Shown: in pieces, positions 1 through 64,000 of the stretch
How positions within the stretch are numbered: the stretch's first letter is position 1
How the letters are laid out: each line of letters begins with the position of its first letter
Assembly: GCF_017464355.1 (NCBI RefSeq)
Contig: NZ_JAFUAG010000041.1
Coordinates: forward strand, 1 to 64,000
DNA: 64,000 nucleotides
Direction of reading: 5' to 3'
Origin: Ruminococcus sp.
Lineage (GTDB): Bacteria; Bacillota; Clostridia; Oscillospirales; Ruminococcaceae
Position numbers and translations under genes: made by a program
The notes under the pieces: generated by a model
Databases searched by the model: none
What the model was told of the DNA's origin: nothing
What the model saw: the letters and a program-made list of their open reading frames with translations, nothing else

Positions 1-46
1 CCTGCATCACACCGCCGCCGAACTTCTCGACTTTAGTTCTTATCAT
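1..46 (-). CDS. Partial small phage-type gene, cut by window edge
   Basis: Only the first 15 codons are visible, starting with an ATG read leftwards at 46 and beginning MIRTKVEKFGGG. A GGTGAGG sequence just upstream can serve as ribosome binding site. The start lies inside the end of the preceding small gene (stop at 33-35), which fits the overlapping, translationally coupled layout of this leftward early cluster. Nothing can be said about function. Confidence 0.4.
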   Translation of the reverse strand, partial: MIRTKVEKFGGGVMQ

Positions 47-152
47 CTTCCTCACCCCTTTCGGTCTCATCGTCCAGCGCCCCGAGGATTATCCTCACAG
101 CAAGCACCGCACCTATGGCGGCGAACACATAAGGGCTAATCGGACTAATCAT
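33..152 (-). CDS. Small membrane protein, 39 aa, phage-type
   Basis: A 39-codon frame with one hydrophobic stretch (about residues 8-26, PYVFAAIGAVLAVRIILGAL) and an acidic tail rich in E and D. Its ATG overlaps the TAG stop of the upstream membrane gene by eight bases, and a GATGAGG sequence precedes it. The next leftward gene overlaps its end. Predicted single-pass inner membrane peptide; function not recognised. It is supported by the tight packing rather than by homology. Confidence 0.45.
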   Translation of the reverse strand: MISPISPYVFAAIGAVLAVRIILGALDDETERGEEDDKN

Positions 153-387
153 GCCTCATCGCCTCCTCTATCTGTCTGGCGTCGCTCTGGCGGAGCTTGT
201 ACAGCTGCCGCTGCTGACTCTCTTCGCGGCCGCTTGCCGCAAGCTTTACTGCCAGCACCAGTGTCGCCGCCGCCATTATCAGCAGCCCCACGGCAGGGGA
301 GCATTCCGCCCCGACGATAAGCCCCGCCGAGAATGCCGCAAACCACAGCATCACCGCCGTTGTCGCCTGGTCTATGCTCTTTTTCAT
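145..387 (-). CDS. Two-TM small membrane protein, phage-type
   Basis: 80 residues. Two hydrophobic segments (about 9-27 and 31-49) are followed by a basic, glutamine-rich cytoplasmic tail. A strong GAGGAGGT ribosome binding site precedes the ATG, which shares an ATGA overlap with the stop of the upstream HTH gene. This is an operon member in the leftward early region of the integrated element. No family recognised; a role in superinfection or membrane functions would be speculation. Confidence 0.6.
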   Translation of the reverse strand: MKKSIDQATTAVMLWFAAFSAGLIVGAECSPAVGLLIMAAATLVLAVKLAASGREESQQRQLYKLRQSDARQIEEAMRHD

Positions 388-605
388 GCGGACACCTCCT
401 CACGCTCAGCACTGCGTTCGTCTATCCACTTGTAGAGCAGTGTGTCGTAGATCTCATAGACCCACTGCTTCATCTGAATGGCGACCCCGAAAGGGTAGAC
501 ACCCTGCTGCAAGCCCGCCCCCAGATGTGCAGGACTGACCGAAAAGCCGTGTTCGGTCAGTATGCGGCAGGCTTCGTTGACGGTCAGGATCTTCATTAGT
601 TTCAT
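384..605 (-). CDS. Excisionase-like / HTH DNA-binding protein
   Basis: 73 residues from the ATG at 605, chosen because GAGGTG lies seven bases upstream; an in-frame ATG further upstream has no ribosome binding site. The N-terminal half (TVNEACRILTEHG, then SPAHLGAGLQQGVYPFGVAI) resembles the winged-helix fold of small phage excisionase or MerR-like proteins, where a VxxGLQxGxxPFG pattern is common. It sits between Cro and two small membrane genes and probably belongs to the early lysis-side operon. Assignment by pattern only. Confidence 0.6.
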   Translation of the reverse strand: MKLMKILTVNEACRILTEHGFSVSPAHLGAGLQQGVYPFGVAIQMKQWVYEIYDTLLYKWIDERSAEREEVSA

Positions 606-639
606 TTGGGCACCTCGCTTTCTTTGTATAGAACATTCT

Positions 640-855
640 TCAACAAACAGAGCAAAAAAAAATATCATTTTTGTCCTGAAGTGCTGTGATGTTCAGCAGT
701 TTGCACATTGCCTCTATCTCGGTGGGAAGAAACTCGCTCTTATTGTCGAGCTTGTTCCTGAGCGCCTGATAGGAAATGCCCAGCTTTTCGGCGATAAAGC
801 CGTACTTGTAGCCGCTCTTTTTTATGAGCGCTTCGAGCCTTTCAGTGTCTGTCAT
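640..855 (-). CDS. Cro-like phage regulator (DUF739-type HTH)
   Basis: 71 residues containing an XRE-type helix-turn-helix (IAEKLGISYQALRNKLDNKS, about residues 20-40) with the look of Firmicute phage Cro/DUF739 proteins. A perfect GGAGGTGAT ribosome binding site precedes the ATG. It is the first gene leftward of the divergent promoter region and faces the CI-type repressor, as Cro does in lambdoid switches. It probably binds the same 19-bp operators as the repressor and drives early gene timing. Confidence 0.75.
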   Translation of the reverse strand: MTDTERLEALIKKSGYKYGFIAEKLGISYQALRNKLDNKSEFLPTEIEAMCKLLNITALQDKNDIFFCSVC

Positions 856-875
856 ACTATCACCTCCAAAAATAC

Positions 876-894
876 TGTTGAATTATCTTCAACA
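876..894. promoter_or_regulatory. Operator O1 of phage switch
   Basis: Perfect inverted repeat TGTTGAA-N5-TTCAACA, 19 bp, just downstream of the -10 box of the Cro promoter. The same half-sites recur at 912-930 and 998-1016, so this is read as a repressor operator. Confidence 0.75.
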
Positions 895-899
895 ACATC

Positions 900-928
900 A
901 GTATAGCACCATGTTGAAAAATTGTCAA
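900..928 (-). promoter_or_regulatory. Leftward promoter of the Cro operon
   Basis: On the minus strand: -35 TTGACA (923-928), 17-bp spacer, -10 TATACT (900-905). Near-consensus sigma-A promoter in front of the Cro-like gene. Operator O2 overlaps the -35 box and O1 lies just after the -10. Confidence 0.8.
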
Positions 929-930
929 CA
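912..930. promoter_or_regulatory. Operator O2 of phage switch
   Basis: 19-bp site TGTTGAA-N5-GTCAACA, one position off the perfect repeat of O1. It covers the -35 box of the leftward promoter, so occupancy would block Cro expression. Confidence 0.7.
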
Positions 931-997
931 AAAATATAGAAAAAAATAATTTTAAATTACACTTTTGTATCTTTGCACAAAATTCGCCTGAAATATT

Positions 998-1016
998 TGT
1001 TGAAGTATTATCAACT
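998..1016. promoter_or_regulatory. Operator O3 of phage switch
   Basis: 19-bp site TGTTGAA-N5-ATCAACT, upstream of the repressor promoter. A weaker fourth copy can be read at 1041-1059, overlapping the -35 box of the rightward promoter. The AT-rich stretch between O2 and O3 holds no gene. Confidence 0.65.
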
Positions 1017-1042
1017 ATTTTTGGCACTTTTATAAAATATTG

Positions 1043-1071
1043 TTGACATATGAGAAACATTATGCTATAAT
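1043..1071 (+). promoter_or_regulatory. Rightward promoter of the repressor gene
   Basis: Perfect -35 TTGACA (1043-1048), 17-bp spacer, perfect -10 TATAAT (1066-1071), 24 bases before the repressor ATG. A degenerate operator half-site overlaps the -35, suggesting autorepression. Confidence 0.85.
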
Positions 1072-1095
1072 ATATCTGAAAGCAGGTGATATCCT

Positions 1096-1731
1096 ATGTT
1101 GAAAGTAGGAGAACGAATAAAAGAATGCCGTGAAAAGCTGGGTCTTACGCAAGATGAACTCGCTCAGATCACGGGCTATAAATCACGGTCATCTATTAAT
1201 AAGATAGAAAAGGGCGGCAATGACCTTCCGCAGTCAAAGATAGTTGCTTTTGCTAAAGCACTAAAAACAACCCCTGCCTACCTCATGGGCTGGGAGGACG
1301 AAAAGAAAGATGAGCCGAGCGCTGTCATTCTCCCCGCCGAGAAGATACACATGATACCCGTTTTCGGGAGCGTAGCCGCAGGCTTCGGAGCGTATGCGAG
1401 CAGTGACATCATCGAGTATATCCCGCTTTATATAGAGAATGATTTTGATGTGGCAGACACCATCTGCATCACGGTCAGGGGACAGTCCATGTACCCGAAG
1501 ATAGAGGACGGTGACCGCATAGTCGTCCGCAGGCAGGAGAGTGTTGACAACGGCAGGATAGCTGTGGTCATGATAGGTGACGAGGCGGTGGTCAAGCGGG
1601 TGAACTTTGACGGCGAGCGCCTGGAGCTTACCTCGTTCAACCCCGAATACCCGCCCCGTATCATCGAGGGTGAGGAGCTTGCGAACTGCCGTATCGTCGG
1701 GCTTGTACAGCAAGTTATAAAGGCGGTTTAA
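1096..1731 (+). CDS. CI/LexA-type phage repressor with S24 peptidase domain
   Basis: 211 residues. An XRE helix-turn-helix occupies residues 5-65 (LTQDELAQITGYKSRSSINKIEKG). A LexA-like S24 domain follows from about 85, with a likely Ala95-Gly96 self-cleavage bond (VAAGFGAY), catalytic Ser131 in GQSMYPKIEDGD and catalytic Lys167 in AVVKRV. Such repressors hold the prophage silent and are cleaved when RecA filaments form after DNA damage. It is driven by its own consensus promoter and is divergent from Cro across a multi-operator region. The full catalytic set indicates a functional, SOS-inducible repressor. Confidence 0.88.
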   Translation: MLKVGERIKECREKLGLTQDELAQITGYKSRSSINKIEKGGNDLPQSKIVAFAKALKTTPAYLMGWEDEKKDEPSAVILPAEKIHMIPVFGSVAAGFGAYASSDIIEYIPLYIENDFDVADTICITVRGQSMYPKIEDGDRIVVRRQESVDNGRIAVVMIGDEAVVKRVNFDGERLELTSFNPEYPPRIIEGEELANCRIVGLVQQVIKAV

Positions 1732-1783
1732 GACCCCTTCAGACGATCGAGGTGTTATAAATACTTTGAAGGAGGAATAAAAT

Positions 1784-3424
1784 ATGGCACTATTCGGACC
1801 AAGCAAGCGTGAGCAGGAGCTTCAGATGGAAGTAGATCGTTTAAGGGCGATGCTTTCGCCGCAGCAGCAGAATATATACAATGCTGCCGAACAGCTGCGG
1901 GCGCTCAATGCTCAGATAGGCACTGGTCAGCAGCAGCTTGCGGGTCAGCAGCAGCAGGCTCAGGCTATGGCTGCGCAGATAGCTCAGCTGAGTCGGGAGA
2001 TAAGTGCCAGGCAGGCGCAGATAGTCGGGCTTGATGAGGAGCTTGACCTCCAGAGCTATTCCATGTATCGCCCGACCTATGTTTTTGCCAATTCAGACCT
2101 TTACAAGGACCGCCTTAAAGCCTGCCGTGATGCGCAGAAAACGCTCATCAAAAACGGTCAGGCTTGTTTCGGAGATATGAGCTGGACTGTCAACGGCAAT
2201 GCGGCACAGGGCAGGAAAATGGTCAAGGATATGCAGAAACTGCTGCTTCGTGCTTTCAACGTTGAGTGTGACGAGATAGTTGACCATGTCAGCGTGGCGA
2301 ACTTTCCGAAATCGAAAGAGCGCATTTCCAAGACAGCCGACCAGATAACCAAGCTTGGGGCAATAATGAAGGTCGCTATAACGCCCCAATATGTGAACCT
2401 TAAAATGGACGAGCTATGTCTTGCACTGGATTTTCAGCAGAAAAAGGCAGAGGAAAAGGAACGCCTGCGGGAGCTGAAAGAGCAGCAGCGTGAAGAAGCC
2501 AAAGCTCAGAAAGAGATAGAAGAAGCCCGCAAAAAGCTGGAGAAGGAGCAGAGCCACTACCGCAATGCACTGGAGACATTGCAGGGGCAGCTTGCCCGTG
2601 ACCCGCAGAATGCTGACCTTATCGCAAAGAAGAATGAGCTGGAACGTCAGCTGGGGGAGACCGAGCGTGCCATAGCTGATGTGGACTATCGTCAGGCGAA
2701 TATCCGTGCGGGATATGTGTATGTTATTTCAAATATAGGTGCTTTCGGGCGGGACGTCTACAAAATAGGCATGACCCGCAGGCTTGAACCGCTGGACAGG
2801 ATCGATGAACTCAGCGGAGCTTCGGTACCCTTCAAGTTTGATGTCCATGCGCTGATATTCACTGAGGACGCCCCGGGACTGGAAGCGGCACTTCACAATG
2901 CCTTTGAGGACAAGAAGGTCAACCGCATCAACGGCAGGCGTGAGTTTTTCCATGTAAGTCTGGACGAGATAAAGCGAGTGGTCAGGCAGAATTTCGACAA
3001 GACGGTGGAGTGGACAGATGTGCCCGAAGCCGAGCAGTACAGGCAGTCGCTGCTGATGAACGGGGTCACAGAGATACCCGATATCGACAGGAGCATAGAG
3101 CCTGCGCCCGCACCACGTCAGAACACACCGCCGCAGACACCGACCGCACCACAGAATGCTCGACCGACGCAGGCGGCAGTCACCCCGCTGGATACAGCAG
3201 CGCAGATAGAGCGAACAGCTTCCGAAGCGATGGCAGGGCTTCGCACCCAGCGTGAGGACACCCCCGACAGGCTGAGGATACACCTTTATACTCCCGATAA
3301 CCGCAAGTTGGGCATTGTAAATATCAGCAAGGCTGACGGCAGGATCATCTACCGCAAAATGTCAGGCGGTGCCCCGCAGAATATCGAGGTGAGAAGTGCG
3401 GGTGAGATAGGCAGGCTGTTGTAG
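1784..3424 (+). CDS. DUF4041 / T5orf172 (GIY-YIG-like) phage protein
   Basis: 546 residues behind a GGAGG site. Order: glutamine-rich coiled coil (about 5-75); a globular DUF4041-type region (about 90-225) with SMYRPTYVFANSDLYKDRL; a second, highly charged coiled coil (225-300); and a T5orf172/Mug113-type GIY-YIG-related domain (about 305-400) with GYVYVISN, KIGMTRR, HNAFEDKK and GRREFFHV. A Pro/Thr/Gln linker and a small beta-rich end (485-546) complete it. This architecture is common beside phage repressors. A nuclease or DNA-damage role is inferred from the GIY-YIG resemblance only. Confidence 0.7.
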   Translation: MALFGPSKREQELQMEVDRLRAMLSPQQQNIYNAAEQLRALNAQIGTGQQQLAGQQQQAQAMAAQIAQLSREISARQAQIVGLDEELDLQSYSMYRPTYVFANSDLYKDRLKACRDAQKTLIKNGQACFGDMSWTVNGNAAQGRKMVKDMQKLLLRAFNVECDEIVDHVSVANFPKSKERISKTADQITKLGAIMKVAITPQYVNLKMDELCLALDFQQKKAEEKERLRELKEQQREEAKAQKEIEEARKKLEKEQSHYRNALETLQGQLARDPQNADLIAKKNELERQLGETERAIADVDYRQANIRAGYVYVISNIGAFGRDVYKIGMTRRLEPLDRIDELSGASVPFKFDVHALIFTEDAPGLEAALHNAFEDKKVNRINGRREFFHVSLDEIKRVVRQNFDKTVEWTDVPEAEQYRQSLLMNGVTEIPDIDRSIEPAPAPRQNTPPQTPTAPQNARPTQAAVTPLDTAAQIERTASEAMAGLRTQREDTPDRLRIHLYTPDNRKLGIVNISKADGRIIYRKMSGGAPQNIEVRSAGEIGRLL

Positions 3425-3445
3425 ATAAGCAGAAAGGAGCCAAAA

Positions 3446-3841
3446 ATGACCATAATAAAATACCCCTCAGAGAATGAAGTGAATGCTGCCATTGCCGAGA
3501 AAGAGCCCATGCTGGTGCTTATCAGCTTTGACGGCGGGACGGCGATAATTTCCCAGATAGATGAAGCTATGGAACATCACATACTGTTGGCGAAAGCGGG
3601 TTTTCCGAGTACCGATATAGACAAGTACTTCCGCATTGTGCTTGACGAGGACGGTGCTGACTGGACATTCGTCTGCCCGCCCGATTACAAGGGCATATCG
3701 GACAAACAGCGCAGGATAACGGCTTTCTATAAAGACGGCTTTGCGGTCATATCAGATGTGCTGGCACAGCTGGGCTTCATGGTGGGTATAAATATCCCGA
3801 AGCGCTATCGCAGGCATTTTGATTATATGATGAGCGAATAA
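3446..3841 (+). CDS. Hypothetical protein in phage module
   Basis: 131 residues, 21 bases after the DUF4041 gene, with AGAAAGGAG as ribosome binding site. No signal peptide or membrane segment. The sequence mixes beta strands (PMLVLISFDGGTAIIS) and helices, with a DWTFVCPPDYKGIS stretch and a basic end (IPKRYRRHF). No family recognised. It is probably co-transcribed with the repressor and DUF4041 genes. Confidence 0.6.
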   Translation: MTIIKYPSENEVNAAIAEKEPMLVLISFDGGTAIISQIDEAMEHHILLAKAGFPSTDIDKYFRIVLDEDGADWTFVCPPDYKGISDKQRRITAFYKDGFAVISDVLAQLGFMVGINIPKRYRRHFDYMMSE

Positions 3842-3849
3842 AACGCACC

Positions 3850-3865
3850 GCCCGCAGCGGCGGGC
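3850..3865 (+). terminator. GC-rich hairpin before integrase
   Basis: GCCCGC-AGCG-GCGGGC stem-loop in the 52-base gap before the integrase. No T-run follows, so it is more likely an attenuating or mRNA-stabilising hairpin than a full terminator. Confidence 0.4.
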
Positions 3866-3893
3866 TGTGAGCGTGTGAAAAAGGAGTGATACT

Positions 3894-5045
3894 ATGATCT
3901 GTATCAAGTGCGGCGTATCAATTCCCGACGGCAGCATTTACTGTAACATCTGTGGTAAAAAGCAGACAGCAACTGTTCGGAAAAGCCGAACACATAAACG
4001 GGCTACGGGTACAGGTACTATCACTAAAGATAAGCGTTGTAAAAAACGTCCGTATGTGGTCAGAGCGCCCTCTACAGCCACGGGAACGGGCAGGGTATAT
4101 GTAGGGGCTTACCCCGATATGAAGAGTGCACAGGCTGCCCTGGAGGACTATATGCGCAACGGCAGACCAAAGCTATACAATGCTACATTGGCAGACATAT
4201 ACGACCTCTGGTCGAAGGTACATTTCGAACACGTCGGACTCGACAGCGTTAGACTGTACACGTATATGTGGAAACGATTTGAGCCTATCGGGAAAATCAA
4301 AATGTCGGCCATAAAGACAGCTCACTTTCAGCAGATCGTGAACGGCTGCACTTCCAAGTCTGCCGCAAATACTATCAGGGCGATGGCGAGTATGCTGTGC
4401 AAATACGCTATGGAAAATGACATTATCAACAAAAATTACGGCGAACTTGTAAGACTGCCGAAGTTCGAGAAGAAAGAAAAGCTTATCTTCACAGACGAAC
4501 AGATAGCTGTACTTTGGCAGCATAGCGACGATAAAAGAGCGCAAGCTATCCTTGCGATGATCTATATGGGTTTCCGCATCGGCGAAATGCTGATGATAAC
4601 GCCTGCTGATATCAATTTCGATGAGGGGTATCTTGTCACGGGTGAGAAGACCGACGCAGGCAAAAAACGTGTGATACCGTTTCCGCCTGAGATCCCCGAA
4701 ATAAAAACATTTTTCAGCGAATGGTGCAAAGGCGCCCGGGAGCACGAACCGCTATGGAATATGCAGGTAAACCAATTCAGAAACGAGGTTTTTTATGCTT
4801 GTCTGGCAGACATGAATATGTTAGATAAGAATAAACGGCATTTGACCCCACACAGCACACGACACACTTTTGGCAGCTTGTCCGCAAGAGCCGGTATGCG
4901 TCCGGATGCGCTTCAGAAGATAATCGGACACGCCAACTATGCTGTCACAGCAGAGATATACATTCACAAAGATGTCACCGAACTAAAGACGGCGATGAGT
5001 GCACTGAGAAAGCCCGATCATACAACCAAAAATACGACCAACTGA
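3894..5045 (+). CDS. int: Tyrosine recombinase / integrase with N-terminal zinc ribbon
   Basis: 383 residues. The N-terminus is a zinc ribbon with Cys3, Cys6, Cys17 and Cys20 (ICIKCG and CNICGKK), followed by an AP2-like arm-binding region (about 35-90), a SAM-like core-binding domain (95-190) and the catalytic domain. Expected active-site residues are visible: Arg228 (MGFRIGEML), Lys252 (GEKTD), His320 and Arg323 (HSTRHTFG), His346 (IGHANY) and nucleophile Tyr356. It integrates and excises the element. As the last gene it probably abuts the attachment site in the following 150 bases. The zinc ribbon is an uncommon addition. Confidence 0.9.
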   Translation: MICIKCGVSIPDGSIYCNICGKKQTATVRKSRTHKRATGTGTITKDKRCKKRPYVVRAPSTATGTGRVYVGAYPDMKSAQAALEDYMRNGRPKLYNATLADIYDLWSKVHFEHVGLDSVRLYTYMWKRFEPIGKIKMSAIKTAHFQQIVNGCTSKSAANTIRAMASMLCKYAMENDIINKNYGELVRLPKFEKKEKLIFTDEQIAVLWQHSDDKRAQAILAMIYMGFRIGEMLMITPADINFDEGYLVTGEKTDAGKKRVIPFPPEIPEIKTFFSEWCKGAREHEPLWNMQVNQFRNEVFYACLADMNMLDKNKRHLTPHSTRHTFGSLSARAGMRPDALQKIIGHANYAVTAEIYIHKDVTELKTAMSALRKPDHTTKNTTN

Positions 5046-5196
5046 CACGCTTTCAGGTGTTTTTGCAGAACTTTTGGTGCGTGTTTTCGCCGTATTAGAG
5101 TTATAGGTATTCATGGATTTAAAGACTTGTTAAGAATTGTTATGATATACTCAAAACATAGAAAAACACATAAACTGTGAAAAGGAGCGAAAGACT
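5046..5196. other. Element/chromosome junction region and promoter
   Basis: Gap between integrase and the FtsX permease. It probably contains the attachment site, since tyrosine integrase genes usually sit next to it, but the partner copy is outside the window and no tRNA is present. An extended -10 (TG-A-TATACT, 5143-5151) lies 45 bases before the permease and probably starts its operon; no clear -35 was found. Confidence 0.4.
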
Positions 5197-7551
5197 ATGT
5201 TTTGGAGCATACTGAAAAAAGATCTTAAACGCAAGAAGACAATGAACGTCATACTGCTGCTGTTCATCATACTTTGTTCGATGTTCGCAGCGGCCAGTGT
5301 GAACAACATCGCGGCGGTAACAGGCGGTATCGACTATTATTTTGACATTGCCGGGGTGCCTGAGCTGGTGGTGGAGTGTGATGAGGCAGATGAGCTTGCA
5401 GATGAACTCAGAGAACTGCCTGAAGTCAGAGAGATAAAAGTAGAGGAATACACTGTTGTTATGGACTCAAAATGCTTTTCGCTCCACGGCAAAAAGCTTA
5501 CAAACTTTATCTCCAACTGTAACCTGCTTTCCGATGAGGAAATGGCGCTGAACTATTATGATGAGGATAACAATGTCATCAGCAATGTGGAAAAAGGCTG
5601 CTTTTATGTCACTGCACCATTTCTGCAGGGCGGGCTTGATATAAAAGAGGGTGACAAGGTCGAGCTTACGGCCGATGACGTCAAGCTGGAGCTTACCTAT
5701 TCGGGGCGTTTCAAGGGTGCCATCACGGGACATGATAGTTATTCAGCTCCATATCTTTTGATCGATAAGGAAGATCTTGATCTCGTAAAAAACAAGATAG
5801 CAGCTTTTTCGCCTGTCAAGAGCAGCATGATCTATGTAAGCACCGATGACCCGCAGGCAGTGATTGATCATCTGGAGGACAGAGACGTATACTGCGCCAC
5901 CAGGGAAGATATGAAAGAACTGTATCTCTATGATATGTTTGCGGCTTATATAATGCTGGTCATCAGCGTGGTGCTTATGATAACCGCGTTCATCGTGCTT
6001 CGCTTCACCATAGGCTTTACTATCAGTGAGGAATTCCGCGAGATAGGCGTGATGAAGGCAGTGGGCATAAAGAACAGGGATATACGCCGGCTTTATATAG
6101 TCAAGTATCTGGCCATAGCAGTCATAGGTTCGCTGGTGGGCTTTGTCTGCTCGATACCGCTTACAAATATGATGCTGGATACCGTTTCGGAGAACATGGT
6201 GCTGGGCAGTTCACGGGGAAGTCTGCTGGGTGCTGCAAGCGTGGCAGCTGTTATACTTGTTATAATGCTGTTCTGCTACGGCTGCACCCGCAGGGTGAAG
6301 AAGCTTTCTCCTATCGACGCTGTCAGAAGTGGTCAGACAGGTGAGCGCTTCGGTAAAAAGAGCATACTTGCCCTCGGCAAGTCAAAGCTGCCCTCCACAG
6401 GCTTTATGGCACTCAACGATGTGCTGAGCGCACCTAAGCAGTTTGCCATAATCTCCACAGTGTTCGCCCTTTGCGTGCTGATGATAACACTTATGTCAAG
6501 CTTTGCGCTGACACTTAAAAGTGATAAGCTGCTGCCCCTTTTCGATGTGGCTGACAGTGAAGTCCACATACTGGACGTTGATTATCTGGCACCTTTATTT
6601 TCGGGGGAGCAAAGGCCTGAGGAACTTGTGGAAAAGACAGAGAAAATGCTGGAAGAAAACGGTATGCCCGCTGAATGTGCTGTAATGAGTGTAAGAAATG
6701 GCTATTATGCCGATCACGGTGATAAGACAGCGAAGGTCGGAATGTGCTATTCTTTGGGCAATATCGACGGCGAGCTTTCTATGGAGGAAGGCTATGTTCC
6801 CAGAAAGGACGATGAGGTAGCCGTTTCCAAGAGCGTGCTTGATGAACTTGGCGCAAAGATAGGCGACCATATCACCATAGACTTTGAAAACGGTGAAAAA
6901 GAGTATATCATCACAGGTCTGCACTCTACCTTCAGCAACCATGCGGTGTATATGAGAAAAGGCCTGTACACTGAGAGAGGAGCCTTTGATAACTGCCTGG
7001 GTATACAGATACATTTCAAGGGTTCACCCGACAAGGCACAGATAGAAAAGAATATCGAAAAGATAAAGGATATACTTGATACAGACAAGGTCATGACTTC
7101 TTCTGAAATGATAAAGACACTGACAGGAATGTCTGATACACTTAACACTATCAAGATGATGATGATGATATTGACCGTCATCGTGACAGCGCTGATAGTA
7201 GTGCTTATGGAACGCTCGTTCATCTCAAAGGAGAAAAGTGAGATAGCGCTGATGAAGGCCGTAGGTATCCGCAGCGGCAGCATAATAAGGCAGCACGCAC
7301 TCAGGTTCATGATAGCTGCTGTCATAGCCTGCATAGCAGCCTCGGCAGTGGTGCTTCCTTTGTCTGATGTGATGATGAGCAGGATATGCACCCTGATAGG
7401 CGATGTTATCACTATCAAATGCGACCACGATCTCGTTGAGATATTTGTGACAGCCCCTGCCATAGTTCTTGGGGTAACGGTCATCGGTTCGCTGCTGACA
7501 GCCCTTTATACCGGAACTATCAAGTCCGCGGATACCGCAAGCATAGAATAA
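5197..7551 (+). CDS. FtsX-family ABC transporter permease
   Basis: 784 residues with AAAGGAG upstream. A single N-terminal TM (about 17-37) leads into a large extracytoplasmic domain. Then comes a first FtsX core (about 245-370, with EEFREIGVMKAVGIKNRDIRRLY), a TM near 415-435, a second outer domain (440-650) and a second FtsX core (655-780, with SEIALMKAVGIRSGSIIRQHA). The repeated GVMKAVGI/ALMKAVGI coupling motif is typical of MacB/LolCE-like mechanotransmission permeases. It pairs with the ATPase 13 bases downstream, then a GNAT protein and a two-component system. Probably exports or extracts a peptide or lipid; substrate unknown. Confidence 0.88.
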   Translation: MFWSILKKDLKRKKTMNVILLLFIILCSMFAAASVNNIAAVTGGIDYYFDIAGVPELVVECDEADELADELRELPEVREIKVEEYTVVMDSKCFSLHGKKLTNFISNCNLLSDEEMALNYYDEDNNVISNVEKGCFYVTAPFLQGGLDIKEGDKVELTADDVKLELTYSGRFKGAITGHDSYSAPYLLIDKEDLDLVKNKIAAFSPVKSSMIYVSTDDPQAVIDHLEDRDVYCATREDMKELYLYDMFAAYIMLVISVVLMITAFIVLRFTIGFTISEEFREIGVMKAVGIKNRDIRRLYIVKYLAIAVIGSLVGFVCSIPLTNMMLDTVSENMVLGSSRGSLLGAASVAAVILVIMLFCYGCTRRVKKLSPIDAVRSGQTGERFGKKSILALGKSKLPSTGFMALNDVLSAPKQFAIISTVFALCVLMITLMSSFALTLKSDKLLPLFDVADSEVHILDVDYLAPLFSGEQRPEELVEKTEKMLEENGMPAECAVMSVRNGYYADHGDKTAKVGMCYSLGNIDGELSMEEGYVPRKDDEVAVSKSVLDELGAKIGDHITIDFENGEKEYIITGLHSTFSNHAVYMRKGLYTERGAFDNCLGIQIHFKGSPDKAQIEKNIEKIKDILDTDKVMTSSEMIKTLTGMSDTLNTIKMMMMILTVIVTALIVVLMERSFISKEKSEIALMKAVGIRSGSIIRQHALRFMIAAVIACIAASAVVLPLSDVMMSRICTLIGDVITIKCDHDLVEIFVTAPAIVLGVTVIGSLLTALYTGTIKSADTASIE

Positions 7552-7564
7552 GGAGATCATCTTT

Positions 7565-8335
7565 ATGGAAACAGTTCTTGAGACCAGAAGCCTCTGCAAG
7601 ACCTATATCGTCAACAAACGGCAGAACAATGTGCTGAAAAATATCGACCTGACTATCGTCAAAGGGGAAATGGTGGCGGTAATGGGACCTTCGGGCTCGG
7701 GCAAAAGCACCCTGCTGTACTGTGTATCGGGCATGGACAGGGTGACGGCGGGCAGCGTGATCTTCGCGGGACAGGAGATAACTGCCCTGGATGATGACCG
7801 CCTGGCGGAACTGCGGCTGAACGAAATGGGCTTTATCTTCCAGCAGATGTACATGATGAAGAACCTGACGGTGCTTGACAATATTATCCTGCCTGCGGTA
7901 AAAGCAAAGAAGATCAGGGAGAGCCGAAAGCAGACAGTCGAGCGCGGCCTTGCCCTCATGCGAAGGCTGGGTATTGGTGAGGTTGGAAGCAACGATATCA
8001 ACGAGGTATCGGGAGGTCAGCTGCAAAGGGCTTGTATCTGCCGCAGCATGATAAATTCACCGAAGATGATATTTGCCGATGAGCCCACAGGGGCGCTGAA
8101 CCGTGCCAGCTCCGATGATGTCATGAACGAACTGCTGTCCCTCAACCGTGAAGGCACGACTATCATGTGTGTCACCCATGACCCGAAGGTCGCAGCCAAG
8201 TGCAGCAGGGTGCTGTACATAGTTGACGGCGGCATAGTCGGCGAGAAGATAACAGGCCACTTTGAGGTCGGCGAAAAAGAACTCCGTGACAGAGAAAGAG
8301 ATCTGAACAACTGGCTCATTGAGCAGGGCTGGTAA
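7565..8335 (+). CDS. ABC transporter ATP-binding protein (MacB/LolD-like)
   Basis: 256 residues. Walker A GPSGSGKST at 41-49, Q-loop in FIFQQMYMM, signature VSGGQLQRA and Walker B MIFADEPTGAL are all intact, followed by the switch His in CVTHD. It belongs to the FtsX-coupled class by the family pattern and by its position directly behind the FtsX permease. It would form a dimer that powers that permease. A hairpin separates it from the GNAT gene. Confidence 0.92.
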   Translation: METVLETRSLCKTYIVNKRQNNVLKNIDLTIVKGEMVAVMGPSGSGKSTLLYCVSGMDRVTAGSVIFAGQEITALDDDRLAELRLNEMGFIFQQMYMMKNLTVLDNIILPAVKAKKIRESRKQTVERGLALMRRLGIGEVGSNDINEVSGGQLQRACICRSMINSPKMIFADEPTGALNRASSDDVMNELLSLNREGTTIMCVTHDPKVAAKCSRVLYIVDGGIVGEKITGHFEVGEKELRDRERDLNNWLIEQGW

Positions 8336-8351
8336 TAAAGAAAATACGATC

Positions 8352-8391
8352 CGCCATGGGCAGTGCCGCAAGGGTACCTGCCCTGTTGGCG
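8352..8391 (+). terminator. Intercistronic hairpin
   Basis: Two nested inverted repeats (CGCCA/TGGCG and GGGCAG/CTGCCC) in the gap between the ABC ATPase and GNAT genes. No T-run follows; probably an RNA-stability or partial attenuation element. Confidence 0.4.
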
Positions 8392-8413
8392 TCTTACAGG
8401 AAAGGAGACAAAT

Positions 8414-9166
8414 ATGTTCAAGGAATACTATGAAAGGCTGCTTGCGCAGCTGGCGCTGGAGTACAACTGTACCCCCGATGACCTGCGGGGCGGAGAGAAC
8501 AAGGTAACAGTATCTGCCTGGAATGAGGGGAGAAGGATATATTCCCGTGAAAAGCCGGTTCTTGATATGGTAACAACCGGGGGCTGCACGGTCATAACAG
8601 CTGATGAGTGCCTGCAGGACTTCCTGAAAGAACTGGTCAAAGACGTAAGGGGGCATTATCTGTTTGAGTTCGGCTACATGACAAAGATAAACGAAGAACT
8701 TAAAAAGTACGGCTACGAACTTCAGCCTACCCACCATATGTTCCTGCCCTGCAAAAAGACCGAGGTGGAAAAGCGCTTTGAGGTGAAGTGGCTTTACGGC
8801 GATGAGATAGCACCGTTCTACGGTGATAAGCGCTTCCCAAATGCCATAGCCTACCCCGAACCCTGTCCCGTGCGCCCCGACAGAATGGTGGCAATGGCCA
8901 TGGACGGCGACAAGATAATGGGTATGTCAGGCTGTTCCGAGGACGCCCCCCACTGGCAGCAGATAGGCATAGATGTCCTGCCCGAATACCGTTCAATGGG
9001 AATTGGCGCATATCTTGTGACGCTGATAAAAAACAGGATAATGGAGCAGGGCGATGTGCCTTTCTACGGCATTGCGACAGCTAATATACACTCAAACAAC
9101 ATAGCACTGAACAGCGGCTTCAAGCCTGCGTGGGTGGAGACCGGTGCAGTCAGGATAGAAGAATAA
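8414..9166 (+). CDS. GNAT family N-acetyltransferase
   Basis: 250 residues from the ATG at 8414, chosen because AAAGGAG lies seven bases upstream; the longer frame starting at 8363 has none. The C-terminal half (about 130-245) carries the GNAT fold, with the acetyl-CoA loop VLPEYRSMGIGAYLV and the IHSNNIALNSGFKPAW segment typical of beta6-alpha4. The N-terminal half is a separate, less recognisable domain. Located between an ABC exporter and a two-component system, it may modify the compound handled by that system, but the substrate cannot be read from sequence. Confidence 0.8.
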   Translation: MFKEYYERLLAQLALEYNCTPDDLRGGENKVTVSAWNEGRRIYSREKPVLDMVTTGGCTVITADECLQDFLKELVKDVRGHYLFEFGYMTKINEELKKYGYELQPTHHMFLPCKKTEVEKRFEVKWLYGDEIAPFYGDKRFPNAIAYPEPCPVRPDRMVAMAMDGDKIMGMSGCSEDAPHWQQIGIDVLPEYRSMGIGAYLVTLIKNRIMEQGDVPFYGIATANIHSNNIALNSGFKPAWVETGAVRIEE

Positions 9167-9189
9167 GCGTACTTACAGGAGGTGAGCGT

Positions 9190-9852
9190 GTGACGGATAT
9201 ACTTATAGTTGAAGATGATAAGGAGCTTTCTTCGCTGCTGACAGATTTTCTGCGGGCCGAGGGCTATGTGGTCTCGGCGGTGGACAGCGGTGAAAGGGCA
9301 GTACAGCTTTTTGAAAGATACGGCGCAAGGCTGGTGGTGCTGGACATAAATCTGCCTGACCTGAACGGCTTCGGGGTATGCTCAAAGCTGAGAGAAAGTG
9401 CGGATACGCCCATACTCATAGTCAGCGCCCGTAACAACAAGGAGGACAAGCTCAACGGCCTTGACCTGGGGGCTGATGACTACATTGAAAAGCCCTTTGA
9501 TGTGGACATACTCATAGCGAAGATAAAGGGCATATTCAAGCGGCGGTACCAGCGCAGCATGATATCCGCGGACGGTGTGACCCTTAATCTGGCAGACCGC
9601 ACTGCGGTCATAGATGACAAGCCTGCCGAGCTTACCGCCAAGGAATTCGACCTGCTGGCACTGCTCATCGAAAATCAGGGCAAGGCGCTGAAAAAGGAGT
9701 ACCTGTTCAACACCGTATGGGGCAGCGACAGCGACTCGGAGCTGCAGACCCTTCATGTGCATATAAACCGTCTTCGGCAGAAACTTGGCGACGACCCGAA
9801 AAATGCCGGGCGCCTGCTGACCGTCTGGGGAGTGGGGTATAAGTTCATATGA
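9190..9852 (+). CDS. OmpR/PhoB-family response regulator
   Basis: 220 residues from a GTG at 9190 preceded by AGGAGGTGAGC; the longer frame with an upstream ATG would add an unrelated extension. The receiver domain (1-115) has the acidic pocket EDD (8-10), phospho-acceptor Asp52 in VVLDINLPDLNG and Lys in EKPFD. The winged-helix output domain (125-218) shows LTAKEFDLLALL and HVHINRLRQKLG. It overlaps the kinase start by four bases. Probably regulates the preceding ABC exporter operon. Confidence 0.9.
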   Translation: MTDILIVEDDKELSSLLTDFLRAEGYVVSAVDSGERAVQLFERYGARLVVLDINLPDLNGFGVCSKLRESADTPILIVSARNNKEDKLNGLDLGADDYIEKPFDVDILIAKIKGIFKRRYQRSMISADGVTLNLADRTAVIDDKPAELTAKEFDLLALLIENQGKALKKEYLFNTVWGSDSDSELQTLHVHINRLRQKLGDDPKNAGRLLTVWGVGYKFI

Positions 9853-11060
9853 ACACATTCAGGAAGATCTGCGCTGCCGTGACAGTGCTGTTCGTACTGC
9901 TGACTGTGGCGCTCAATTACGTTCTTTTCAGCAGAAACATGGGTCCTTCGGGGCTGTACCGTGTCGAAGCCAAGCGTGCGGCGGAGGATATGGCCGAAAC
10001 AGGCAGCTGTGATCTGTCGCAGTATCCTCACATAAAAGGGGTTTATTCGGGGGAGGATCTTTACCATACCGATGAACAGTACCTTATAGTGGAAACAGGG
10101 GGGACCCTTTACCGTGTGGAATATAACAGCGGTCTTGATAAGACGGCTGTTGCGGCAGTAAACATAGTTCTGCTGATATTGTTTTTGCTGGTGACGGGGC
10201 TTCTGCTTTACGTAAGAAAGCATATCATAGTGCCCTTTGGCAGGCTCAACGATGTTCCCAACGAACTGGCAAGGGGCAACCTTGCTGTGGATATACCCGA
10301 GGAGAAGAGCAGGTTTTTCGGGAAATTCACCTGGGGCGTAAATCTGCTTAAGGAGAAGATAGAGCAGGACCGCCAGCGGGAGCTTTCCATGCAGCGGGAC
10401 AAAAAACTGCTGCTGCTGTCCCTCTCACATGATATCAAGACCCCGCTTTTCGCCATAAAGCTCAACTCCAAGGCGCTGGCCAAGGGGCTTTATCAGGAGG
10501 AGGAAAAGCGGCTCCATGCAGCAGAGAGCATTGACAAGCGTGTGAACGAGATAGAGGCATACGTCAACCAGATAACCAAGGCTGCCGGTGAGGATTTCAT
10601 GGAGTTCGAGGTGAATGTGGGTGAGGTATTCCTCAGCGACGTGGTGGAACGTGTGGCAGCCCGCTATGCACCCCAGCTGAGTGCTTCAAGCACCGCCTTC
10701 GATATAGGAAGCTATGACAACTGCCTGCTGTCCTGCGACGCTGACAGGCTGGGGGAATGTCTGCAGAACCTTATCGAGAATGCTGTGAAGTACGGTGACG
10801 GCAGGGAGATAAGACTCAGCTTTGACCGCATGGACGGCTGCGAGCTCATCACTGTGGCAAACACGGGCTGTTCCCTTGAGGAAAAAGAGCTCACCCAGAT
10901 ATTTGAAAGCTTCCACCGCGGCACCAACGCTGATAATATCCGCGGCAACGGCCTGGGGCTTTTCATCTGCAAAAGGCTCATGTCCCTCATGGGCGGCGAG
11001 GTCTTCGCTGAGATAAAAAACGGAGAATTCATGGCCACGCTGGTGGTAAGAATGGTATAG
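9849..11060 (+). CDS. Sensor histidine kinase
   Basis: 403 residues. TM1 (about 8-27) and TM2 (100-121) flank a short outer domain of roughly 70 residues. A HAMP linker (122-175) follows, then the HisKA domain with phospho-acceptor His194 in LSLSHDIKTPL and the HATPase with N-box LIENAVKYGDG and G-box NIRGNGLGLFICKRL. ATGA overlap with the response regulator shows coupled translation. Membrane sensor partner of that regulator; the signal is unknown but may be the ABC exporter's substrate. Confidence 0.9.
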   Translation: MNTFRKICAAVTVLFVLLTVALNYVLFSRNMGPSGLYRVEAKRAAEDMAETGSCDLSQYPHIKGVYSGEDLYHTDEQYLIVETGGTLYRVEYNSGLDKTAVAAVNIVLLILFLLVTGLLLYVRKHIIVPFGRLNDVPNELARGNLAVDIPEEKSRFFGKFTWGVNLLKEKIEQDRQRELSMQRDKKLLLLSLSHDIKTPLFAIKLNSKALAKGLYQEEEKRLHAAESIDKRVNEIEAYVNQITKAAGEDFMEFEVNVGEVFLSDVVERVAARYAPQLSASSTAFDIGSYDNCLLSCDADRLGECLQNLIENAVKYGDGREIRLSFDRMDGCELITVANTGCSLEEKELTQIFESFHRGTNADNIRGNGLGLFICKRLMSLMGGEVFAEIKNGEFMATLVVRMV

Positions 11061-11061
11061 A

Positions 11062-11097
11062 AAAAGCTTGTCCCGCTTTGCGTGCGGGGCAAGCTTT
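11062..11097. terminator. Bidirectional rho-independent terminator
   Basis: 15-bp stem (AAAAGCTTGTCCCGC paired with GCGGGGCAAGCTTTT, one G-U) with T-runs on both strands. It lies between the rightward kinase gene and the leftward acetyltransferase and ends both operons. Confidence 0.9.
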
Positions 11098-11123
11098 TGT
11101 ATTTTATGCGGGCTGTATCAGCC

Positions 11124-11753
11124 TTATTTGCCTATGAGCAGGTCTTTAAGTTCCTGCGGGACTTTTCTGTCCTTGAAGTAATACTCTCTGTCATGCTCGC
11201 CTATCTGCCGCTGAACTCTGCAGGGATTCCCGAAAGCCAGCATATTGGAAGGTATATCCTTAGTCACCACACTGCCTGCACCGATGACCACATTATCCCC
11301 GATAGTCACCCCTGGCATTATCAGCACCCCTGCGCCTATCCAGCAGTTTTTGCCGATGTGTACGGGCATATTGTACTGCAGTCCCTCGCGGCGCAGGTCG
11401 GGGTCTATGGGGTGCCCTGCGGAGGCCACTACCACATTCGGGGCGAACATGGTGTAGTCACCAACATAGATGTGTGTGTCGTCCACTAAAGTAAGGTTGA
11501 AGTTTGCATATATCTTCTTGCCGAAGTGACAGTGCTTTCCGCCGAAATTGCTGTGCAGGGGCGGCTCAATGTAGCAGCCCTCACCTATCTCGGCGAACAT
11601 TTCTCTGAGAAGCTCCTGCCGCCTGTCCAGCTCGGTGGGGCGGGTGCTGTTGAATTCGTAAAGCCTGTCCAGACATTTCAGCTGTTCCTCCATTACGGAG
11701 TCATCGTGGGGCAGGTAAAGTTCACCTGTGTGAAGCTTATCTCTTTCAGCCAT
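11124..11753 (-). CDS. Maltose/galactoside-type sugar O-acetyltransferase
   Basis: 209 residues from the ATG at 11753, chosen over the ATG two codons earlier because AGGAGG is then eight bases away. An N-terminal Mac region ([13 protein letters not shown]) is followed by left-handed beta-helix hexapeptide repeats (about 70-185) with catalytic His in ASAGHPID and [15 protein letters not shown]. Such enzymes transfer acetyl from acetyl-CoA to sugar hydroxyls, often to dispose of excess sugars. It is the last gene of a kinase-regulator-acetyltransferase operon, an unusual companion for a two-component system. Confidence 0.85.
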
Positions 11754-11778
11754 GGGCATTTCCTCCTCTCGGGTGATC

Positions 11779-12375
11779 TCAGTGTTCCATGAGCTTGCTG
11801 GGGTCTACCGCCAGCACCTGTGCCAGTTTCAGGAAAGTGACTATATCGGGTATACGCTTGCCGTTTTCCCAGCGGGAAATGGTAGACTCGGTAACGTGCA
11901 TAAGCTCCCCCAACTCCTTGCGGGAGATGTTCCTTTCCTCGCGGTACTTGGTTATCTTCTTGCCTATCACAGCTTCGCCTGAATACTCGGCCTCTATCAT
12001 CTCATCGGTTATATTTGAGATCGGGTGCCTGAGATTTTCCAGTGCGTTCCTCAGCTTTTTGGAGCTTATGGGCTTTACCAGAAATGCGCTGGCGAAGGTC
12101 TCATAGCTTTCAAGGGCATATTCGCTGTAGCCTGTTATGTAGATTATGTTGGTGCGGGGATTGCTCTCCAGTATCTTCTTGGCCAGGGTTATGTCGTTGG
12201 TGCCCGGCATCATTATATCCATGAATACCACATCGAACTTGTTCTCATCGAACAGGCTCAGCACCTGCTTTGGGTCGCTGGTGCCCATGCATTCCGCATC
12301 GGGATAGATCTTTTTCAGCTCATCTATTAGGTCATCAACGATAAAGGTGTGGTCATCTGCAACAAGTATTTTCAT
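11779..12375 (-). CDS. Response regulator with XRE-type HTH output
   Basis: 198 residues. The receiver domain (1-118) has DD at 7-8, Asp53 in [10 protein letters not shown] and Lys in [12 protein letters not shown] linker leads to a Cro/CI-type HTH (about 138-195: [20 protein letters not shown], then [13 protein letters not shown]). REC joined to an XRE HTH is uncommon; kinases of the partner type usually pair with LytTR regulators. The start overlaps the stop of the kinase by four bases, and the acetyltransferase begins 25 bases after its stop. Confidence 0.85.
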
Positions 12376-13658
12376 GGTTGCTCCTTTCTGTTCTGCGGGA
12401 TAGTCATGGTAACAGTAGTCCCGTTTTCCGTTGTATTCATTTCAAGGGTGCCGCCGCACTGCATCTCCAGCCGACGTCTTGTATTGGCCAGGCCTATGCC
12501 TGTGTGCAGGGCTTTCTTTTCGCCCTCATCTGCCGCCGCTGTGCCGTTGTCCGATATAGATACCGTCACAACGCCGTCAATTTCATCAGTGGCAATGGTC
12601 AGCCTGCCGCCGCTGCGGCTTATGCCATGCTCCACCGCATTTTCCACGATAGGCTCCAGCAGCAGGGGAGGTATGGTGAAGTTTGTCACGTTAAGGTCGT
12701 ATCTTATCTCTACCTTTCTTGAATAATCCACCTGCACCAGCGAAAGGTAAATGCTGACATTTTCCAGCTCCTCCGCAAAGGGCACCATATCGTCATTCTT
12801 GATAGCGTTTATGTGCGCCCTGAGGTATTCAGAGAAATCATCTATGCAGCTTACCGCTTTGGCGCTGTCACGCTTTGCCATGGAACGTATTATGCTCAGC
12901 GAATTGTAGATGAAGTGAGGCTGTATCTGGTTTCGCAGTATCAGCAGTTCGCCGCGGGTTATCTCCAGCTCCTTCTGGGTTATCATATCCTTCATCTCCT
13001 GCTGATAGATAGAGGAAAGATAGATATAGTATTCCAGTATGCACAGTGCTGTAACGGTGTTCACCTGATTTGTCAGTATATCCATATGCTCAGTTATCGC
13101 TATGGTCACAGATTGGAGGAATATGGTAAGTATTATTATGCTTCGCTTGATATTCTTCTGGGTGAAGTACCTGACAGAGAAAAACAGCAGCAACAGCAGA
13201 TAAAATATCTGCACCACATAAACTGTGATACTCAGTGGTCCGCCGTGCCAGTCGTTGTGCCAGCCGATAAAGAAAGTCACATTGCTCCCGAAATATGAGG
13301 TGCTGTACACCGCTGTGTTCATTATGGCGGGCACAGAGCATAGCAGGCGGTATTTCTTTTCCGGTATGACCAGAAAGACTTCTATCATAATGATAAGGGG
13401 GCGGAATATGTAAGCGGTGGTATCCGCCAGCGTCCGTATCTTGATAAGGTCGTTCAGCTCTTCAAAGGTGTCGGGTATGACCGACTGCGTCCAGAAGCTT
13501 ACGCTGTCCAGTACCGTCAGGGACAGCAGCAGTGTTATGCCCAGCGAGAACAGGTTCACCGCAGGTATCTTTTCCTTGCGGTTAAGAAACATCATTACAG
13601 CCAGCGCTGAAAGTATCATCAGCGTGATAAGATTGTATTTCAAGTATATATCTGTCAT
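12372..13658 (-). CDS. LytS/YehU-type sensor histidine kinase
   Basis: 428 residues with GAAGGGAG upstream. Six or seven TM segments fill residues 8-215. A short coiled linker then leads to the His_kinase domain with phospho-acceptor His248 in QIQPHFIYNSL and an HATPase with N-box PIVENAVEHGI and G-box HTGIGLANTRRRLE. The class usually senses sugars, peptides or membrane state. First gene of the leftward operon with the REC-XRE regulator and the acetyltransferase. Confidence 0.88.
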   Translation of the reverse strand: MTDIYLKYNLITLMILSALAVMMFLNRKEKIPAVNLFSLGITLLLSLTVLDSVSFWTQSVIPDTFEELNDLIKIRTLADTTAYIFRPLIIMIEVFLVIPEKKYRLLCSVPAIMNTAVYSTSYFGSNVTFFIGWHNDWHGGPLSITVYVVQIFYLLLLLFFSVRYFTQKNIKRSIIILTIFLQSVTIAITEHMDILTNQVNTVTALCILEYYIYLSSIYQQEMKDMITQKELEITRGELLILRNQIQPHFIYNSLSIIRSMAKRDSAKAVSCIDDFSEYLRAHINAIKNDDMVPFAEELENVSIYLSLVQVDYSRKVEIRYDLNVTNFTIPPLLLEPIVENAVEHGISRSGGRLTIATDEIDGVVTVSISDNGTAAADEGEKKALHTGIGLANTRRRLEMQCGGTLEMNTTENGTTVTMTIPQNRKEQP

Positions 13659-13700
13659 AAGTTTCTCCCTTCAGGGTATACTATATATACAACTAACTTC

Positions 13701-13729
13701 ATTGTACCATACTTTAATTATAATTGCAA
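13701..13729 (-). promoter_or_regulatory. Promoter of the LytS-like operon
   Basis: Minus strand -35 TTGCAA (13724-13729), 17-bp spacer, -10 TACAAT (13701-13706), about 43 bases before the kinase ATG. Confidence 0.65.
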
Positions 13730-13782
13730 GGGCAGAAGACAACTTCTCTCGTAAAAATTCACAAAAAAATTGTTCAAAGGTG

Positions 13783-13811
13783 GTGACATTTAGGAAAAGA
13801 TGTGTTATAAT
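13783..13811 (+). promoter_or_regulatory. Promoter of the oxidoreductase gene
   Basis: -35 GTGACA (13783-13788), 17-bp spacer, perfect -10 TATAAT (13806-13811), 30 bases before the ATG of the flavodoxin-fold gene. Confidence 0.7.
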
Positions 13812-13841
13812 ATAAAAAATGACTGCTAAGGAGGTCTGGCA

Positions 13842-14408
13842 ATGAAAATACTTTACATCGATGCAACTGTGAGGAAAGAGTCAAGGACGGCTAAGCTGGC
13901 AGCACATCTGCTGGAGAAGCTGGAGGGCGATGTCGAGCAGGTAAAGCTTTGTGAAACACTTTTTCCCGTGACAGATGAGGCATATCTGGCTGAAAGAGAC
14001 AAGGCTTGCGGTGCAGGGGAGTTCTCGGGGGAGATATTCGGTTATGCAAGGCAGTTCGCAGCAGCGGATATCATCGTTATAGCGGCACCTTTCTGGGATC
14101 TGTCTTTCCCTGCGGCGTTGAAGCAGTATTTTGAACACATCAATGTGGTCGGCCTGACCTTTGCCTATACCGACGAAGGAAGACCTGTGGGGCTTTGCGC
14201 CGTGAAGAAGCTTTTCTATGTTACCACCGCAGGGGGCGGTATCTTTGCTGAGGAATACGGCTACGGCTATGTTAAGGCGCTGGCGCAGGGCTTTTACGGT
14301 ATTGAAGACTGCGTCTGCTTTAAGGCGGAGGGTCTTGATATCTATGGAGCAGATGTGAGAATGATACTGGAAAAGGCCTTTGCTGAGGTAGATGAGTATT
14401 TTGCCTGA
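13842..14408 (+). CDS. NAD(P)H-dependent FMN oxidoreductase, flavodoxin fold
   Basis: 188 residues with a TAAGGAGG site. The Flavodoxin_2 pattern is clear: MKILYIDATVRKESRTAKLA for the phosphate loop at the N-terminus, IVIAAPFWDLSFPAALKQYFEH in the middle, and FYVTTAGGG for the flavin loop. Relatives include AzoR azoreductases and quinone reductases that use FMN and NAD(P)H for two-electron reductions. Probably a single-gene transcript with its own consensus promoter. The true substrate is unknown; a detoxification or redox role is likely. Confidence 0.82.
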   Translation: MKILYIDATVRKESRTAKLAAHLLEKLEGDVEQVKLCETLFPVTDEAYLAERDKACGAGEFSGEIFGYARQFAAADIIVIAAPFWDLSFPAALKQYFEHINVVGLTFAYTDEGRPVGLCAVKKLFYVTTAGGGIFAEEYGYGYVKALAQGFYGIEDCVCFKAEGLDIYGADVRMILEKAFAEVDEYFA

Positions 14409-14598
14409 TGTGCCTCAACGGTATGCGTATTGATATCAGCTTTGGTGAGTGATATGCTCACAATATAATAAGAGTGGAATGGAAAATCTGCCAAAATAAG
14501 GCGGGCATTTTGTTCAGAGTGACGAATATTCCTCAGGCGGGAAGCTTAAAGAAACAGAAAATATTCCTGCTGAGGAGAAAAACAGGGGGTAATCTGAC
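14409..14598. other. Gap before dockerin gene
   Basis: Contains an inverted repeat GTGAG-N7-CTCAC (14445-14461) followed at once by an AATATAATAA stretch that could act as a -10 box. No convincing -35 or terminator seen. The ribosome binding site of the dockerin gene is AGGGGG near 14583. Confidence 0.3.
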
Positions 14599-17500
14599 AT
14601 GAAAAAAGTACTTGGTGCATTGTGTGCGCTGACCATGGCGCTGACGGCTGCGCCGGGCAGTATGGGAACCATATCTGCGGCAGCATACAGCTATCCTTCG
14701 CCTGTGTCCAATCTTTCGGACACATATTTCCCGAAGAACAGGCTGGCGGTCACTAAGAACGGCTATATGAGAGTCGCATACAAGAACGGCAAGGTCTATG
14801 TGGAAAATTATGACAAACAGCTGAACTTTGTTGACGGCAAAACCATTGACATGGAGCTGCCTGTCTGGGGCGGCTTTTATGCGGGCTTTGATGCCTACTA
14901 CCTGGCCGAGGGACAGTACAACACCGAACAGACTCAGGATACAGAAGTCATAAGAGTGATAAAGTATGACAAAAACTGGAACAGGCTGGGGGCTGCCAGC
15001 GTCACCTGCGGCACAGGCTGCGAGGTGCGCTACCCCTTCGACCTGGGCGGTGCTGAGATGTGCGAGTACCGCAACACACTCTACCTCAGCACAGGCCACG
15101 AGGGCTTTGTGGACGACAGCGTGGGACAGGGACATCAGGGTCTGCTGTTTATAGGCATAGAAGAAGATACCATGACCCCAAGGGTAGTCGATGAAGATTT
15201 CTGGCATTCCTTTGTACAGTTTATCGAAATGGACGGCAGTGACCTTTATATGCTCCAGCAGAGTGAGGGCTCAAGGTGTACGCTGCTTTCCCGCTACGAC
15301 CAGGGCGACCTGCACAGCGAAGTGACCAGCTGGGGCTTTTCACGGGGCGAGGAAAATGCTGTAGTGCTGGAATACGGCGGAAAGCATACCTCTGCCTGGG
15401 CCATAGCCTGCAAAGCCTCGGTAGACGGTATGGCTGTGGGCAAGGACAACGTCCTTGGCCTGGGCATCTCCATTGACCAGTCTACCTACGGTACCGAGAA
15501 TGAGTCGCCGTACAATATCTACCTTACCGTTACCCCGAAACTTGATCTCAGCACAGAAGCCACAAAGCTCATATGGCTGACAGACTACACCGATGATGTG
15601 TCTTTCGGAGGGCAGAAGCTGACTAAGATAAACGACAACTGTTTTATGGTTTCATGGACTGAAAATGAGAAATACAGTTCTGATACCGAAGAGCCCACCG
15701 AGGAAGAGAAAGCCGCGCTGGAAGAACAGCAGAGGCAGGAATTCTTTGATTCTGTAGAAAAATCGGGAAATTACGATGTCCTCAGCGAGAATAAACTGCA
15801 CTATATCTTCATCGACAACGAGGGCAATAAGCTGACGGAGGAATTTGTGGCAGGTGCTGCATTCTCCGATTGCCAGCCTGTAGTTGACGGTGATAAGGTA
15901 CTGTTCTGCGCTTCATCGGATAACAGCGTGGATATCTACACTATAGATACCAAAACGGGTGAGCTGACTTCAAAGACCTTTAACTCCCTCAGCGAAGACA
16001 TACGCTGGACAGTGGATAAGGACGGTGTCATGACCATTGAGGGCAAGGGACAGCTGGGCGAGGTCAAAGATGATGACGGCTGGTACTACAGCTCCACAAG
16101 GTGGGGATTGGCAGAAAAATATGTGAAGAAAATCTTCATCGACGACGAGATAACAGCTATCGGTGATAATATGCTCAACGGGTTTGACAGCCTTGAAGAG
16201 GTCTGGATAGGCACAGGGGTCAGGAGCATAGGCGACGGCTGTATGCAGCGGTATACAAATAATATCAAGGTGTATATCCCCGAAACCGTTGAGGAGATAG
16301 CAGATGATTTCGGCAAGTCGGGCTGGTATACCTGGGACTTTGAGGGCAACACCATACAGCTGGTCTACCTGACCTTCTGCACCCCCGAGGGCTCAGCGGC
16401 GGACAAGTTCGCCAAGGAACACCATATCAGTGTAGAATACGTTGAGCCCGAGGTGTTTGTGAAGTCACCTGACGATCAGCCGCCTCAGCCCCCTCAGCAA
16501 CCCGATGATGACGATGATGACTTCCTCGATAACTACATAGTATCAAAGGGCGACGTTGACATGAACGGCGATATAAACGTCACCGATGTCACCATGACAG
16601 CTGCCCATGTGAAGAACCTGCGAGCCCTGGAAGGGGAGAGTCTTGCCCGTGCTGACGTAAACAGCGACGGCAGCGTTGATGTTACAGATATAATGCTGGT
16701 AGCAGCCCATGTCAAGAGCATAAGGCCTATACCTCAGGAAAAGCTGCCCGATACAGTGGATATAGCCGCTGATGAAGAAACTACCGATGATGAAACTTCG
16801 ACTTCGGAAGAATTTGATATGTATGTCGGAGAAACAACGTCCCTTACATATACCATAACACCAGATGACGCGGTGGATATAGTGAAGTGGTCGAGCAGTG
16901 ACAAAAATGTGGCAGAAGTTGATGAGAACGGTGCAGTTACCGCAGTAGGCGAGGGTACAGCTGTCATCATCCTTAAGGCGGCAGGCGGTATCACCGATAC
17001 GCTGACAGTAAATGTGCATTTGCCCGAGCCTGAAGGCATAATACTCAGCAATGTCCCCGAAAGCCTGAAGATAGCTGCAAGGGGCAGGTTCAGCGCTGAG
17101 ATAATACCCGAGGAGCTGGAGGACAGCGAGCTTACCTGGTACAGTGACAATGAAGAAGTTATCCGTGTAAATGACCTGGGCGAATATGAGGCCATGGGTC
17201 TGGGCACTGCTGTGATAACTGTATCCTCGGGCGAAAAGGCTTCTGCTTCAATGGAGATAACTGTTGTTCCCGAAGAAGCCAGGAGCGTATCCCTTTCAAA
17301 CAGTATAGTCAACAAGTACAGCGGCGACAGCTTTGAGCTTACTGCCACAGTTTTCCCCGATACAGCAGCAGGCTCATTGACCTGGACAAGCAGCGCTCCC
17401 GATGTGGCCACCGTTGAAAACGGCGTTGTCGAGTGCAAGTCAAAGGGTCTGGCGATCATCACTGCTACCGCACCCTCGGGTGTATCCGCAAGCTGCCGTG

Positions 17501-17793
17501 TAAATGTGGACAGGACCGAACCCACCTATTTAGGCTCCAACACCAATTACTATTACATTTATACAGATGATACAGAGGGTGTTGAGATAAAATATTATCT
17601 TTATCCCTATGACTGCGATGACCAGACAGTCACATTCTCCATAGCTGACGAGAGCATAGCCCGTGTAGAGGACGGCAAGCTATACCCCGTAAGCGTTGGC
17701 GATACTTATCTCTATGGGACTACGGTCAGCGGAATTAACTACCGTTGGTATGTCCATGTGCTTGATCGTGAGGCACAGGAGGATCCGACCTGA
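14599..17793 (+). CDS. Secreted dockerin protein with LRR and Big_2 Ig-like domains
   Basis: 1064 residues. A signal peptide (1-28: MKKVLGALCALTMALTAAPG) is followed by a large beta-rich region (30-460) of unrecognised fold, possibly a propeller. A BspA-like leucine-rich stretch (about 465-610: DEITAIGDNMLNGFDSLEEV) and a Pro/Gln/Asp linker come next. The type I dockerin (651-713) has two calcium loops, DVDMNGDINVTD and DVNSDGSVDVTD. Three or four Big_2 domains (735-1060) end the protein. The dockerin should plug it into a cellulosome scaffold outside the cell. An internal, not terminal, dockerin is notable. No catalytic domain recognised. Confidence 0.85.
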   Translation: MKKVLGALCALTMALTAAPGSMGTISAAAYSYPSPVSNLSDTYFPKNRLAVTKNGYMRVAYKNGKVYVENYDKQLNFVDGKTIDMELPVWGGFYAGFDAYYLAEGQYNTEQTQDTEVIRVIKYDKNWNRLGAASVTCGTGCEVRYPFDLGGAEMCEYRNTLYLSTGHEGFVDDSVGQGHQGLLFIGIEEDTMTPRVVDEDFWHSFVQFIEMDGSDLYMLQQSEGSRCTLLSRYDQGDLHSEVTSWGFSRGEENAVVLEYGGKHTSAWAIACKASVDGMAVGKDNVLGLGISIDQSTYGTENESPYNIYLTVTPKLDLSTEATKLIWLTDYTDDVSFGGQKLTKINDNCFMVSWTENEKYSSDTEEPTEEEKAALEEQQRQEFFDSVEKSGNYDVLSENKLHYIFIDNEGNKLTEEFVAGAAFSDCQPVVDGDKVLFCASSDNSVDIYTIDTKTGELTSKTFNSLSEDIRWTVDKDGVMTIEGKGQLGEVKDDDGWYYSSTRWGLAEKYVKKIFIDDEITAIGDNMLNGFDSLEEVWIGTGVRSIGDGCMQRYTNNIKVYIPETVEEIADDFGKSGWYTWDFEGNTIQLVYLTFCTPEGSAADKFAKEHHISVEYVEPEVFVKSPDDQPPQPPQQPDDDDDDFLDNYIVSKGDVDMNGDINVTDVTMTAAHVKNLRALEGESLARADVNSDGSVDVTDIMLVAAHVKSIRPIPQEKLPDTVDIAADEETTDDETSTSEEFDMYVGETTSLTYTITPDDAVDIVKWSSSDKNVAEVDENGAVTAVGEGTAVIILKAAGGITDTLTVNVHLPEPEGIILSNVPESLKIAARGRFSAEIIPEELEDSELTWYSDNEEVIRVNDLGEYEAMGLGTAVITVSSGEKASASMEITVVPEEARSVSLSNSIVNKYSGDSFELTATVFPDTAAGSLTWTSSAPDVATVENGVVECKSKGLAIITATAPSGVSASCRVNVDRTEPTYLGSNTNYYYIYTDDTEGVEIKYYLYPYDCDDQTVTFSIADESIARVEDGKLYPVSVGDTYLYGTTVSGINYRWYVHVLDREAQEDPT

Positions 17794-17847
17794 TGTAACG
17801 GAGAGGTTCTGCCTACGTTCAAGATGAGAACTTAGCATAAGAATATT

Positions 17848-17883
17848 AAAGTCCGTGAGCATAGCGGTATGCTCGCGGACTTT
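17848..17883 (+). terminator. Rho-independent terminator after dockerin gene
   Basis: Stem AAAGTCCGTGAGCATA / TATGCTCGCGGACTTT with a GCGG loop, followed by TTTATTTTA, 55 bases after the stop codon. Confidence 0.88.
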
Positions 17884-18391
17884 ATTTTATGGACAAAACG
17901 GACAAATTTAAAGACGTTTCGGCACTCCTTTAGCCCCGTGAAAACGGCTTGAAATGACCGTGAAATGAATATTGGTCAGTCGGTGTAAAACGGAGGTTCA
18001 GAAGTTTAATTTTCTTGTAATCGTTTCCATTATATGCTAAATTTCACAAATTTTGCATTATTTAACCGTAAGAATGGCCAAAAATAATTTGAATTTGTAA
18101 TTTGTTTTGTCAAAACTCTTGACTTTAAAATAACATGGTGATATACTCTAAAAAAATCAAAAAATGACTTGTATAACAGCCAAAATGGGCATATATCGCA
18201 ATATTTGATAAGCGCTAGAAAATATTATCGTGATAATATTTTTATATAATCAAATGTAATCGTTATTTTGTTTTATATAAGGTATCAAAAGCTTAATATG
18301 CGGTGTCAAAAAGGTAATGTACCTGCACAAAACCGCAGATAGTTTCAAATCGTGATAGTCGAAAATGTCCGAATAAAGCATTTTACAATTC
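17884..18391. promoter_or_regulatory. AT-rich regulatory region upstream of pectinesterase
   Basis: No gene seen. A LacI-family/cre-type palindrome TGTAATCGTTTCCA lies at 18016-18029 and fits TGNAANCGNWNNCA on its complement. A partial copy (TGTAATCGTTA) begins at 18255. A perfect 9-bp inverted repeat AATATTATC-GT-GATAATATT lies at 18221-18240, just after an AGCGCT core at 18211-18216. These are likely operators for carbon-source control of the pectinesterase gene; a defined promoter could not be fixed. Confidence 0.5.
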
Positions 18392-19336
18392 ATGGAAGAA
18401 GAAGTGAACGCAAAGAAGATGAAAGAGATATTTTTATCTCCTGCCGATGACCTGTCAGCGGCAATGAAAAATGCGGCTGCGGGAACAAGGTTCGTGCTGG
18501 CCGCAGGGGAGTATAAAGTGAAGCTTGAGATAACCTCCCCCCACATCGAGATAGTGGGGCAGGGAGCTGATAAGACCAGGATAGTACGGGACGACTATGC
18601 CAACAAGCTTGACGAAAACGGAGTGGAGTATAACACCTTCCGCACCTACACCGCGGCGGTGCTGGCAGAGGGTGTCAGCATGAAGGAACTTGCTGTCATC
18701 AACAGCGCAGGCAGCCCCGAGGTCAAGGGACAGGAGGTCGCACTGACTATATGCGCAGATGATTTTCTGGCAGAGAACTGCAGCTTTATTTCCACCCAGG
18801 ATACCGTCTTCTGCGGGCCGCTGCCCGATGACCTTATCGCAAGGTATGAGGGCTTCCTCAAAGACAGCCTGCGCAGGTGCGGCAGCATGACACAGGTCTT
18901 TAAAAACTGCCTTATAGCTGGCAATGTGGATTTCATCTTCGGCTGCGGCGATGCTTTGTTTGAAAACTGCGAGATACGTTCGGTGTACGACGTCCGCGGG
19001 GGCGGATACACTGCTGCACCTGCCCACGCTGAAAGTCAGGACACGGGCTTTATATTTGACAGCTGCCGCTTCACCTGTGAAGACAGGGTGGCTGACGGTT
19101 CGGTATACCTGGCAAGGCCCTGGCGGGACTACGGCAAATGCAGCTTCATAAACTGCGGTTACGGCAGGCATATCTCCGCTGAGGGCTTTGATAAGTGGAA
19201 CGATACCTCCCGCGACAAAACAGCCCGTTTTGCCGAATGGGGAGATATCCCGAAAGGCCGTGTGCCCTGGGGCAGAAAACTCACGGAAACAGAAAAAGAT
19301 AAGCTTACCGCCTTTTTCAGAAAAGACGGTCAATGA
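18392..19336 (+). CDS. Pectinesterase (CE8), apparently cytoplasmic
   Basis: 314 residues; a start at codon 10 (18419) is equally possible since neither has a strong ribosome binding site. CE8 motifs are in order: GQEVALTI (first Gln), STQDTVFCG (Gln-Asp), GNVDFIFGCGDALFENC (nucleophilic Asp) and YLARPWRDYGKCSF (Arg and Trp). It removes methyl groups from homogalacturonan. There is no signal peptide, so it should act on imported oligogalacturonides. It is followed 33 bases later by an AraC regulator. Confidence 0.9.
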   Translation: MEEEVNAKKMKEIFLSPADDLSAAMKNAAAGTRFVLAAGEYKVKLEITSPHIEIVGQGADKTRIVRDDYANKLDENGVEYNTFRTYTAAVLAEGVSMKELAVINSAGSPEVKGQEVALTICADDFLAENCSFISTQDTVFCGPLPDDLIARYEGFLKDSLRRCGSMTQVFKNCLIAGNVDFIFGCGDALFENCEIRSVYDVRGGGYTAAPAHAESQDTGFIFDSCRFTCEDRVADGSVYLARPWRDYGKCSFINCGYGRHISAEGFDKWNDTSRDKTARFAEWGDIPKGRVPWGRKLTETEKDKLTAFFRKDGQ

Positions 19337-19369
19337 TAAAGTTACGATGTTTTCAGAAAGGGTGATGAC

Positions 19370-20125
19370 ATGAACATAATCGTATATGTCGGAAGAAATA
19401 TGACCACCTTCACCTGCAAGCAGCATTTCCATGATGAGTGGGAACTGGTGTACTGCACAGGTGGGGGCGGCAGGTTTGAGTTTGAAGATTACACCATGCC
19501 TTACACAAAGGGCGATCTGGTGATAATACCGCCCCATGTTCTCCATGCTAACAACAGCGATGAGGGCTTCACGAATATCCACATAAATATCACCGATGCG
19601 ACTTTCCCTTTCAAGGAACCGCTGCTTATCTCTGATGACAGTGAGCAGCATATCATGGGAACTTTCAGCGATGCCTTCTATTTCTTCAACAGCGAAATGG
19701 ACAGCAAACAGCTGATAGTTGCGGCTTTCGGAAATCTCATCGTGAATTATGTCATTGCTTTCCGCAACACCAAACCTCTGCGTGATGTGGTGGACGAGAT
19801 AAAATCCAACATCATGCAGAATTTTACAGACTGCGACTACGAGCTGGACAAGTATCTCCATACGATACCCTTCAGCTACGACTACCTGCGCAAGCTTTTC
19901 AAGAGCGAAATGGGCATGACGCCCCACAATTACCTGACTAACCTGCGCATACAAATGGCAGAAAAACTCCTCTGTTCTTCGGAAACGGTAGAGCAGAACA
20001 TCTCGGAGATAGCTTATATCTGCGGCTATTCGGACTCGCTGTATTTTTCCAGAGTCTTCAAGAAAAATTTCGGCTGCTCGCCCAAGAACTATGCCGCCAA
20101 GCGCTTTAAGGCACAGAAGGCCTGA
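19370..20125 (+). CDS. AraC family transcriptional regulator
   Basis: 251 residues. An N-terminal cupin sensor (1-130) has FHDEWELVYCTGGGG and KGDLVIIPPHVLHAN. Two HTH motifs of the AraC type occupy the C-terminus (about 145-248), with YDYLRKLFKSEMGMTPHNYL, ISEIAYICGYSDSLYFSRVF and the closing GCSPKNYA. It probably senses a pectin-derived sugar and activates genes of this region. It appears co-transcribed with the pectinesterase; AAAGGGTGATG serves as its ribosome binding site. Confidence 0.88.
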   Translation: MNIIVYVGRNMTTFTCKQHFHDEWELVYCTGGGGRFEFEDYTMPYTKGDLVIIPPHVLHANNSDEGFTNIHINITDATFPFKEPLLISDDSEQHIMGTFSDAFYFFNSEMDSKQLIVAAFGNLIVNYVIAFRNTKPLRDVVDEIKSNIMQNFTDCDYELDKYLHTIPFSYDYLRKLFKSEMGMTPHNYLTNLRIQMAEKLLCSSETVEQNISEIAYICGYSDSLYFSRVFKKNFGCSPKNYAAKRFKAQKA

Positions 20126-20142
20126 GAAGAGCAATATCAGCG

Positions 20143-20171
20143 TTGACGGAAGAACTTTTTTGTGGTACCAT
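20143..20171 (+). promoter_or_regulatory. Promoter of the GltD-like gene
   Basis: -35 TTGACG (20143-20148), 17-bp spacer, -10 TACCAT (20166-20171), just after the AraC gene. Confidence 0.55.
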
Positions 20172-20266
20172 AAATGCTATATATCCAGACAGTAAAGATC
20201 CCCTAACAGATCGGCAGGCTGTCACTGTGAAACTTTAGCAGACGACAAAAAAGGAGTATGATAAAT

Positions 20267-21490
20267 ATGGCTTTCAACGTGATCAATGAGGCAAGAAGAT
20301 GTCTTAACTGTAAAAGACCCATGTGCAGGGAGGGCTGCCCCATAAGCACAAATATCCCCGAGGTGATACAGACTTTTCTCGGAGGCGACATTGACGCAGC
20401 GGGTGCAATGCTCTTCGAGAACAACCCCATGAGCGTTATATGTTCGCTTATATGCAACCACGAGAACCAGTGCGAAGGCCACTGTGTTCTTGGGCGAAAG
20501 GGTGCCCCTGTGCATTTCAGCAATATTGAGAACTACATAAGCGACACCTATTTTGACAAACTGGATTTCGGCGAGATAAAGAAGAACGGCAAGCGTGTGG
20601 GTGTCATAGGCGGAGGTCCCGCAGGGCTGACCATAGCCATACTTCTGGCGGTGAAGGGTTATGATATAACCATTTTTGAATCCCGTGAGAAGATAGGCGG
20701 CGTACTCAGATACGGCATACCCGAGTTCCGTCTTCCAAAGGAGCTTATCGAGAGGTACAAACGGCTGCTCATCTCCCTGGGCGTGAAGATAAGGCCTAAT
20801 ACCGCTATAGGTATAACTATCACGGTGGACGATATGCTCCGTGACGGCTACCGGGCCATATTTATCGGAACGGGTGTGTGGCGCCCCAACACCCTCCATA
20901 TCAAGGGCGAGAGCCTTGGCAATGTACATTTTGCCATCAACTACCTTACCAACCCCGATGTTTACACCCTCGGGGACAGCCTGAACGTTATCGGCGCAGG
21001 CAACTCGGCTATCGACGTGGCGAGAACGGCACTCCGCCACGGCTGCAAAAAGGTGACTATATTCTCCCGTTCGGAGAAAATCGCTGCCAGCGTTACAGAA
21101 GTCGAGTTCGCTCAGATAGACGGCGTGGAGTTTGTGACCTGCGCCCAGCCTGTGGAGATAACCGACGAGGGCACGATCTTCGTTACCGTGGAAGAAAACG
21201 AAGACGGCAGCAAGCATATCGTCGAGGGCTCGGAAAAGCTTTACCCCGCTGCCTCAACAATAATCGCTGTATCCCAGGGTCCTAAGGACAGGATAGTTTC
21301 CACCACCAAGGGAATAGATGTCAACGACAGGGGACTGCTGGTGACAAACACCTACGGCAAGACCACCCGTGACGGCATATTTGCCGCAGGCGATGTGGTG
21401 CTTGGTGCAAGAACAGTGGTAGAAGCTGTGAACTACTCCAAGCAGGTGGCTGAGGCTATGGACGAATACCTCAGGACACTGGAGGACTAA
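20267..21490 (+). CDS. GltD-like NAD(P)-dependent oxidoreductase
   Basis: 407 residues from the ATG at 20267, ten bases after AAGGAG; the ATG at 20258 sits too close to it. The N-terminal Fer4_20 region has cysteines for two 4Fe-4S clusters (RCLNCKRPMCREGCP, and NHENQCEGHCVLGRKG). The FAD motif GVIGGGPAGLTIA (near 110) and NAD(P) motif GAGNSAIDVARTAL (near 245) follow. It resembles the glutamate synthase small subunit, but no large subunit lies nearby, so it probably moves electrons for another partner. It has its own promoter inside the pectin region. Confidence 0.85.
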   Translation: MAFNVINEARRCLNCKRPMCREGCPISTNIPEVIQTFLGGDIDAAGAMLFENNPMSVICSLICNHENQCEGHCVLGRKGAPVHFSNIENYISDTYFDKLDFGEIKKNGKRVGVIGGGPAGLTIAILLAVKGYDITIFESREKIGGVLRYGIPEFRLPKELIERYKRLLISLGVKIRPNTAIGITITVDDMLRDGYRAIFIGTGVWRPNTLHIKGESLGNVHFAINYLTNPDVYTLGDSLNVIGAGNSAIDVARTALRHGCKKVTIFSRSEKIAASVTEVEFAQIDGVEFVTCAQPVEITDEGTIFVTVEENEDGSKHIVEGSEKLYPAASTIIAVSQGPKDRIVSTTKGIDVNDRGLLVTNTYGKTTRDGIFAAGDVVLGARTVVEAVNYSKQVAEAMDEYLRTLED

Positions 21491-22063
21491 ACGGTCACGG
21501 CCTGTACGGCAGGCGATTTAATATTCTTGTATATTTTAAGATATCAGCTGCATGAGCTGCCGAGGCTCGTGCAAAGCACAGGGCAGCATAATGCAGCTGT
21601 ACGTTTTTTTACATCACTATTTCCCGACAAACAGGGGGGGGCCACGGATATCGTGAAAACGATATCACCCCACAGCCTACGGGACAAAACAGACATTCAC
21701 AAAACAGCAGTGCCGAATTTGCATGGTTTGTCAAAGCATAAATATGAACGCGAAATAACGGGCTTTTGGCAAAATGTCGGGCAAAAACGGCGGAAAGATT
21801 GATTATTTTTTGTCAAACCAGACAAAGCGGATATTCAATTTGATGTGGTTTTGTGAATTTATTTTTTGCAATTTTTTTGGTTAGATTTTTTAATTCTCCG
21901 AATTGTCCATAAACAGTCTTGAATAAGACTTGTAAAAACGCTCTGCTTTCGGTTAAAATATATAAAGAAATCGCACCGATTTGAAAATTTTTATATTATT
22001 TTAGCTGTCCGTCTGCACAAAGCGGTCACAGGACAATGTCGGATCTGTTAGGGGAACGATGCT
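21491..22063. promoter_or_regulatory. Long leader/regulatory gap before transporter operon
   Basis: 573 bases without a convincing gene; a 91-codon frame at 21527-21802 lacks coding character. It holds a hairpin GATATCGT-GAAA-ACGATATC (21647-21666) that includes a cre/LacI-type operator TGAAAACGATATCA (21654-21667). A possible promoter has TTGTAA (21930-21935) and TTAAAA (21953-21958) with 17-bp spacing, about 100 bases before the first gene. Confidence 0.45.
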
Positions 22064-22666
22064 ATGAACTTATCTTTGAAACAATACAAGGCCATTGACC
22101 TTGGGCTGATAATGCTGATACTCGCAGTATCCGAGGTGCTGATAGCCAGGGCGGCGAGGGTGTGGTTCCCGCAGGAGGTCTACGCGCTTTCACCGACGCT
22201 CACAGTGGTCACTATAGTGCTGATGCGCTGGGGAAAGTCCGCGGCGGTACACGCAGCGGGCGGCGGCTTGGCAATGTGCCTGGCGCTGGGGGCTGATGTG
22301 AAGCAGATGATAGTCTACTGTGCAGGCACCTGCCTGGCGCTTGCGGCACTGCTGATGTTCCGCAGATGGGATAAAGAGCAGGTGAGGAACAGCTCGCTGC
22401 TTACACTGATGTTCACCCTTGCAGCTTACATCTCGGCTCAGCTGGGAAGATGGCTGGTGATGCTCATCTTCGGCGGAACGGTGGGAGATCTTGTCAAGCT
22501 GTTCGCAGCTGATTCGCTGACACTTCTGTTCACGCTGGTGGCTGTTCAGCTGGCACGGAGGATAGACGGTCTGTTTGAAGACCAGCTCCACTACCTTATC
22601 CGTACCCAGAGCGAGCGCCGCAGACAGCAGGCAGATGATACGGGCTGCGGCGATGTACAGATGTGA
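22064..22666 (+). CDS. Multi-spanning membrane protein, possibly ECF S-component-like
   Basis: 200 residues with five or six hydrophobic segments (about 12-33, 42-55, 60-77, 81-98, 112-140, 145-162) and a basic cytoplasmic tail. The size and helix spacing resemble substrate-binding S components of ECF transporters, but no defining motif was found. It is the first gene of the pectin-oligosaccharide transporter operon, and its stop lies 27 bases before the true start of the first permease. Exact function unknown. Confidence 0.6.
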   Translation: MNLSLKQYKAIDLGLIMLILAVSEVLIARAARVWFPQEVYALSPTLTVVTIVLMRWGKSAAVHAAGGGLAMCLALGADVKQMIVYCAGTCLALAALLMFRRWDKEQVRNSSLLTLMFTLAAYISAQLGRWLVMLIFGGTVGDLVKLFAADSLTLLFTLVAVQLARRIDGLFEDQLHYLIRTQSERRRQQADDTGCGDVQM

Positions 22667-22692
22667 GATTATTTTTCGGGAGGTTTTACGAA

Positions 22693-23757
22693 ATGAAGAT
22701 CAATGCTGCTGACTTTCTTATCTTTGATGAAGAAAGCGGTACATACATCGAAAACCCTGAACAGCAGGTCAGGGACGATGTGGAAAAGCACCACTGGCTG
22801 AATGTGGCGCGGACGGTGGCTAAGGACTGGCGGCTTTACCTGATGCTGGTACCGATGATACTCGTCTTCCTGCTGTGGAGATATTTCCCCATGTATGAAC
22901 TGCTGGGAAGCTTCAAGCTGACAGAGGACGCCAAGCCTGTGGCAGACCAGTACTACTCGGGCTTCTCCTATTTCAGGACACTGCTTGTGGGCACGGGCAA
23001 CACAGAGCTGTCATCACAGTTCTGGAGAGCTTTCAGGAATACCTTCCTGCTCAGCTTCTACGGCTTGCTGTTCGGTTTCCCCATGCCTATAATCATAGCA
23101 CTGTTCTTCAACGAGATACGCTCGAACATTGCAAGAAGCGTTTATCAGGTGCTTACCTACCTGCCCAAGTTCATGTCAACGGTCGTTATGACTTCGCTGG
23201 TAATGATGCTTGTAAAGCAGGGCTCTGATTCCTCGGGAATGCAGCCCGGTGTCATTTCCCAGCTGCTCTCCAACATGGGCTTTATCTCAGCAGAGACCGC
23301 CTATGCGGGTATGCTGAACAACCCCTCTTTCTTCAGGGCGATATACCAGATATCAGGTATCTGGGAAAGTGCAGGCTACGACAGCATAGTTTTCTTTGCG
23401 GCGATAATCGCTATCTCGCCCACCAGCTATGAGGCCGCCCAGATAGACGGCGCAGGCAAGCTGGCACAGATGAGATATGTGGTGCTGCCCTCTATCCTCT
23501 CCACCATAGTTATCATGCTGATAACAAGGATAGGCTCGCTGCTGAATATCGGTTATGAAAAAGTTCTGCTGCTCTACAACCCCAATACCTATGTTACCGC
23601 AGATGTGGTCTCCACCTTTGCACAGCGCAACGGTATCGCGGGTTCGCTGAAAGGTCTGGCGTCAGCGGCGGAAATGATGAATAACATTATCGGAATGCTG
23701 CTGGTCATCGGCGCAAACACCATATCACGCAAGGCTTCCGATGTATCACTTTACTAA
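22693..23757 (+). CDS. Oligosaccharide ABC transporter permease (LplB-like)
   Basis: 354 residues from the ATG at 22693, ten bases after GGGAGG; the longer frame overlaps the previous gene and lacks a site. Six TM segments begin after a 45-residue soluble leader (LMLVPMILVFLLWRYFPMYELLG). The EAA coupling loop is YEAAQIDGAGKLAQMRYVVLP. Family relatives such as B. subtilis LplB take up oligo-uronides and other oligosaccharides. It forms the channel with the next permease. Confidence 0.9.
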   Translation: MKINAADFLIFDEESGTYIENPEQQVRDDVEKHHWLNVARTVAKDWRLYLMLVPMILVFLLWRYFPMYELLGSFKLTEDAKPVADQYYSGFSYFRTLLVGTGNTELSSQFWRAFRNTFLLSFYGLLFGFPMPIIIALFFNEIRSNIARSVYQVLTYLPKFMSTVVMTSLVMMLVKQGSDSSGMQPGVISQLLSNMGFISAETAYAGMLNNPSFFRAIYQISGIWESAGYDSIVFFAAIIAISPTSYEAAQIDGAGKLAQMRYVVLPSILSTIVIMLITRIGSLLNIGYEKVLLLYNPNTYVTADVVSTFAQRNGIAGSLKGLASAAEMMNNIIGMLLVIGANTISRKASDVSLY

Positions 23758-23769
23758 AGAGGTCCTTTT

Positions 23770-24666
23770 ATGAGAAGAAAACTGGAAATTTCGGAGCTTA
23801 TATTCAAACTTCTTAGCTACCTGCTGCTGACCATGTTCGCGGTCGGCTGCCTGTACCCCTTCCTCTACACCATATCCTCTGCTATCAGCGGGTATGTGGA
23901 GGTAAGGGACTCCACCATAGTCCTGTTCCCGAAGAACATTCAGTTCGACGCTTTCAAAGATGTGTTCAACGATAACGTCTTCTGGAACGCTTACACAAAC
24001 ACCCTGTTCCTGACATTCTACGGTACTATCTGGGAAATGGTGCTGTCTATCTTCGGTGCATATGCCCTCTCCAAGAAAAGGCTCATGTTCCGCAAGGGCT
24101 TCAACTTCTTCCTGGTATTCACCATGTGGTTCAGCGCAGGTCTGGTACCCCAGTACCTCAATTACCTGGCTACCAAGCGTGTGTTCCAGGGAGTAGGTAT
24201 CATGGACGACAAGTGGCTGGTAGTTATCGCCATGGGTATGCAGGCGATGAACATCATACTCCTGAGAAACGCATTTGAGGGTGTGCCCTCAGAGATAGAA
24301 GAAGCCGCCGTCGTTGACGGCGCAACAGAGATGCAGGTACTCTGGAAGGTATACCTGCCTATGAGCAAATCCATACTGGCAACGGTAGCACTGTTCTTTG
24401 CAATATCAAGGTGGAACGGCTACTTCTGGGCTAGACAGATGATCTCCAGCACGAACGAACAGCCTCTGCAGGTGTACATGAGGTTAAGGCTGGAGGAATA
24501 CTCAGACCCCGAACTTACTACCAACTGGCAGCTCAGCCATAGCTACGCTCCCGACTCGGTCATCTATGCGCTGATAGTCTGCTCCATAATCCCCATACTG
24601 GTGATCTATCCCTTCATACAGAAATACTTCGCCAAGGGTGTGAACGTCGGCGGTGTGAAAGAGTAG
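23770..24666 (+). CDS. Oligosaccharide ABC transporter permease (LplC/YtcP-like)
   Basis: 298 residues, six TM segments, EAA loop EEAAVVDGATEMQVLWKVYLP near 180 and the typical C-terminus QKYFAKGVNVGGVKE. It starts 12 bases after the first permease with AGAGG upstream. It is the second half of the heterodimeric channel in the CUT1 family. Its solute-binding protein follows directly. Confidence 0.92.
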   Translation: MRRKLEISELIFKLLSYLLLTMFAVGCLYPFLYTISSAISGYVEVRDSTIVLFPKNIQFDAFKDVFNDNVFWNAYTNTLFLTFYGTIWEMVLSIFGAYALSKKRLMFRKGFNFFLVFTMWFSAGLVPQYLNYLATKRVFQGVGIMDDKWLVVIAMGMQAMNIILLRNAFEGVPSEIEEAAVVDGATEMQVLWKVYLPMSKSILATVALFFAISRWNGYFWARQMISSTNEQPLQVYMRLRLEEYSDPELTTNWQLSHSYAPDSVIYALIVCSIIPILVIYPFIQKYFAKGVNVGGVKE

Positions 24667-24742
24667 TCAAACGCGAGAAGCGGTTGATATAGAAAATAAG
24701 GCGGAAAGCCGGAAAGAAAACGGAATACTAAGGAGGATCAAT

Positions 24743-26932
24743 ATGAAAAGAACAAGACTGACAGCTGCGCTGCTGTCTATCATTATGGCAGCCTCATGTA
24801 TGGCAGCCTGCGGCGGAAGCAGCAGTAATGACAGCAGCAAGGCAAGCGGCGGCAGCGACAGCAGCAAGGGCGATCCCAATGAAACTGTGGATACCTCGGA
24901 GATACTTCCTGTTGCTGAGGGTACTGTACTTCGCATGGCCTGCGGCTATAACAGCGACAAGACAGGTATGAGCTTCACTGCTGATCTGGCAGGCGAGGGC
25001 ATCACACTGGCTGACGGCAAGACCTATAACTCAGGCGACCTGAAGCCCACCTGGCAGGCTGTTGAAGAGCTGCTCGGCATCAAGATCGAGGACAAGTATC
25101 AGGGTAACAGCGCTGCTGACGAGTATCAGTACTGGGACGCTCAGCTGGATCAGGTAGATATGCTCAGCGGTACCGCTACACTGCTCTCCGAGAACGGTCA
25201 GCAGGGCAAGCTGGTAAATCTGGCAGAGCATCTGGATCAGATGCCCAACTTCAAGAACTATCTTGATGCTAACCCCATCGTAAGGCTGTCTATCACAGGT
25301 GCGGCAGCGGGACCCAATGCAGGCGCTATCTATTTCTCGCCCTACTTCGACGGTGTTGACGATATCGAGCGTATGCCCCTGATGAGAACTGACTGGGTAG
25401 AAACTCTGCTCAACGGCGAAGGTGAGTTCTCTGCAGATAAGAGCGGCAAGACAGCTGACCCTGTTTACTCACCCTATATGCCTACCACAGGCGCTATTGA
25501 GATAGAGGTAGTAAATGCTGACGGCACAGGTGTTGAAACTGTCTCCAAGAACTATGACGCTTACGGCAACATAGTTGACAAGATGAACGCAGAGGGTTCT
25601 ATGGACGGTGTTGAAGCTGTTAATATGCTCCGTGAATACATCGACAAGACCTATGACGGCTACTACGGCACAGACCGTGCTGACCTGTTCATCGGCCAGA
25701 ACGCAGCTTATGATGCTGACGAGCTGGTAGCCCTGCTGAGATGTGTGGTCTCCAATCCCCAGACACTCAATGGCACCGACAGCGTACAGGGCCTGTTCTC
25801 CAGAGAAGATGCAAACAACCAGAGAAGAGTTGATATCTACCGTTTCGCAGGTTCTCTCTTCGGTGTAAGAGGTATGGAGTCCAGACTTGACTACCTGTAT
25901 GTAGGTACCGACGGCGAGCTGCACGACTGCAGAAACGAAGTTGAGACCTATGAGGCTCTCTCCAAGATGCATGATATGGCTTCTGAGGGTCTTATCTCCC
26001 AGGCTTTCATCAACCAGGAAGATGTAAACACCGAGAAGTATCTGTCTGACGACAACGGCTTCATGCACTACGACTACAACCAGACCCAGACCGCTTATAA
26101 CGCAACTGCACTTGACAATGCTGCAGGTGAGAAGTACATGGCAGTTATGGTTCCCGTTGCTAAGTGGAACGACGGCGAAGAGAAGTACATGAGATTTACC
26201 GAGTCCTGGAGATCTGTAAAGACCGACGGTTGGGGAATTTCCGTATCAGGTGTCGGCGAGGACGTGAACAAGCTGAACGCTTGCCTGAGACTTATCGACT
26301 ACGCTTACAGCCCCGAGGGTCAGATACTCATGTCCTACGGCCCTGATGATTTCATCAAGAAGGACGCTTCAGGCAATGTTGAAACCTTCTCCTTCAACGG
26401 CAAGGACTGGCCTGTTATCTCCGATGAATCCTACAATGATCTGTGGGAACTGCAGAACGGTAACTACACCAACTATGCACGTTACTACATCGGTTCTACC
26501 CTGAGCTTCGTAAAGAGCCAGGCATTCGAGTATCAGTGTACACACGAAGTAGGCAAGGAGGGCGCAGGCCACATCTCCAACGCTATCGCACTGGGCACTA
26601 TCAAGCATCCTGAGCTGGCACTGGCTGACAACTCCTGGTACACATCTGTTCCTACTGTTCTTCCTCAGGAAGTTGCAGAAACCAACTCCATCAATGAGCT
26701 GACAGCACTGAGCGCTTCGGGCAGCTTCGGTATGGGCAAGGAACAGTCCAACCTGTTCGTTGATATCATCGCCAAGGGCTTCACAGGTGAGACAGGCTCC
26801 GACGCAGCAGCAACTGCCAAGAAGGTATCTGATACCGTAGCAGACGGCGGCTGGGGCGGCACAACTTACCTGACCAGAAGAAACGAAGCATGGCACAGAC
26901 TTACCGATTTCTACAATACTCTCAACGGTTGA
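24743..26932 (+). CDS. Extracellular solute-binding lipoprotein of sugar ABC transporter
   Basis: 729 residues with TAAGGAGG upstream. The signal peptide ends in a lipobox MAAC with Cys23 as the likely lipidated residue, followed by a Ser/Gly/Asp spacer. The remainder is an extracellular solute-binding fold, with TWQAVEELLGIKIED near the N-terminus and KLNACLRLIDYAYSPEGQILMSYG in the second lobe. It is longer than most family members (about 500-560), so the binding site may suit large oligosaccharides. A strong hairpin follows and probably stabilises its message. Confidence 0.9.
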   Translation: MKRTRLTAALLSIIMAASCMAACGGSSSNDSSKASGGSDSSKGDPNETVDTSEILPVAEGTVLRMACGYNSDKTGMSFTADLAGEGITLADGKTYNSGDLKPTWQAVEELLGIKIEDKYQGNSAADEYQYWDAQLDQVDMLSGTATLLSENGQQGKLVNLAEHLDQMPNFKNYLDANPIVRLSITGAAAGPNAGAIYFSPYFDGVDDIERMPLMRTDWVETLLNGEGEFSADKSGKTADPVYSPYMPTTGAIEIEVVNADGTGVETVSKNYDAYGNIVDKMNAEGSMDGVEAVNMLREYIDKTYDGYYGTDRADLFIGQNAAYDADELVALLRCVVSNPQTLNGTDSVQGLFSREDANNQRRVDIYRFAGSLFGVRGMESRLDYLYVGTDGELHDCRNEVETYEALSKMHDMASEGLISQAFINQEDVNTEKYLSDDNGFMHYDYNQTQTAYNATALDNAAGEKYMAVMVPVAKWNDGEEKYMRFTESWRSVKTDGWGISVSGVGEDVNKLNACLRLIDYAYSPEGQILMSYGPDDFIKKDASGNVETFSFNGKDWPVISDESYNDLWELQNGNYTNYARYYIGSTLSFVKSQAFEYQCTHEVGKEGAGHISNAIALGTIKHPELALADNSWYTSVPTVLPQEVAETNSINELTALSASGSFGMGKEQSNLFVDIIAKGFTGETGSDAAATAKKVSDTVADGGWGGTTYLTRRNEAWHRLTDFYNTLNG

Positions 26933-26971
26933 TATGACCGCATGGGTTGACCATGTTAAATTCGGGCAGAA

Positions 26972-27000
26972 GTATCGGGCGCCGCAAAGGTGCCCGATAC
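26972..27000 (+). terminator. Intercistronic hairpin after binding-protein gene
   Basis: 12-bp stem GTATCGGGCGCC / GGTGCCCGATAC with a GCAAA loop and no T-run, 39 bases after the stop codon. As in other sugar ABC operons, it probably protects the upstream message and keeps the binding protein more abundant than downstream products. Confidence 0.65.
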
Positions 27001-27032
27001 AGCGAGCCCTTATAACATAAAGGAAGGTCCTT

Positions 27033-27629
27033 ATGTACAAAAAACAAATGCTTTTACAGAAGATAGTATGTATGCTGGCACTGATATCGGCTGCGCTGGT
27101 ATTTGTATATTCGCTGGGTATATCTACTGATCTCTACGACGCTCTCGCAAGAACTATTCTCTATCCCGACTATGACCTTGACCAGACCTCAGTAGCAGGT
27201 TCAAGGGTGTACTACGATATGTTCGGGTTCAACAAAGCTTTCACAAGGGTGAGCATAGGGCTCATCGTTATCACACTTGCACTGTTCATTACGAACACAA
27301 ATGTCAGAAGAAAATACTATACAGGAAACTACATCGCAACAGGTCTGTTCGCAGTATCTGCCATCGGTGTGACTGTCTGGTCTGTGCCTCAGATAATGGA
27401 TTACAAGGCACAGTTTCAGAACAACGTGGATTTTGAAGCGCTCAAAGCGTTCTCAAAGGACTGGGGCACCCTTTACATAGGACCCGAGGACACATTCTGG
27501 TTCGATATCAGCTATGCGGTATTCGGTTTTCTTATACTCGCAGCACTGCTGCTGATATTCAATTTAGTTTTGAAAGTTATCGTGATGAAGGCAGAGCAGC
27601 AGGCGATAGGCAAGGGAAGGAGTGTGTGA
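27033..27629 (+). CDS. Four-TM membrane protein of transporter operon (MP1)
   Basis: 198 residues with AGGAAGG upstream. Hydrophobic segments lie near 11-30, 74-92, 104-120 and 163-186, with a tyrosine/aspartate-rich outer loop between the first two and a soluble loop of about 45 residues before the last. No family recognised. It ends one base before the next gene's ATG. It lies between the binding protein and the ATPase of the ABC system and is presumed to be an accessory subunit. Confidence 0.7.
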   Translation: MYKKQMLLQKIVCMLALISAALVFVYSLGISTDLYDALARTILYPDYDLDQTSVAGSRVYYDMFGFNKAFTRVSIGLIVITLALFITNTNVRRKYYTGNYIATGLFAVSAIGVTVWSVPQIMDYKAQFQNNVDFEALKAFSKDWGTLYIGPEDTFWFDISYAVFGFLILAALLLIFNLVLKVIVMKAEQQAIGKGRSV

Positions 27630-27630
27630 T

Positions 27631-28146
27631 ATGCCGTTGAAGAATGATGCAGCTATCAGAAAAGACAGGCTGCGTTTTACAAAAAACAAGCTGTCCGCAA
27701 ACCTTATACTGCTGTCGATCGCCATGAATGCGCTCTACTTTGTCAGTATATATAGCTCAGATGTAGGAAGCTACTATTACAAGCTTTTTATAGGTGCTTC
27801 CATAGTCTACGATCTCGTATTCATGCTCGCGGCTTTTCTTTCCTCCGAGGGCATAAAGAATTACAAACTCGGATATGCCTGTACCTCGATAGTGCTTGGT
27901 GTGCTTCAGGTCGCAAGGATATTCTACCTGCCCCTGAAAGCACACAAGGCAGCTAACCCCGTGGCTGATGCCAAAAGCGCAGTGGTCATGTCAGGCGGGC
28001 AGTTCAGATATGTGGCGGTGTGCCTGATAGCTTCTGCGGTGCTGCTTTGCTGCGCAGGGGTCATCGGTATAATGAAGACCACCACGCTCAACAGCTATCT
28101 GGCTGAACTTGAAAACCAAGGCAAAGAGGGAACAGACGATGAGTGA
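27631..28146 (+). CDS. Four-TM membrane protein of transporter operon (MP2)
   Basis: 171 residues from the ATG at 27631, eight bases after GGAAGGAG; a GTG nine bases earlier is less well placed. Four hydrophobic segments (about 22-41, 47-68, 78-96, 122-147) follow a basic N-terminus. The YFVSIYSSDVGSYYYK and FLSSEGIKNYK stretches look conserved in type, but no named family comes to mind. The end overlaps the ATPase start by eight bases, so the two should be coupled. Confidence 0.7.
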   Translation: MPLKNDAAIRKDRLRFTKNKLSANLILLSIAMNALYFVSIYSSDVGSYYYKLFIGASIVYDLVFMLAAFLSSEGIKNYKLGYACTSIVLGVLQVARIFYLPLKAHKAANPVADAKSAVVMSGGQFRYVAVCLIASAVLLCCAGVIGIMKTTTLNSYLAELENQGKEGTDDE

Positions 28147-29197
28147 TCTTAAATTACAGCACCTTGAAAAGATCTATGATAACAAGGTGCAGGCGGTATA
28201 TGATTTTGACCTGGACGTCAAGGACGGCGAGCTTATAGTCCTGGTAGGACCTTCGGGCTGCGGCAAGTCCACAACACTGCGTATGGTGGCAGGCCTGGAG
28301 GACATCTCCAAGGGCAAGCTCATCATCGACGGCAAGGACGTTACCCAGATGCCCCCCAAGGACAGGGATATCGCCATGGTATTCCAGAACTATGCGCTCT
28401 ACGGTCATATGACCATTTATGAGAACATGGCTTTCTCACTCATGCTCCGCAAGGAGAACAAGAACGAGATACACCAGAAAGTGCTGGCTGCGGCTGAGAT
28501 ACTTGACCTCACCGCACAGCTCAATAAAAAGCCTGCACAACTTTCGGGCGGACAGAGGCAGAGAGTTGCCATGGGACGTGCCATAGTGCGCAAACCCAAG
28601 GTGTTCCTCTTCGATGAGCCCCTTTCCAACCTGGACGCTAAGCTGAGGGCAGCCACAAGGCGCGAGATACTTCTTCTCCATAAGCGCCTCAACGCAACTA
28701 TGCTCTATGTTACCCATGACCAGACAGAGGCTCTTACTCTGGCAGACAGGATAGTCTGTATGTCCATGGGTCATGTACAGCAGATAGGTACCCCGCTGGA
28801 GCTTTACGATACTCCCGCCAACCTGTTCGTTGCAAGCTTCATCGGGCTTCCTCCCATGAACTTGTTTGACGTGGTCATCGAGAAAGGCTTCGCTGTATGT
28901 GAAGATTTCGCCGTTGAACTGACCGAGCAGGAGCAGCAGGTGCTGGCACCCTATGAGGGCAAGACTGTTACCATGGGGGTCCGTCCCGAAAATGTAGTCG
29001 AGGGCGGGTATATCACCGTTGACGTTTTCTCCAACGAGAACTTGGGTCAGAACACACTGGTAAACGGCAGCGTAGGCAGCCATAAGATCACCTGCAAGTT
29101 CCGTGACTGGAGTACATACAAAGCAGGCGATCAGGTGCAGGTATCCTTTAACAAGAAGCACTTCTTCGACAAGGCTACCACAAATGCTATCAGATAG
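28139..29197 (+). CDS. MsmK/UgpC-type sugar ABC transporter ATPase
   Basis: 352 residues from the ATG at 28139, which lies inside the end of the previous gene. Walker A GPSGCGKST (37-45), signature QLSGGQRQRVAMGRAI, Walker B VFLFDEPLSNLDAKL, switch His in YVTHDQTEA and a C-terminal regulatory (MalK/TOBE) domain after residue 240. It should energise the CUT1 permeases of this operon. A second close homologue is encoded at 40622-41722. Confidence 0.92.
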   Translation: MSDLKLQHLEKIYDNKVQAVYDFDLDVKDGELIVLVGPSGCGKSTTLRMVAGLEDISKGKLIIDGKDVTQMPPKDRDIAMVFQNYALYGHMTIYENMAFSLMLRKENKNEIHQKVLAAAEILDLTAQLNKKPAQLSGGQRQRVAMGRAIVRKPKVFLFDEPLSNLDAKLRAATRREILLLHKRLNATMLYVTHDQTEALTLADRIVCMSMGHVQQIGTPLELYDTPANLFVASFIGLPPMNLFDVVIEKGFAVCEDFAVELTEQEQQVLAPYEGKTVTMGVRPENVVEGGYITVDVFSNENLGQNTLVNGSVGSHKITCKFRDWSTYKAGDQVQVSFNKKHFFDKATTNAIR

Positions 29198-29208
29198 GGG
29201 GAACACAG

Positions 29209-29787
29209 ATGGCGAATAATAAGTCCGCTAAGAAAAATGGCGGTATAAAAGAGGTCATAAGAAAATCCATGGTCTCGCTGAAGCGTTCACCCCAGAGGAT
29301 ACCTCTGGCGGCACTGCTGGCTGCGTTTTTCATCTATTCGCTGAACCTTTCTTCCATTGCGAACACTACCGCAAGGATAAACGGTGCGAATATGGGTCAG
29401 TGTGAGTTTGCAGCGATGCTGTTCTCCATACTGGCATTCGTGGTCTTTCTCAGGTCCTTCCCGCGCAGACAGAAAGCCAACAAGTTAATGCTGGGACTTC
29501 TGTTCTTCATGCTGGCATTGCTGGTATGTGTGGACGCGGTGTACATCACAAGAATAGTAGATGCCACCACCCGCGCGGAAAACACCATAGTCATAGACGC
29601 TTCTTCGGAGTACATAAACACAGCCCGCACTATCGTTACGCTGCACGTTGTATTCATCGGCGTAACAGCCGCACTGCTGGCACTGCTGCCTTTCTATTCC
29701 AAGGCGATACGCAGGATAAACACTTCTATCGAGGTAGAAGGCAACGGCAGTATGGCAGCGATAGATATTTCGGGCGAAGACAACTGA
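29209..29787 (+). CDS. Four-TM membrane protein of transporter operon (MP3)
   Basis: 192 residues, 11 bases after the ATPase with AGGGGG upstream. A basic N-terminus (about 1-27) precedes four hydrophobic segments (28-48, 65-82, 91-112, 142-162). The last outer loop is about 30 residues, and the C-terminal tail is acidic. No family recognised; general layout resembles MP2. Presumed accessory component of the same transporter. Confidence 0.68.
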   Translation: MANNKSAKKNGGIKEVIRKSMVSLKRSPQRIPLAALLAAFFIYSLNLSSIANTTARINGANMGQCEFAAMLFSILAFVVFLRSFPRRQKANKLMLGLLFFMLALLVCVDAVYITRIVDATTRAENTIVIDASSEYINTARTIVTLHVVFIGVTAALLALLPFYSKAIRRINTSIEVEGNGSMAAIDISGEDN

Positions 29788-29809
29788 GAGAACCAAAGGG
29801 TCTGATAAT

Positions 29810-30445
29810 ATGGCTAAGAACAAGAAAAACAAGAAGACTGAGAACAAGGGTGCAGGGTACTACAAGCTGAAGACCGATGCGGTTGACAGGCTGGTAAACT
29901 CAAAGAATGCACCTAAGGTCTCTGATGACGAGATAAGAAAATACACCTCAATGGGCAAGCTTCGCATACCTGCCTGGCTGAAGATCACTTTCGTGAAATT
30001 CTGGTTCGCAGGGGCGGTATGCTACTTCTTCCTGTGGGGTCTGGGACTTTATGTCCATGGGCTGGATCTGCTGGCGGTACTTGCCATAGGTCTCGGTGTA
30101 GTCACCGACCTCATGGTCAACAAGATACTGCGCAGCTTTGAACCCACCGAGCGTGCCTACGACAAGTGGCAGATGGTAACGGTGCGGCAGTACTGGTCTA
30201 TCTTCATCAACGTCATCTATTCTGCTGTAGTATTGTTCTGCGTATTTCAGACCTATTATGTTATCAACAGACTTTTCGGAGTGAATGCGGGGGCTGACCC
30301 CTCTCAGGCAGAAGCCATGCTGGGCGTTGAGCCTGTGCTATTCGGCATACTCTACCTGGCCTTCGATATGCTGCTGATAAAGATAAAGAACACTTTCATA
30401 AATATCCTGAGGGACGCAGGCGCGCTGTCCCCCGTAAAGAAATGA
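29810..30445 (+). CDS. Four-TM membrane protein of transporter operon (MP4)
   Basis: 211 residues. A very basic, lysine-rich soluble N-terminus (1-50) leads to four hydrophobic segments (about 57-79, 84-100, 127-148, 172-189). No family recognised. It is the last membrane gene before the GH28 polygalacturonase, with ten bases between them, so it belongs to the same transcript. A role in scaffolding the transporter or in passing substrate to the cytoplasmic enzymes is conceivable but unproven. Confidence 0.68.
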   Translation: MAKNKKNKKTENKGAGYYKLKTDAVDRLVNSKNAPKVSDDEIRKYTSMGKLRIPAWLKITFVKFWFAGAVCYFFLWGLGLYVHGLDLLAVLAIGLGVVTDLMVNKILRSFEPTERAYDKWQMVTVRQYWSIFINVIYSAVVLFCVFQTYYVINRLFGVNAGADPSQAEAMLGVEPVLFGILYLAFDMLLIKIKNTFINILRDAGALSPVKK

Positions 30446-30455
30446 GATACTTAAA

Positions 30456-31997
30456 ATGATAAAAGCATTATTCATAGGCTCTGTCAGCGCCTGCTTCGAG
30501 CTGGAGAACGACAGCGCTTATTACAGTGAAAAAGAATACAAAGTCCTTCTGAACGGACAGGAACAGTTCTCGGCGCACACCAATGTGTTTTCCCTTTTCG
30601 GACTTAGGCCGAAGACCGAATATCAGCTGGAGGTCACAGGTTATGACAGCTTCAAATTCAAGACAGCTGCCGAGACCTATGCTGTGGATGTTAAAGCCTT
30701 CGGGGCTAAGGGCGACGGTGTTACCGATGATACCCTCAGCATACAGACAGCTATAAACTGCCTGCCTGCAGGGGGAAGACTTTACTTCCCCGAGGGTACC
30801 TACTGCACCGCACCCCTGACACTCAAAAGCCACATGACCCTTGAACTGTCGGAAAAGGCAGTTCTGCTGGGAAGCATTGATACAGCAAAGTATCCCGTTA
30901 TCCCCGGGGTGGTGAATGACCTTGTCACAGGTGAGGAGATACACTTCGGTACCTGGGAGGGCAATGCGGTACCCATGCACCAGGCTCTGCTTTTTGCTGA
31001 ATATGCCGAGGATATCAAGATAGTCGGCAGAGGCACCGTGGACGGCAATGCCCAGAACAGCAGCTGGTGGCAGGACGTCAAGAACAGAGATGTCCCCAGA
31101 CCGAGACTTCTCTTTTTCAACCGCTGCAGGCTGGTGACAGTACACGGCATAACCGCCCGAAATGCTGCTTCATGGCAGCTGCACCCCTATTTCTCCACAG
31201 GGCTCTCTTTCCTTGACCTGAGCGTAAATGCCCCCAAGGACAGCCCCAACACCGACGCACTCGACCCCGAGGCCTGCGATACGGTGGATATCATCGGGTG
31301 CAGGTTCAGTGTGGGCGATGACTGCATAGCTATCAAGTCAGGCAAGATAGAGATAGGCAGAAAGTTCAGGCAGCCCGCTAACCGCCACACTATCCGCAAC
31401 TGCATAATGCAGTTCGGCCACGGGGCTATAACCTTGGGCAGTGAAATGGCAGGCGGCGTGAGAAATCTCACTGTTAACCGCTGCATATTCAACCACACCG
31501 ACAGAGGTCTGCGTATCAAGACCCGCCGGGGCAGAGGCAAGGACGCTGTGATCGACGGCGTGCTTTTTGAGAATATAAAAATGGACGGGGTGCTGACACC
31601 CATTGTCATAAATATGTGGTACAACTGCTGTGACCCCGACAGATATTCAGAATACAACACCACCCGTGAGGCACTGCCTGTTGATGACAGGACACCTTAT
31701 CTGGGCAAGTTCGTATTCCGTGATATGGAATGTCTTAACTGCCATGTAGCTGCCTGCTACTGCGACGGACTTCCCGAAATGCCCATTGAGGATATCACAG
31801 TGGAGAACATAAAGTTCACCTATGACCCCGACGCTGAACCAGGTGTTCCCGCTATGCGCAACAACGCTGAGGAGATGTGCAGGGCAGGCCTGTACTTTGA
31901 TAACGTGAGAAAGCTCACCATTAAAAATATCGAAGCTGTCGGCTGCCATGGGGAACTCATCATGGCGCACAACGTAGGCGAAATGAACAAGGAATGA
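30456..31997 (+). CDS. GH28 polygalacturonase / exo-galacturonidase, cytoplasmic
   Basis: 513 residues. A small fibronectin-like N-terminal domain (about 1-72) is followed by a pectate-lyase superfamily start (VKAFGAKGDGVTDDTLSIQ) and the GH28 right-handed helix. Catalytic motifs: SPNTDALDPE (Asp267), GDDCIAIKSG (Asp288, Asp289), GHGAITLGSEM (His322) and RGLRIKT (Arg353, Lys355). The usual NTDG is NTDA here, as in several exo-acting relatives. No signal peptide, so it should hydrolyse imported oligogalacturonides. Followed at once by the GH105 gene. Confidence 0.92.
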   Translation: MIKALFIGSVSACFELENDSAYYSEKEYKVLLNGQEQFSAHTNVFSLFGLRPKTEYQLEVTGYDSFKFKTAAETYAVDVKAFGAKGDGVTDDTLSIQTAINCLPAGGRLYFPEGTYCTAPLTLKSHMTLELSEKAVLLGSIDTAKYPVIPGVVNDLVTGEEIHFGTWEGNAVPMHQALLFAEYAEDIKIVGRGTVDGNAQNSSWWQDVKNRDVPRPRLLFFNRCRLVTVHGITARNAASWQLHPYFSTGLSFLDLSVNAPKDSPNTDALDPEACDTVDIIGCRFSVGDDCIAIKSGKIEIGRKFRQPANRHTIRNCIMQFGHGAITLGSEMAGGVRNLTVNRCIFNHTDRGLRIKTRRGRGKDAVIDGVLFENIKMDGVLTPIVINMWYNCCDPDRYSEYNTTREALPVDDRTPYLGKFVFRDMECLNCHVAACYCDGLPEMPIEDITVENIKFTYDPDAEPGVPAMRNNAEEMCRAGLYFDNVRKLTIKNIEAVGCHGELIMAHNVGEMNKE

Positions 31998-32002
31998 ATG
32001 TA

Positions 32003-33133
32003 ATGTACAAAAAAATAGACAGCTATATAAATAGGCTCCTTGAAGGCTCGACACCTGACAAGCCCCTGTGGAACATAGAGAACATCAGGCAGGGCAAGCC
32101 CGCCCACTGGAACTACATCGACGGCTGCATGATGACAGCGCTGATGAACTACAGTGATATCACAGGGGACACCCGCTATGCTGAGTTTGCAGAAAACTTC
32201 ATTGACTACTACGTTCGTGAAGACGGCAGTATCCTCGGATATTCTGCTGAAAAATACAACCTCGATGACATCAACGAGGGAAGGGTGCTGTTTGAGCTTT
32301 ACAGGAAAACGGGCAAGGAGAAATACCGCAAGGCCATAGAACTTCTCCGCGGCCAGCTGGCAGAACAGCCCCGCACAGATACGGGCAACTTCTGGCACAA
32401 GAAGATCTACCCCGATCAGATATGGCTTGACGGCATATACATGGCGCAGGTGTTCTATGTGCTTTATCAGAAAGAATACGGCGGCGGTGACTACACCGAC
32501 ACCATGTCCCAGATAAGCAATGTGCGCAGGCTGATGTTCGATGAAGAAAAGGGACTTCTGTATCACGGCTGTGACTGCTCGCGAAAAGCCTTCTGGGCAG
32601 ACAGCGACACAGGCCTTTCAGAAAATTTCTGGCTCCGTGCCATAGGCTGGTTCACGGTAGCGCTGGCTGATATCATCGAGATCATCGACAACGCTGATAA
32701 CAAAGATCAGCTCTGCGGTATCTTCCGTGATGTGATATCGGGCATAGCAAAGTATGCAGATCCCGAAACAGGTATGTACTATCAGGTAGTGGATAAAACT
32801 TCTGCCGAAGGCAACTACCTTGAAACAAGCGGCAGCAGCATGATAGCATATGCTATGCTGAAGGGCGCAAGACTTGGTGTGCTTGATAAAAAGTATGCAG
32901 ACCTTGGACGAAAGACCTTTGACGGCATATGCAGCAAGTACCTTGCTGTTTCGGAGGAGGGCAGCCTTGAGCTGGGCGGCATATGTCTGGTGGCAGGACT
33001 TGGTCCCGAAGACAACAGGCGCCGCGACGGCAGCTATGAGTATTACATTTCCGAGCCAGTGGTAAAAAATGACGCCAAGGGTGTGGCACCTTTTCTGCTG
33101 TGCTATACCGAGGTAAAACGTCTTGAAAACTGA
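32003..33133 (+). CDS. GH88/GH105 unsaturated rhamnogalacturonyl hydrolase
   Basis: 376 residues from the ATG at 32003, about ten bases after AAGGAA; the ATG at 31994 overlaps the GH28 stop and is too close to that site. The alpha/alpha-barrel family pattern is visible: NIENIRQGKPAHWNYIDGCM, DQIWLDGIYMAQVFY with the catalytic Asp, and FWLRAIGWFTVALAD. YteR/YesR relatives remove unsaturated galacturonyl residues left by pectate lyases. No signal peptide. Its product, unsaturated galacturonate, feeds KduI and KduD. Confidence 0.9.
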   Translation: MYKKIDSYINRLLEGSTPDKPLWNIENIRQGKPAHWNYIDGCMMTALMNYSDITGDTRYAEFAENFIDYYVREDGSILGYSAEKYNLDDINEGRVLFELYRKTGKEKYRKAIELLRGQLAEQPRTDTGNFWHKKIYPDQIWLDGIYMAQVFYVLYQKEYGGGDYTDTMSQISNVRRLMFDEEKGLLYHGCDCSRKAFWADSDTGLSENFWLRAIGWFTVALADIIEIIDNADNKDQLCGIFRDVISGIAKYADPETGMYYQVVDKTSAEGNYLETSGSSMIAYAMLKGARLGVLDKKYADLGRKTFDGICSKYLAVSEEGSLELGGICLVAGLGPEDNRRRDGSYEYYISEPVVKNDAKGVAPFLLCYTEVKRLEN

Positions 33134-33147
33134 TACAGGGGGTAAAA

Positions 33148-34545
33148 ATGAAAAGGATAAAAATTGCATATATTGGCGGAGGGTCCAAGGCCTGGGCAAG
33201 GGTGTTCATGAAGGACCTTGCACTGGCAGAGGGCCTTTGCGGAGAGATAGGTCTTTATGATATCGACCTGCCTGCCGCAGAGCTGAACAAGCGTATAGGT
33301 GACAGGATAAACGAGTCACAAAACACCATTTCCAAGTGGGATTATAAGGTCTATCCCGAGATAGGTGAAGCACTGGACGGCGCTGATTTCGTCATATGCT
33401 CCATTCTTCCCGGTACCTTTGATGAAATGGAAGCTGATGTTCATCTTCCCGAAGAATACGGCATTTATCAGTCGGTGGGCGACACGGTAGGCCCCGGAGG
33501 TGTGCTGCGTGCCATGAGGACAGTGCCTATCTACGAAGGCTTTGCCCGTGAGATAAAAGCCCATTGTCCCGAGGCATGGGTAATAAATCTTACCAACCCC
33601 ATGACCGCCTGCACAAAGACGCTGTACGATGTTTTCCCCGAGATAAAAGCCTTTGGCTGCTGCCATGAGGTATTCCATGCACAGGAATTTCTCTGCTGCG
33701 CCGCCAAGGAAATGCTTGGCATCGAACGTCCTGCCAGACAGGATATCATAATCGATGCCTGCGGTGTGAACCACTTTACATGGATAACCGAAGCAAACTA
33801 CAAGGGCACCGACCTGCTGGCTCTGCTGCCCGAATTTATAGATAAATTCTACGAAAGCGGCTACTGTGAACGTGAGGGCACAGACCCCTCTGATTTCCGT
33901 GATGACCCCTTCCGTTACGGCAACAAGGTCAAAATGGATCTGTTCAGACGTTTCGGTGTGCTTGCCGCAGCAGGTGACAGGCACCTGGTAGAATTCATGA
34001 ACAACAACTGGTATATCAGTGATGAAGCTGCTGCGGAAAGCTGGCTGTATCACCTGACAACAGTTTCCTACCGCAAGCAGGACAGGCTTGACAAGATAGC
34101 CCGTTCCCACAGGCTTGCAGACGGCGAAGAACCTGTAAAGGTAGAGAGCAGTGATGAGGAAGTAGTTGAGCTGATGAAAGCACTGCTGGGTCTGATACCG
34201 GCTAAGGTATCCAATGCAAATGTGGTCAATGTAGGCCAGATGCCCCAGATGCCCCTCGGTTCAGTGGTGGAAACAAACTGCGTTTTCGCCCACAACAGCC
34301 TTAAGCCCATAACTTCAAGACCGCTGCCTGAGGACGTAAATGCACTGGTGTTCAGGAATGCGATAAACATCGAGAACACCTACTACGGTATCAAGGCAAG
34401 AGATCTGGACAGGATATTCGAGGCTTTCATGAACCAGCCCTTGTGCAGCAGCCTGAGCGTATCTCAGGGGAGAGAGCTTTTCTCCCGAATGACCGCTGCC
34501 ACAGCTGAGTACCTGAAAGACTACTATCCCAAACTTGAATTCTGA
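33148..34545 (+). CDS. lplD: GH4 alpha-galacturonidase (LplD-like)
   Basis: 465 residues with AGGGGG upstream. GH4 hallmarks: N-terminal NAD fold (KIAYIGGGSKAWARVFMKDL), DTVGPGGVLRAMRTVP, INLTNPMTACT, the metal-binding Cys in GCCHEVFH and CGVNHFTW. GH4 enzymes need NAD and a divalent metal and act by oxidation-elimination. B. subtilis LplD is an alpha-galacturonidase, and the pectin context with LplB/C-like permeases supports the same activity. It would release galacturonate from short oligomers. Confidence 0.88.
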   Translation: MKRIKIAYIGGGSKAWARVFMKDLALAEGLCGEIGLYDIDLPAAELNKRIGDRINESQNTISKWDYKVYPEIGEALDGADFVICSILPGTFDEMEADVHLPEEYGIYQSVGDTVGPGGVLRAMRTVPIYEGFAREIKAHCPEAWVINLTNPMTACTKTLYDVFPEIKAFGCCHEVFHAQEFLCCAAKEMLGIERPARQDIIIDACGVNHFTWITEANYKGTDLLALLPEFIDKFYESGYCEREGTDPSDFRDDPFRYGNKVKMDLFRRFGVLAAAGDRHLVEFMNNNWYISDEAAAESWLYHLTTVSYRKQDRLDKIARSHRLADGEEPVKVESSDEEVVELMKALLGLIPAKVSNANVVNVGQMPQMPLGSVVETNCVFAHNSLKPITSRPLPEDVNALVFRNAINIENTYYGIKARDLDRIFEAFMNQPLCSSLSVSQGRELFSRMTAATAEYLKDYYPKLEF

Positions 34546-35543
34546 TGACAGATGCATTTTTGTTTGCAGCAAATGCTGTGCTGCCCATAGTTTTTCTCAT
34601 ACTGCTGGGCTATATACTTAAGCGCAGAGGTATGCTCACCGCACCATTCCTTGATGTGGGCAATAAGCTGACCTTCAGGGTGCTGCTGCCTGTCATGCTG
34701 TTCTGTAATGTCTATAAGATAGAACATCTCGGCGATGTGAATATTGCCTTTGTTCTCTATGGCATGACAGCCGTATTTTTAATATTTCTTGCAGCGGTTG
34801 TCATATGCTGTGCTTTCACAAAAGAAAGTGCAAAACGGGGCTCGCTGATACAGGCGGTCTTCCGTTCAAATTATGCTATCATAGGCATACCGCTGGCAGC
34901 TGCTCTCTTCGGAGATAAAGGCGCTGCAGCCGCAGGTGTCATGTCTGCCTTCTGTGTGCCGCTGTTCAATATACTGGGCGTTGTCACGCTGGTGATGTTC
35001 AACGGCAGTGAACAAAAGCAGAAAGCAGATGTTCGCAAGATGATAACAGGGGTGCTTAAAAACCCACTTATCCTCGGAACTTTTGCAGGCCTGGCCGCAC
35101 TGGGCATACGCAGCATATTCGAGCATTTAGGCATAGCTTTCAGGCTCAGCGATATCACACCGCTTTTTAAGACCCTTGAAAATATCAAGTCCGTATGCAC
35201 CCCCTTTGCACTTATCGTCCTTGGCGGAAAGTTCGAGTTTTCCGCAGTTTCAAGGCTGAAAAAAGAGATAATCTTCGGCACTGCGGTAAGGACGGTGGCC
35301 GTGCCTGTCATCGGTATCGGCACAGCACTGCTTTTGCGGGATATGCTCGGTCTTTCAGGTGAGCATTTTGCCGTGTACATGGGGGTCTTCGGTACTCCTG
35401 TGGCAGTGGCTTCGGCTATAATGGCCAAGGAGATGGGCGCCGACGACGAACTGGCAGGCCAGCTGGTGGTCTGGACGAGCCTTGTCAGCACTGTGACCAT
35501 TTTCATATATGTCACGCTGCTGCGAATGCTCGGTGTCTTCTAG
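34545..35543 (+). CDS. AEC family transporter
   Basis: 332 residues with about ten TM segments across the whole length and the auxin-efflux-carrier pattern (LPIVFLILLGYILKRRG at the start, RSNYAIIGIPLAAALFG after the first half, GTPVAVASAIMAKEMGADDELAGQLV near the end). The ATG shares one base with the GH4 stop and no ribosome binding site is evident, so translation is probably coupled. Members move organic acids. Here it may export an acid end product or move a uronate intermediate; direction and substrate unknown. Confidence 0.82.
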   Translation: MTDAFLFAANAVLPIVFLILLGYILKRRGMLTAPFLDVGNKLTFRVLLPVMLFCNVYKIEHLGDVNIAFVLYGMTAVFLIFLAAVVICCAFTKESAKRGSLIQAVFRSNYAIIGIPLAAALFGDKGAAAAGVMSAFCVPLFNILGVVTLVMFNGSEQKQKADVRKMITGVLKNPLILGTFAGLAALGIRSIFEHLGIAFRLSDITPLFKTLENIKSVCTPFALIVLGGKFEFSAVSRLKKEIIFGTAVRTVAVPVIGIGTALLLRDMLGLSGEHFAVYMGVFGTPVAVASAIMAKEMGADDELAGQLVVWTSLVSTVTIFIYVTLLRMLGVF

Positions 35544-35617
35544 GTATATTTTTTTGCGCATTTTTTGAAAGCAAGGTCATTGCAGATGTCCGTTTCGTCC
35601 ATAAAAATACACGGATA

Positions 35618-35631
35618 GGTTATCGCTTTTA
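35618..35631. promoter_or_regulatory. LacI-type operator-like site upstream of kduD
   Basis: GGTTATCGCTTTTA, whose complement TAAAAGCGATAACC fits TGNAANCGNWNNCA at all but two fixed positions. It lies in the 155-base gap between the AEC gene and kduD, 68 bases before the kduD ATG. No clear terminator or promoter could be fixed in that gap. Confidence 0.4.
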
Positions 35632-35698
35632 TTTGCCTTTCGCTTTACAATATTATTAGTTGATATATTTACTTAAATGGTTTTATGGAGGTAATCTT

Positions 35699-36454
35699 AT
35701 GATACTTGATATGTTCAGTTTAAGCGGCAAAGTCGCTGTGGTCACAGGCAGTGACACAGGATTGGGCCAGGGCATCTCAAAGGCTTTCGTTGAGGCTGGG
35801 GCCAAGGTACTGGGAGTTTCCCGCTGCGCAAGCACTGCAACTCAGGAAATGCTCGGTGAGGAGAATTTTCAGTTCGTTATCGCCGATCTTTCCACTCTTG
35901 ATCCTGTAGAAACTATAATCAATACCGCTGTGGAAAAGTTCGGCAGACTTGATATACTGGTGAACAACGCAGGCATAATCAAGCGTGAAGACAGCATTGA
36001 TTTCTCGGTCGAGAACTGGGACAGCGTTATGAACATCAACTGCCGTACACTGTTCTTCCTGTCGCAGGCAGCTGCAAGGCAGTTCATCAAGCAGGAAAGC
36101 GGCGGAAAGATAATCTCCATCGCAAGTATGCTTTCCTACCAGGGCGGCATAAGGGTGCCCAGCTACACCGCCAGCAAGTCTGCGGTAAAGGGTATCACGA
36201 TGACCATGGCTAACGAGTGGGCTAAGTACGGCATAAACGTAAATGCCATTGCCCCCGGTTACATGGCTACCAACAACACTCAGGCACTGCGCGCTGACGC
36301 TGAAAGAAGCGAAGCTATACTGGAAAGGATCCCCGCAGGCAGGTGGGGCACACCCGATGACCTCATGGGTACTGCTGTGTTCCTTGCTTCTTCGGCAAGC
36401 GATTACGTTAACGGCTTCACCCTGGCAGTAGACGGCGGCTGGCTGGCAAGATGA
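35699..36454 (+). CDS. kduD: 2-dehydro-3-deoxy-D-gluconate 5-dehydrogenase
   Basis: 251 residues from the ATG at 35699, eight bases after GGAGG; the longer frame lacks a site. Short-chain dehydrogenase: cofactor loop VTGSDTGLGQGISKAF, NNAG, catalytic Ser in IASMLSYQGG, and Tyr/Lys in SYTASKSAVKG. The DTGLGQG variant of the cofactor loop is characteristic of KduD. It interconverts 2,5-diketo-3-deoxygluconate and 2-keto-3-deoxygluconate (KDG). First gene of the uronate catabolic cluster. Confidence 0.9.
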   Translation: MILDMFSLSGKVAVVTGSDTGLGQGISKAFVEAGAKVLGVSRCASTATQEMLGEENFQFVIADLSTLDPVETIINTAVEKFGRLDILVNNAGIIKREDSIDFSVENWDSVMNINCRTLFFLSQAAARQFIKQESGGKIISIASMLSYQGGIRVPSYTASKSAVKGITMTMANEWAKYGINVNAIAPGYMATNNTQALRADAERSEAILERIPAGRWGTPDDLMGTAVFLASSASDYVNGFTLAVDGGWLAR

Positions 36455-36473
36455 TCTTTCGGAGGATATGAAA

Positions 36474-37445
36474 ATGGATAATTCAAAGTTTCTGGAACAG
36501 CTGGAATGCACGGGCATAGTTCCCGTAATAAAGCTTGAAAATACCGATGACGCAGTTCATCTGGCGAAGGCACTTTATGACGGCGGCATACACTGTGCGG
36601 AAGTTACTTTCCGTGCCGAGGGTGCTGATAAGGTCATAGGGGACATGGTAAAGGCTTACCCCGATATGCTCGTAGGTGCAGGCACTGTGCTTACTACCGA
36701 GCAGTGCGACAGAGCCATTGAGGCAGGCGCAAAGTTCTGCGTAGCCCCCGGACTCAATCCCAAGGTCGTTAAGCACTGCCTTGACAAGGGCGTACCTTTC
36801 GCCCCCGGTGTTGCCAACGGTTCTCAGATAGAGCAGGCTATGGAGCTTGGACTCGATTTCGTAAAGTTTTTCCCTGCAGAGCAGGCAGGCGGTCTGCCTT
36901 ACATCAAGGCTGTTTCCGCACCCTATTCCAACATGAAGTTCATGCCCACAGGCGGTGTCAACGAGAACAACCTGAACACCTACCTGGCATTCAAGAAGAT
37001 AGTATGCTGCGGCGGCAGCTGGATAGTTCCCGATAAGCTGGTTAAGGCAGGCAAGTGGGAGGAGATAACCGCCCTCTGCCGCAGTGCCGTTAATAAAATG
37101 CTGGGCTTTTCGCTGGCACACATCGGTATCAACTGCAATAATGAAAACGCTGCCCTTGAAGTTTCTTCCAAGTTCGACAAGCTTTTCGGATGGGAGCAGA
37201 AAGTGGGCAACAGCAGCGTTTTCGCAGGCGGCGCAGTAGAGTGCATGAAGTCGCCTTTCAAGGGTGAAAAGGGACACATCGCCGTTTCCACCAACAGCGT
37301 GCGAAGGGCAGTTTATCAGTTGGCTCATCAGGGTATCGAGGCTGATATGTCCACTGCGAAATACGATACTGACGGCAGACTGACCGTGGTTTATCTTAAA
37401 GAAGACTTCGGCGGATTTGCAGTTCATTTCGTAGAGAAAAAGTAA
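36474..37445 (+). CDS. eda: KDPG aldolase fused to a C-terminal VOC-like domain
   Basis: 323 residues from the ATG at 36474, eight bases after GGAGG. Residues 1-208 are a class I KDPG/KHG aldolase: Glu43 in AEVTFR, GAGTVLT, and Schiff-base Lys131 in FVKFFPAEQAG, then MPTGGVNENNL. Normal aldolases end near 210. The extra 110 residues (212-323: LAHIGINCNNENAA, GHIAVSTNSVRRAVYQL, FGGFAVHFVE) look like one vicinal-oxygen-chelate (glyoxalase-type) module. The aldolase splits KDPG to pyruvate and glyceraldehyde 3-phosphate; the VOC role is unknown. Confidence 0.9.
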   Translation: MDNSKFLEQLECTGIVPVIKLENTDDAVHLAKALYDGGIHCAEVTFRAEGADKVIGDMVKAYPDMLVGAGTVLTTEQCDRAIEAGAKFCVAPGLNPKVVKHCLDKGVPFAPGVANGSQIEQAMELGLDFVKFFPAEQAGGLPYIKAVSAPYSNMKFMPTGGVNENNLNTYLAFKKIVCCGGSWIVPDKLVKAGKWEEITALCRSAVNKMLGFSLAHIGINCNNENAALEVSSKFDKLFGWEQKVGNSSVFAGGAVECMKSPFKGEKGHIAVSTNSVRRAVYQLAHQGIEADMSTAKYDTDGRLTVVYLKEDFGGFAVHFVEKK

Positions 37446-37481
37446 TTACAAAGCTTTGATCTTTCATAAATATATACCCCA

Positions 37482-37531
37482 AGAAAACGTTATCCCTCAC
37501 CCCGTCATCTGCGGCGGGGGGAACGGATAAC
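37482..37531. promoter_or_regulatory. Operator-like site and GC-rich hairpin upstream of kdgK
   Basis: AGAAAACGTTATCC (37482-37495) matches the LacI/cre-type pattern except at two positions. It runs into a hairpin with outer stem GTTATCC/GGATAAC (37489-37531) and inner ACCCCG/CGGGG-type stem. No T-run follows, so read-through into kdgK is expected. The hairpin resembles those at 40462, 41766 and 59864. Confidence 0.5.
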
Positions 37532-37582
37532 ACTGCGAAAGAATAATAAGGAATATCCGGAATACTAAGGAGTAATGATAGA

Positions 37583-38614
37583 ATGGCAAAGATAGTAACG
37601 ATGGGCGAGATCATGCTCAGGCTGTCTACCCCAAACAATGAAAAGTTCATACAGGCAAATCAGTTCGATATCAACTATGGCGGCGGCGAGGCCAATGTGG
37701 CTGTATCACTGGCAAACTACGGTCATGAGGCTGAGTTCATCACCGCAGTGCCCGATAACCCCATTGGCGCCAGCGCAGTTGCTGCCCTGAGAAAGTACGG
37801 TGTCGAGACCAGGCACATCGCTAAGTGCGGCGAAAGACTGGGCATCTATTTCCTGGAGACAGGCGCTTCCATGAGAGCTTCAAACGTAGTTTATGACAGA
37901 GCAAATTCTTCCATAGCTACAGCTGATGCTTCAAGGTTTGATTTTGATGATATCTTCAAGGACGCTGACTGGTTCCACTTCACAGGTATCACCCCTGCGG
38001 TATCAGACCTGGCAGCAGAAGTTACCGAGGAAGCACTGAAAGCCGCAAGAAAGCACGGTGTCACCGTTTCGGTAGACCTTAACTTCCGCAAGAAGCTGTG
38101 GACCTCCGAAAAGGCACAGAAGGTCATGACAAACTTGATGCAGTATGTTGATGTATGCATAGGCAACGAGGAAGATGCTGAAAAGGTACTGGGCTTCAAG
38201 GCAGGCAAGACTGATGTTACCAAGGGCGAGCTTGAACTGGAGGGCTACAAGGATATCTTCAAGCAGATGATAGACAAGTTCGGCTTCAAGTACGTTATCT
38301 CTTCTCTCCGTGAGAGCCATTCCGCTTCCAACAACGACTGGTCAGCCTGCATAATGGACGGCAAGACAGGGGAGTTTTACCATTCAAGAAAGTACAATGT
38401 TAACCCCATAGTTGACCGTGTAGGCGGCGGCGACTCCTTCGCAGGCGGACTTATCTGCGGCCTGAATGACGGCAAGGATTTCAAGCAGGCGCTGGAATTT
38501 GCAGTGGCAGCTTCCGCCCTTAAGCACACTATCCCCGGTGACTTCAACCTCGTTACCCGTGCTGAGGTCGAGAACCTTGCAGGCGGCGACGCTTCGGGCA
38601 GAGTACAGAGATGA
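37583..38614 (+). CDS. kdgK: 2-keto-3-deoxygluconate kinase (PfkB family)
   Basis: 343 residues with TAAGGAG upstream. PfkB motifs: MGEIMLRLSTPNNEKF at the start, NYGGGEANVAVSLANYG near 30, and anion-hole/catalytic DRVGGGDSFAGGLICG near 280 with the catalytic Asp. The YGGGEANVAV and MGEIMLRL patterns are those of KdgK enzymes. It phosphorylates KDG to KDPG for the aldolase encoded just upstream. Its end overlaps the isomerase gene by four bases. A divergent second copy lies at 46253. Confidence 0.9.
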   Translation: MAKIVTMGEIMLRLSTPNNEKFIQANQFDINYGGGEANVAVSLANYGHEAEFITAVPDNPIGASAVAALRKYGVETRHIAKCGERLGIYFLETGASMRASNVVYDRANSSIATADASRFDFDDIFKDADWFHFTGITPAVSDLAAEVTEEALKAARKHGVTVSVDLNFRKKLWTSEKAQKVMTNLMQYVDVCIGNEEDAEKVLGFKAGKTDVTKGELELEGYKDIFKQMIDKFGFKYVISSLRESHSASNNDWSACIMDGKTGEFYHSRKYNVNPIVDRVGGGDSFAGGLICGLNDGKDFKQALEFAVAASALKHTIPGDFNLVTRAEVENLAGGDASGRVQR

Positions 38615-39447
38615 TGAAGATCTTTATCCGTGCCCACGACCTTGGTGTCAAGGGCGAGGAAAATATCATCGCAAGGCTGAAAGAACTTGGCCTTTCAGGC
38701 GTGCAGCTGGTGACCTACAAATGCCTTGAAGATGTGGCTTATACCCCCGGTTCTCTCACAAGGGAAAGGGCAGCCCGTTTCCACAAGGCCTTTGCTGAGG
38801 CAGGGCTTGAAGTACCGCTGATAGGCGCCTATTTCAATCCCGTTCACCCGAATACCGAAAAGACAGAGAACGGCATAGCTGTTTTCAAGGAACACCTGAC
38901 CCTGGCTAAGGAACTTGGCTGTGATATCGTTGGTTCCGAGACAGGCTCCTATAACGGCGACCCCTGGATATATCACCCCATGAACCGTACCGAAGAAGCT
39001 GTGCAGCGGGTAGTGCGCACTTTCAGCTGCCTCTGCGACCATGCGGCCGATAACGGTGTAAATGTGGGAATGGAGGGTGCTTTCGGCCATGTGTGCTTTG
39101 ATGTGACCACCCTTGACAGAGCCGTTAAGACCATAGGCAGGAGCAACATCAGGATCATATTTGACCTGTACAATTATCTGGACGGTTCTAATGTTGACAG
39201 AATGTACGATATCCTCAGCGAGGGCCTGCAGACCTTCGGCGACAGGATATGCGTTTTCCACATAAAGGACTGTGTGATAAACGCTGACGGTTCCCTTAAG
39301 CAGGTAGGTGTCGGCAAGGGTATATTTGATTACGACAGGATACTTTCCGAGATGAGAAAGGTATGCCCGAATGCGAACCTTGTTCTTGAAGGCACCACAG
39401 GGGAGGATATAGCTCCCGCAATTGCTCACCTGAAAGAGCGTATGTAA
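38611..39447 (+). CDS. Sugar phosphate isomerase/epimerase, TIM barrel
   Basis: 278 residues; ATG at 38611 or 38614, overlapping the kdgK stop. AP-endonuclease-2-type TIM barrel with metal-site residues spread as expected: GSETGSYNGDPW, NVGMEGAFGHV (Glu), IIFDLYNYLDG (Asp), VFHIKDC (His, Asp) and VLEGTTGEDI (Glu). Placed between kdgK and kduI, it probably isomerises or epimerises a uronate or keto-deoxy intermediate, but the substrate is not known. It could handle a sugar that the Uxa or Kdu enzymes cannot use. Confidence 0.8.
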   Translation: MMKIFIRAHDLGVKGEENIIARLKELGLSGVQLVTYKCLEDVAYTPGSLTRERAARFHKAFAEAGLEVPLIGAYFNPVHPNTEKTENGIAVFKEHLTLAKELGCDIVGSETGSYNGDPWIYHPMNRTEEAVQRVVRTFSCLCDHAADNGVNVGMEGAFGHVCFDVTTLDRAVKTIGRSNIRIIFDLYNYLDGSNVDRMYDILSEGLQTFGDRICVFHIKDCVINADGSLKQVGVGKGIFDYDRILSEMRKVCPNANLVLEGTTGEDIAPAIAHLKERM

Positions 39448-39463
39448 ATAGTAGGAGGAAATC

Positions 39464-40300
39464 ATGACTTTAGACATAAGATACAGCAATCACCCCGATG
39501 ATTCAAAGCATTACGATACAGATACTCTTCGTAAGAACTATCTTATCGATACAGTATTTGTTCCCGATGAGATAGCACTTACCTATTCTCATCAGGACAG
39601 AATGATAGCAGGCGGCGCAATGCCCGTCAACAGCGAGCTTAAGCTGGGCAGCACCAAGGAGCTTGGCACAGAGTTCTTCTTGGAAAGAAGAGAGATGGGT
39701 CTTATAAATGTCGGCGGAAAGGGTATCATCACCCTTGACGGCACCGATCATGAGCTTGATTACAAGGACGGTATGTACATCGGCATGGGCACTAAGGATA
39801 TCACCTTTAAGTCCGTTGACAGTGCAAATCCCGCAAAGTTCTACATCAACTCCAGCCCCGCCCACAAGGCTTATCCCACAGTTTTCATCACCAAGGAGAA
39901 GGCAAACCACAGACCTCTGGGCAGTGAGGAAAACATGAACAAGCGTGTGGTAAACCAGTATATCCACCCTAATGTATGCGAGTCCTGTTCACTGCAGATG
40001 GGCATGACCGAGCTGGACAAGACAAGCTCCTGGAACACCATGCCCTCACATACCCACGAGAGAAGAATGGAAGTTTACTTCTATTTTGAGCTGGAAGATG
40101 ATAACGTGGTATTCCATTTCATGGGTCAGCCCCAGGAGACCAGACATATCATCATGCATAATGAGCAGGCTGTGATCAGCCCCAGCTGGTCCATACACAG
40201 CGGCACAGCTACCAGCAACTACACATTCATCTGGGGTATGTGCGGCGAGAACCAGACCTATGATGATATGGACACCATAGGCAATCTCGATCTGAAATAG
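39464..40300 (+). CDS. kduI: 5-dehydro-4-deoxy-D-glucuronate isomerase
   Basis: 278 residues with AGGAGG upstream. KduI pattern along the whole length: IRYSNHPDDSKHYDT, NTMPSHTHERRMEVYFYFE with the zinc ligands His, His and Glu, HIIMHNEQAVISPSWSIHSG with the last His, and the usual closing FIWGMCGENQTYDDMD. Length matches the family. It converts 5-keto-4-deoxyuronate, formed from unsaturated galacturonate, to 2,5-diketo-3-deoxygluconate for KduD. Confidence 0.95.
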   Translation: MTLDIRYSNHPDDSKHYDTDTLRKNYLIDTVFVPDEIALTYSHQDRMIAGGAMPVNSELKLGSTKELGTEFFLERREMGLINVGGKGIITLDGTDHELDYKDGMYIGMGTKDITFKSVDSANPAKFYINSSPAHKAYPTVFITKEKANHRPLGSEENMNKRVVNQYIHPNVCESCSLQMGMTELDKTSSWNTMPSHTHERRMEVYFYFELEDDNVVFHFMGQPQETRHIIMHNEQAVISPSWSIHSGTATSNYTFIWGMCGENQTYDDMDTIGNLDLK

Positions 40301-40621
40301 CATTCAAGGACCACCCTATTGAGGTATCGTACTTATCCTTTCTTGCATAGTGCGGTATCGGATATGGTCCCGAAGCAGCAGGCTATCGGTGAACACAGCA
40401 TTCTCTGTGTAACTGACAGTCTGCTGTGCAGGGGCTACATCTCACCTCCTTATTTTGAATTTGTATTGTCCCCCGCAGTGCGCGGGGGGAGCAATACACA
40501 ATTCTCCTTCCAAAATTATTTTCCGATCCTGCTGTGCGTTGCAGCATATGTAATGCACAGCAGAGTTGGGAAGTTTCCCAAGTAACGTAAAACATAAACT
40601 ATGAAAAGTGTGGGTTGACTT
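40301..40621. other. Gap with GC-rich hairpin and inverted repeats
   Basis: 321 bases without a supported gene. A long hairpin at 40462-40498 pairs TGTATTG-TCCCCCGC with GCGGGGGGA-G-CAATACA. A second inverted repeat CTGCTGTGC/GCACAGCAG spans 40529-40563, and a third copy of CTGCTGTGC is at 40421-40429. No good promoter or terminator tail was seen, so these may be RNA-processing or mobile palindromic elements. Confidence 0.5.
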
Positions 40622-41722
40622 ATGGCTTATTTAACTTTACGAGGAATCAACAAGATCTATCCCAACGGCTACCATGCCGTACATGATTTCAATCTTGAGA
40701 TCGAGAAAGGCGAGTTCATCGTGTTTGTCGGTTCATCGGGCTGCGGCAAATCGACGACCCTGCGTATGATCGCAGGACTTGAAAATATCAGCAAGGGCGA
40801 GTTCTACATCGACGGCGAGCGTGCCAACGAGAAAGGCCCCCGTGAGCGCGGAGTTGCCATGGTCTTCCAGAGCTATGCGCTCTATCCTCACATGACCGTT
40901 TACGATAACCTTGCTTTCGGTCTTGAACTGCAGGGCGTTGACGATGATGTCATAGAGCAGCGGGTAAAGTCCACTGCGGCCATACTCGGCCTGACAGATT
41001 ACCTTGAAAGACTTCCCCGTGAGCTTTCAGGCGGACAGCGCCAGCGTGTGGCTGTTGGCCGTGCCATTATCAGAAAGGTGGATATCTTCCTGATGGACGA
41101 GCCCCTTTCCAATCTGGACGCCAAGCAGCGTGTCACCATGCGTTCCGAGATAACCCAGATACACCGCGAAACAGGTGCTACTACCATATATGTTACCCAC
41201 GACCAGACAGAAGCCATGACCATGGCAGACAGGATAGTTGTCATGAAAGACGGCTATGTACAGCAGGTGGGTACCCCCTACGACCTCTATTTTGAACCGA
41301 CGAATATGTTCGTTGCGGGTTTCATAGGTGAGCCTCCCATGAACTTCATCGAGAGCCGCCTTGAAAACGGCAAGCTGGATATCAACAGCAACATCGTTGA
41401 CCTGAGCTTTGCGGCCGACAGGGAAGTCCTTGAAAAGTACGAGGGCAAGGATATAGTCTTCGGCTTCCGTCCCGAAGCTGTAAAGGTCGTTAAGGACGAG
41501 CCCGTGGAGAATGCCTACAACTTCTCCTGCGTGGTGGAGCTGGTAGAGCTGCTGGGCGATAACACCAATGTTTATGTGGATATCTACGGTACCTCCAGCA
41601 TACTTAAGGTAGACCCCCACGAGTCACCTGCAATAAATACAGGCTTTGAATTTGCGGTCCCCTACGGCAGCGTATATCTCTTCGACAAAGAGACCGAAAA
41701 GCGCATAAAACTCAGAAAGTAA
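40622..41722 (+). CDS. MsmX/UgpC-type sugar ABC transporter ATPase, second copy
   Basis: 366 residues. Walker A GSSGCGKST near 39-47, signature ELSGGQRQRVAVGRAI, Walker B IFLMDEPLSNLDAKQ, YVTHDQTEAMTMAD, and a TOBE regulatory region (FGFRPEAVKVV). It stands without permeases nearby, like B. subtilis MsmX, which serves several sugar importers. It may supplement the ATPase at 28139 or serve importers elsewhere. The start region lacks a strong ribosome binding site (GGGTTG). Confidence 0.9.
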   Translation: MAYLTLRGINKIYPNGYHAVHDFNLEIEKGEFIVFVGSSGCGKSTTLRMIAGLENISKGEFYIDGERANEKGPRERGVAMVFQSYALYPHMTVYDNLAFGLELQGVDDDVIEQRVKSTAAILGLTDYLERLPRELSGGQRQRVAVGRAIIRKVDIFLMDEPLSNLDAKQRVTMRSEITQIHRETGATTIYVTHDQTEAMTMADRIVVMKDGYVQQVGTPYDLYFEPTNMFVAGFIGEPPMNFIESRLENGKLDINSNIVDLSFAADREVLEKYEGKDIVFGFRPEAVKVVKDEPVENAYNFSCVVELVELLGDNTNVYVDIYGTSSILKVDPHESPAINTGFEFAVPYGSVYLFDKETEKRIKLRK

Positions 41723-41765
41723 GCGTTTTTCCAATAACATAGAATTCCCCCTTTCTTTCTCTCAT

Positions 41766-41802
41766 TTATGTTTTTCCCCGCCCTGTGCGGGGGAAAGCAT
41801 AA
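41766..41802. repeat. GC-rich intergenic hairpin
   Basis: Stem TTATG-TTTTTCCCCGC paired with GCGGGGGAAA-GCATAA and a CCTGT loop, between the second ATPase gene and uxaB. It has the same plan as the hairpins at 37489, 40462 and 59864 (variable outer arm, CCCCGC/GCGGGG inner arm). Confidence 0.6.
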
Positions 41803-41845
41803 TATTTTAGTAAGACAGGAAATCAAATATATCAGGGTGGTTAAT

Positions 41846-43282
41846 ATGAAAGAACTTAACAGAAAAAACTACGAAACAGTTTCAAGACCCATAAAGATAC
41901 TCCAGTTTGGCGAGGGCAACTTTCTTCGTGCCTTTGTGGATTGGATACTCCAGGACCTGAACGACAACGGTATTATAAATGCAAACGCTGTTGTGGTACA
42001 GCCTACCCCCGCAGGCAGGAACAAGGAGCTTGCCTCCCAGGACGGCCTGTATACCCTTTGCCTTGAAGGCATAGAAAAGGGCGAGCGTGTGCAGTCTCGG
42101 CAGATAATAGATGTGCTGGGCGATTTCGTCTGCCCCTACACCGAGTATGCAAAATATCTTGAATATGCAAAAAGCGATGACCTGGAGATAGTTGTATCCA
42201 ACACCACCGAGGCAGGCATTGCCCTTGATGAAAGCGATACCGACTTCAGCGTATGTCCCAAAAGCTTTCCTGGAAAGCTGCTGGCTTTCCTGAAAGCAAG
42301 ATATGACCATTTTGACGGCGATACCGAAAAGGGTCTGGCTATAGTGGCCTGCGAGCTTATCGACCACAACGGCGATGAACTCAGGCGTATCCTTGTGGAG
42401 CTTGCAAAGATAAATAACATGGACGAAGCCTTCATAAACTGGCTGACAACAGCTAACCACTTCACAAATACTCTGGTAGACAGGATAGTTCCGGGGTACC
42501 CCAGGGACAACGCTGCCAACGTATGTGAAGAAACAGGCTTCAACGATATAAACATTGATAAGGGCGAGGTCTTCCACCTCTGGGTGCTGCAGAAGGAGCC
42601 CTTTATACAGCAGCGTCTTCCCGCTGACAAGTCAGGGCTGAATGTCATCTTTGCTGATGACATAACTCCATACAAGCAGCGCAAGGTGAAGATACTCAAC
42701 GGTTCCCACACCGCTATGGTGCCTGTGGCATACCTCAGCGGCATAGATACTGTCCGTGAAGCTGTAACAGACAACAGCGTGGGCAGATTTGTGCTTGGTC
42801 TTGTAAACGACGAGATAAAGCCCACCATTGACCTGCCCGCTGATGAAATGGACGCTTTCGCTTCCAGCGTCATCGAGCGTTTCATGAACCCCTTTATCCG
42901 TCACGAGCTTATGAGCATAGCCCTGAATTCCACCACAAAGTTCAGGACAAGGCTGCTGCCCACCTACAATGATTACCGCGCAAAGTTCGGCAAGTCGCCA
43001 AAGCATATACTCTTTGCCTTTGCGTCTATGACAGTATTCTTCCGCGGCAAAAGAGGAGATGAGGATATCGCCCTGAAAGACGATGAAGAGTATCTGAAAT
43101 TCTGGGCAGAACTGTGGCAGCTTGATGACCCCACGGAGATCGCAAGAAAGGCGCTGTCCGCAGAAAACATCTGGCAGCAGGATCTTTCCGATGAGGAAAA
43201 TGTCAGGCTGACAGCAAAGTATATCTCCGATATACTCAATAAGGGCGAAAGGGAGGCCCTCAGAGAATTCTTAGGTGAATAA
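41846..43282 (+). CDS. uxaB: Tagaturonate reductase (altronate oxidoreductase)
   Basis: 478 residues from the ATG at 41846 with GGGTGG upstream; the longer frame runs through the hairpin and is unlikely. Mannitol-dehydrogenase family with NAD-binding start KILQFGEGNFLRAFVDWIL, VVSNTTEAGIA, and the conserved catalytic KVKILNGSHTAMVPVAYLSG. Length and motifs fit UxaB. It reduces D-tagaturonate to D-altronate with NADH. Two bases separate it from uxaA. Confidence 0.93.
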   Translation: MKELNRKNYETVSRPIKILQFGEGNFLRAFVDWILQDLNDNGIINANAVVVQPTPAGRNKELASQDGLYTLCLEGIEKGERVQSRQIIDVLGDFVCPYTEYAKYLEYAKSDDLEIVVSNTTEAGIALDESDTDFSVCPKSFPGKLLAFLKARYDHFDGDTEKGLAIVACELIDHNGDELRRILVELAKINNMDEAFINWLTTANHFTNTLVDRIVPGYPRDNAANVCEETGFNDINIDKGEVFHLWVLQKEPFIQQRLPADKSGLNVIFADDITPYKQRKVKILNGSHTAMVPVAYLSGIDTVREAVTDNSVGRFVLGLVNDEIKPTIDLPADEMDAFASSVIERFMNPFIRHELMSIALNSTTKFRTRLLPTYNDYRAKFGKSPKHILFAFASMTVFFRGKRGDEDIALKDDEEYLKFWAELWQLDDPTEIARKALSAENIWQQDLSDEENVRLTAKYISDILNKGEREALREFLGE

Positions 43283-43283
43283 C

Positions 43284-44762
43284 ATGAAAAAGACGATAAA
43301 GATCAACCCCGATGACCTTGTGGCAGTGGCACTGGCTCCCCTGAAAAAAGGTGAGAGCGCCGAGGGTGTCACCCTGAAAGAGGACATCGAAAAGGGTCAC
43401 AAATTTGCCCTGAAGCCCATTGCTAAGGGCAGCAAGGTCATAAAGTACGGCGAGGTCATAGGCATAGCCAAAGCTGATATCGCTGTAGGTGAACATATAC
43501 ATATCCACAATATGTCCACCAACCTTGAGGGTACGCTGGAATACAGCTACCACAAAAAAGAAATACCCGAGCCGAAGAGGTTTACCTCACGCACGGTAAA
43601 TGTTTATGAGCGTGCGAATGGTGAGGTAGGCATACGCAACGAGCTGTGGGTCATACCCACGGTGGGCTGTGTCAATTCCCAGGCAAGGGCCATAGTTGAC
43701 AGCTTCAACCGTAAGCACCCCGAGGCTGAGGGCATTGACGGCTGCTTCACTTTCACCCACCCCTACGGCTGTTCCCAGATAGGCGATGACCACGAGCGCA
43801 CCAAAGTAATTCTTCAGCGCATGGTAAGGCACCCCAACTGCGGCGGTGTACTGGTGCTGGGACTTGGCTGCGAGAACAACCGCATGGATATCTTCCGTGA
43901 AACCTTAGGGGACTATGACAAGGAACGCACCGAGTTCCTGATAGCCCAGGAGGTAGCTGATGAGATAGCCGAGGGTACTGCGCTGCTGGAAAAGCTCTAT
44001 GAAAAGGCAAAGACCGACAGGCGTGTGCCGAGAGATATCTCCTGCCTGAGGATAGGCCTTAAATGCGGCGGCTCCGACGGACTTTCGGGCATAACCGCCA
44101 ACCCCCTTGTAGGCAGATTTTCCGATTACATGGCGGCAGTAGGCGGAACTACCGTGCTGACGGAAGTACCTGAGATGTTCGGCGCTGAACAGCTTCTCAT
44201 GGACAGGGCCAAGGACGAAGAGACCTTTGGAAAGATAGTCAAGCTTGTAAACGGATTTAAGGAATATTATCAGAAGCATGACCAGCCCGTTTATGAGAAC
44301 CCCTCTCCGGGCAACAAGGCAGGGGGCATAACCACCCTTGAAGACAAGTCCCTGGGCTGCACCCAGAAATCGGGTACAAGTGAGGTATGTGATGTTCTGT
44401 TTGATGGTGATGCACTTACTTCCCATGGGCTCAATCTTCTCAACGGCCCCGGCAACGACATGGTCGCTGTGACGAACCTGGCTTCTGCGGGCTGCCATAT
44501 GGTACTTTTCACCACAGGCAGAGGCACGCCTTTCGGAGGTTTCGTACCCACCGTGAAGATATCCACCAATTCCGAGCTTGCCCGCCGCAAGCCCAACTGG
44601 ATAGATTTCAACGCAGGGGACATCGCTGAGGGCGAAAGCTTTGAGACAAGACTTGAAGCCCTGGCAGACCTGGTAGCTGCCACCGCCAGCGGTATGCAGA
44701 CCGTAAACGAAAAGTACAATTCCCGTGATATCGCGATTTTCAAAACAGGTGTCACGCTGTAA
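43284..44762 (+). CDS. uxaA: Altronate dehydratase
   Basis: 492 residues from the ATG at 43284 (a GTG nine bases earlier overlaps uxaB). The N-terminal SAF domain (1-90: NPDDLVAVALAPLKKGE, HIHNMSTNLEG) joins the UxaA catalytic region with VGIRNELWVIPTVGCVN, FTHPYGCSQIGDDH, GLKCGGSDGLSGITANPL and GNKAGGITTLEDKSLGCTQK, including cysteines likely to bind iron. It dehydrates D-altronate to KDG. Part of the uxaB-uxaA-uxaC operon. Confidence 0.94.
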   Translation: MKKTIKINPDDLVAVALAPLKKGESAEGVTLKEDIEKGHKFALKPIAKGSKVIKYGEVIGIAKADIAVGEHIHIHNMSTNLEGTLEYSYHKKEIPEPKRFTSRTVNVYERANGEVGIRNELWVIPTVGCVNSQARAIVDSFNRKHPEAEGIDGCFTFTHPYGCSQIGDDHERTKVILQRMVRHPNCGGVLVLGLGCENNRMDIFRETLGDYDKERTEFLIAQEVADEIAEGTALLEKLYEKAKTDRRVPRDISCLRIGLKCGGSDGLSGITANPLVGRFSDYMAAVGGTTVLTEVPEMFGAEQLLMDRAKDEETFGKIVKLVNGFKEYYQKHDQPVYENPSPGNKAGGITTLEDKSLGCTQKSGTSEVCDVLFDGDALTSHGLNLLNGPGNDMVAVTNLASAGCHMVLFTTGRGTPFGGFVPTVKISTNSELARRKPNWIDFNAGDIAEGESFETRLEALADLVAATASGMQTVNEKYNSRDIAIFKTGVTL

Positions 44763-44780
44763 AATAGTAAGGAGCAGACT

Positions 44781-46175
44781 ATGAAAAAATTTATGGATAA
44801 GGACTTTGTCCTGAAAAACGACACCGCCAAGGTGCTTTATGAAAACTATGCAAAGGATATGCCTATCTTCGATTTTCACTGTCATCTGAGCATCGAGGAG
44901 ATCTACAACGACAAGAAGTTCAGCTCTATCACTGAATGCTGGCTGGGAGGCGACCATTACAAGTGGCGCCTCATGCGTGAGATGGGCATTGACGAAAGCT
45001 ACATCACAGGCGACAAGAGCGACTTCGAGAAGTTCATGAAGTATGCAGAGGTAATGCCCTATGCCATAGGCAACCCCATTTACCACTGGACCCATATGGA
45101 GCTTAGACGCTACTTCGGTATAGAGGATATCCTCTCGCCCAAGACCGCTGAGGACATCTTCAACAAGTGCAACGAGAAGCTTGAAACTCTCACCGCACGC
45201 AAGCTCATATCCTCCAGCAATGTCAAGAAGCTGTTTACCACCGATGACCCTGTCGATGACCTGCATTTCCACAAGCAGCTGAAAGAGGACGGCGATTTCG
45301 ATGTGGAGGTATATCCCGCATTCCGCCCCGACAAGGCTATAAACATCGAGCTGCCCACTTTTGTGCCCTATATCGCAAAGCTGGCAGATGCAGCAGATGT
45401 CCGCACTGACGGCATTGACGGTATCTGCGAAGCTCTGACAAAGAGAATAGAATACTTTGACAGCGTAGGCTGTGTATGCTCCGACCATGCCCTTGATGTG
45501 GTCATGTTCATGCCTGCCGACCATGACAGAGTTGACAAGATAGTAAAGAAAGCCCTGAACGGCGAGGAACTGACCAATACCGAGATCGAGCAGTACAAGG
45601 GCCATGTGCTGGTTCACCTTGGCAGACAGTACAGCCGTCTGCACTGGGTACAGCAGTACCACATCGGTGCCCTGCGCAACAATTCCCGCAGGTATATGGG
45701 ACTTCTTGGCCCCGACACAGGCTTTGATGCCATCGAGGACAGTACCTTTGCCAAGAAGCTCTCCATGCTCCTTGATACTCTTGACAGCACCGACGAGCTT
45801 CCCAAGACCATACTTTACTGCCTGAACCCCCGCGACAACGAGGTGCTTGCAACTATCATGAACTGCTTCCAGCAGGGCGGCATTGTAGGAAAAATGCAGT
45901 TCGGTTCTGCATGGTGGTTCAATGACCAGAAGGACGGCATGGAAAAGCAGCTGACAGCACTTTCACAGCTGGGACTGGTATCCAAGTTCGTAGGTATGCT
46001 CACAGACAGCCGCAGCTTCCTGTCCTATACCAGACATGAGTATTTCAGACGTATCCTCTGCAATATGTTCGGCACCCTCATCGAGGAGGGCGAGTACCCC
46101 AACGATGTTGAGTTCGTAGGACAGATAGTCAGGGACGTTTGCTACAACAACGCTATCAATTATTTCACAAAATAA
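44781..46175 (+). CDS. uxaC: Glucuronate/galacturonate isomerase
   Basis: 464 residues with TAAGGAGC upstream. UxaC family of the amidohydrolase-like superfamily: PIFDFHCHLSIEEI near the start (metal His-x-His), ECWLGGDHYKWRLMRE, CSDHALDVV, and MLTDSRSFLSYTRHEYFRR near the end. It converts D-galacturonate to D-tagaturonate and D-glucuronate to D-fructuronate. It provides the first step of the isomerase branch, followed by UxaB and UxaA encoded just before it. Confidence 0.95.
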   Translation: MKKFMDKDFVLKNDTAKVLYENYAKDMPIFDFHCHLSIEEIYNDKKFSSITECWLGGDHYKWRLMREMGIDESYITGDKSDFEKFMKYAEVMPYAIGNPIYHWTHMELRRYFGIEDILSPKTAEDIFNKCNEKLETLTARKLISSSNVKKLFTTDDPVDDLHFHKQLKEDGDFDVEVYPAFRPDKAINIELPTFVPYIAKLADAADVRTDGIDGICEALTKRIEYFDSVGCVCSDHALDVVMFMPADHDRVDKIVKKALNGEELTNTEIEQYKGHVLVHLGRQYSRLHWVQQYHIGALRNNSRRYMGLLGPDTGFDAIEDSTFAKKLSMLLDTLDSTDELPKTILYCLNPRDNEVLATIMNCFQQGGIVGKMQFGSAWWFNDQKDGMEKQLTALSQLGLVSKFVGMLTDSRSFLSYTRHEYFRRILCNMFGTLIEEGEYPNDVEFVGQIVRDVCYNNAINYFTK

Positions 46176-46202
46176 TTTCAGACTTTTATAGTCCGTTACA
46201 AA

Positions 46203-46232
46203 AAGGGCTGTGCCGCAGCGCACAGCCTTTCT
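46203..46232 (+). terminator. Hairpin between uxaC and second sugar kinase
   Basis: Stem AAAGGGCTGTGC / GCACAGCCTTT followed by TTCTCTG, about 30 bases after uxaC. It could end the uxa transcript partly; the kinase gene starts 21 bases later without a visible promoter, so read-through is likely. Confidence 0.6.
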
Positions 46233-46252
46233 CTGTACAAAGGAGAGATATC

Positions 46253-47341
46253 ATGGAAGACAAGAACCCTCTGCTAAAAGATAATGACAGGACCAACAGG
46301 TTCATCACCATAGGAGAGATAATGCTAAGGCTCACCCCGCCCAACTATGAGAAGATACGCACCGCCACCAGCTTTGAGGCCAGCTACGGCGGCAGCGAAG
46401 CCAACATCGCCCTGGCGCTGGCAAACCTGGGTATCGACAGCACGTTTTTCAGCGTGGTGCCGAATAACAGCGTGGGCAAAAGCGCAGTGCGTATGCTGCG
46501 CAGCAGTGATGTCCACTGCAGCCCCATGATACTCAGCACCCCCGAGGAAACACCGACCCACCGCATGGGCAGCTACTACCTGGAGATAGGCTACGGTATC
46601 CGCCCCAGCAAGGTGACTTACGACCGCAAGCACAGCGCATTCTCGGAATACGACTACAGCAGGGTAGACCTGGAAGAACTGCTTGAAGGCTACACCTGGC
46701 TGCACCTCAGCGGCATTACCCCCGCCCTTTCACCCTCCTGCAGAAAGCTGGTGCTTGAAAGCCTGCGGGTGGCCAAGGAGAAAGGTCTTACAGTCAGCTT
46801 TGACGGCAATTTCCGCAGTACCCTCTGGGGCTGGGAGGAAGCAAGAGATCTCTGCACCGAATGCCTGCCCTATGTGGACGTTCTGCTGGGCATAGAGCCT
46901 TATCACCTCTGGAAAAATGAGGCCGACCACAGCAAGGGTGATATCAAGGACGGCATACCCATGCAGCCCAGCTACGAGCAGCAGGACGAGATATTCCGCG
47001 GCTTTGTAAAGCGCTACCCGAACATAAAGTGCATAGCCCGCCATGTCCGCTATGTACACAGCGGCAGTGAGAACAGCATGAAAGCTTTCCTCTGGTACGA
47101 GGACCACACCTTTGAGAGCAAGCTGTTTACTTTCAAGATACTTGACCGCGTGGGCGGCGGTGACGCTTTCGCCAGCGGACTCATCTATGCCATGATGAAC
47201 GGCTACAAACCCATGGATATGGTAAATTTCGCCGTAGCAAGCAGTGTCATCAAGCACACTATCCACGGAGATGCCAATATCACCGATGATGTGGAAACTA
47301 TCCGCAACATAATGGATATGGATCACGATATAAAAAGATGA
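46253..47341 (+). CDS. PfkB-family sugar kinase, second KDG-kinase-like protein
   Basis: 362 residues from the ATG at 46253, with AAGGAGAG upstream. It shares the KdgK signature at the N-terminus (TIGEIMLRLTPPNYEKI, ASYGGSEANIALALANLG) and the catalytic DRVGGGDAFASGLIYAM. It differs from the upstream kdgK in the middle, with an insert around LWKNEADHSKGDIKDGI. It may phosphorylate KDG or a related keto-deoxy sugar. It is the last gene of the pectin region and ends at a strong terminator. Confidence 0.85.
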   Translation: MEDKNPLLKDNDRTNRFITIGEIMLRLTPPNYEKIRTATSFEASYGGSEANIALALANLGIDSTFFSVVPNNSVGKSAVRMLRSSDVHCSPMILSTPEETPTHRMGSYYLEIGYGIRPSKVTYDRKHSAFSEYDYSRVDLEELLEGYTWLHLSGITPALSPSCRKLVLESLRVAKEKGLTVSFDGNFRSTLWGWEEARDLCTECLPYVDVLLGIEPYHLWKNEADHSKGDIKDGIPMQPSYEQQDEIFRGFVKRYPNIKCIARHVRYVHSGSENSMKAFLWYEDHTFESKLFTFKILDRVGGGDAFASGLIYAMMNGYKPMDMVNFAVASSVIKHTIHGDANITDDVETIRNIMDMDHDIKR

Positions 47342-47343
47342 AC

Positions 47344-47372
47344 CGAAGCCTGTGTTTTGCACAGGCTTTTTG
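47344..47372 (+). terminator. Rho-independent terminator
   Basis: Stem AAGCCTGTG / CACAGGCTT with a TTTTG loop followed by TTTTTGT. Closes the pectin region. Confidence 0.85.
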
Positions 47373-47374
47373 TC

Positions 47375-47403
47375 TTGACAAATGTGACATTATCTGATAT
47401 AAT
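47375..47403 (+). promoter_or_regulatory. Consensus promoter of the P-type ATPase operon
   Basis: Perfect -35 TTGACA (47375-47380), 17-bp spacer, perfect -10 TATAAT (47398-47403). It starts immediately after the terminator of the preceding operon. Confidence 0.85.
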
Positions 47404-47412
47404 ATTAGAGAT

Positions 47413-47448
47413 GGCTAACTCAGTTTGTTTTGAATTATCCGGTTAGCC
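47413..47448 (+). promoter_or_regulatory. GGCTAAC/GTTAGCC inverted repeat, possible metal-regulator site
   Basis: 7-bp arms separated by 22 bases in the leader, starting 10 bases after the -10 box. The arms resemble halves of DtxR/IdeR-type boxes (TTAGGTTAGCCTAA type), which would suit iron or manganese control of the P-type ATPase. As RNA the arms could also form a hairpin. The rest of the leader to 47516 shows nothing else. Confidence 0.4.
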
Positions 47449-47516
47449 TTGAATTACTGCGGCAAATTAGTCGAGTATTACTAAAATGAGCATTGCTCAG
47501 AGAAAGGAAGATCACT

Positions 47517-47792
47517 ATGTCTATTCTGGTAAAGACCGCATTTTTTGCAGGGGGATTGCTTTTCGGCACAGCAGGGCTGAAGCTGCTTTCAAGCAAGACC
47601 GCCAAGAAAGTTTACACCCACACCACTGCTGCTGTTCTCAGGGGCAAGGACTGCGTGCTGGAGAACGTGACCAAGGTGCGTGAGGGCTGTGATGATATAC
47701 TGGCTGATGCCAAGGACATCAACGAGAAGAAGTCCGCCGAAGACAGCGAGATCGTTGATTATATCGAAGATACTCCGGAGAGCGAAGAATAA
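47517..47792 (+). CDS. DUF6110-like small protein, FezA-like candidate
   Basis: 91 residues from the ATG at 47517, seven bases after AGGAAG. A hydrophobic, glycine-rich N-terminal segment (about 3-24: VKTAFFAGGLLFGTAGLKLL) is followed by a conserved-looking helical stretch (KTAKKVYTHTTAAVLRGKDC) and a very acidic tail. Its stop overlaps the ATPase start by one base. Small proteins of this kind pair with P1B-type ATPases, and the layout is that of FezA in ferrosome operons. That identity is inferred from layout and recall of the family. Confidence 0.6.
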   Translation: MSILVKTAFFAGGLLFGTAGLKLLSSKTAKKVYTHTTAAVLRGKDCVLENVTKVREGCDDILADAKDINEKKSAEDSEIVDYIEDTPESEE

Positions 47793-49861
47793 TGCAGTGC
47801 AGTATACTGCATGAGTCGCGGGGGCGTATCCGTGTACATATCATGCGCCGCCGCATGACTCTTGCACAGGCAGATATGCTGGAGTATTACCTGCGCTCAA
47901 AGCCCTTTGTGCGGGACGTCAAGGTCTATGACCGCACGGGCGACGCTGTTATACTTTTTACCGACAGGGCAAAGACCGTGAACGCCCTGGCAGCATTCTC
48001 CTATAAAGATGAAGCTGTGGCAGCTCTGGTGCCCGAGCATACAGGCCGTGCCCTTGACCGTGAGTTTGAGGACAAGCTGTTCTTTATGCTGGTACAGCGG
48101 GGGATATCAAAGCTCATACTGCCTGCCCCGTTAAGACTTCTGCTTTCTGTAAAGAAAGCGGCAGGCCATATCATCGAGGCGGTAAAGACCCTGGCTTCGG
48201 GCAAGATAGAGGTATCTTTGCTGGACGCAGTAGCTATCACCGTTTCACTGGTGAGGGGAGATCAGCCTACGGCATCATCTGTCATGTTCATGCTGGGGCT
48301 GGGCGAATTGCTTGAAAACTGGACCCATAAGCGTTCAGTGGACGACCTTGCCCGCACCATGTCCCTGGGGGTAGAAAAAGTCTGGCTGCGCAGCGGCGGC
48401 GAGGATAAGCTTGTACCTGTCAGCACCATTGCTGTGGGGGACGAGATAGTTGTCCGCACAGGCAGCATGATACCCCTTGACGGCAAAGTCATCGACGGTG
48501 AAGCCGAGGTCAACCAGGCCACCCTCACAGGTGAAGCTCTGCCTGTCCACAAGTGCAGCGGCAGCTATGCCTATGCAGGTACAGTGGTGGAAGACGGCAG
48601 CTGTGTCATAAAGGTGGATAGGCTCACAGGCGGCGGTAAATATGACCGTATCGTCAAGATGATAGAGGAGTCTGAAAAGCTTAAATCCGAGGTGGAGAGC
48701 AGGGCTTCTCATCTGGCTGACAAGCTGGTGCCCTACTGCCTTGGCGCAACGGTGCTGACCTATCTGCTGACCCGCAATGCCACTAAAGCCGTGTCTATCT
48801 TAATGGTGGACTTCTCCTGCGCTCTTAAGCTGGCCATGCCTATCTCGGTGATATCAGCCATGCGTGAGGGTCAGAGCCTTGGAATGACCATCAAGGGCGG
48901 CAAGTTCCTTGAAGCTGTGGCCGATGCTGATACTATCATCTTCGACAAGACAGGTACCCTGACCCACTCCGAGCCAAGGGTGGCAAAGGTGATACCCTTC
49001 GGTGAGAACGATGAAGCCGAGGCTTTGCGCCTTGCAGCCTGCCTTGAAGAACACTACCCCCACTCCATAGCCAATGCTGTTGTCAGAGAAGCAAAAGAAC
49101 GAGGCCTTATCCACGAGGAAAGGCATTCCGAGGTGCAGTATGTGGTTGCCCACGGCATAGCAAGCTCAATTCAGGGGATAAAGGTGCTTATCGGCAGCCA
49201 GCACTTTGTCTTTGAGGACGAGGGCTGCACTCTTCCCAAGGGCGAGGAGAAAAAGTTCGATGAACTGCCCGAGGAGTATTCTCACCTGTTCCTGGCAGTG
49301 GGCGGCGAGCTTGCAGCGGTCATCTGTATCGAAGACCCCATACGTGAAGAAGCCCGCGAGGTCCTTGACGGGCTGAGGGGCATGGGTATCTCAAAGATCG
49401 TCATGATGACAGGCGACAGCGAACGTACCGCAAAGGCCGTGGCAGGGCTGGTAGGCGCCGATGAATACTATGCCGAAGTTCTCCCCGAGGACAAGGCAGA
49501 ATATATCAGGCGGGAACGTCAGCAGGGCAGGAAAGTCATCATGGTCGGGGACGGTGTCAATGATTCACCCGCCCTATCCGAGGCCGATGCAGGTATCGCC
49601 ATAAGCAGCGGTGCCGCCATAGCCCGCGAGGTAGCCGATATCACCATTTCCGCCGAAGACCTGACCTGTCTGCTCACCCTGCGTCAGCTCAGCAGTGAGC
49701 TGATGAAGCGCATAGGCTCAAACTACCGCTTCATCATGGGCTTCAACACAGGCCTTATGGCCCTGGGGGCTTTCGGTGTGCTGGCACCCACTACCTCCGC
49801 ATTTCTGCATAATTCCTCAACCCTTGCCATATCCGTGGCAAGTATGCGAAATTATATGTAA
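47792..49861 (+). CDS. P1B-type metal ATPase with SCA motif, FezB-like candidate
   Basis: 689 residues. An N-terminal HMA-like domain without the CxxC metal pair (1-70: RGRIRVHIMRRRM) precedes a TM region. The actuator loop is TLTGEALP; the sixth-helix metal motif is SCALKLAMP (Ser342-Cys343) in place of CPC. Phosphorylation site is DKTGTLTH (Asp385), followed by EEHYPHSIANA and GDGVNDSPAL; two TM segments end the protein. SCA-type motifs mark the P1B-6 group, which includes FezB of ferrosomes and is linked to iron. It pumps a transition metal across a membrane; iron is the best guess. Confidence 0.8.
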   Translation: MQCSILHESRGRIRVHIMRRRMTLAQADMLEYYLRSKPFVRDVKVYDRTGDAVILFTDRAKTVNALAAFSYKDEAVAALVPEHTGRALDREFEDKLFFMLVQRGISKLILPAPLRLLLSVKKAAGHIIEAVKTLASGKIEVSLLDAVAITVSLVRGDQPTASSVMFMLGLGELLENWTHKRSVDDLARTMSLGVEKVWLRSGGEDKLVPVSTIAVGDEIVVRTGSMIPLDGKVIDGEAEVNQATLTGEALPVHKCSGSYAYAGTVVEDGSCVIKVDRLTGGGKYDRIVKMIEESEKLKSEVESRASHLADKLVPYCLGATVLTYLLTRNATKAVSILMVDFSCALKLAMPISVISAMREGQSLGMTIKGGKFLEAVADADTIIFDKTGTLTHSEPRVAKVIPFGENDEAEALRLAACLEEHYPHSIANAVVREAKERGLIHEERHSEVQYVVAHGIASSIQGIKVLIGSQHFVFEDEGCTLPKGEEKKFDELPEEYSHLFLAVGGELAAVICIEDPIREEAREVLDGLRGMGISKIVMMTGDSERTAKAVAGLVGADEYYAEVLPEDKAEYIRRERQQGRKVIMVGDGVNDSPALSEADAGIAISSGAAIAREVADITISAEDLTCLLTLRQLSSELMKRIGSNYRFIMGFNTGLMALGAFGVLAPTTSAFLHNSSTLAISVASMRNYM

Positions 49862-49880
49862 AGTAAATGACATAAAATTA

Positions 49881-49916
49881 TCCGCAGTACCTGTTTTCGG
49901 TACTGCGGACTTTTTT
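49881..49916. terminator. Bidirectional terminator
   Basis: 11-bp stem TCCGCAGTACC / GGTACTGCGGA, then TTTTTT on the plus strand; a shorter T-rich tail on the minus strand. It separates the convergent ATPase and LysR genes. Confidence 0.88.
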
Positions 49917-50796
49917 ACATACTGCCGTTATCCTCTTTCAGCTTTTTCAGGAAAAGCTCTGCTATGGGCGAAAAGACCTGATATTTTTTCCAGATGATAT
50001 ACATACTCGTTTCCAGCAGGGGAGTTATGGGTCGGAAGCACAGGCCGCTTTCAGGGCTTGTGTCTATGAGATGTTCAAAGGTCAGCAGATAGCCCAGCCC
50101 CTCCTTCACTAGCACCGAGCCGTTGTATGCCAGGTTGACTGTTCCCGCGAAATTCAGCTTGTCCATATCCTCACCGCACCAGCGTGGAAAATCCACCCTG
50201 ATAGACTGCTCCGAGCAGAACAGGGGCAGGCCGTAGAGGTCTTCAAAGGTTATCTCGCTTTTCTCCGCCAGCCTGCTGCCCCGCTGCATTACCACGCCCC
50301 ACCTGTCGCTCTCGGGAATGGTCAGGTAATTGTACTTGGAAAGATTTGGCGGCTCCACTATGACAGCCAGGTCAAGTATGCCCCTGTCCAGCCTTTCGAC
50401 TACAGGTTCGGTGTCCCCGCTGAAAATGTGGAAAATGAAATTCGGGTACTGCTCCTTGAAGCTCTTTATGCTCCGCGCCAGATATTTTATCAGATGGCTC
50501 TCAGCACAGCCTATGCGTATCTCGCCCCCGATGATATCGTCCAGCCGCCTGAATTCCTCAGCGGTCTTGTCTGCCATGGCCACAATATCCTCGGCACGCT
50601 TTCTAAGCAGCATACCCTCATCGTTCAGCCGCATACTTTTGTTCCCGCGGATAAACAGCTCATGCCCCAGCTCCTCCTCCAGCTTCTTTATCTCCTTTGA
50701 AAGTGAAGGCTGTGAGATATGCAGCCTTTCCGCCGCCCGTGTCATGTTCTCTTCTCTTGCTATGGCAAGAAAATACCTCAGCACCCGTATCTCCAT
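49915..50796 (-). CDS. LysR family transcriptional regulator
   Basis: 293 residues with AGGAGGTG upstream. The winged HTH occupies 1-60 (EIRVLRYFLAIAREENMTRAAERLHISQPSLSKEIKKLE read in two parts), and the substrate-binding domain 90-290 has EIRIGCAESHLI. It is divergent from a small protein, an alpha/beta hydrolase and an acetyltransferase, and probably controls them through the inverted repeat at 50840-50860. The inducer is unknown. Confidence 0.9.
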   Translation of the reverse strand: MEIRVLRYFLAIAREENMTRAAERLHISQPSLSKEIKKLEEELGHELFIRGNKSMRLNDEGMLLRKRAEDIVAMADKTAEEFRRLDDIIGGEIRIGCAESHLIKYLARSIKSFKEQYPNFIFHIFSGDTEPVVERLDRGILDLAVIVEPPNLSKYNYLTIPESDRWGVVMQRGSRLAEKSEITFEDLYGLPLFCSEQSIRVDFPRWCGEDMDKLNFAGTVNLAYNGSVLVKEGLGYLLTFEHLIDTSPESGLCFRPITPLLETSMYIIWKKYQVFSPIAELFLKKLKEDNGSM

Positions 50797-50839
50797 ATTG
50801 CACCTCCTGTTGTTTTCTTAGTATATTATAACCTTTTCT

Positions 50840-50860
50840 GCTATTCCTGTCAAGAATAGC
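50840..50860. promoter_or_regulatory. Likely LysR operator
   Basis: Perfect inverted repeat GCTATTC-N7-GAATAGC in the divergent region, 20 bases before the -35 box of the rightward promoter, the usual place of a LysR activation site. Confidence 0.65.
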
Positions 50861-50880
50861 AAGCTATGAAAAATAGATAT

Positions 50881-50909
50881 TTTACATATCACGAATTATA
50901 TGTTATATT
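50881..50909 (+). promoter_or_regulatory. Promoter of the hydrolase operon
   Basis: -35 TTTACA (50881-50886), 17-bp spacer, -10 TATATT (50904-50909), about 28 bases before the small gene's ATG. Confidence 0.6.
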
Positions 50910-50937
50910 TATATCATAGAAAACAGGAGGTGAGAAA

Positions 50938-51171
50938 ATGGCAAACGCTCTTGACAGCACAGCGGTAATGGCAGAAAATCTGCGTGATATGGGGCTGTGC
51001 GATGAGGACACCGAAAAGTGCCTTGAAATGCTGAAAGAAAAACGCTGCTGCGAACTGGAGAGATTTCTCGGTGACTACAGAAAAACGCTGCTGGAAAACG
51101 TCCATAAATATAACGAGCGTATCGACTGCCTTGACTACCTCACCTATAAAATGAAAAACGGAGGTATCTGA
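50938..51171 (+). CDS. Small helical protein of unknown function
   Basis: 77 residues with AGGAGGTG upstream. All-helical in appearance and charged, with paired cysteines (RCCELERF) and repeated leucines; no TM or signal. A DMGLCDEDTEKCLEMLKEKR helix pair precedes them. It begins the operon with the hydrolase one base downstream. I do not recognise a named family; a regulator or small partner of the hydrolase is possible. Confidence 0.65.
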   Translation: MANALDSTAVMAENLRDMGLCDEDTEKCLEMLKEKRCCELERFLGDYRKTLLENVHKYNERIDCLDYLTYKMKNGGI

Positions 51172-51172
51172 T

Positions 51173-52183
51173 ATGAAAGATGAAAAGCTTACACTGACAG
51201 CCGAATGGGACAAGACCTTCCCTAAGTCCGATAAAGTTTCTCACAGGAAAGTTACATTCCATAACCGCTACGGCATCACCCTTGCCGCCGATATGTACAC
51301 CCCGAATTCTGCTGAGGGTAAAATGCCCGCCATTGCTGTCTGCGGACCTTTCGGTGCCGTCAAGGAACAGTGCAGCGGCCTTTATGCCCAGACTCTTGCA
51401 GAACAGGGCTTTGTCACCATGGCCTTTGACCCCTCCTTTACAGGCGAAAGCGGCGGTCAGCCCAGATATGTGGCTTCCCCAGATATTAACACCGAAGATT
51501 TTTCTGCAGCAGTAGACTTCCTCTCCCTGCAGGATAACATTGACCCTGAGCGCATAGGTATACTTGGTATATGCGGCTGGGGCGGCATGGCCATAAATGC
51601 GGCCGCTATAGATACCCGCATAAAGGCAACGGTGGCTTCCACCATGTATGATATGACCCGTGTGAATGCCAAGGGCTACTTTGATGAAGCTGACAATGAG
51701 GACGCTCGCTATGCCATGAAGCAGGCGCTCAATGCTCAGCGCCTGAAAGACTATCAGTCCGGTGAATACGAGCTCGGCGACGGTGTGGTAGATCCTCTCC
51801 CTGAGGACGCACCTTTCTTTGTTAAGGATTATCATTCCTATTACAAGACCCCACGAGGCTACCATGCACGCTCACTCAATTCCAACGGCGGCTGGAACAA
51901 GACTTCCTCCCTGTCCTTCATAAATATGCCTATACTCAGCTACAGCCATGAGATACGCTCTGCTGTAATGGTGATGCACGGCGATAAGGCACACTCATTC
52001 TACTTCGGCAGGGACGCTTATGAGAACATGATAAGCAACAGCAATCATACCGAGAACAAGAAGCTTCTTGTCATCGAGGGCGCTTCACATACCGACCTCT
52101 ACGACGGCGGCGGGAACAACGCGATCCCCTTTGACAAGCTGGCTGAGTTCTACAGCGAATATCTGACAGCAACCGACATATGA
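51173..52183 (+). CDS. Alpha/beta hydrolase (YcjY / dienelactone-hydrolase-like)
   Basis: 336 residues. The alpha/beta hydrolase core begins after residue 25 (VTFHNRYGITLAADMYTP) and has the oxyanion region AVCGPFGAVKEQ. The nucleophile elbow reads GICGWGGMA, so the nucleophile would be Cys, as in dienelactone hydrolases. Asp lies in VMVMHGDKAHSF and His in GASHTDLYD. A lid of about 60 residues follows the elbow. The class cleaves small esters; natural substrate unknown. Expressed with the small protein before it and under the divergent LysR. Confidence 0.82.
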   Translation: MKDEKLTLTAEWDKTFPKSDKVSHRKVTFHNRYGITLAADMYTPNSAEGKMPAIAVCGPFGAVKEQCSGLYAQTLAEQGFVTMAFDPSFTGESGGQPRYVASPDINTEDFSAAVDFLSLQDNIDPERIGILGICGWGGMAINAAAIDTRIKATVASTMYDMTRVNAKGYFDEADNEDARYAMKQALNAQRLKDYQSGEYELGDGVVDPLPEDAPFFVKDYHSYYKTPRGYHARSLNSNGGWNKTSSLSFINMPILSYSHEIRSAVMVMHGDKAHSFYFGRDAYENMISNSNHTENKKLLVIEGASHTDLYDGGGNNAIPFDKLAEFYSEYLTATDI

Positions 52184-52207
52184 ATTTTAACCATAACAGG
52201 ATATATT

Positions 52208-52783
52208 ATGGATACACAGGAATTTCTTGGATACATGAACAGCGGCAGGCAGGTCACAGCTGAAAGCGGTGTCCACAAAATTATGCATGAGCTTAGCCAG
52301 CAGGCTATCAGGATAACCATGGAGATAAACACCCGCTATCACACCCCTGAGGAGATAAGGGTGCTTATGTCAGAGCTGACAGGTTCTCCCGTAGATGACA
52401 GCTTCGGTCTGTTCCCGCCTTTCTTTACCGACTGCGGAAAGAACATTCATCTGGGCAAAGGGGTGTTCATAAATTCAGGCTGCAAATTCCAGGACCAGGG
52501 CGGCATATATATCGGTGACGGTGCCCTGATCGGCCATAACACCGTCCTCGCCACCCTTGACCACGGTCTTCTTCCCGAAGAGCGCCACGACCTTATCCCC
52601 CGACCCATACACATAGGCGCCAATGTGTGGATAGGCTCAAATTCCACCATACTTTCGGGTGTCACCATAGGGGATAACGCAGTGGTAGCCGCAGGAGCGG
52701 TAGTCACAAAAGATGTCCCCGCCAACACCATAGTCGGCGGAGTGCCTGCAAAGTTCATCAAAACAATCCATGTCAGCGGCTGA
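52208..52783 (+). CDS. Hexapeptide-repeat acetyltransferase
   Basis: 191 residues. A helical N-terminal part (1-65) and left-handed beta-helix repeats (70-185) with [23 protein letters not shown] read in two parts, [13 protein letters not shown] with the likely catalytic His, and [18 protein letters not shown]. It belongs to the maltose/galactoside acetyltransferase group. Last gene of the LysR-linked operon, 24 bases after the hydrolase; a weak ribosome binding site (ACAGGAT). It ends before a bidirectional terminator. Confidence 0.85.
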
Positions 52784-52792
52784 CCATATATA

Positions 52793-52838
52793 ATATACCC
52801 GCCCCGAAACATTTGCTTCGGGACGGGTATTTTTCATT
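52793..52838. terminator. Bidirectional terminator
   Basis: Stem ATACCCGCCCCGAA / TTCGGGACGGGTAT with an internal mismatch, followed by TTTTTC. Lies between the convergent acetyltransferase and SpoIIE-type genes. Confidence 0.85.
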
Positions 52839-52839
52839 A

Positions 52840-54993
52840 TCATAGCATCTTTATGCCCATCATAGTCAGGTCATCGAACTGGGGCGCTTCGCCGACAAAC
52901 TTGTCTACCGAGGCCTTTACACCCGTCAGCAGTTCCTTGGGTGCTGCGTCCTTCATGGTGTTCATGGCTGCAAGAAGTCTGTCTGTGCCGAAAAGCTCAT
53001 TCGATGCGTCAGTGGCTTCAGGCACACCGTCAGTGTACAGGAAGAGCGTTCCGCCCTTTTCAAGGGTCATCTCATACTCCTTGTACTTTATGCCGTCCAT
53101 ACCGCCGATGACGAAACCGTGCTTGTCTTTGAACAGCTCAAAATCGCCGTCAGCCTTTCTTATAATGGGATATTCATGTCCCGCATTGGCAGCGGTTATC
53201 TTGCCCGTGGATATCTCCAATACACCGAACCATACCGTCACGAACATTTCTTCCTCGTTGTTCTGGCAGATAGCTGTGTTGGTCTGCTCCAGTGCCTTCG
53301 CAGGTGAACCGCCCATCATAGCGTAGTTGTTTATAAGTATCTTCGACATCATCATAAACAGTGCCGCAGGTACGCCCTTGCCCGAAACGTCCGCCATTAC
53401 CATGCCCAGATGATCGTCATCTATCAGGAAGAAGTCGTAGAAGTCACCGCCGACCTCCTTGGCAGGTGTCATCGAAGCGTAAATATCAAACTCAGGCCTG
53501 TCAGGGAAAGCAGGGAAGATGTTAGGCAGCATATCTGCCTGTATTCTCTGCGCCAGCTCCAGCTCAGTGCTGATACGTTCCTTCTCTGCGGTGATATTGG
53601 TGATATCCTGAATGTACTGCTTTGTCTTCTTTGATAGGTCATCGAAGGACTCAGCCAGTACCTGTATCTCGTCATTGGTGCGGTAGATGTCCTTCATCTC
53701 AAAGGTTTCGCCCGTCTTTCCGCTGTTTATCAGGCTGTTTGTCATTTCGGAGATAGGCTTGACTATCCTGTTGGCCACTGTCATTGCACCTATGGAACCC
53801 AGTGTGAGAATAACCGCTATCATGATGAATATCATCTGCTCAGAATGCTTTGCACCCTCGGAGAAAGTACCGGTCGCCTCATCGTTTATGCGGTCGAACT
53901 CATCTATCATCATCTTGGCAGGCTGTTCTGTTATATCCTTTTCGGTCACTGCCACAACTGCCCAGCCCACGGTGGTCATGGGAGAACCGGCCATGTAGTA
54001 GTCCTTGCCATTGACATTTACAGTTTCAACAGCTGTCCTGTCAGCAAGGGCAGAGCTTATGAAAGCAGCCAGATCCTTGTTTTCTGAAGCCCTCAGGTCT
54101 TCCGCCTGATCGGAAGTCATCACACTGAACAGCCCGTTGTTCTCGGGGGCAAATATTACCTGACCGTCGTTGTTTACCACAGCGATAAATCCGCCGTTGG
54201 CAGAGGACTGGTCAACATACTCCGCCATTGAATCAAGGAAAAGGTCAGCGCCAACTACAGCTATCAGCTCACCGTTCACATAAACAGGTGCGCAGCATTC
54301 AATGCCTACCTTGTCGGTGTAGGTATCTCTTTCAATGCCCGTGAAGTAAAGCCCGCCTGCCTCAACAGCCCCCGTGTACCAGGGTCTTTCCCTTACAGGG
54401 AAAGTAGTCACGTTGCCGTTCTCATCGAACTTGTTGGCCGAATTGTCGTCCACGCAAAGCAACGTGCCGTCAGCCAGCCCGATAAAGCAGTTGCTGAGGT
54501 AGTCCGAGTTTTCGCACATAGCTATCATGGTGCTGCCCATGTGTGCCGCAACGCCCAGGTATTCAGAGCTGTTTACATCCACACCTTCTTCAGCCAGCAC
54601 CTGTGCCGTCATCACACCGTTGTTGGCCTTGTCGGGGGGATAGTAAGGGTAAGGCTCAAAGCTGTCCCTGTGTTCAAAAAGCCCCTCCGCAAGAGTTTGC
54701 AGCGTGGCCACATCGCTTCTCATCTCCGAGAACATATCGTCAGCGATGTAGGCCTGCAAGGCCGTGGTCTTCGTCATGGTGGAATTCACCACTGCCGACA
54801 TGGTCTCACCCGAAACCTTTTCTATAGCTTCCTGCTGTTCAACAGCAGCCCCCGAAACTATCTTGGTCAGCCGCTTGCTCTGGTATACCGACACTGCGCC
54901 GAACACACCGATTATAAGCAGCATGAAGATCAGCACAAGATTGAGTATCTTCTGCTGCAATCCTCCAAAAGTCATTCCCAGTAACTTTTTCAA
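52840..54993 (-). CDS. Membrane SpoIIE-family phosphatase with Cache sensor
   Basis: 717 residues from a TTG at 54993, chosen because GGGGGT lies six bases upstream; the next upstream candidate is also TTG and lacks such a site. TM1 (about 15-37), a double Cache outer sensor (45-380, with FPVRERPWYTGAVEAGG and GADLFLDSM), TM2 (about 388-408), HAMP (409-465), a short coiled coil and the PP2C-like domain (480-717) with EVGGDFYDFF, GMVMADVSGKGVPAALFM and LYTDGVPEA, the metal-binding aspartates. It should dephosphorylate STAS proteins in response to an outside ligand. Co-transcribed downstream of an RsbW-like kinase. Confidence 0.88.
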   Translation of the reverse strand: MKKLLGMTFGGLQQKILNLVLIFMLLIIGVFGAVSVYQSKRLTKIVSGAAVEQQEAIEKVSGETMSAVVNSTMTKTTALQAYIADDMFSEMRSDVATLQTLAEGLFEHRDSFEPYPYYPPDKANNGVMTAQVLAEEGVDVNSSEYLGVAAHMGSTMIAMCENSDYLSNCFIGLADGTLLCVDDNSANKFDENGNVTTFPVRERPWYTGAVEAGGLYFTGIERDTYTDKVGIECCAPVYVNGELIAVVGADLFLDSMAEYVDQSSANGGFIAVVNNDGQVIFAPENNGLFSVMTSDQAEDLRASENKDLAAFISSALADRTAVETVNVNGKDYYMAGSPMTTVGWAVVAVTEKDITEQPAKMMIDEFDRINDEATGTFSEGAKHSEQMIFIMIAVILTLGSIGAMTVANRIVKPISEMTNSLINSGKTGETFEMKDIYRTNDEIQVLAESFDDLSKKTKQYIQDITNITAEKERISTELELAQRIQADMLPNIFPAFPDRPEFDIYASMTPAKEVGGDFYDFFLIDDDHLGMVMADVSGKGVPAALFMMMSKILINNYAMMGGSPAKALEQTNTAICQNNEEEMFVTVWFGVLEISTGKITAANAGHEYPIIRKADGDFELFKDKHGFVIGGMDGIKYKEYEMTLEKGGTLFLYTDGVPEATDASNELFGTDRLLAAMNTMKDAAPKELLTGVKASVDKFVGEAPQFDDLTMMGIKML

Positions 54994-54997
54994 ATGA

Positions 54998-55402
54998 TTA
55001 CCCCCAGTTTTTTTCAAGGGTCAGTATATTCTGACCGTCACGGTATTCGTATTCCACATTGTCCATGGATTTTTTTACCATGAATATCCCCAGCCCGCCA
55101 ATGGCACGTTCCTGCGCCGAAAGGGTTATATCAGGATCCTCCTTTGCCAGCGGGTCATAGGGCACGCCCCTGTCATAGAAGATCATCTTTGCTTTTCCCT
55201 TCGACACCTCAGTTTCTATGACCGCCATGCCGACCTCAGGGGTGTAGGCATAATGTGCGATGTTAACGAATATCTCTTCCAGCGAAAGATCTATCTGCAT
55301 CTGGGTCTTCATAGGGCAGTCAACGCTCTCAAGCTGCTCATCTACGAAGGCGGTCACTGCATCAAGGTTTTCTAACCTGGCTTCAATTTCCAATCTTTTC
55401 AT
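54998..55402 (-). CDS. RsbW-like anti-sigma factor / serine kinase
   Basis: 134 residues from the ATG at 55402, with AGGAG six bases upstream; the longer frame lacks a site. A GHKL ATPase of the HATPase_c_2 type: N-box LSLEEIFVNIAHYAY with the Asn, G1 region IFYDRGVPYDPL and G2 region IGGLGIFMVKKSMD. All nucleotide-binding motifs are intact. Such proteins phosphorylate STAS antagonists and bind sigma factors. Its stop lies just before the phosphatase start, so the two are one operon. Confidence 0.85.
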   Translation of the reverse strand: MKRLEIEARLENLDAVTAFVDEQLESVDCPMKTQMQIDLSLEEIFVNIAHYAYTPEVGMAVIETEVSKGKAKMIFYDRGVPYDPLAKEDPDITLSAQERAIGGLGIFMVKKSMDNVEYEYRDGQNILTLEKNWG

Positions 55403-55498
55403 ACTTTTCTCCTGTCTGTCCTTATGATCTCCCTTGCTCGGGGGAGGACTTTTATGGAACGTTTTGAATATGGCAATTTGTCTGTTAACCATATATTA

Positions 55499-55527
55499 AT
55501 TGTAACAGCTTTTTGGTGATTTGTCAT
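55499..55527 (-). promoter_or_regulatory. Promoter of the kinase-phosphatase operon
   Basis: Minus strand -35 ATGACA (55522-55527), 17-bp spacer, -10 TACAAT (55499-55504), about 97 bases before the kinase ATG. The remaining gap to 55713 also holds an inverted repeat CGGCAAAT/ATTTGCCG (55614-55641). Confidence 0.65.
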
Positions 55528-55713
55528 CTGCCGGCGCGGTAATTTTACATATTTTGTATGCTTGAACAAATCCCCGCAAGCATTCTTGTTTATAATGCGA
55601 GGTCTTGCCTCAGCGGCAAATTTTCATGTCCGTATTTGCCGTTTCGGTAAATGACAACGGCGATTTATTGTGGTAAAATATTAAAAAAAGAATTATCCGC
55701 GGGGTGCGATAGC

Positions 55714-56211
55714 ATGAAAAAAACTACACTGAATAAAAAACTAAATATATCTTATCCCGACAGCTTCACCGTCCTAAGTGAAACGGAGCTTGCAGATGCC
55801 CCGTCCTGGGTAAGGCCCAGCCTTGGCGTAAAGTCCACCGAGGAGGAACTGACCATCTATGTGGTATGCGCAGGTTCAGTCAAACCCGCCCTTTTCACAA
55901 GCTTTCTCATGGGCATGAAGCTGCTGGGCTTTGAGAAAAACTGCCGCCGTGAGATAGAGCAGTACAAACGCGAAAAGGAGCTTACCGAAAGCGTCTGCGG
56001 TGTAACTGCCAGAGGGTTCGAGTTCTCAGGCAGTGACCCCATAACCGATGAGCCTGTGTACGGTGAGGTCGTATGCTTTGCCTTCGGCGGGAAAATCTAC
56101 ATCGTCCAGTACATAGCCCGCACCAGTGACAGGTTTTACTGCCGACAGGCCTTTGAATGTACCATAAGCTCCATTTCCCCCGTAGAGGAAACAAACTCCT
56201 CGGACAGATGA
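55714..56211 (+). CDS. Hypothetical protein
   Basis: 165 residues from the ATG at 55714 with GGGGTG upstream. Soluble, mixed alpha/beta: SYPDSFTVLSETEL, a single hydrophobic helix region (FTSFLMGMKLLGFEK) and FAFGGKIYIVQYIARTSDRF near the end. No family recognised, though the strand order recalls small lipoprotein-like or PsbP-type folds without a signal peptide. It sits alone, divergent from the kinase-phosphatase operon, and ends at its own terminator. Confidence 0.6.
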   Translation: MKKTTLNKKLNISYPDSFTVLSETELADAPSWVRPSLGVKSTEEELTIYVVCAGSVKPALFTSFLMGMKLLGFEKNCRREIEQYKREKELTESVCGVTARGFEFSGSDPITDEPVYGEVVCFAFGGKIYIVQYIARTSDRFYCRQAFECTISSISPVEETNSSDR

Positions 56212-56219
56212 CCTGACAA

Positions 56220-56252
56220 AAAATGCAGATGCGCACGCATCTGCATTTTCTT
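56220..56252. terminator. Terminator hairpin
   Basis: Perfect 14-bp stem AAAATGCAGATGCG / CGCATCTGCATTTT with a CA loop and T-rich ends on both strands, between convergent genes. Confidence 0.9.
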
Positions 56253-56261
56253 TATGCCCGC

Positions 56262-56900
56262 TTATGCGGTAATAAGCTTCTCGATTATTATCTGGGTAGA
56301 ATCGCTTTTCAGCCATACCTTTACATCGTCAGCGATGTTGGCTATTATGGACTTTTCCAGCTCGTCCCATTCCTCAGAGGCCTTTGAAACTGACTCGGAC
56401 AGATTGCTGCGGTAAGCCATGAGCGACCACAGCCCTGCACCTATGGCGGCGCCGCTGGCCATTTCGCTGCCGTGTACGCCCATGTAGTACCAGCTGTCAG
56501 CCGCGGGGTCGGTAAAGGTGTAAACGCCGTCGGCGTTGTGCTGTATACTCATGCGGAACAGCTCCCTTATCTTGCCCATGATACCTTTTGCATTCTCGTT
56601 TTTGCCGCTGGTGGCCACCGAGAGCAGCTTTTCCTCCTGCAGGCCGTCAGCTGATTTCATGGCAGAAAGACAAATGCGGCACATTGTGCCCTTGTCGATC
56701 CTGTCGCTTTCCAGCCAAAGCTCACCCCTGAAGTTATCCATGATACCGTGTACCATGCTGACAGTTTCCTCGGTCAGCAGGCGGATATGCTTGGCGCCTC
56801 TGCCTTCGATGCCGTTGTACTCGCAGAACCTTTCCGCGGCCTGCATAGCATCTTCCTTGCCCGCCAGGTCACTGGTTATGGTGATAACGTCGGTCTTCAT
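56262..56900 (-). CDS. Degenerate kinase-like partner of STAS protein, paralog A
   Basis: 212 residues. The EE-containing helix HIRLLTEETVSMVHGIMDN resembles the N-box helix of RsbW-type ATPases, but the metal-binding Asn is replaced. ATSGKNENAKGIMGKI follows where a glycine-rich lid would be, and no DxGxG is visible. The C-terminal signature WDELEKSIIANIADDV (178-193) is shared with the paralogs at 57902 and 59229. It lies 13 bases after a STAS gene. A role as an ATP-independent partner-switch protein is inferred. Confidence 0.7.
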   Translation of the reverse strand: MKTDVITITSDLAGKEDAMQAAERFCEYNGIEGRGAKHIRLLTEETVSMVHGIMDNFRGELWLESDRIDKGTMCRICLSAMKSADGLQEEKLLSVATSGKNENAKGIMGKIRELFRMSIQHNADGVYTFTDPAADSWYYMGVHGSEMASGAAIGAGLWSLMAYRSNLSESVSKASEEWDELEKSIIANIADDVKVWLKSDSTQIIIEKLITA

Positions 56901-56913
56901 TCGATTATCCCCC

Positions 56914-57210
56914 TTACTTGATGGTCAGTATATCGGAAAATCCTGTAACTTCAAATATCTCCAGAATATCCTCGCTGCTGCCCGTAATGGTCATATTGCC
57001 CTGCTTGTTCATCATCTTCTGTGCAGCCAGCAGCACGCGCAGACCTGCGGAAGAAATGTATTCCAGCTGAGAAAAATCAAAGGTCAGGTCAGTAACGCCG
57101 TCAAGGCATGACTTTATCTCTTTTTCAAGGTCGGGGGCAGTGGAGGTATCCAGTCTTCCCTCAAGGGCTATTGTCAGCTTGCTTCCGTTTGCGATTTTGT
57201 TGATCTTCAT
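56914..57210 (-). CDS. STAS-domain anti-sigma factor antagonist, copy 1
   Basis: 98 residues with AAAGGAG upstream. A complete STAS fold: LTIALEGRLDTSTAPDLEKE, LTFDFSQLEYISSAGLRVLL with the phospho-acceptor Ser in SSAGLR, and the end DILEIFEVTGFSDILTIK. SpoIIAA/RsbV-type proteins bind an anti-sigma kinase when dephosphorylated. It is nearly identical to copy 2, a recent duplication. It is the first gene of an operon with kinase-like paralog A. Confidence 0.92.
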   Translation of the reverse strand: MKINKIANGSKLTIALEGRLDTSTAPDLEKEIKSCLDGVTDLTFDFSQLEYISSAGLRVLLAAQKMMNKQGNMTITGSSEDILEIFEVTGFSDILTIK

Positions 57211-57306
57211 ATAAGGTCAACTCCTTTCAAAAAATAAGTACATTATCCGTCCTGCCCAAGGCTGCAGCAGCACCTGACAGGTCTTGTTATCAGATATCAT
57301 ACCTCT

Positions 57307-57335
57307 ATTTTACCAGTTTTTTTCGCCGCTGTCAT
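57307..57335 (-). promoter_or_regulatory. Promoter of STAS copy 1 operon
   Basis: Minus strand -35 ATGACA (57330-57335), 17-bp spacer, -10 TAAAAT (57307-57312) in the context CTGGTAAAAT, shared with the promoter at 58556. The remaining gap to 57515 shows nothing else. Confidence 0.65.
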
Positions 57336-57515
57336 CAGCCTGAGACGAAAATAAAAAAATTTCGTATATATGAACAAATATCATGGCAGACTATTCAGCA
57401 TTATCACAAAAAATTATATGTTTTAATTGGTGTATTTAGCATTCAATGACAAATAATTTAACTAAAGCTTGTCTAGATACCACAATTTTTTCAGGTTACA
57501 GCCTTCTACATAACC

Positions 57516-57548
57516 AAAAACGGCGCTGTGCCATAAGCACAGTGCCGT
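57516..57548 (-). terminator. Terminator of the STAS copy 2 operon
   Basis: Minus-strand stem ACGGCACTGTGC / GCACAGCGCCGT with a TTATG loop, followed by TTTTTGG. Confidence 0.8.
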
Positions 57549-57558
57549 CATATACAGA

Positions 57559-57855
57559 CTACTTTATGGTGAGTATATCGGAAAATCCTGTTACCTCAAA
57601 TATCTCCAGTATATCATCGCTGCTGCCTGTAACGGTCATGCTGCCCTGCTTGGTCATCTGCTTCTGGGCGGTCAGCAGTACGCGCAGCCCTGCGGAGGAT
57701 ATGTACTCAAGAGCAGAGAAGTCGAAGGTCAGTTCGGTTATGCCCTCAAGGCTTGTCTTGATCTCTTTCTCAAGGTCTGGTGCGGTGGAAGTATCCAGCC
57801 TGCCCTCAATGGAGATAGTCAGCTTGTCTGCATTTTTGTTCTTGTTGATAGTCAT
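57559..57855 (-). CDS. STAS-domain anti-sigma factor antagonist, copy 2
   Basis: 98 residues from the ATG at 57855, nine bases after AGGAG; the TTG nine bases earlier is less likely. Same fold and phospho-acceptor LEYISSAGLRVLL as copy 1, with about four fifths of residues identical by eye. It is the second gene after kinase-like paralog B, the reverse order of the first pair. Either this pair or the first arose by duplication within the island. Confidence 0.92.
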   Translation of the reverse strand: MTINKNKNADKLTISIEGRLDTSTAPDLEKEIKTSLEGITELTFDFSALEYISSAGLRVLLTAQKQMTKQGSMTVTGSSDDILEIFEVTGFSDILTIK

Positions 57856-57901
57856 GAGATCCAACTCCTTTAAAAACTAAGCTATTTCTGCGTTTATCAT
57901 A

Positions 57902-58495
57902 TCAGAAGGTCTTTTTGACCACGATATCCACCTTGCCCCCGAGAACGCCTACTACCACGTCATCGGCTATGTTTGCTATTATGGACTTTTCCAGCTCGTC
58001 CCATTCCTCAGCATTGTCAGCTTTTGTCTGCTCGTCACCGAAGCCGTTCCTGTATGCGCTCAGTGTCCAGATCATGCCCTCTTCAAAATCACAAAGCCCT
58101 GTGGTCCAAACACCGTAGGGGTCGCTCTGCTGAAGCTTAGCGCGGGTGCTCATCATCTGTTCCACCGCCGCAGTTATCCTGCCCACCAGGCCTTTGGCAG
58201 CCGCATTCTTTCCGCTTGAAGATACCGACAGCACCTTGTCGATGTCAATGTCCTTGTCATCAGGTGTCACCTCTATGTGCAGCTCGTAATCCTTCTCAGT
58301 GTTCTCTATCCAGAATTTTCCGCTGCCGTATATGAGCAGCTGGGGCAGCAGACAGATAAGCTCCTCTGAAAGCAGCCTCAGTCTGAGCACCGACCTGCGG
58401 TCCAGCTGATTATATCTCCCGACCTTTTCAGCCTCTGCGGGTATGCCGCAAAAATCCTCCTGAAATTTGGTCAGCTTGTAAATGTCGCTTTTCAT
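57902..58495 (-). CDS. Degenerate kinase-like partner of STAS protein, paralog B
   Basis: 197 residues with CGGAGGAAA upstream. Helix RLRLLSEELICLLPQLL matches the N-box helix of RsbW-type proteins, but the Asn position is Leu. Then comes a beta segment FWIENTEKDYELHIEV and SSSGKNAAAKGLVGRI. The C-terminal WDELEKSIIANIADDV (165-180) is identical to that of paralog A. It has its own consensus promoter. Likely the partner of STAS copy 2; true binding target unknown. Confidence 0.7.
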   Translation of the reverse strand: MKSDIYKLTKFQEDFCGIPAEAEKVGRYNQLDRRSVLRLRLLSEELICLLPQLLIYGSGKFWIENTEKDYELHIEVTPDDKDIDIDKVLSVSSSGKNAAAKGLVGRITAAVEQMMSTRAKLQQSDPYGVWTTGLCDFEEGMIWTLSAYRNGFGDEQTKADNAEEWDELEKSIIANIADDVVVGVLGGKVDIVVKKTF

Positions 58496-58555
58496 TTATA
58501 TTTCCTCCGATCAAACTTTTGCCTTTTGGCAGACAGCACGGTCTGTCTATATATA

Positions 58556-58584
58556 ATTTTACCAGTGTTCCAACTGAATGTCAA
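58556..58584 (-). promoter_or_regulatory. Promoter of paralog B / STAS copy 2 operon
   Basis: Minus strand -35 TTGACA (58579-58584), 17-bp spacer, -10 TAAAAT (58556-58561) in the context CTGGTAAAAT. The gap 58585-58790 is AT-rich and shows no other feature. Confidence 0.75.
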
Positions 58585-58790
58585 TTGCCTTTGAGGCAAA
58601 TATTTTTCTTTTGAAAGATTTTCACAAATCCCGCCCCTGATATTTGTGATGTTGATGTAAAAATATTGTTTCTGACAGCAGTGTTATCTGCTTTATTTCA
58701 GCGGTTTTTCGGCCTTTGCTTTGCAATTGCCTAAAATTACCACCAAAATTTGTGCAATTATACGAAAATTATTTTAACAATTTATGAGTG

Positions 58791-58819
58791 TGGACTTATT
58801 CTTAAAAATATGATATAAT
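58791..58819 (+). promoter_or_regulatory. Promoter of the third STAS pair
   Basis: -35 TGGACT (58791-58796), 17-bp spacer, perfect -10 TATAAT (58814-58819), 47 bases before the STAS ATG. Confidence 0.65.
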
Positions 58820-58866
58820 GAGCGGAGCTGAATTTGTTTATAATATGATGAAAGGAAAGGTGTTTT

Positions 58867-59181
58867 ATGGAAATTACTATAAATAAAGAAACCGACCGTG
58901 CTACAGCGGTCGTCGAAGGCAGAGTTGATACCACTAATTCTTCCGAGTTTATGCAGGATCTGTCGGAGGTGGTAGAAAGCTGCTCTGTGGTAGTGCTGGA
59001 TTGTGCAAAGCTTGAATATATTTCTTCTGCAGGCCTGAGAGTGCTGCTTTCTGTCCACAAGGCAATGGCAAGAAAAGACGGATTTTTCTTCGTTGAAAAT
59101 GTCAGCAGGGATATTCTTGAAATATTCGAGATCACAGGCTTCTCCAGGATACTTACCATAAACAGCGGTAATGAAAAGTGA
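58867..59181 (+). CDS. STAS-domain anti-sigma factor antagonist, copy 3
   Basis: 104 residues with AAAGGAAAGG upstream. More diverged than the other two but keeps VVEGRVDTTNSSEF, KLEYISSAGLRVLLSVHKA with the phospho-acceptor Ser, and DILEIFEITGFSRILTI. It is the first gene of a rightward operon with kinase-like paralog C. The divergence suggests it may serve a separate input or target. Confidence 0.9.
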   Translation: MEITINKETDRATAVVEGRVDTTNSSEFMQDLSEVVESCSVVVLDCAKLEYISSAGLRVLLSVHKAMARKDGFFFVENVSRDILEIFEITGFSRILTINSGNEK

Positions 59182-59228
59182 TATACCTTACTTAATATAT
59201 TATACTTGATCTTGACGGGAGGGTCTAT

Positions 59229-59798
59229 ATGAAATCAAGTGTCCTCAGACTAATGGGCAGAAGCAATGCCAACGGTCTTATGAAAAATGCATACAATGAT
59301 ACTATCAAGATAATCCTTAAGGAAACCGACAAGCTTTCCAAGGCAAATGAACTGAACGATAAGCAAGCTATGCATATGCGCCTTCTGGTGGAGGAAACCA
59401 TATGTATGCTGCCTGAGATACTTCAGTACGGCGACGGTACTTTCTGGATCGACAATTTCTATCAGAAGTATGAGATACATCTCCGTGTCAGACCAAACGA
59501 TGTTGACAGCAAGGTCAACGGTGTGGTGCGTTCTTCCGACCCGTTCCTCAAAAAGGGTATCCTCCGCAGGATATGCGCAGCTTTTGACAGGGCTGTTAAT
59601 GAGGGCAGGGACAAGAAGGGCACCATGGATAATTGGTCGCTGCTCAGCTATATCGACAGCGTTAAGCAAAGCGGCAAGAACAAAAACCTTGACGCCTGGG
59701 ACGAGCTGGAAAAGTCGATCATAGCTAATCTGGCTGATGATGTTACGGTTTCCACCGTTGATGATGAGATAGAAGTAGTCGTCATCAAGGAATTCTGA
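59229..59798 (+). CDS. Degenerate kinase-like partner of STAS protein, paralog C
   Basis: 189 residues with GGGAGGG upstream. Same plan as paralogs A and B: helix MRLLVEETICMLPEILQYG with Met in place of the N-box Asn, FWIDNFYQKYEIHLRV, a changed lid region (FLKKGILRRICAAF), and WDELEKSIIANLADDV at 157-172. It starts 47 bases after STAS copy 3. The signature tail is retained although the rest has diverged, so it is probably the functional core. Confidence 0.7.
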   Translation: MKSSVLRLMGRSNANGLMKNAYNDTIKIILKETDKLSKANELNDKQAMHMRLLVEETICMLPEILQYGDGTFWIDNFYQKYEIHLRVRPNDVDSKVNGVVRSSDPFLKKGILRRICAAFDRAVNEGRDKKGTMDNWSLLSYIDSVKQSGKNKNLDAWDELEKSIIANLADDVTVSTVDDEIEVVVIKEF

Positions 59799-59863
59799 TC
59801 TTTCAATAAAGATCAATTCTCTATTGCGATCTGTATTTCCGATGATATTGAATCGGTGTTATT

Positions 59864-59900
59864 GTATCGCACTCCCCGCCTTAGGCCGGGAATGTGATAC
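59864..59900. repeat. GC-rich intergenic hairpin
   Basis: Imperfect stem with outer arms GTATC/GATAC and an inner CCCCG/CCGGG-type core around a CTTAG loop. It resembles the hairpins at 37489, 40462 and 41766, here outside the pectin region. Confidence 0.45.
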
Positions 59901-59923
59901 ATCACCTGATCGGGATAAGACCT

Positions 59924-59965
59924 AAAACTCCGTGCTTCCATGAAAGGAAACACGGAGTTTTTTGC
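59924..59965. terminator. Bidirectional terminator
   Basis: 11-bp stem AAAACTCCGTG / CACGGAGTTTT with T-rich ends on both strands, between paralog C and the leftward ABC exporter operon. Confidence 0.85.
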
Positions 59966-59977
59966 GTTAGGCTGATA

Positions 59978-61741
59978 TCATGTCAGTTTCCAGCTGTCTG
60001 CTGTAGCCTGTTCTTTCCAGAGGACAGCATATCTTCCGCCCTTTGTCAGCAGTTCATCGTGGCTGCCTTCTTCGGTTATCCTGCCGTTGTCCAGCACGAT
60101 GATGTCATCTGCATTCATCACCGAGCGCAGGCGGTGGGCTATGACCAGTACGGTCTTGTTCTTAACAAGCTCGTCTATGGCACGCTGTATCAGCACCTCG
60201 TTCTCGGGGTCAAGGCTTGCGGTAGCTTCGTCGAGAAAAACTATCGGCGCATCTGAAAGTATTGCCCTTGCAATGGAGATACGCTGCTTTTCGCCGCCCG
60301 AAAGGGTCGAGCCGCCCTCGCCGACCATGGTCTCGTAGCCCTCGGGCAGTGAGGTTATCAGGTCGTGGCAGGCCGCCGCCCTGGCCGCTGCCACTATCTC
60401 CTCGTGGGTGGCATCAGGTCTGCCTATACGGATATTTTCTTCGATAGTGTCGCGGAAAAGGTAAACGTCCTGAAATACCATGCTTATCTTAGAAAGCAGG
60501 TGTTCCTGTGTCATGGAGGTTATAACTGCCCCGCCAATGCGTATCTCGCCTTTCTGTATATCCCAGAAACGTGCCAGCAGCCTGGCAATTGTGGTCTTGC
60601 CCGAACCCGAAGAACCCACCAGTGCCACGAACTTTCTCTCGGGTATATCAAAGCTTATTCCCCTGATGACCTCGTCTTTGCCGTCGTAGGCAAAGTGAAC
60701 GTCCCTGAAGGAGATATCGCTTTTCTCCGTAAATACAGGGGGCTGTGTGACAGCCAGTTCCTTTTCGGCTTTAAGGGCTGAAAGCTTTTCGATACACTGG
60801 TTTATCCTCGCCAGACTTATCACGAAAACGAACAGCTGCATTATAGGTTCATATACCTGCAGTGCCGCCAGCAGACACATTATGTAGAAAAAGGGAGTTA
60901 TCTCTCCCGCAGAAAGCAGATATGCCCCCACGCCCATGACAATGCTTATGCCCAGGAAAAGTATGGCTCTGCCGTACATGGAAACTGCCCCGCCTGCCTT
61001 CTCCTGCTTTTTGGAATCGTCCCGCAGCCTGGCAAAGCTGTTTTTCAGCCCCTCGAAAGCACTGCCTGTTCTGTCGTAGGCCTGCAAGGTGGTTATGCCC
61101 CCTGCGTATTCGATGACATTGTCTGCGGTCTGCTGCTGTATGGCCAGCAGTTCGCTGCTGGTATCTGCCACCCGTCTGTAGCTTATCACCGCAAAGGGTA
61201 TGGCCAGGGGGATCACTACGAACATTGCAAGTGTCATCTTAATATTGAATATACTCAGTACCACCAGGGCTATGAGCAGCCTTATCAGTATGACGGTGCC
61301 GTTGCCCACCACGCTGGAGGACAGGTTCTCTATCTCCTCATAGTTCCTCATCATCAGGGTCGATATCTCACCTGCGTCATGGTCGGCAAAAAATCCCATG
61401 GGCAGAGTTTTCAGCTTGTCGCCCAGCCTTAGCTTATCCTCCTGCTGTGCCGAAACGTGCCCCACGCATATATCCAGATATGACTTTCGCCTTACAATGG
61501 CATAAGCAATGGTCTGCGCCAGAAGTATCCCCGCCAGCACCCAGAAGGACTTCTGCTCATAGGCCTTGGTCTTGTCAAGCACAGGTGCCAGGAAATAGTA
61601 CACCGCTATCATCATTATGCTTGAGGGTATCGAAGCCACTAAGCTGTCAAAGAACAGCCATGCTATGAATTTACCGTATTTTTTGCTGTCACCGTAGGTT
61701 ATGGTATCCCACCATACGGCAAGCCCGGAACGTTTATCCAT
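59978..61741 (-). CDS. ABC exporter half-transporter (TMD-NBD fusion), second subunit
   Basis: 587 residues with GGTGGAG upstream. Six TM segments in the first 330 residues, then the nucleotide-binding domain with Walker A GSSGSGKTT, signature STLSGGEKQRISIARAI, Walker B IVFLDEATASLD and the switch in VIAHRL. All key residues are intact. Its start overlaps the end of the upstream half-transporter by eight bases, so the two should form a heterodimer. Drug, lipid or peptide export is likely; the TetR gene upstream suggests inducible efflux. Confidence 0.9.
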   Translation of the reverse strand: MDKRSGLAVWWDTITYGDSKKYGKFIAWLFFDSLVASIPSSIMMIAVYYFLAPVLDKTKAYEQKSFWVLAGILLAQTIAYAIVRRKSYLDICVGHVSAQQEDKLRLGDKLKTLPMGFFADHDAGEISTLMMRNYEEIENLSSSVVGNGTVILIRLLIALVVLSIFNIKMTLAMFVVIPLAIPFAVISYRRVADTSSELLAIQQQTADNVIEYAGGITTLQAYDRTGSAFEGLKNSFARLRDDSKKQEKAGGAVSMYGRAILFLGISIVMGVGAYLLSAGEITPFFYIMCLLAALQVYEPIMQLFVFVISLARINQCIEKLSALKAEKELAVTQPPVFTEKSDISFRDVHFAYDGKDEVIRGISFDIPERKFVALVGSSGSGKTTIARLLARFWDIQKGEIRIGGAVITSMTQEHLLSKISMVFQDVYLFRDTIEENIRIGRPDATHEEIVAAARAAACHDLITSLPEGYETMVGEGGSTLSGGEKQRISIARAILSDAPIVFLDEATASLDPENEVLIQRAIDELVKNKTVLVIAHRLRSVMNADDIIVLDNGRITEEGSHDELLTKGGRYAVLWKEQATADSWKLT

Positions 61742-63440
61742 TTTTCTCCACCTTTCTCATTGACCAGCTGTCACGGCGGTCATTGGCATTTACCATATTT
61801 CGGTAAAGCTCGCAGTTTGCCATAAGTTCATCGTGTCTGCCCATGGCTTTCAGGCAGCCCTTGTCCATTACCAGTATGTTGTCCGCATTCTGTATGGTAG
61901 TCAGCCTGTGGGCTATCATTATTACCGTCCTGCCCTTCGAGAGCTTTGAAAAAGCGTCCTGTATTTTGGACTCATTCTCTGCGTCGGCATAAGCCGTGGC
62001 TTCGTCCAGCACGACTATTGGCGCATTTTTCAGTATGGCTCTTGCTATGGCGATACGCTGCTTCTCGCCCCCCGAAAGCCCTGTGCTGTCCGATACAACA
62101 GTGCTGTAGCCCTCAGGCAGCCCCACGATAGTTTCGTGGATATTCGCAGCCTTGGCCGCCGCAACTACTTCTTCGATAGAAGCCTTGTCATTGCCCATGC
62201 GTATGTTCTGCTCGATACTATCGTTGAAGATGAAAGAGTCCTGAAAAACATAGGCTATGTTCTTTACCAGTTCTGCATGGGTGATCTCTTTTATGTCCAC
62301 ACCGCCTATTTTTATGGAACCGCTGTCGATCTCGTAAAAATGCAGCAGCAGCTGGGCGATAGTTGATTTTCCTCCCCCCGAAGGTCCTACCAGCGCATTG
62401 CAGCTGCCTTGCGGTAAGTTAAAACTAACTCCATCGCAGGCTTTAACGCTGCTGCCCGGGTAAGCGAAGGATACCTCATCAAAGGTGATACCAAAGCTTT
62501 CGGGCTTTCTGCCCTCGCCCACAAGGGCTATCTCAGGTTCAGCCAGCAGGTCGTCTATGCGCCTGAGACCTACGTTTATCTTGGTGCTGTCAATGCTGAC
62601 ATTCATCATGTTCTCCAGTGGTTCCTTAAGACCTGCGCACACCACAAGGAAGAATATCACCTTGGGCAGCACCTCACTGTAGCTTGCGCTGTTGTTCAGC
62701 ATTATTATTGCCGCAGGCAGCAGGAACAGCACCTGCGCCCCGAAGAATGCGTAGTATAGCCCCATGCCGTTGGCGTTGTAGTAAGCGGTGTCGTGTACAG
62801 CCTTGGTGAAATCGTTCATGTCACGCTCAAACCTCTTAAAAGCATTGGTCGTTCCCCCGAATATCTTTATCACCGACATACCGTGTATGTACTCGATGAT
62901 AGTGCCCTCCATTTTAGCCTTGCTGTCGGCCATGTTTTTCTGGTGGGCGGCGCCGTCAGGCTTTTTCAGCGCCATGGCCAGTATGATGAATGAGCATATG
63001 ATAGGCAGCAGCGATACAAGGGTCAGCCGCCAGTCAACTATGAGAAGCACTACAATGGTCAGCAGGGGAGTTGCGATAGCCGCCGATACCTCACACATAC
63101 TGTGGGCGATGAAGCCCTCTATCTGCTCGACATCTTCGATGAGCAGCTTCTTGATAGAACCCTGAGTGTTGGCCGTATAGTACCCCGAGGATATCTTTCC
63201 CATTTTCTCCATGAGCTTCATGCGCAGGTCGTATAAAATATCAAAAGCCGCCCCGTGGGAAAGCATGGCCGAGGCATAGGCGCATACCCCGTAAAGCAGT
63301 GCGCTCACCGCTGTTATGACCACAAGCAGCTTAACACTGCCAAAGCTGAATTTTTCACCTGCCGAATAGCAGCGGATCAGTTCCCTGAGTATGCTGTAAA
63401 TGGTGAAAAATGGCACTATCTTGAATACGCTTGACAGCAC
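61734..63440 (-). CDS. ABC exporter half-transporter, first subunit, interrupted near 5' end
   Basis: 568 residues if a GTG at 63440 is used. TM region then NBD with Walker A GPSGGGKST, signature TGLSGGEKQRIAIARAI, Walker B VVLDEATAYAD and VMIAHRL. The natural start is the ATG at 63536, with AAGGAGGGT four bases upstream and overlapping the TetR stop, but codon 19 is TAG (63480-63482). The frame continues on both sides with family-like sequence. So the gene is either inactivated, restarted at the GTG, read through, or affected by a sequence error. Confidence 0.8.
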   Translation of the reverse strand: MLSSVFKIVPFFTIYSILRELIRCYSAGEKFSFGSVKLLVVITAVSALLYGVCAYASAMLSHGAAFDILYDLRMKLMEKMGKISSGYYTANTQGSIKKLLIEDVEQIEGFIAHSMCEVSAAIATPLLTIVVLLIVDWRLTLVSLLPIICSFIILAMALKKPDGAAHQKNMADSKAKMEGTIIEYIHGMSVIKIFGGTTNAFKRFERDMNDFTKAVHDTAYYNANGMGLYYAFFGAQVLFLLPAAIIMLNNSASYSEVLPKVIFFLVVCAGLKEPLENMMNVSIDSTKINVGLRRIDDLLAEPEIALVGEGRKPESFGITFDEVSFAYPGSSVKACDGVSFNLPQGSCNALVGPSGGGKSTIAQLLLHFYEIDSGSIKIGGVDIKEITHAELVKNIAYVFQDSFIFNDSIEQNIRMGNDKASIEEVVAAAKAANIHETIVGLPEGYSTVVSDSTGLSGGEKQRIAIARAILKNAPIVVLDEATAYADAENESKIQDAFSKLSKGRTVIMIAHRLTTIQNADNILVMDKGCLKAMGRHDELMANCELYRNMVNANDRRDSWSMRKVEKNG

Positions 63441-63479
63441 CGATAAAGTGCAGGCACCTGTAAGCGCCGACTTCTTAGT

Positions 63480-63536
63480 CTAGGCTAACTCCAGCAGACG
63501 GGCAATGCCCTCTTTTTTCTTTGGTTTCTTATCCAT
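63480..63536 (-). pseudogene. Cut-off N-terminus of the ABC exporter gene
   Basis: The frame from the well-placed ATG at 63536 reads MDKKPKKKEGIARLLELA and then meets TAG. The following codons (TKKSALTGACTLSVLSS) continue the same frame into the exporter at 61734-63440. The leader looks like the usual N-terminus of such exporters, so the stop is an in-frame lesion rather than a gene boundary. Confidence 0.75.
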
Positions 63537-64000
63537 TTTTACCCTCCTTGAAAATGCAGCCGTAAAGCAGTTCAAAAAGCTTTTCCTGAGTGCGCTCATA
63601 GGCGCTCTCATGCAAAGCATAACGGTTCTCGGCCGTGATAGCAAGTATTTTCAGCAGGTTTGCTGTCACCCCGTAGTCGATGTCTTCCCGCACATCTTCA
63701 AACATCAAGAACAGCCTTTTCAGCGTTTCTGTTTCTTCCACGATGTCCGCAGTGCTGCTGTCAGGGTCGGCGGCAGCCAGTTTTTTCTCGTCCTCAGTGG
63801 TCAGGTACTGATACACGCTGTCCTGGTCGTTGATTATTGCCGCCAGCACCTGCTTGCTTTCCGCAACGCTGAGCTTTTCCCTTTCCCCCAGCATATCCGC
63901 TACAGCTTTCCAGAAACGGCTGCGGTTGAACTCGATGAGCTGAATGACAAAATCTTCCTTTGACATGAAAAAGTTGTAAAAGGTGCTTTTACCTATCCCC
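63529..64000 (-). CDS. TetR/AcrR family regulator, 5' end outside window
   Basis: The frame is open to the window edge, so only the part from the end of the HTH onward is visible. Codons before the internal ATG at 63966 read GKSTFYNFF, the TetR recognition helix, followed by SKEDFVIQLIEFNR. The remaining 145 residues form the helical ligand-binding domain. Its stop overlaps the start of the exporter gene, so it probably represses this operon and is released by the exported compound. Confidence 0.88.
   Translation of the reverse strand, partial: GIGKSTFYNFFMSKEDFVIQLIEFNRSRFWKAVADMLGEREKLSVAESKQVLAAIINDQDSVYQYLTTEDEKKLAAADPDSSTADIVEETETLKRLFLMFEDVREDIDYGVTANLLKILAITAENRYALHESAYERTQEKLFELLYGCIFKEGKNG

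What the first reader, a model, noticed from the sequence alone, without database searches (positions are those of the whole stretch)
56262..59798. Three STAS / degenerate-kinase pairs in one island: a possible new partner-switch system
Three STAS antagonists (56914, 57559, 58867) each lie beside a paralog of one unknown family (56262, 57902, 59229). The paralogs have an RsbW-like EE helix but lack the N-box Asn and any DxGxG motif. All three end in WDELEKSIIAN(I/L)ADDV. A SpoIIE phosphatase and an intact RsbW-like kinase lie just upstream, and no sigma factor gene is in view. One intact kinase may phosphorylate several STAS proteins, while the degenerate relatives act as ATP-independent targets or sinks.
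Basis: partly seen in the sequence, partly recalled or inferred. Interest (0 to 1): 0.78.

Follow-up and report, generated by a model that had tools for sequence, protein, structure and literature searches.

The report
Degenerate anti-sigma-fold partners of STAS proteins
Three genes here belong to an unnamed protein family that looks like a worn-down bacterial signalling kinase, usually sits beside a small STAS switch protein, and in related bacteria is joined to ion channels or sits in peptide-export operons, suggesting a protein switch that may act on transport.

Summary
Three paralogs ("DEG", my label) lie beside three STAS genes, with an RsbW-like kinase and a SpoIIE phosphatase next door. 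No DEG member has a convincing Pfam or NCBIfam hit (0 of 73 in each). An AlphaFold model of DEG2 (pLDDT 85.7) matches anti-sigma kinases best (UsfX, SpoIIAB, RsbW; Foldseek E 3.6e-3). The EE pair is kept (84 of 85 rows), but the N-box Asn is absent in all 85 and the G1/G2 boxes are lost: GHKL fold, degenerate nucleotide site. The STAS link is real: 123 of 196 DEG copies have a same-strand STAS gene within 300 bp. Sigma genes are not enriched (5 found, 7.8 expected). Best reading: a partner switch whose STAS protein is read by a pseudo-GHKL output module, often without a sigma factor. Binding is unproven: a STAS-DEG read-through model gave no confident docking (pTM 0.64), and no STAS gene was seen near the four MscS fusions.

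The parts
56262..56900 (-). DEG1: degenerate GHKL (anti-sigma-fold) protein, 212 aa, next to STAS1
   Evidence: ORF; no Pfam/NCBIfam family; in a 12-row clade with rows from other genomes
56914..57210 (-). STAS1: single-domain anti-sigma-factor-antagonist type protein, 98 aa, with SSAG phosphosite motif
   Evidence: PF01740 1.4e-15; TIGR00377
57559..57864 (-). STAS2: 81% identical to STAS1; likely start is the internal ATG at about 57855
   Evidence: PF01740 5.1e-15; alignment
57902..58495 (-). DEG2: degenerate GHKL protein, 197 aa; modelled here
   Evidence: AlphaFold2 pLDDT 85.7, pTM 0.81; Foldseek best hits UsfX/SpoIIAB/RsbW
58867..59181 (+). STAS3: single-domain STAS protein, 104 aa
   Evidence: PF01740 1.2e-17
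59229..59798 (+). DEG3: most divergent paralog, 189 aa; lacks the SGKN motif but keeps WDELEKS and ADDV
   Evidence: ORF; 4-row clade with L094b, L107, L109
54998..55492 (-). RsbW-like serine kinase (HATPase_c_2) with intact motifs; coding start probably near 55402
   Evidence: PF13581 2.9e-19; N-box, G1 and G2 residues conserved in alignment A4
52840..55017 (-). PP2C phosphatase with dCache sensor and SpoIIE domain; overlaps the kinase gene
   Evidence: SpoIIE 2.3e-48, dCache_1 1e-19

Best explanation
DEG proteins are an unnamed family of pseudo-GHKL proteins: the SpoIIAB/RsbW fold with the nucleotide site taken apart. They work as the receptor or output module for a phosphorylatable STAS protein. 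The dCache-SpoIIE phosphatase and the one stand-alone RsbW-like kinase set the phosphorylation of STAS1-3. Unphosphorylated STAS binds its DEG neighbour, and that complex, rather than a freed sigma factor, changes the activity of an effector that DEG is part of or bound to. In relatives the candidate effectors are MscS channels, NHLP peptide exporters and a few enzymes. Shown here: gene order, fold by prediction, lost ATP motifs, kept STAS phosphosite motif, linkage, fusions, operon contexts. Inferred: phosphorylation, STAS-DEG binding, ATP independence, direction of the output, and the effector in this genome.
For: Fold: two models from different species match SpoIIAB/UsfX/RsbW (E 3.6e-3 and 7.8e-4). 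Lost motifs: N-box position is M/L/I in 85 of 85 rows, while E44 and E45 are each kept in 84 of 85. The phosphosite motif SS[AS]G is present in 82 of 85 small STAS ORFs of the loci. Linkage: STAS within 300 bp on the same strand for 123 of 196 DEG copies (185 distinct sequences), and a kinase or phosphatase only for 20 more. Of 63 genome-contig loci of at least 8 kb, 47 hold STAS, 22 of them with no kinase or phosphatase found, so STAS is the tightest partner. Complete modules: STAS, then a 5TM-SpoIIE-HATPase fusion, then DEG (L016, Pfam; L018 and L021 alike). Fusions: MscS-DEG in L054, L254, L255, L256; DEG-glyoxalase in L215 and L216, each with a STAS gene about 1 kb upstream; tandem DEG in L117, L211, L213, L214, L257. 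NHLP operons: ABC1-ABC2-STAS-DEG-HlyD-like-kinase (L023, L025, L028) and SpoIIE-STAS-DEG-ORF-ABC1 in a Treponema MAG (L019). Precedent for a STAS protein with a non-sigma partner: HsbA-HsbD (PMC5085249, abstract).
Against: No STAS gene was found in the fetched stretch around any of the 4 MscS-DEG fusions (5.0-12.6 kb). The STAS-DEG read-through model has pTM 0.64 and a linker pLDDT of 35, so docking is not predicted with confidence. For the DEG2 model no PDB match reaches E 0.001, and rmsd of the best ones is 6-9 A. Profile comparison with the kinases is weak (hhalign E 0.0061, probability 6%). 53 of 196 DEG copies have neither STAS nor kinase/phosphatase within 300 bp, though many loci have short flanks. 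Mantel DEG-STAS r is 0.54 (110 pairs), but in 19 triples DEG-kinase is 0.53 against DEG-STAS 0.56, so coevolution does not single out STAS. STAS1 and STAS2 are near-identical although their DEGs differ greatly, so specificity within pairs is doubtful. The genes next to DEG are very mixed (82 Pfam families over 101 neighbours). The window's own DEGs have no fused effector.
Confidence: 0.55

Rival explanations
1. Classical partner switch: DEG is an anti-sigma factor that no longer needs kinase activity. It holds a sigma factor encoded elsewhere (for example an ECF type), and unphosphorylated STAS pulls DEG off it.
For: Nearest folds are anti-sigma factors. An ECF-like sigma gene lies in 5 of 205 DEG loci, in L213 only about 60 bp upstream of a tandem DEG that is followed by STAS. 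The genome has 21 sigma-70 region 2 matches.
Against: Five sigma genes in 1.29 Mb of loci is below the 7.8 expected from this genome's own density. A model of five non-ECF sigma factors of this genome found none in the loci. None lies in the window. Fusions to channels and enzymes do not fit.
Confidence: 0.18
2. DEG regulates the intact kinase by forming a heterodimer or by competing for STAS (decoy or sink), with no output of its own.
For: GHKL anti-sigma kinases are dimers (recall). RsbW3 of M. smegmatis acts by forming a heterodimer with RsbW1 (PMC10950880, passages). The kinase is encoded in the same operon in several loci. DEG-kinase distances correlate as well as DEG-STAS distances.
Against: 22 of 63 long loci have STAS-DEG and no kinase or phosphatase found. 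MscS-DEG fusions would make little sense for a pure kinase decoy. Three long-diverged paralogs suggest distinct outputs.
Confidence: 0.17
3. DEG is not dead: the conserved EE pair, the SGKN loop and the WDELEKS helix form a rebuilt site that binds another ligand or still transfers phosphate.
For: E44, E45, N97 and the WDELEKS residues are kept in 84-85 of 85 rows, and by homology the helix starts where the G2 box would face the nucleotide.
Against: The DEG3 clade lost SGKN. Three of the four MscS-fused DEGs lost WDELEK; L054 keeps it. Recruitment used an EEWDELEK pattern, so that motif's invariance is inflated; HMM-recruited members vary there.
Confidence: 0.1

Closest known systems
SpoIIAB / RsbW / UsfX anti-sigma serine kinases (GHKL, PF13581)
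   Same: Predicted fold and element order; EE at the N-box helix; final helix ending ..DDV followed by two strands; genetic linkage to STAS and SpoIIE-type phosphatase genes.
   Different: No N-box Asn, no DxGxG, no G2 box; an inserted helical region between strand 3 and the last helix; no PF13581 match; sigma factors not enriched nearby; fusions to channels and an enzyme domain.
SiaABCD of Pseudomonas aeruginosa
   Same: Sensor PP2C phosphatase plus kinase setting an antagonist-like protein that acts on something other than a sigma factor (PMC7647112 and PMC8457831, abstracts). SiaB structure 6kko is among the fold hits (E 0.11).
   Different: The phosphatase scores 69.6 bits against a SiaA cut-off of 700. 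A diguanylate cyclase is not the fixed partner here, and the abstracts name no DEG-like component.
RsbW3 of Mycobacterium smegmatis
   Same: A kinase-fold relative that works by protein binding rather than as an anti-sigma factor (PMC10950880, passages).
   Different: RsbW3 has high homology to RsbW1. DEG is a separate, degenerate family adjacent to STAS.
HsbA-HsbD of P. aeruginosa
   Same: An anti-anti-sigma protein with a non-sigma binding partner (PMC5085249, abstract).
   Different: HsbD is a diguanylate cyclase, not a GHKL-fold protein.

Membership tests
GHKL anti-sigma serine kinase (SpoIIAB/RsbW) | GHKL fold | tested here: met
   AlphaFold2 models, Foldseek best hits; by prediction only
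GHKL anti-sigma serine kinase (SpoIIAB/RsbW) | N-box with Mg-binding Asn | tested here: not met
   EE kept, Asn position is M/L/I in 85 of 85 rows
GHKL anti-sigma serine kinase (SpoIIAB/RsbW) | G1 (DxGxG) and G2 glycine motifs | tested here: not met
   Absent in the alignment; G1/G2 residues present in the linked kinases
GHKL anti-sigma serine kinase (SpoIIAB/RsbW) | PF13581 / RsbW / SpoIIAB model match | tested here: not met
   Not among the matches of any of 73 members in Pfam (E up to 0.1) or NCBIfam (E up to 0.01)
GHKL anti-sigma serine kinase (SpoIIAB/RsbW) | Kinase activity and sigma binding | not testable with these tools
   Needs biochemistry
Partner-switching module | STAS protein with phosphorylatable Ser | tested here: met
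   SS[AS]G motif in 82 of 85 small STAS ORFs; phosphorylation itself not tested
Partner-switching module | Dedicated kinase and PP2C phosphatase | tested here: met
   Both adjacent in the window; 16 of 63 long genome-contig loci have DEG, STAS, kinase and phosphatase together
Partner-switching module | Sigma factor as regulated target | tested here: not met
   No sigma gene in the window and none enriched in 205 loci; a sigma encoded elsewhere is not excluded
Partner-switching module | Mutually exclusive binding governed by phosphorylation | tested here: inconclusive
   STAS-DEG read-through model pTM 0.64; needs pull-downs
SiaABCD | SiaA-type phosphatase and SiaD-type cyclase partner | tested here: not met
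   SiaA model 69.6 bits against cut-off 700; GGDEF seen next to a DEG in L091 but not among the 25 commonest families of 101 neighbours

The most novel reading that the evidence does not exclude
A sigma-free partner switch wired into membrane transport. The phosphorylation state of a STAS protein is read by a pseudo-GHKL domain that gates MscS-type channels when fused to them, and controls NHLP peptide exporters from within their operons. The switch has been copied and re-plugged onto different effectors in gut Clostridia and Treponema. In the window's organism three diverged DEG receptors share one kinase.
Probability: 0.32. Interest if true: 0.82.

Novelty: new variant of a known kind. Interest (0 to 1): 0.62.

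Why it matters
What STAS, RsbW and SpoIIE genes control when no sigma factor lies with them is an open question. The natural fusions (MscS-DEG, DEG-glyoxalase) and the NHLP export operons make the output testable with single proteins. It would also be a case of an enzyme fold turned into a signalling adaptor.

Tried and rejected
Recent triplication of one STAS-DEG cassette: rejected. The three DEGs lie in three places in the tree, each nearer to rows from other genomes, although STAS1 and STAS2 are near-identical.

The tail as a STAS-specific signature: not kept. By the predicted fold it is the helix after the G2 box. Its apparent invariance is partly a recruitment effect, since EEWDELEK was one of the six search patterns, and HMM-recruited members vary there.

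Sequence-level homology to the kinases: only weak. PDB sequence search: none up to E 10.

STAS-DEG complex by read-through modelling: no confident docking. No coordinates or interface scores are returned, so contacts of the conserved residues could not be mapped.

STAS-DEG coevolution: correlation real but hardly stronger than DEG-kinase.

One fixed effector next to DEG: none. ABC_tran 8, MatE 6 and HD_5 5 of 101 neighbours.

The 186-aa ORF at 55651-56211: no relative found in the 80 genome-contig loci; left out.

Plasmids: one weak tblastn match, on a Butyrivibrio plasmid. The phage collection and PHROGs/PADLOC were not searched.

Model drift: the home-made kinase and phosphatase models drifted (the kinase model also took STAS proteins), so their labels are rough. 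Counts rest on the fresh models.

Rows dropped: before the counts I removed re-fetched duplicates (L001-L004, L101, L106, L111, L113, L119-L122, L161) and the own-genome yardstick loci (L123-L142; also L223-L241 where already fetched). Some repeats remain (for example L005/L085, L006/L146, L009/L090, L182/L220): the 196 DEG copies are 185 distinct sequences. In one search one DEG ORF under 100 aa (in L156) was left out.

Full report
OBSERVATION. The six ORFs exist at the stated coordinates. The three STAS ORFs match PF01740/PF13466 and the anti-sigma-factor-antagonist superfamily model. The three paralogs, called DEG here, match no Pfam or NCBIfam family. Across 73 relatives there were only scattered, unrelated weak hits in Pfam (best E 0.0034, at most 2 members per family) and NCBIfam (best 0.0048, 1 member each), and none in PDB by sequence. 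Beside them lie an RsbW-like kinase with intact motifs and a dCache-SpoIIE phosphatase, overlapping genes on the same strand. The window is C22:1-64000 of a 3.48 Mb genome with its own SpoIIAA-SpoIIAB-SigF-like operon (SpoIIAB above its cut-off, SigF below). Its closest DEG relatives are MAGs titled Ruminococcus sp., and a genome of the same genus carries a DEG identical to that of one of them.

WHAT THE FAMILY IS. A scan of genome contigs found 120 relatives and kept 80. Alignment of 85 members shows E44 and E45 each kept in 84 (the other is a gap), while the position of the kinase N-box Asn is M (66), L (18) or I (1). SxSGKN, FWIE, W148-S, EEWDELEKS, AD and a final K are strongly kept. The EEWDELEK invariance is inflated by recruitment. 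Members found by HMM vary there (for example DEWDEMEHS, EAWDDLERS, DDGLERS), and the DEG3 clade has lost SGKN. AlphaFold2 on DEG2 gives pLDDT 85.7 and pTM 0.81. Foldseek against PDB puts UsfX-RsfB (8ih8), SpoIIAB-SpoIIAA (1th8) and RsbW-RsbV (6m36, 6m37) near the top: best E 3.6e-3, probability 1.00 for the best, target-normalised TM 0.53-0.72; no match reaches E 0.001, rmsd of the top ones is 6-9 A, and SiaB follows at 0.11. A second model, of a STAS-DEG chain from a Lachnospiraceae MAG, matches SpoIIAB at 7.8e-4, which must be its DEG half since its STAS half matches SpoIIAA and RsbV (no query ranges given). The element order is strand, helix, N-box helix, two strands, an inserted helical region in place of the G1/lid region, last helix (EEWDELEKSIIANIADD), two strands. 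Sequence profiles alone barely see this: hhalign against 15 kinases gives E 0.0061 and probability 6%, with EE on EE.

DISTRIBUTION. DEG is found in 16 of 29 genomes of the window's genus, 16 of 247 of its family, 37 of 394 of its order, 30 of 391 of its class and 5 of 398 of its phylum (at least 90% complete); each of these includes the window's genome. It is found in 46 of 61 genomes of a genus in the same class. Records titled Treponema and Synergistales also carry it. Up to 6 matches per genome occur, some of them pieces of one gene. In a tree of 114 rows DEG1 lies in a 12-row clade (100/100) and DEG3 in a 4-row clade (100/98); DEG2 hangs in an unresolved fork among L005-L008 and their kin, a larger group that also holds the DEG3 clade.

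LINK TO STAS. Within 300 bp on the same strand STAS is found for: window 3 of 3; genome contigs 55 of 82; genus 13 of 26; phylum 5 of 5; family 11 of 17; order 26 of 36; class 10 of 27. That is 123 of 196 (185 distinct sequences), with 20 more having only a kinase or phosphatase and 53 having neither. Many of these loci have flanks of only 1.5 kb. In several class- and order-level loci the gene just upstream is a long ORF ending in a kinase-like tail, and in L016, L018 and L021 the STAS gene lies just beyond such an ORF, so some STAS genes may be out of view. By this genome's STAS density about 3.7 STAS genes would be expected in all 1.29 Mb of loci; 153 STAS ORFs were found in the set. Among 63 genome-contig loci of at least 8 kb, 47 have STAS, 22 of them without kinase or phosphatase found. 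Small STAS ORFs keep the SS[AS]G phosphosite motif in 82 of 85 cases; two have ASAG and one ORF (L060) lacks the region.

NEW: FUSIONS. L054 (Solobacterium MAG) is a 1300-aa MscS-type channel with DEG at its C-terminus (Pfam MS_channel_2nd 1.2e-14; DEG i-E 8.3e-62). L254, L255 and L256 are shorter MscS channels with C-terminal DEG (MS_channel_2nd 2.7e-13 to 1.5e-15; DEG i-E 1.2e-21 to 5.2e-28). No STAS gene was found in the fetched stretch of any of these four, which tells against a local STAS partner for them. L215 is DEG followed by a glyoxalase domain (5.8e-6), with L216 alike by sequence; both have a STAS gene about 1 kb upstream, and L215 a SpoIIE-type gene just downstream. Tandem double DEG occurs in L117, L211, L213, L214 and L257, in keeping with dimers. 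The kinase domain itself is also fused to transporters: MATE-HATPase in this genome (L125) and in L009 beside STAS and DEG.

NEW: NHLP EXPORT OPERONS. In L023 the order is NHLM_ABC1 (935.8 bits, cut-off 853.3), NHLM_ABC2 (736.7, cut-off 709.4), STAS, DEG, a short NHLM_HlyD-like protein starting at the DEG stop (41.3 bits, below its cut-off of 156.2), then the kinase. L025 and L028 have the same parts. L148 and L164 carry ABC2-like, STAS, DEG, HlyD-like and kinase. A Treponema MAG (L019) has SpoIIE, STAS, DEG, a 369-aa ORF that looks HlyD-like by eye, then ABC1 (1002.7 bits). L257 has ABC1, ABC2, DEG, STAS, kinase. L087, L144, L250 and L252 have DEG next to HlyD-like and ABC1 genes; L144 also a SpoIIE gene just upstream. 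In all, 12 of 205 loci hold an NHLP-type part, one of them (L060) only as a 60-aa piece at the locus edge; 9 hold ABC1. One ABC1 above cut-off exists in the window's genome, giving 0.4 expected, though some loci are close kin and not independent. There it follows a STAS gene and a HlyD-like gene, without DEG. The 2010 paper on the NHLP family has no occurrence of 'anti-sigma', 'sigma factor' or 'STAS' (PMC2887384, word search only).

SIGMA FACTORS. None in the window; the nearest seen is SigK, about 2.7 kb beyond it. Models built from this genome's sigma factors found ECF-like sigma genes in 5 of 205 loci (L088, L089, L213, L245, L257) and no others, against 7.8 expected. Because L213 has the sigma gene about 60 bp upstream of DEG, an anti-sigma role in some members is not excluded.

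DOCKING TEST. STAS and DEG of L077, read as one chain through the native stop, with 78 aligned rows, gave pLDDT 79.8 and pTM 0.64 with a disordered linker. The STAS half and most of the DEG half fold well (parts of the DEG insert do not), but their relative placement is not confident. This neither supports nor excludes binding. Distances between DEGs correlate with those between their STAS partners (r 0.54, 110 pairs; best of 999 permutations 0.23), but in 19 triples DEG-kinase (0.53) is about as high as DEG-STAS (0.56).

MECHANISM. Most likely, with steps marked. (1) The dCache-SpoIIE sensor phosphatase and the RsbW-like kinase set STAS phosphorylation (inferred from the families). (2) Unphosphorylated STAS binds DEG (inferred from linkage and fold). 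(3) DEG does not phosphorylate STAS, so the complex is stable (inferred from lost motifs). (4) The DEG-STAS state changes an effector joined to or operon-linked with DEG (inferred; the fusions and operons are shown). The effector in this genome is unknown. The ABC exporter pair at 59978-63440 is convergent with DEG3 and need not be linked.

LITERATURE. Five searches aimed at degenerate or pseudokinase GHKL partners of STAS, or at a STAS, SpoIIE, kinase and transporter combination, gave no paper whose listed title or abstract start describes this family (open-licence PMC only), nor did a search joining NHLP with STAS terms (the 10 listed of 95). Seen beyond the listing: PMC10950880 (passages), PMC8256260 (first of five parts of the text), PMC7647112, PMC8457831 and PMC5085249 (abstracts and section lists), PMC2887384 (word search only).

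VERDICT. It is a new variant of partner switching, with the output side suggested by fusions and operons but not proven.

Noticed in passing
G000:C8:48690-51910 (L239, L125): A MATE efflux transporter with a C-terminal RsbW-like kinase domain (582 aa; MatE 4e-26, HATPase_c_2 8.5e-13) lies about 1.2 kb from a small STAS gene on the other strand in the window's genome; a similar fusion stands beside STAS and DEG in L009.
   Followed up: partly
G000:C15:50781-55964 (L241): In the window's genome a lone STAS gene heads a row of a short HlyD-like ORF, an NHLP-type C39 ABC exporter and a second ABC ORF that resembles NHLM_ABC2 by eye, with no DEG.
   Followed up: partly
L140, L141, L142 (window's genome, C8, C47, C11): Three proteins of about 390 aa with a STAS domain at the N-terminus and a phosphotransferase-like remainder (by eye); a protein of like make-up in L008 matches Pfam APH. 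Function unknown.
   Followed up: no
window 55651-56211 (+): A 186-aa ORF lies opposite to and between the kinase and DEG1; no relative was found in the 80 genome-contig loci.
   Followed up: partly
window 59978-63440 (-): A pair of ABC exporter half-transporters runs convergent to DEG3, and a TetR-like gene (by eye) straddles the window's end next to them.
   Followed up: no
L156:694-1986: An ABC transporter ATPase with a C-terminal extension that resembles a kinase fold by eye (no Pfam hit there) precedes a decayed DEG and a STAS gene.
   Followed up: no
L243:2130-2426 and L245:2196-2474: Small ORFs with a GG-type leader motif (by eye) lie near STAS and DEG genes; they may be export substrates.
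   Followed up: no
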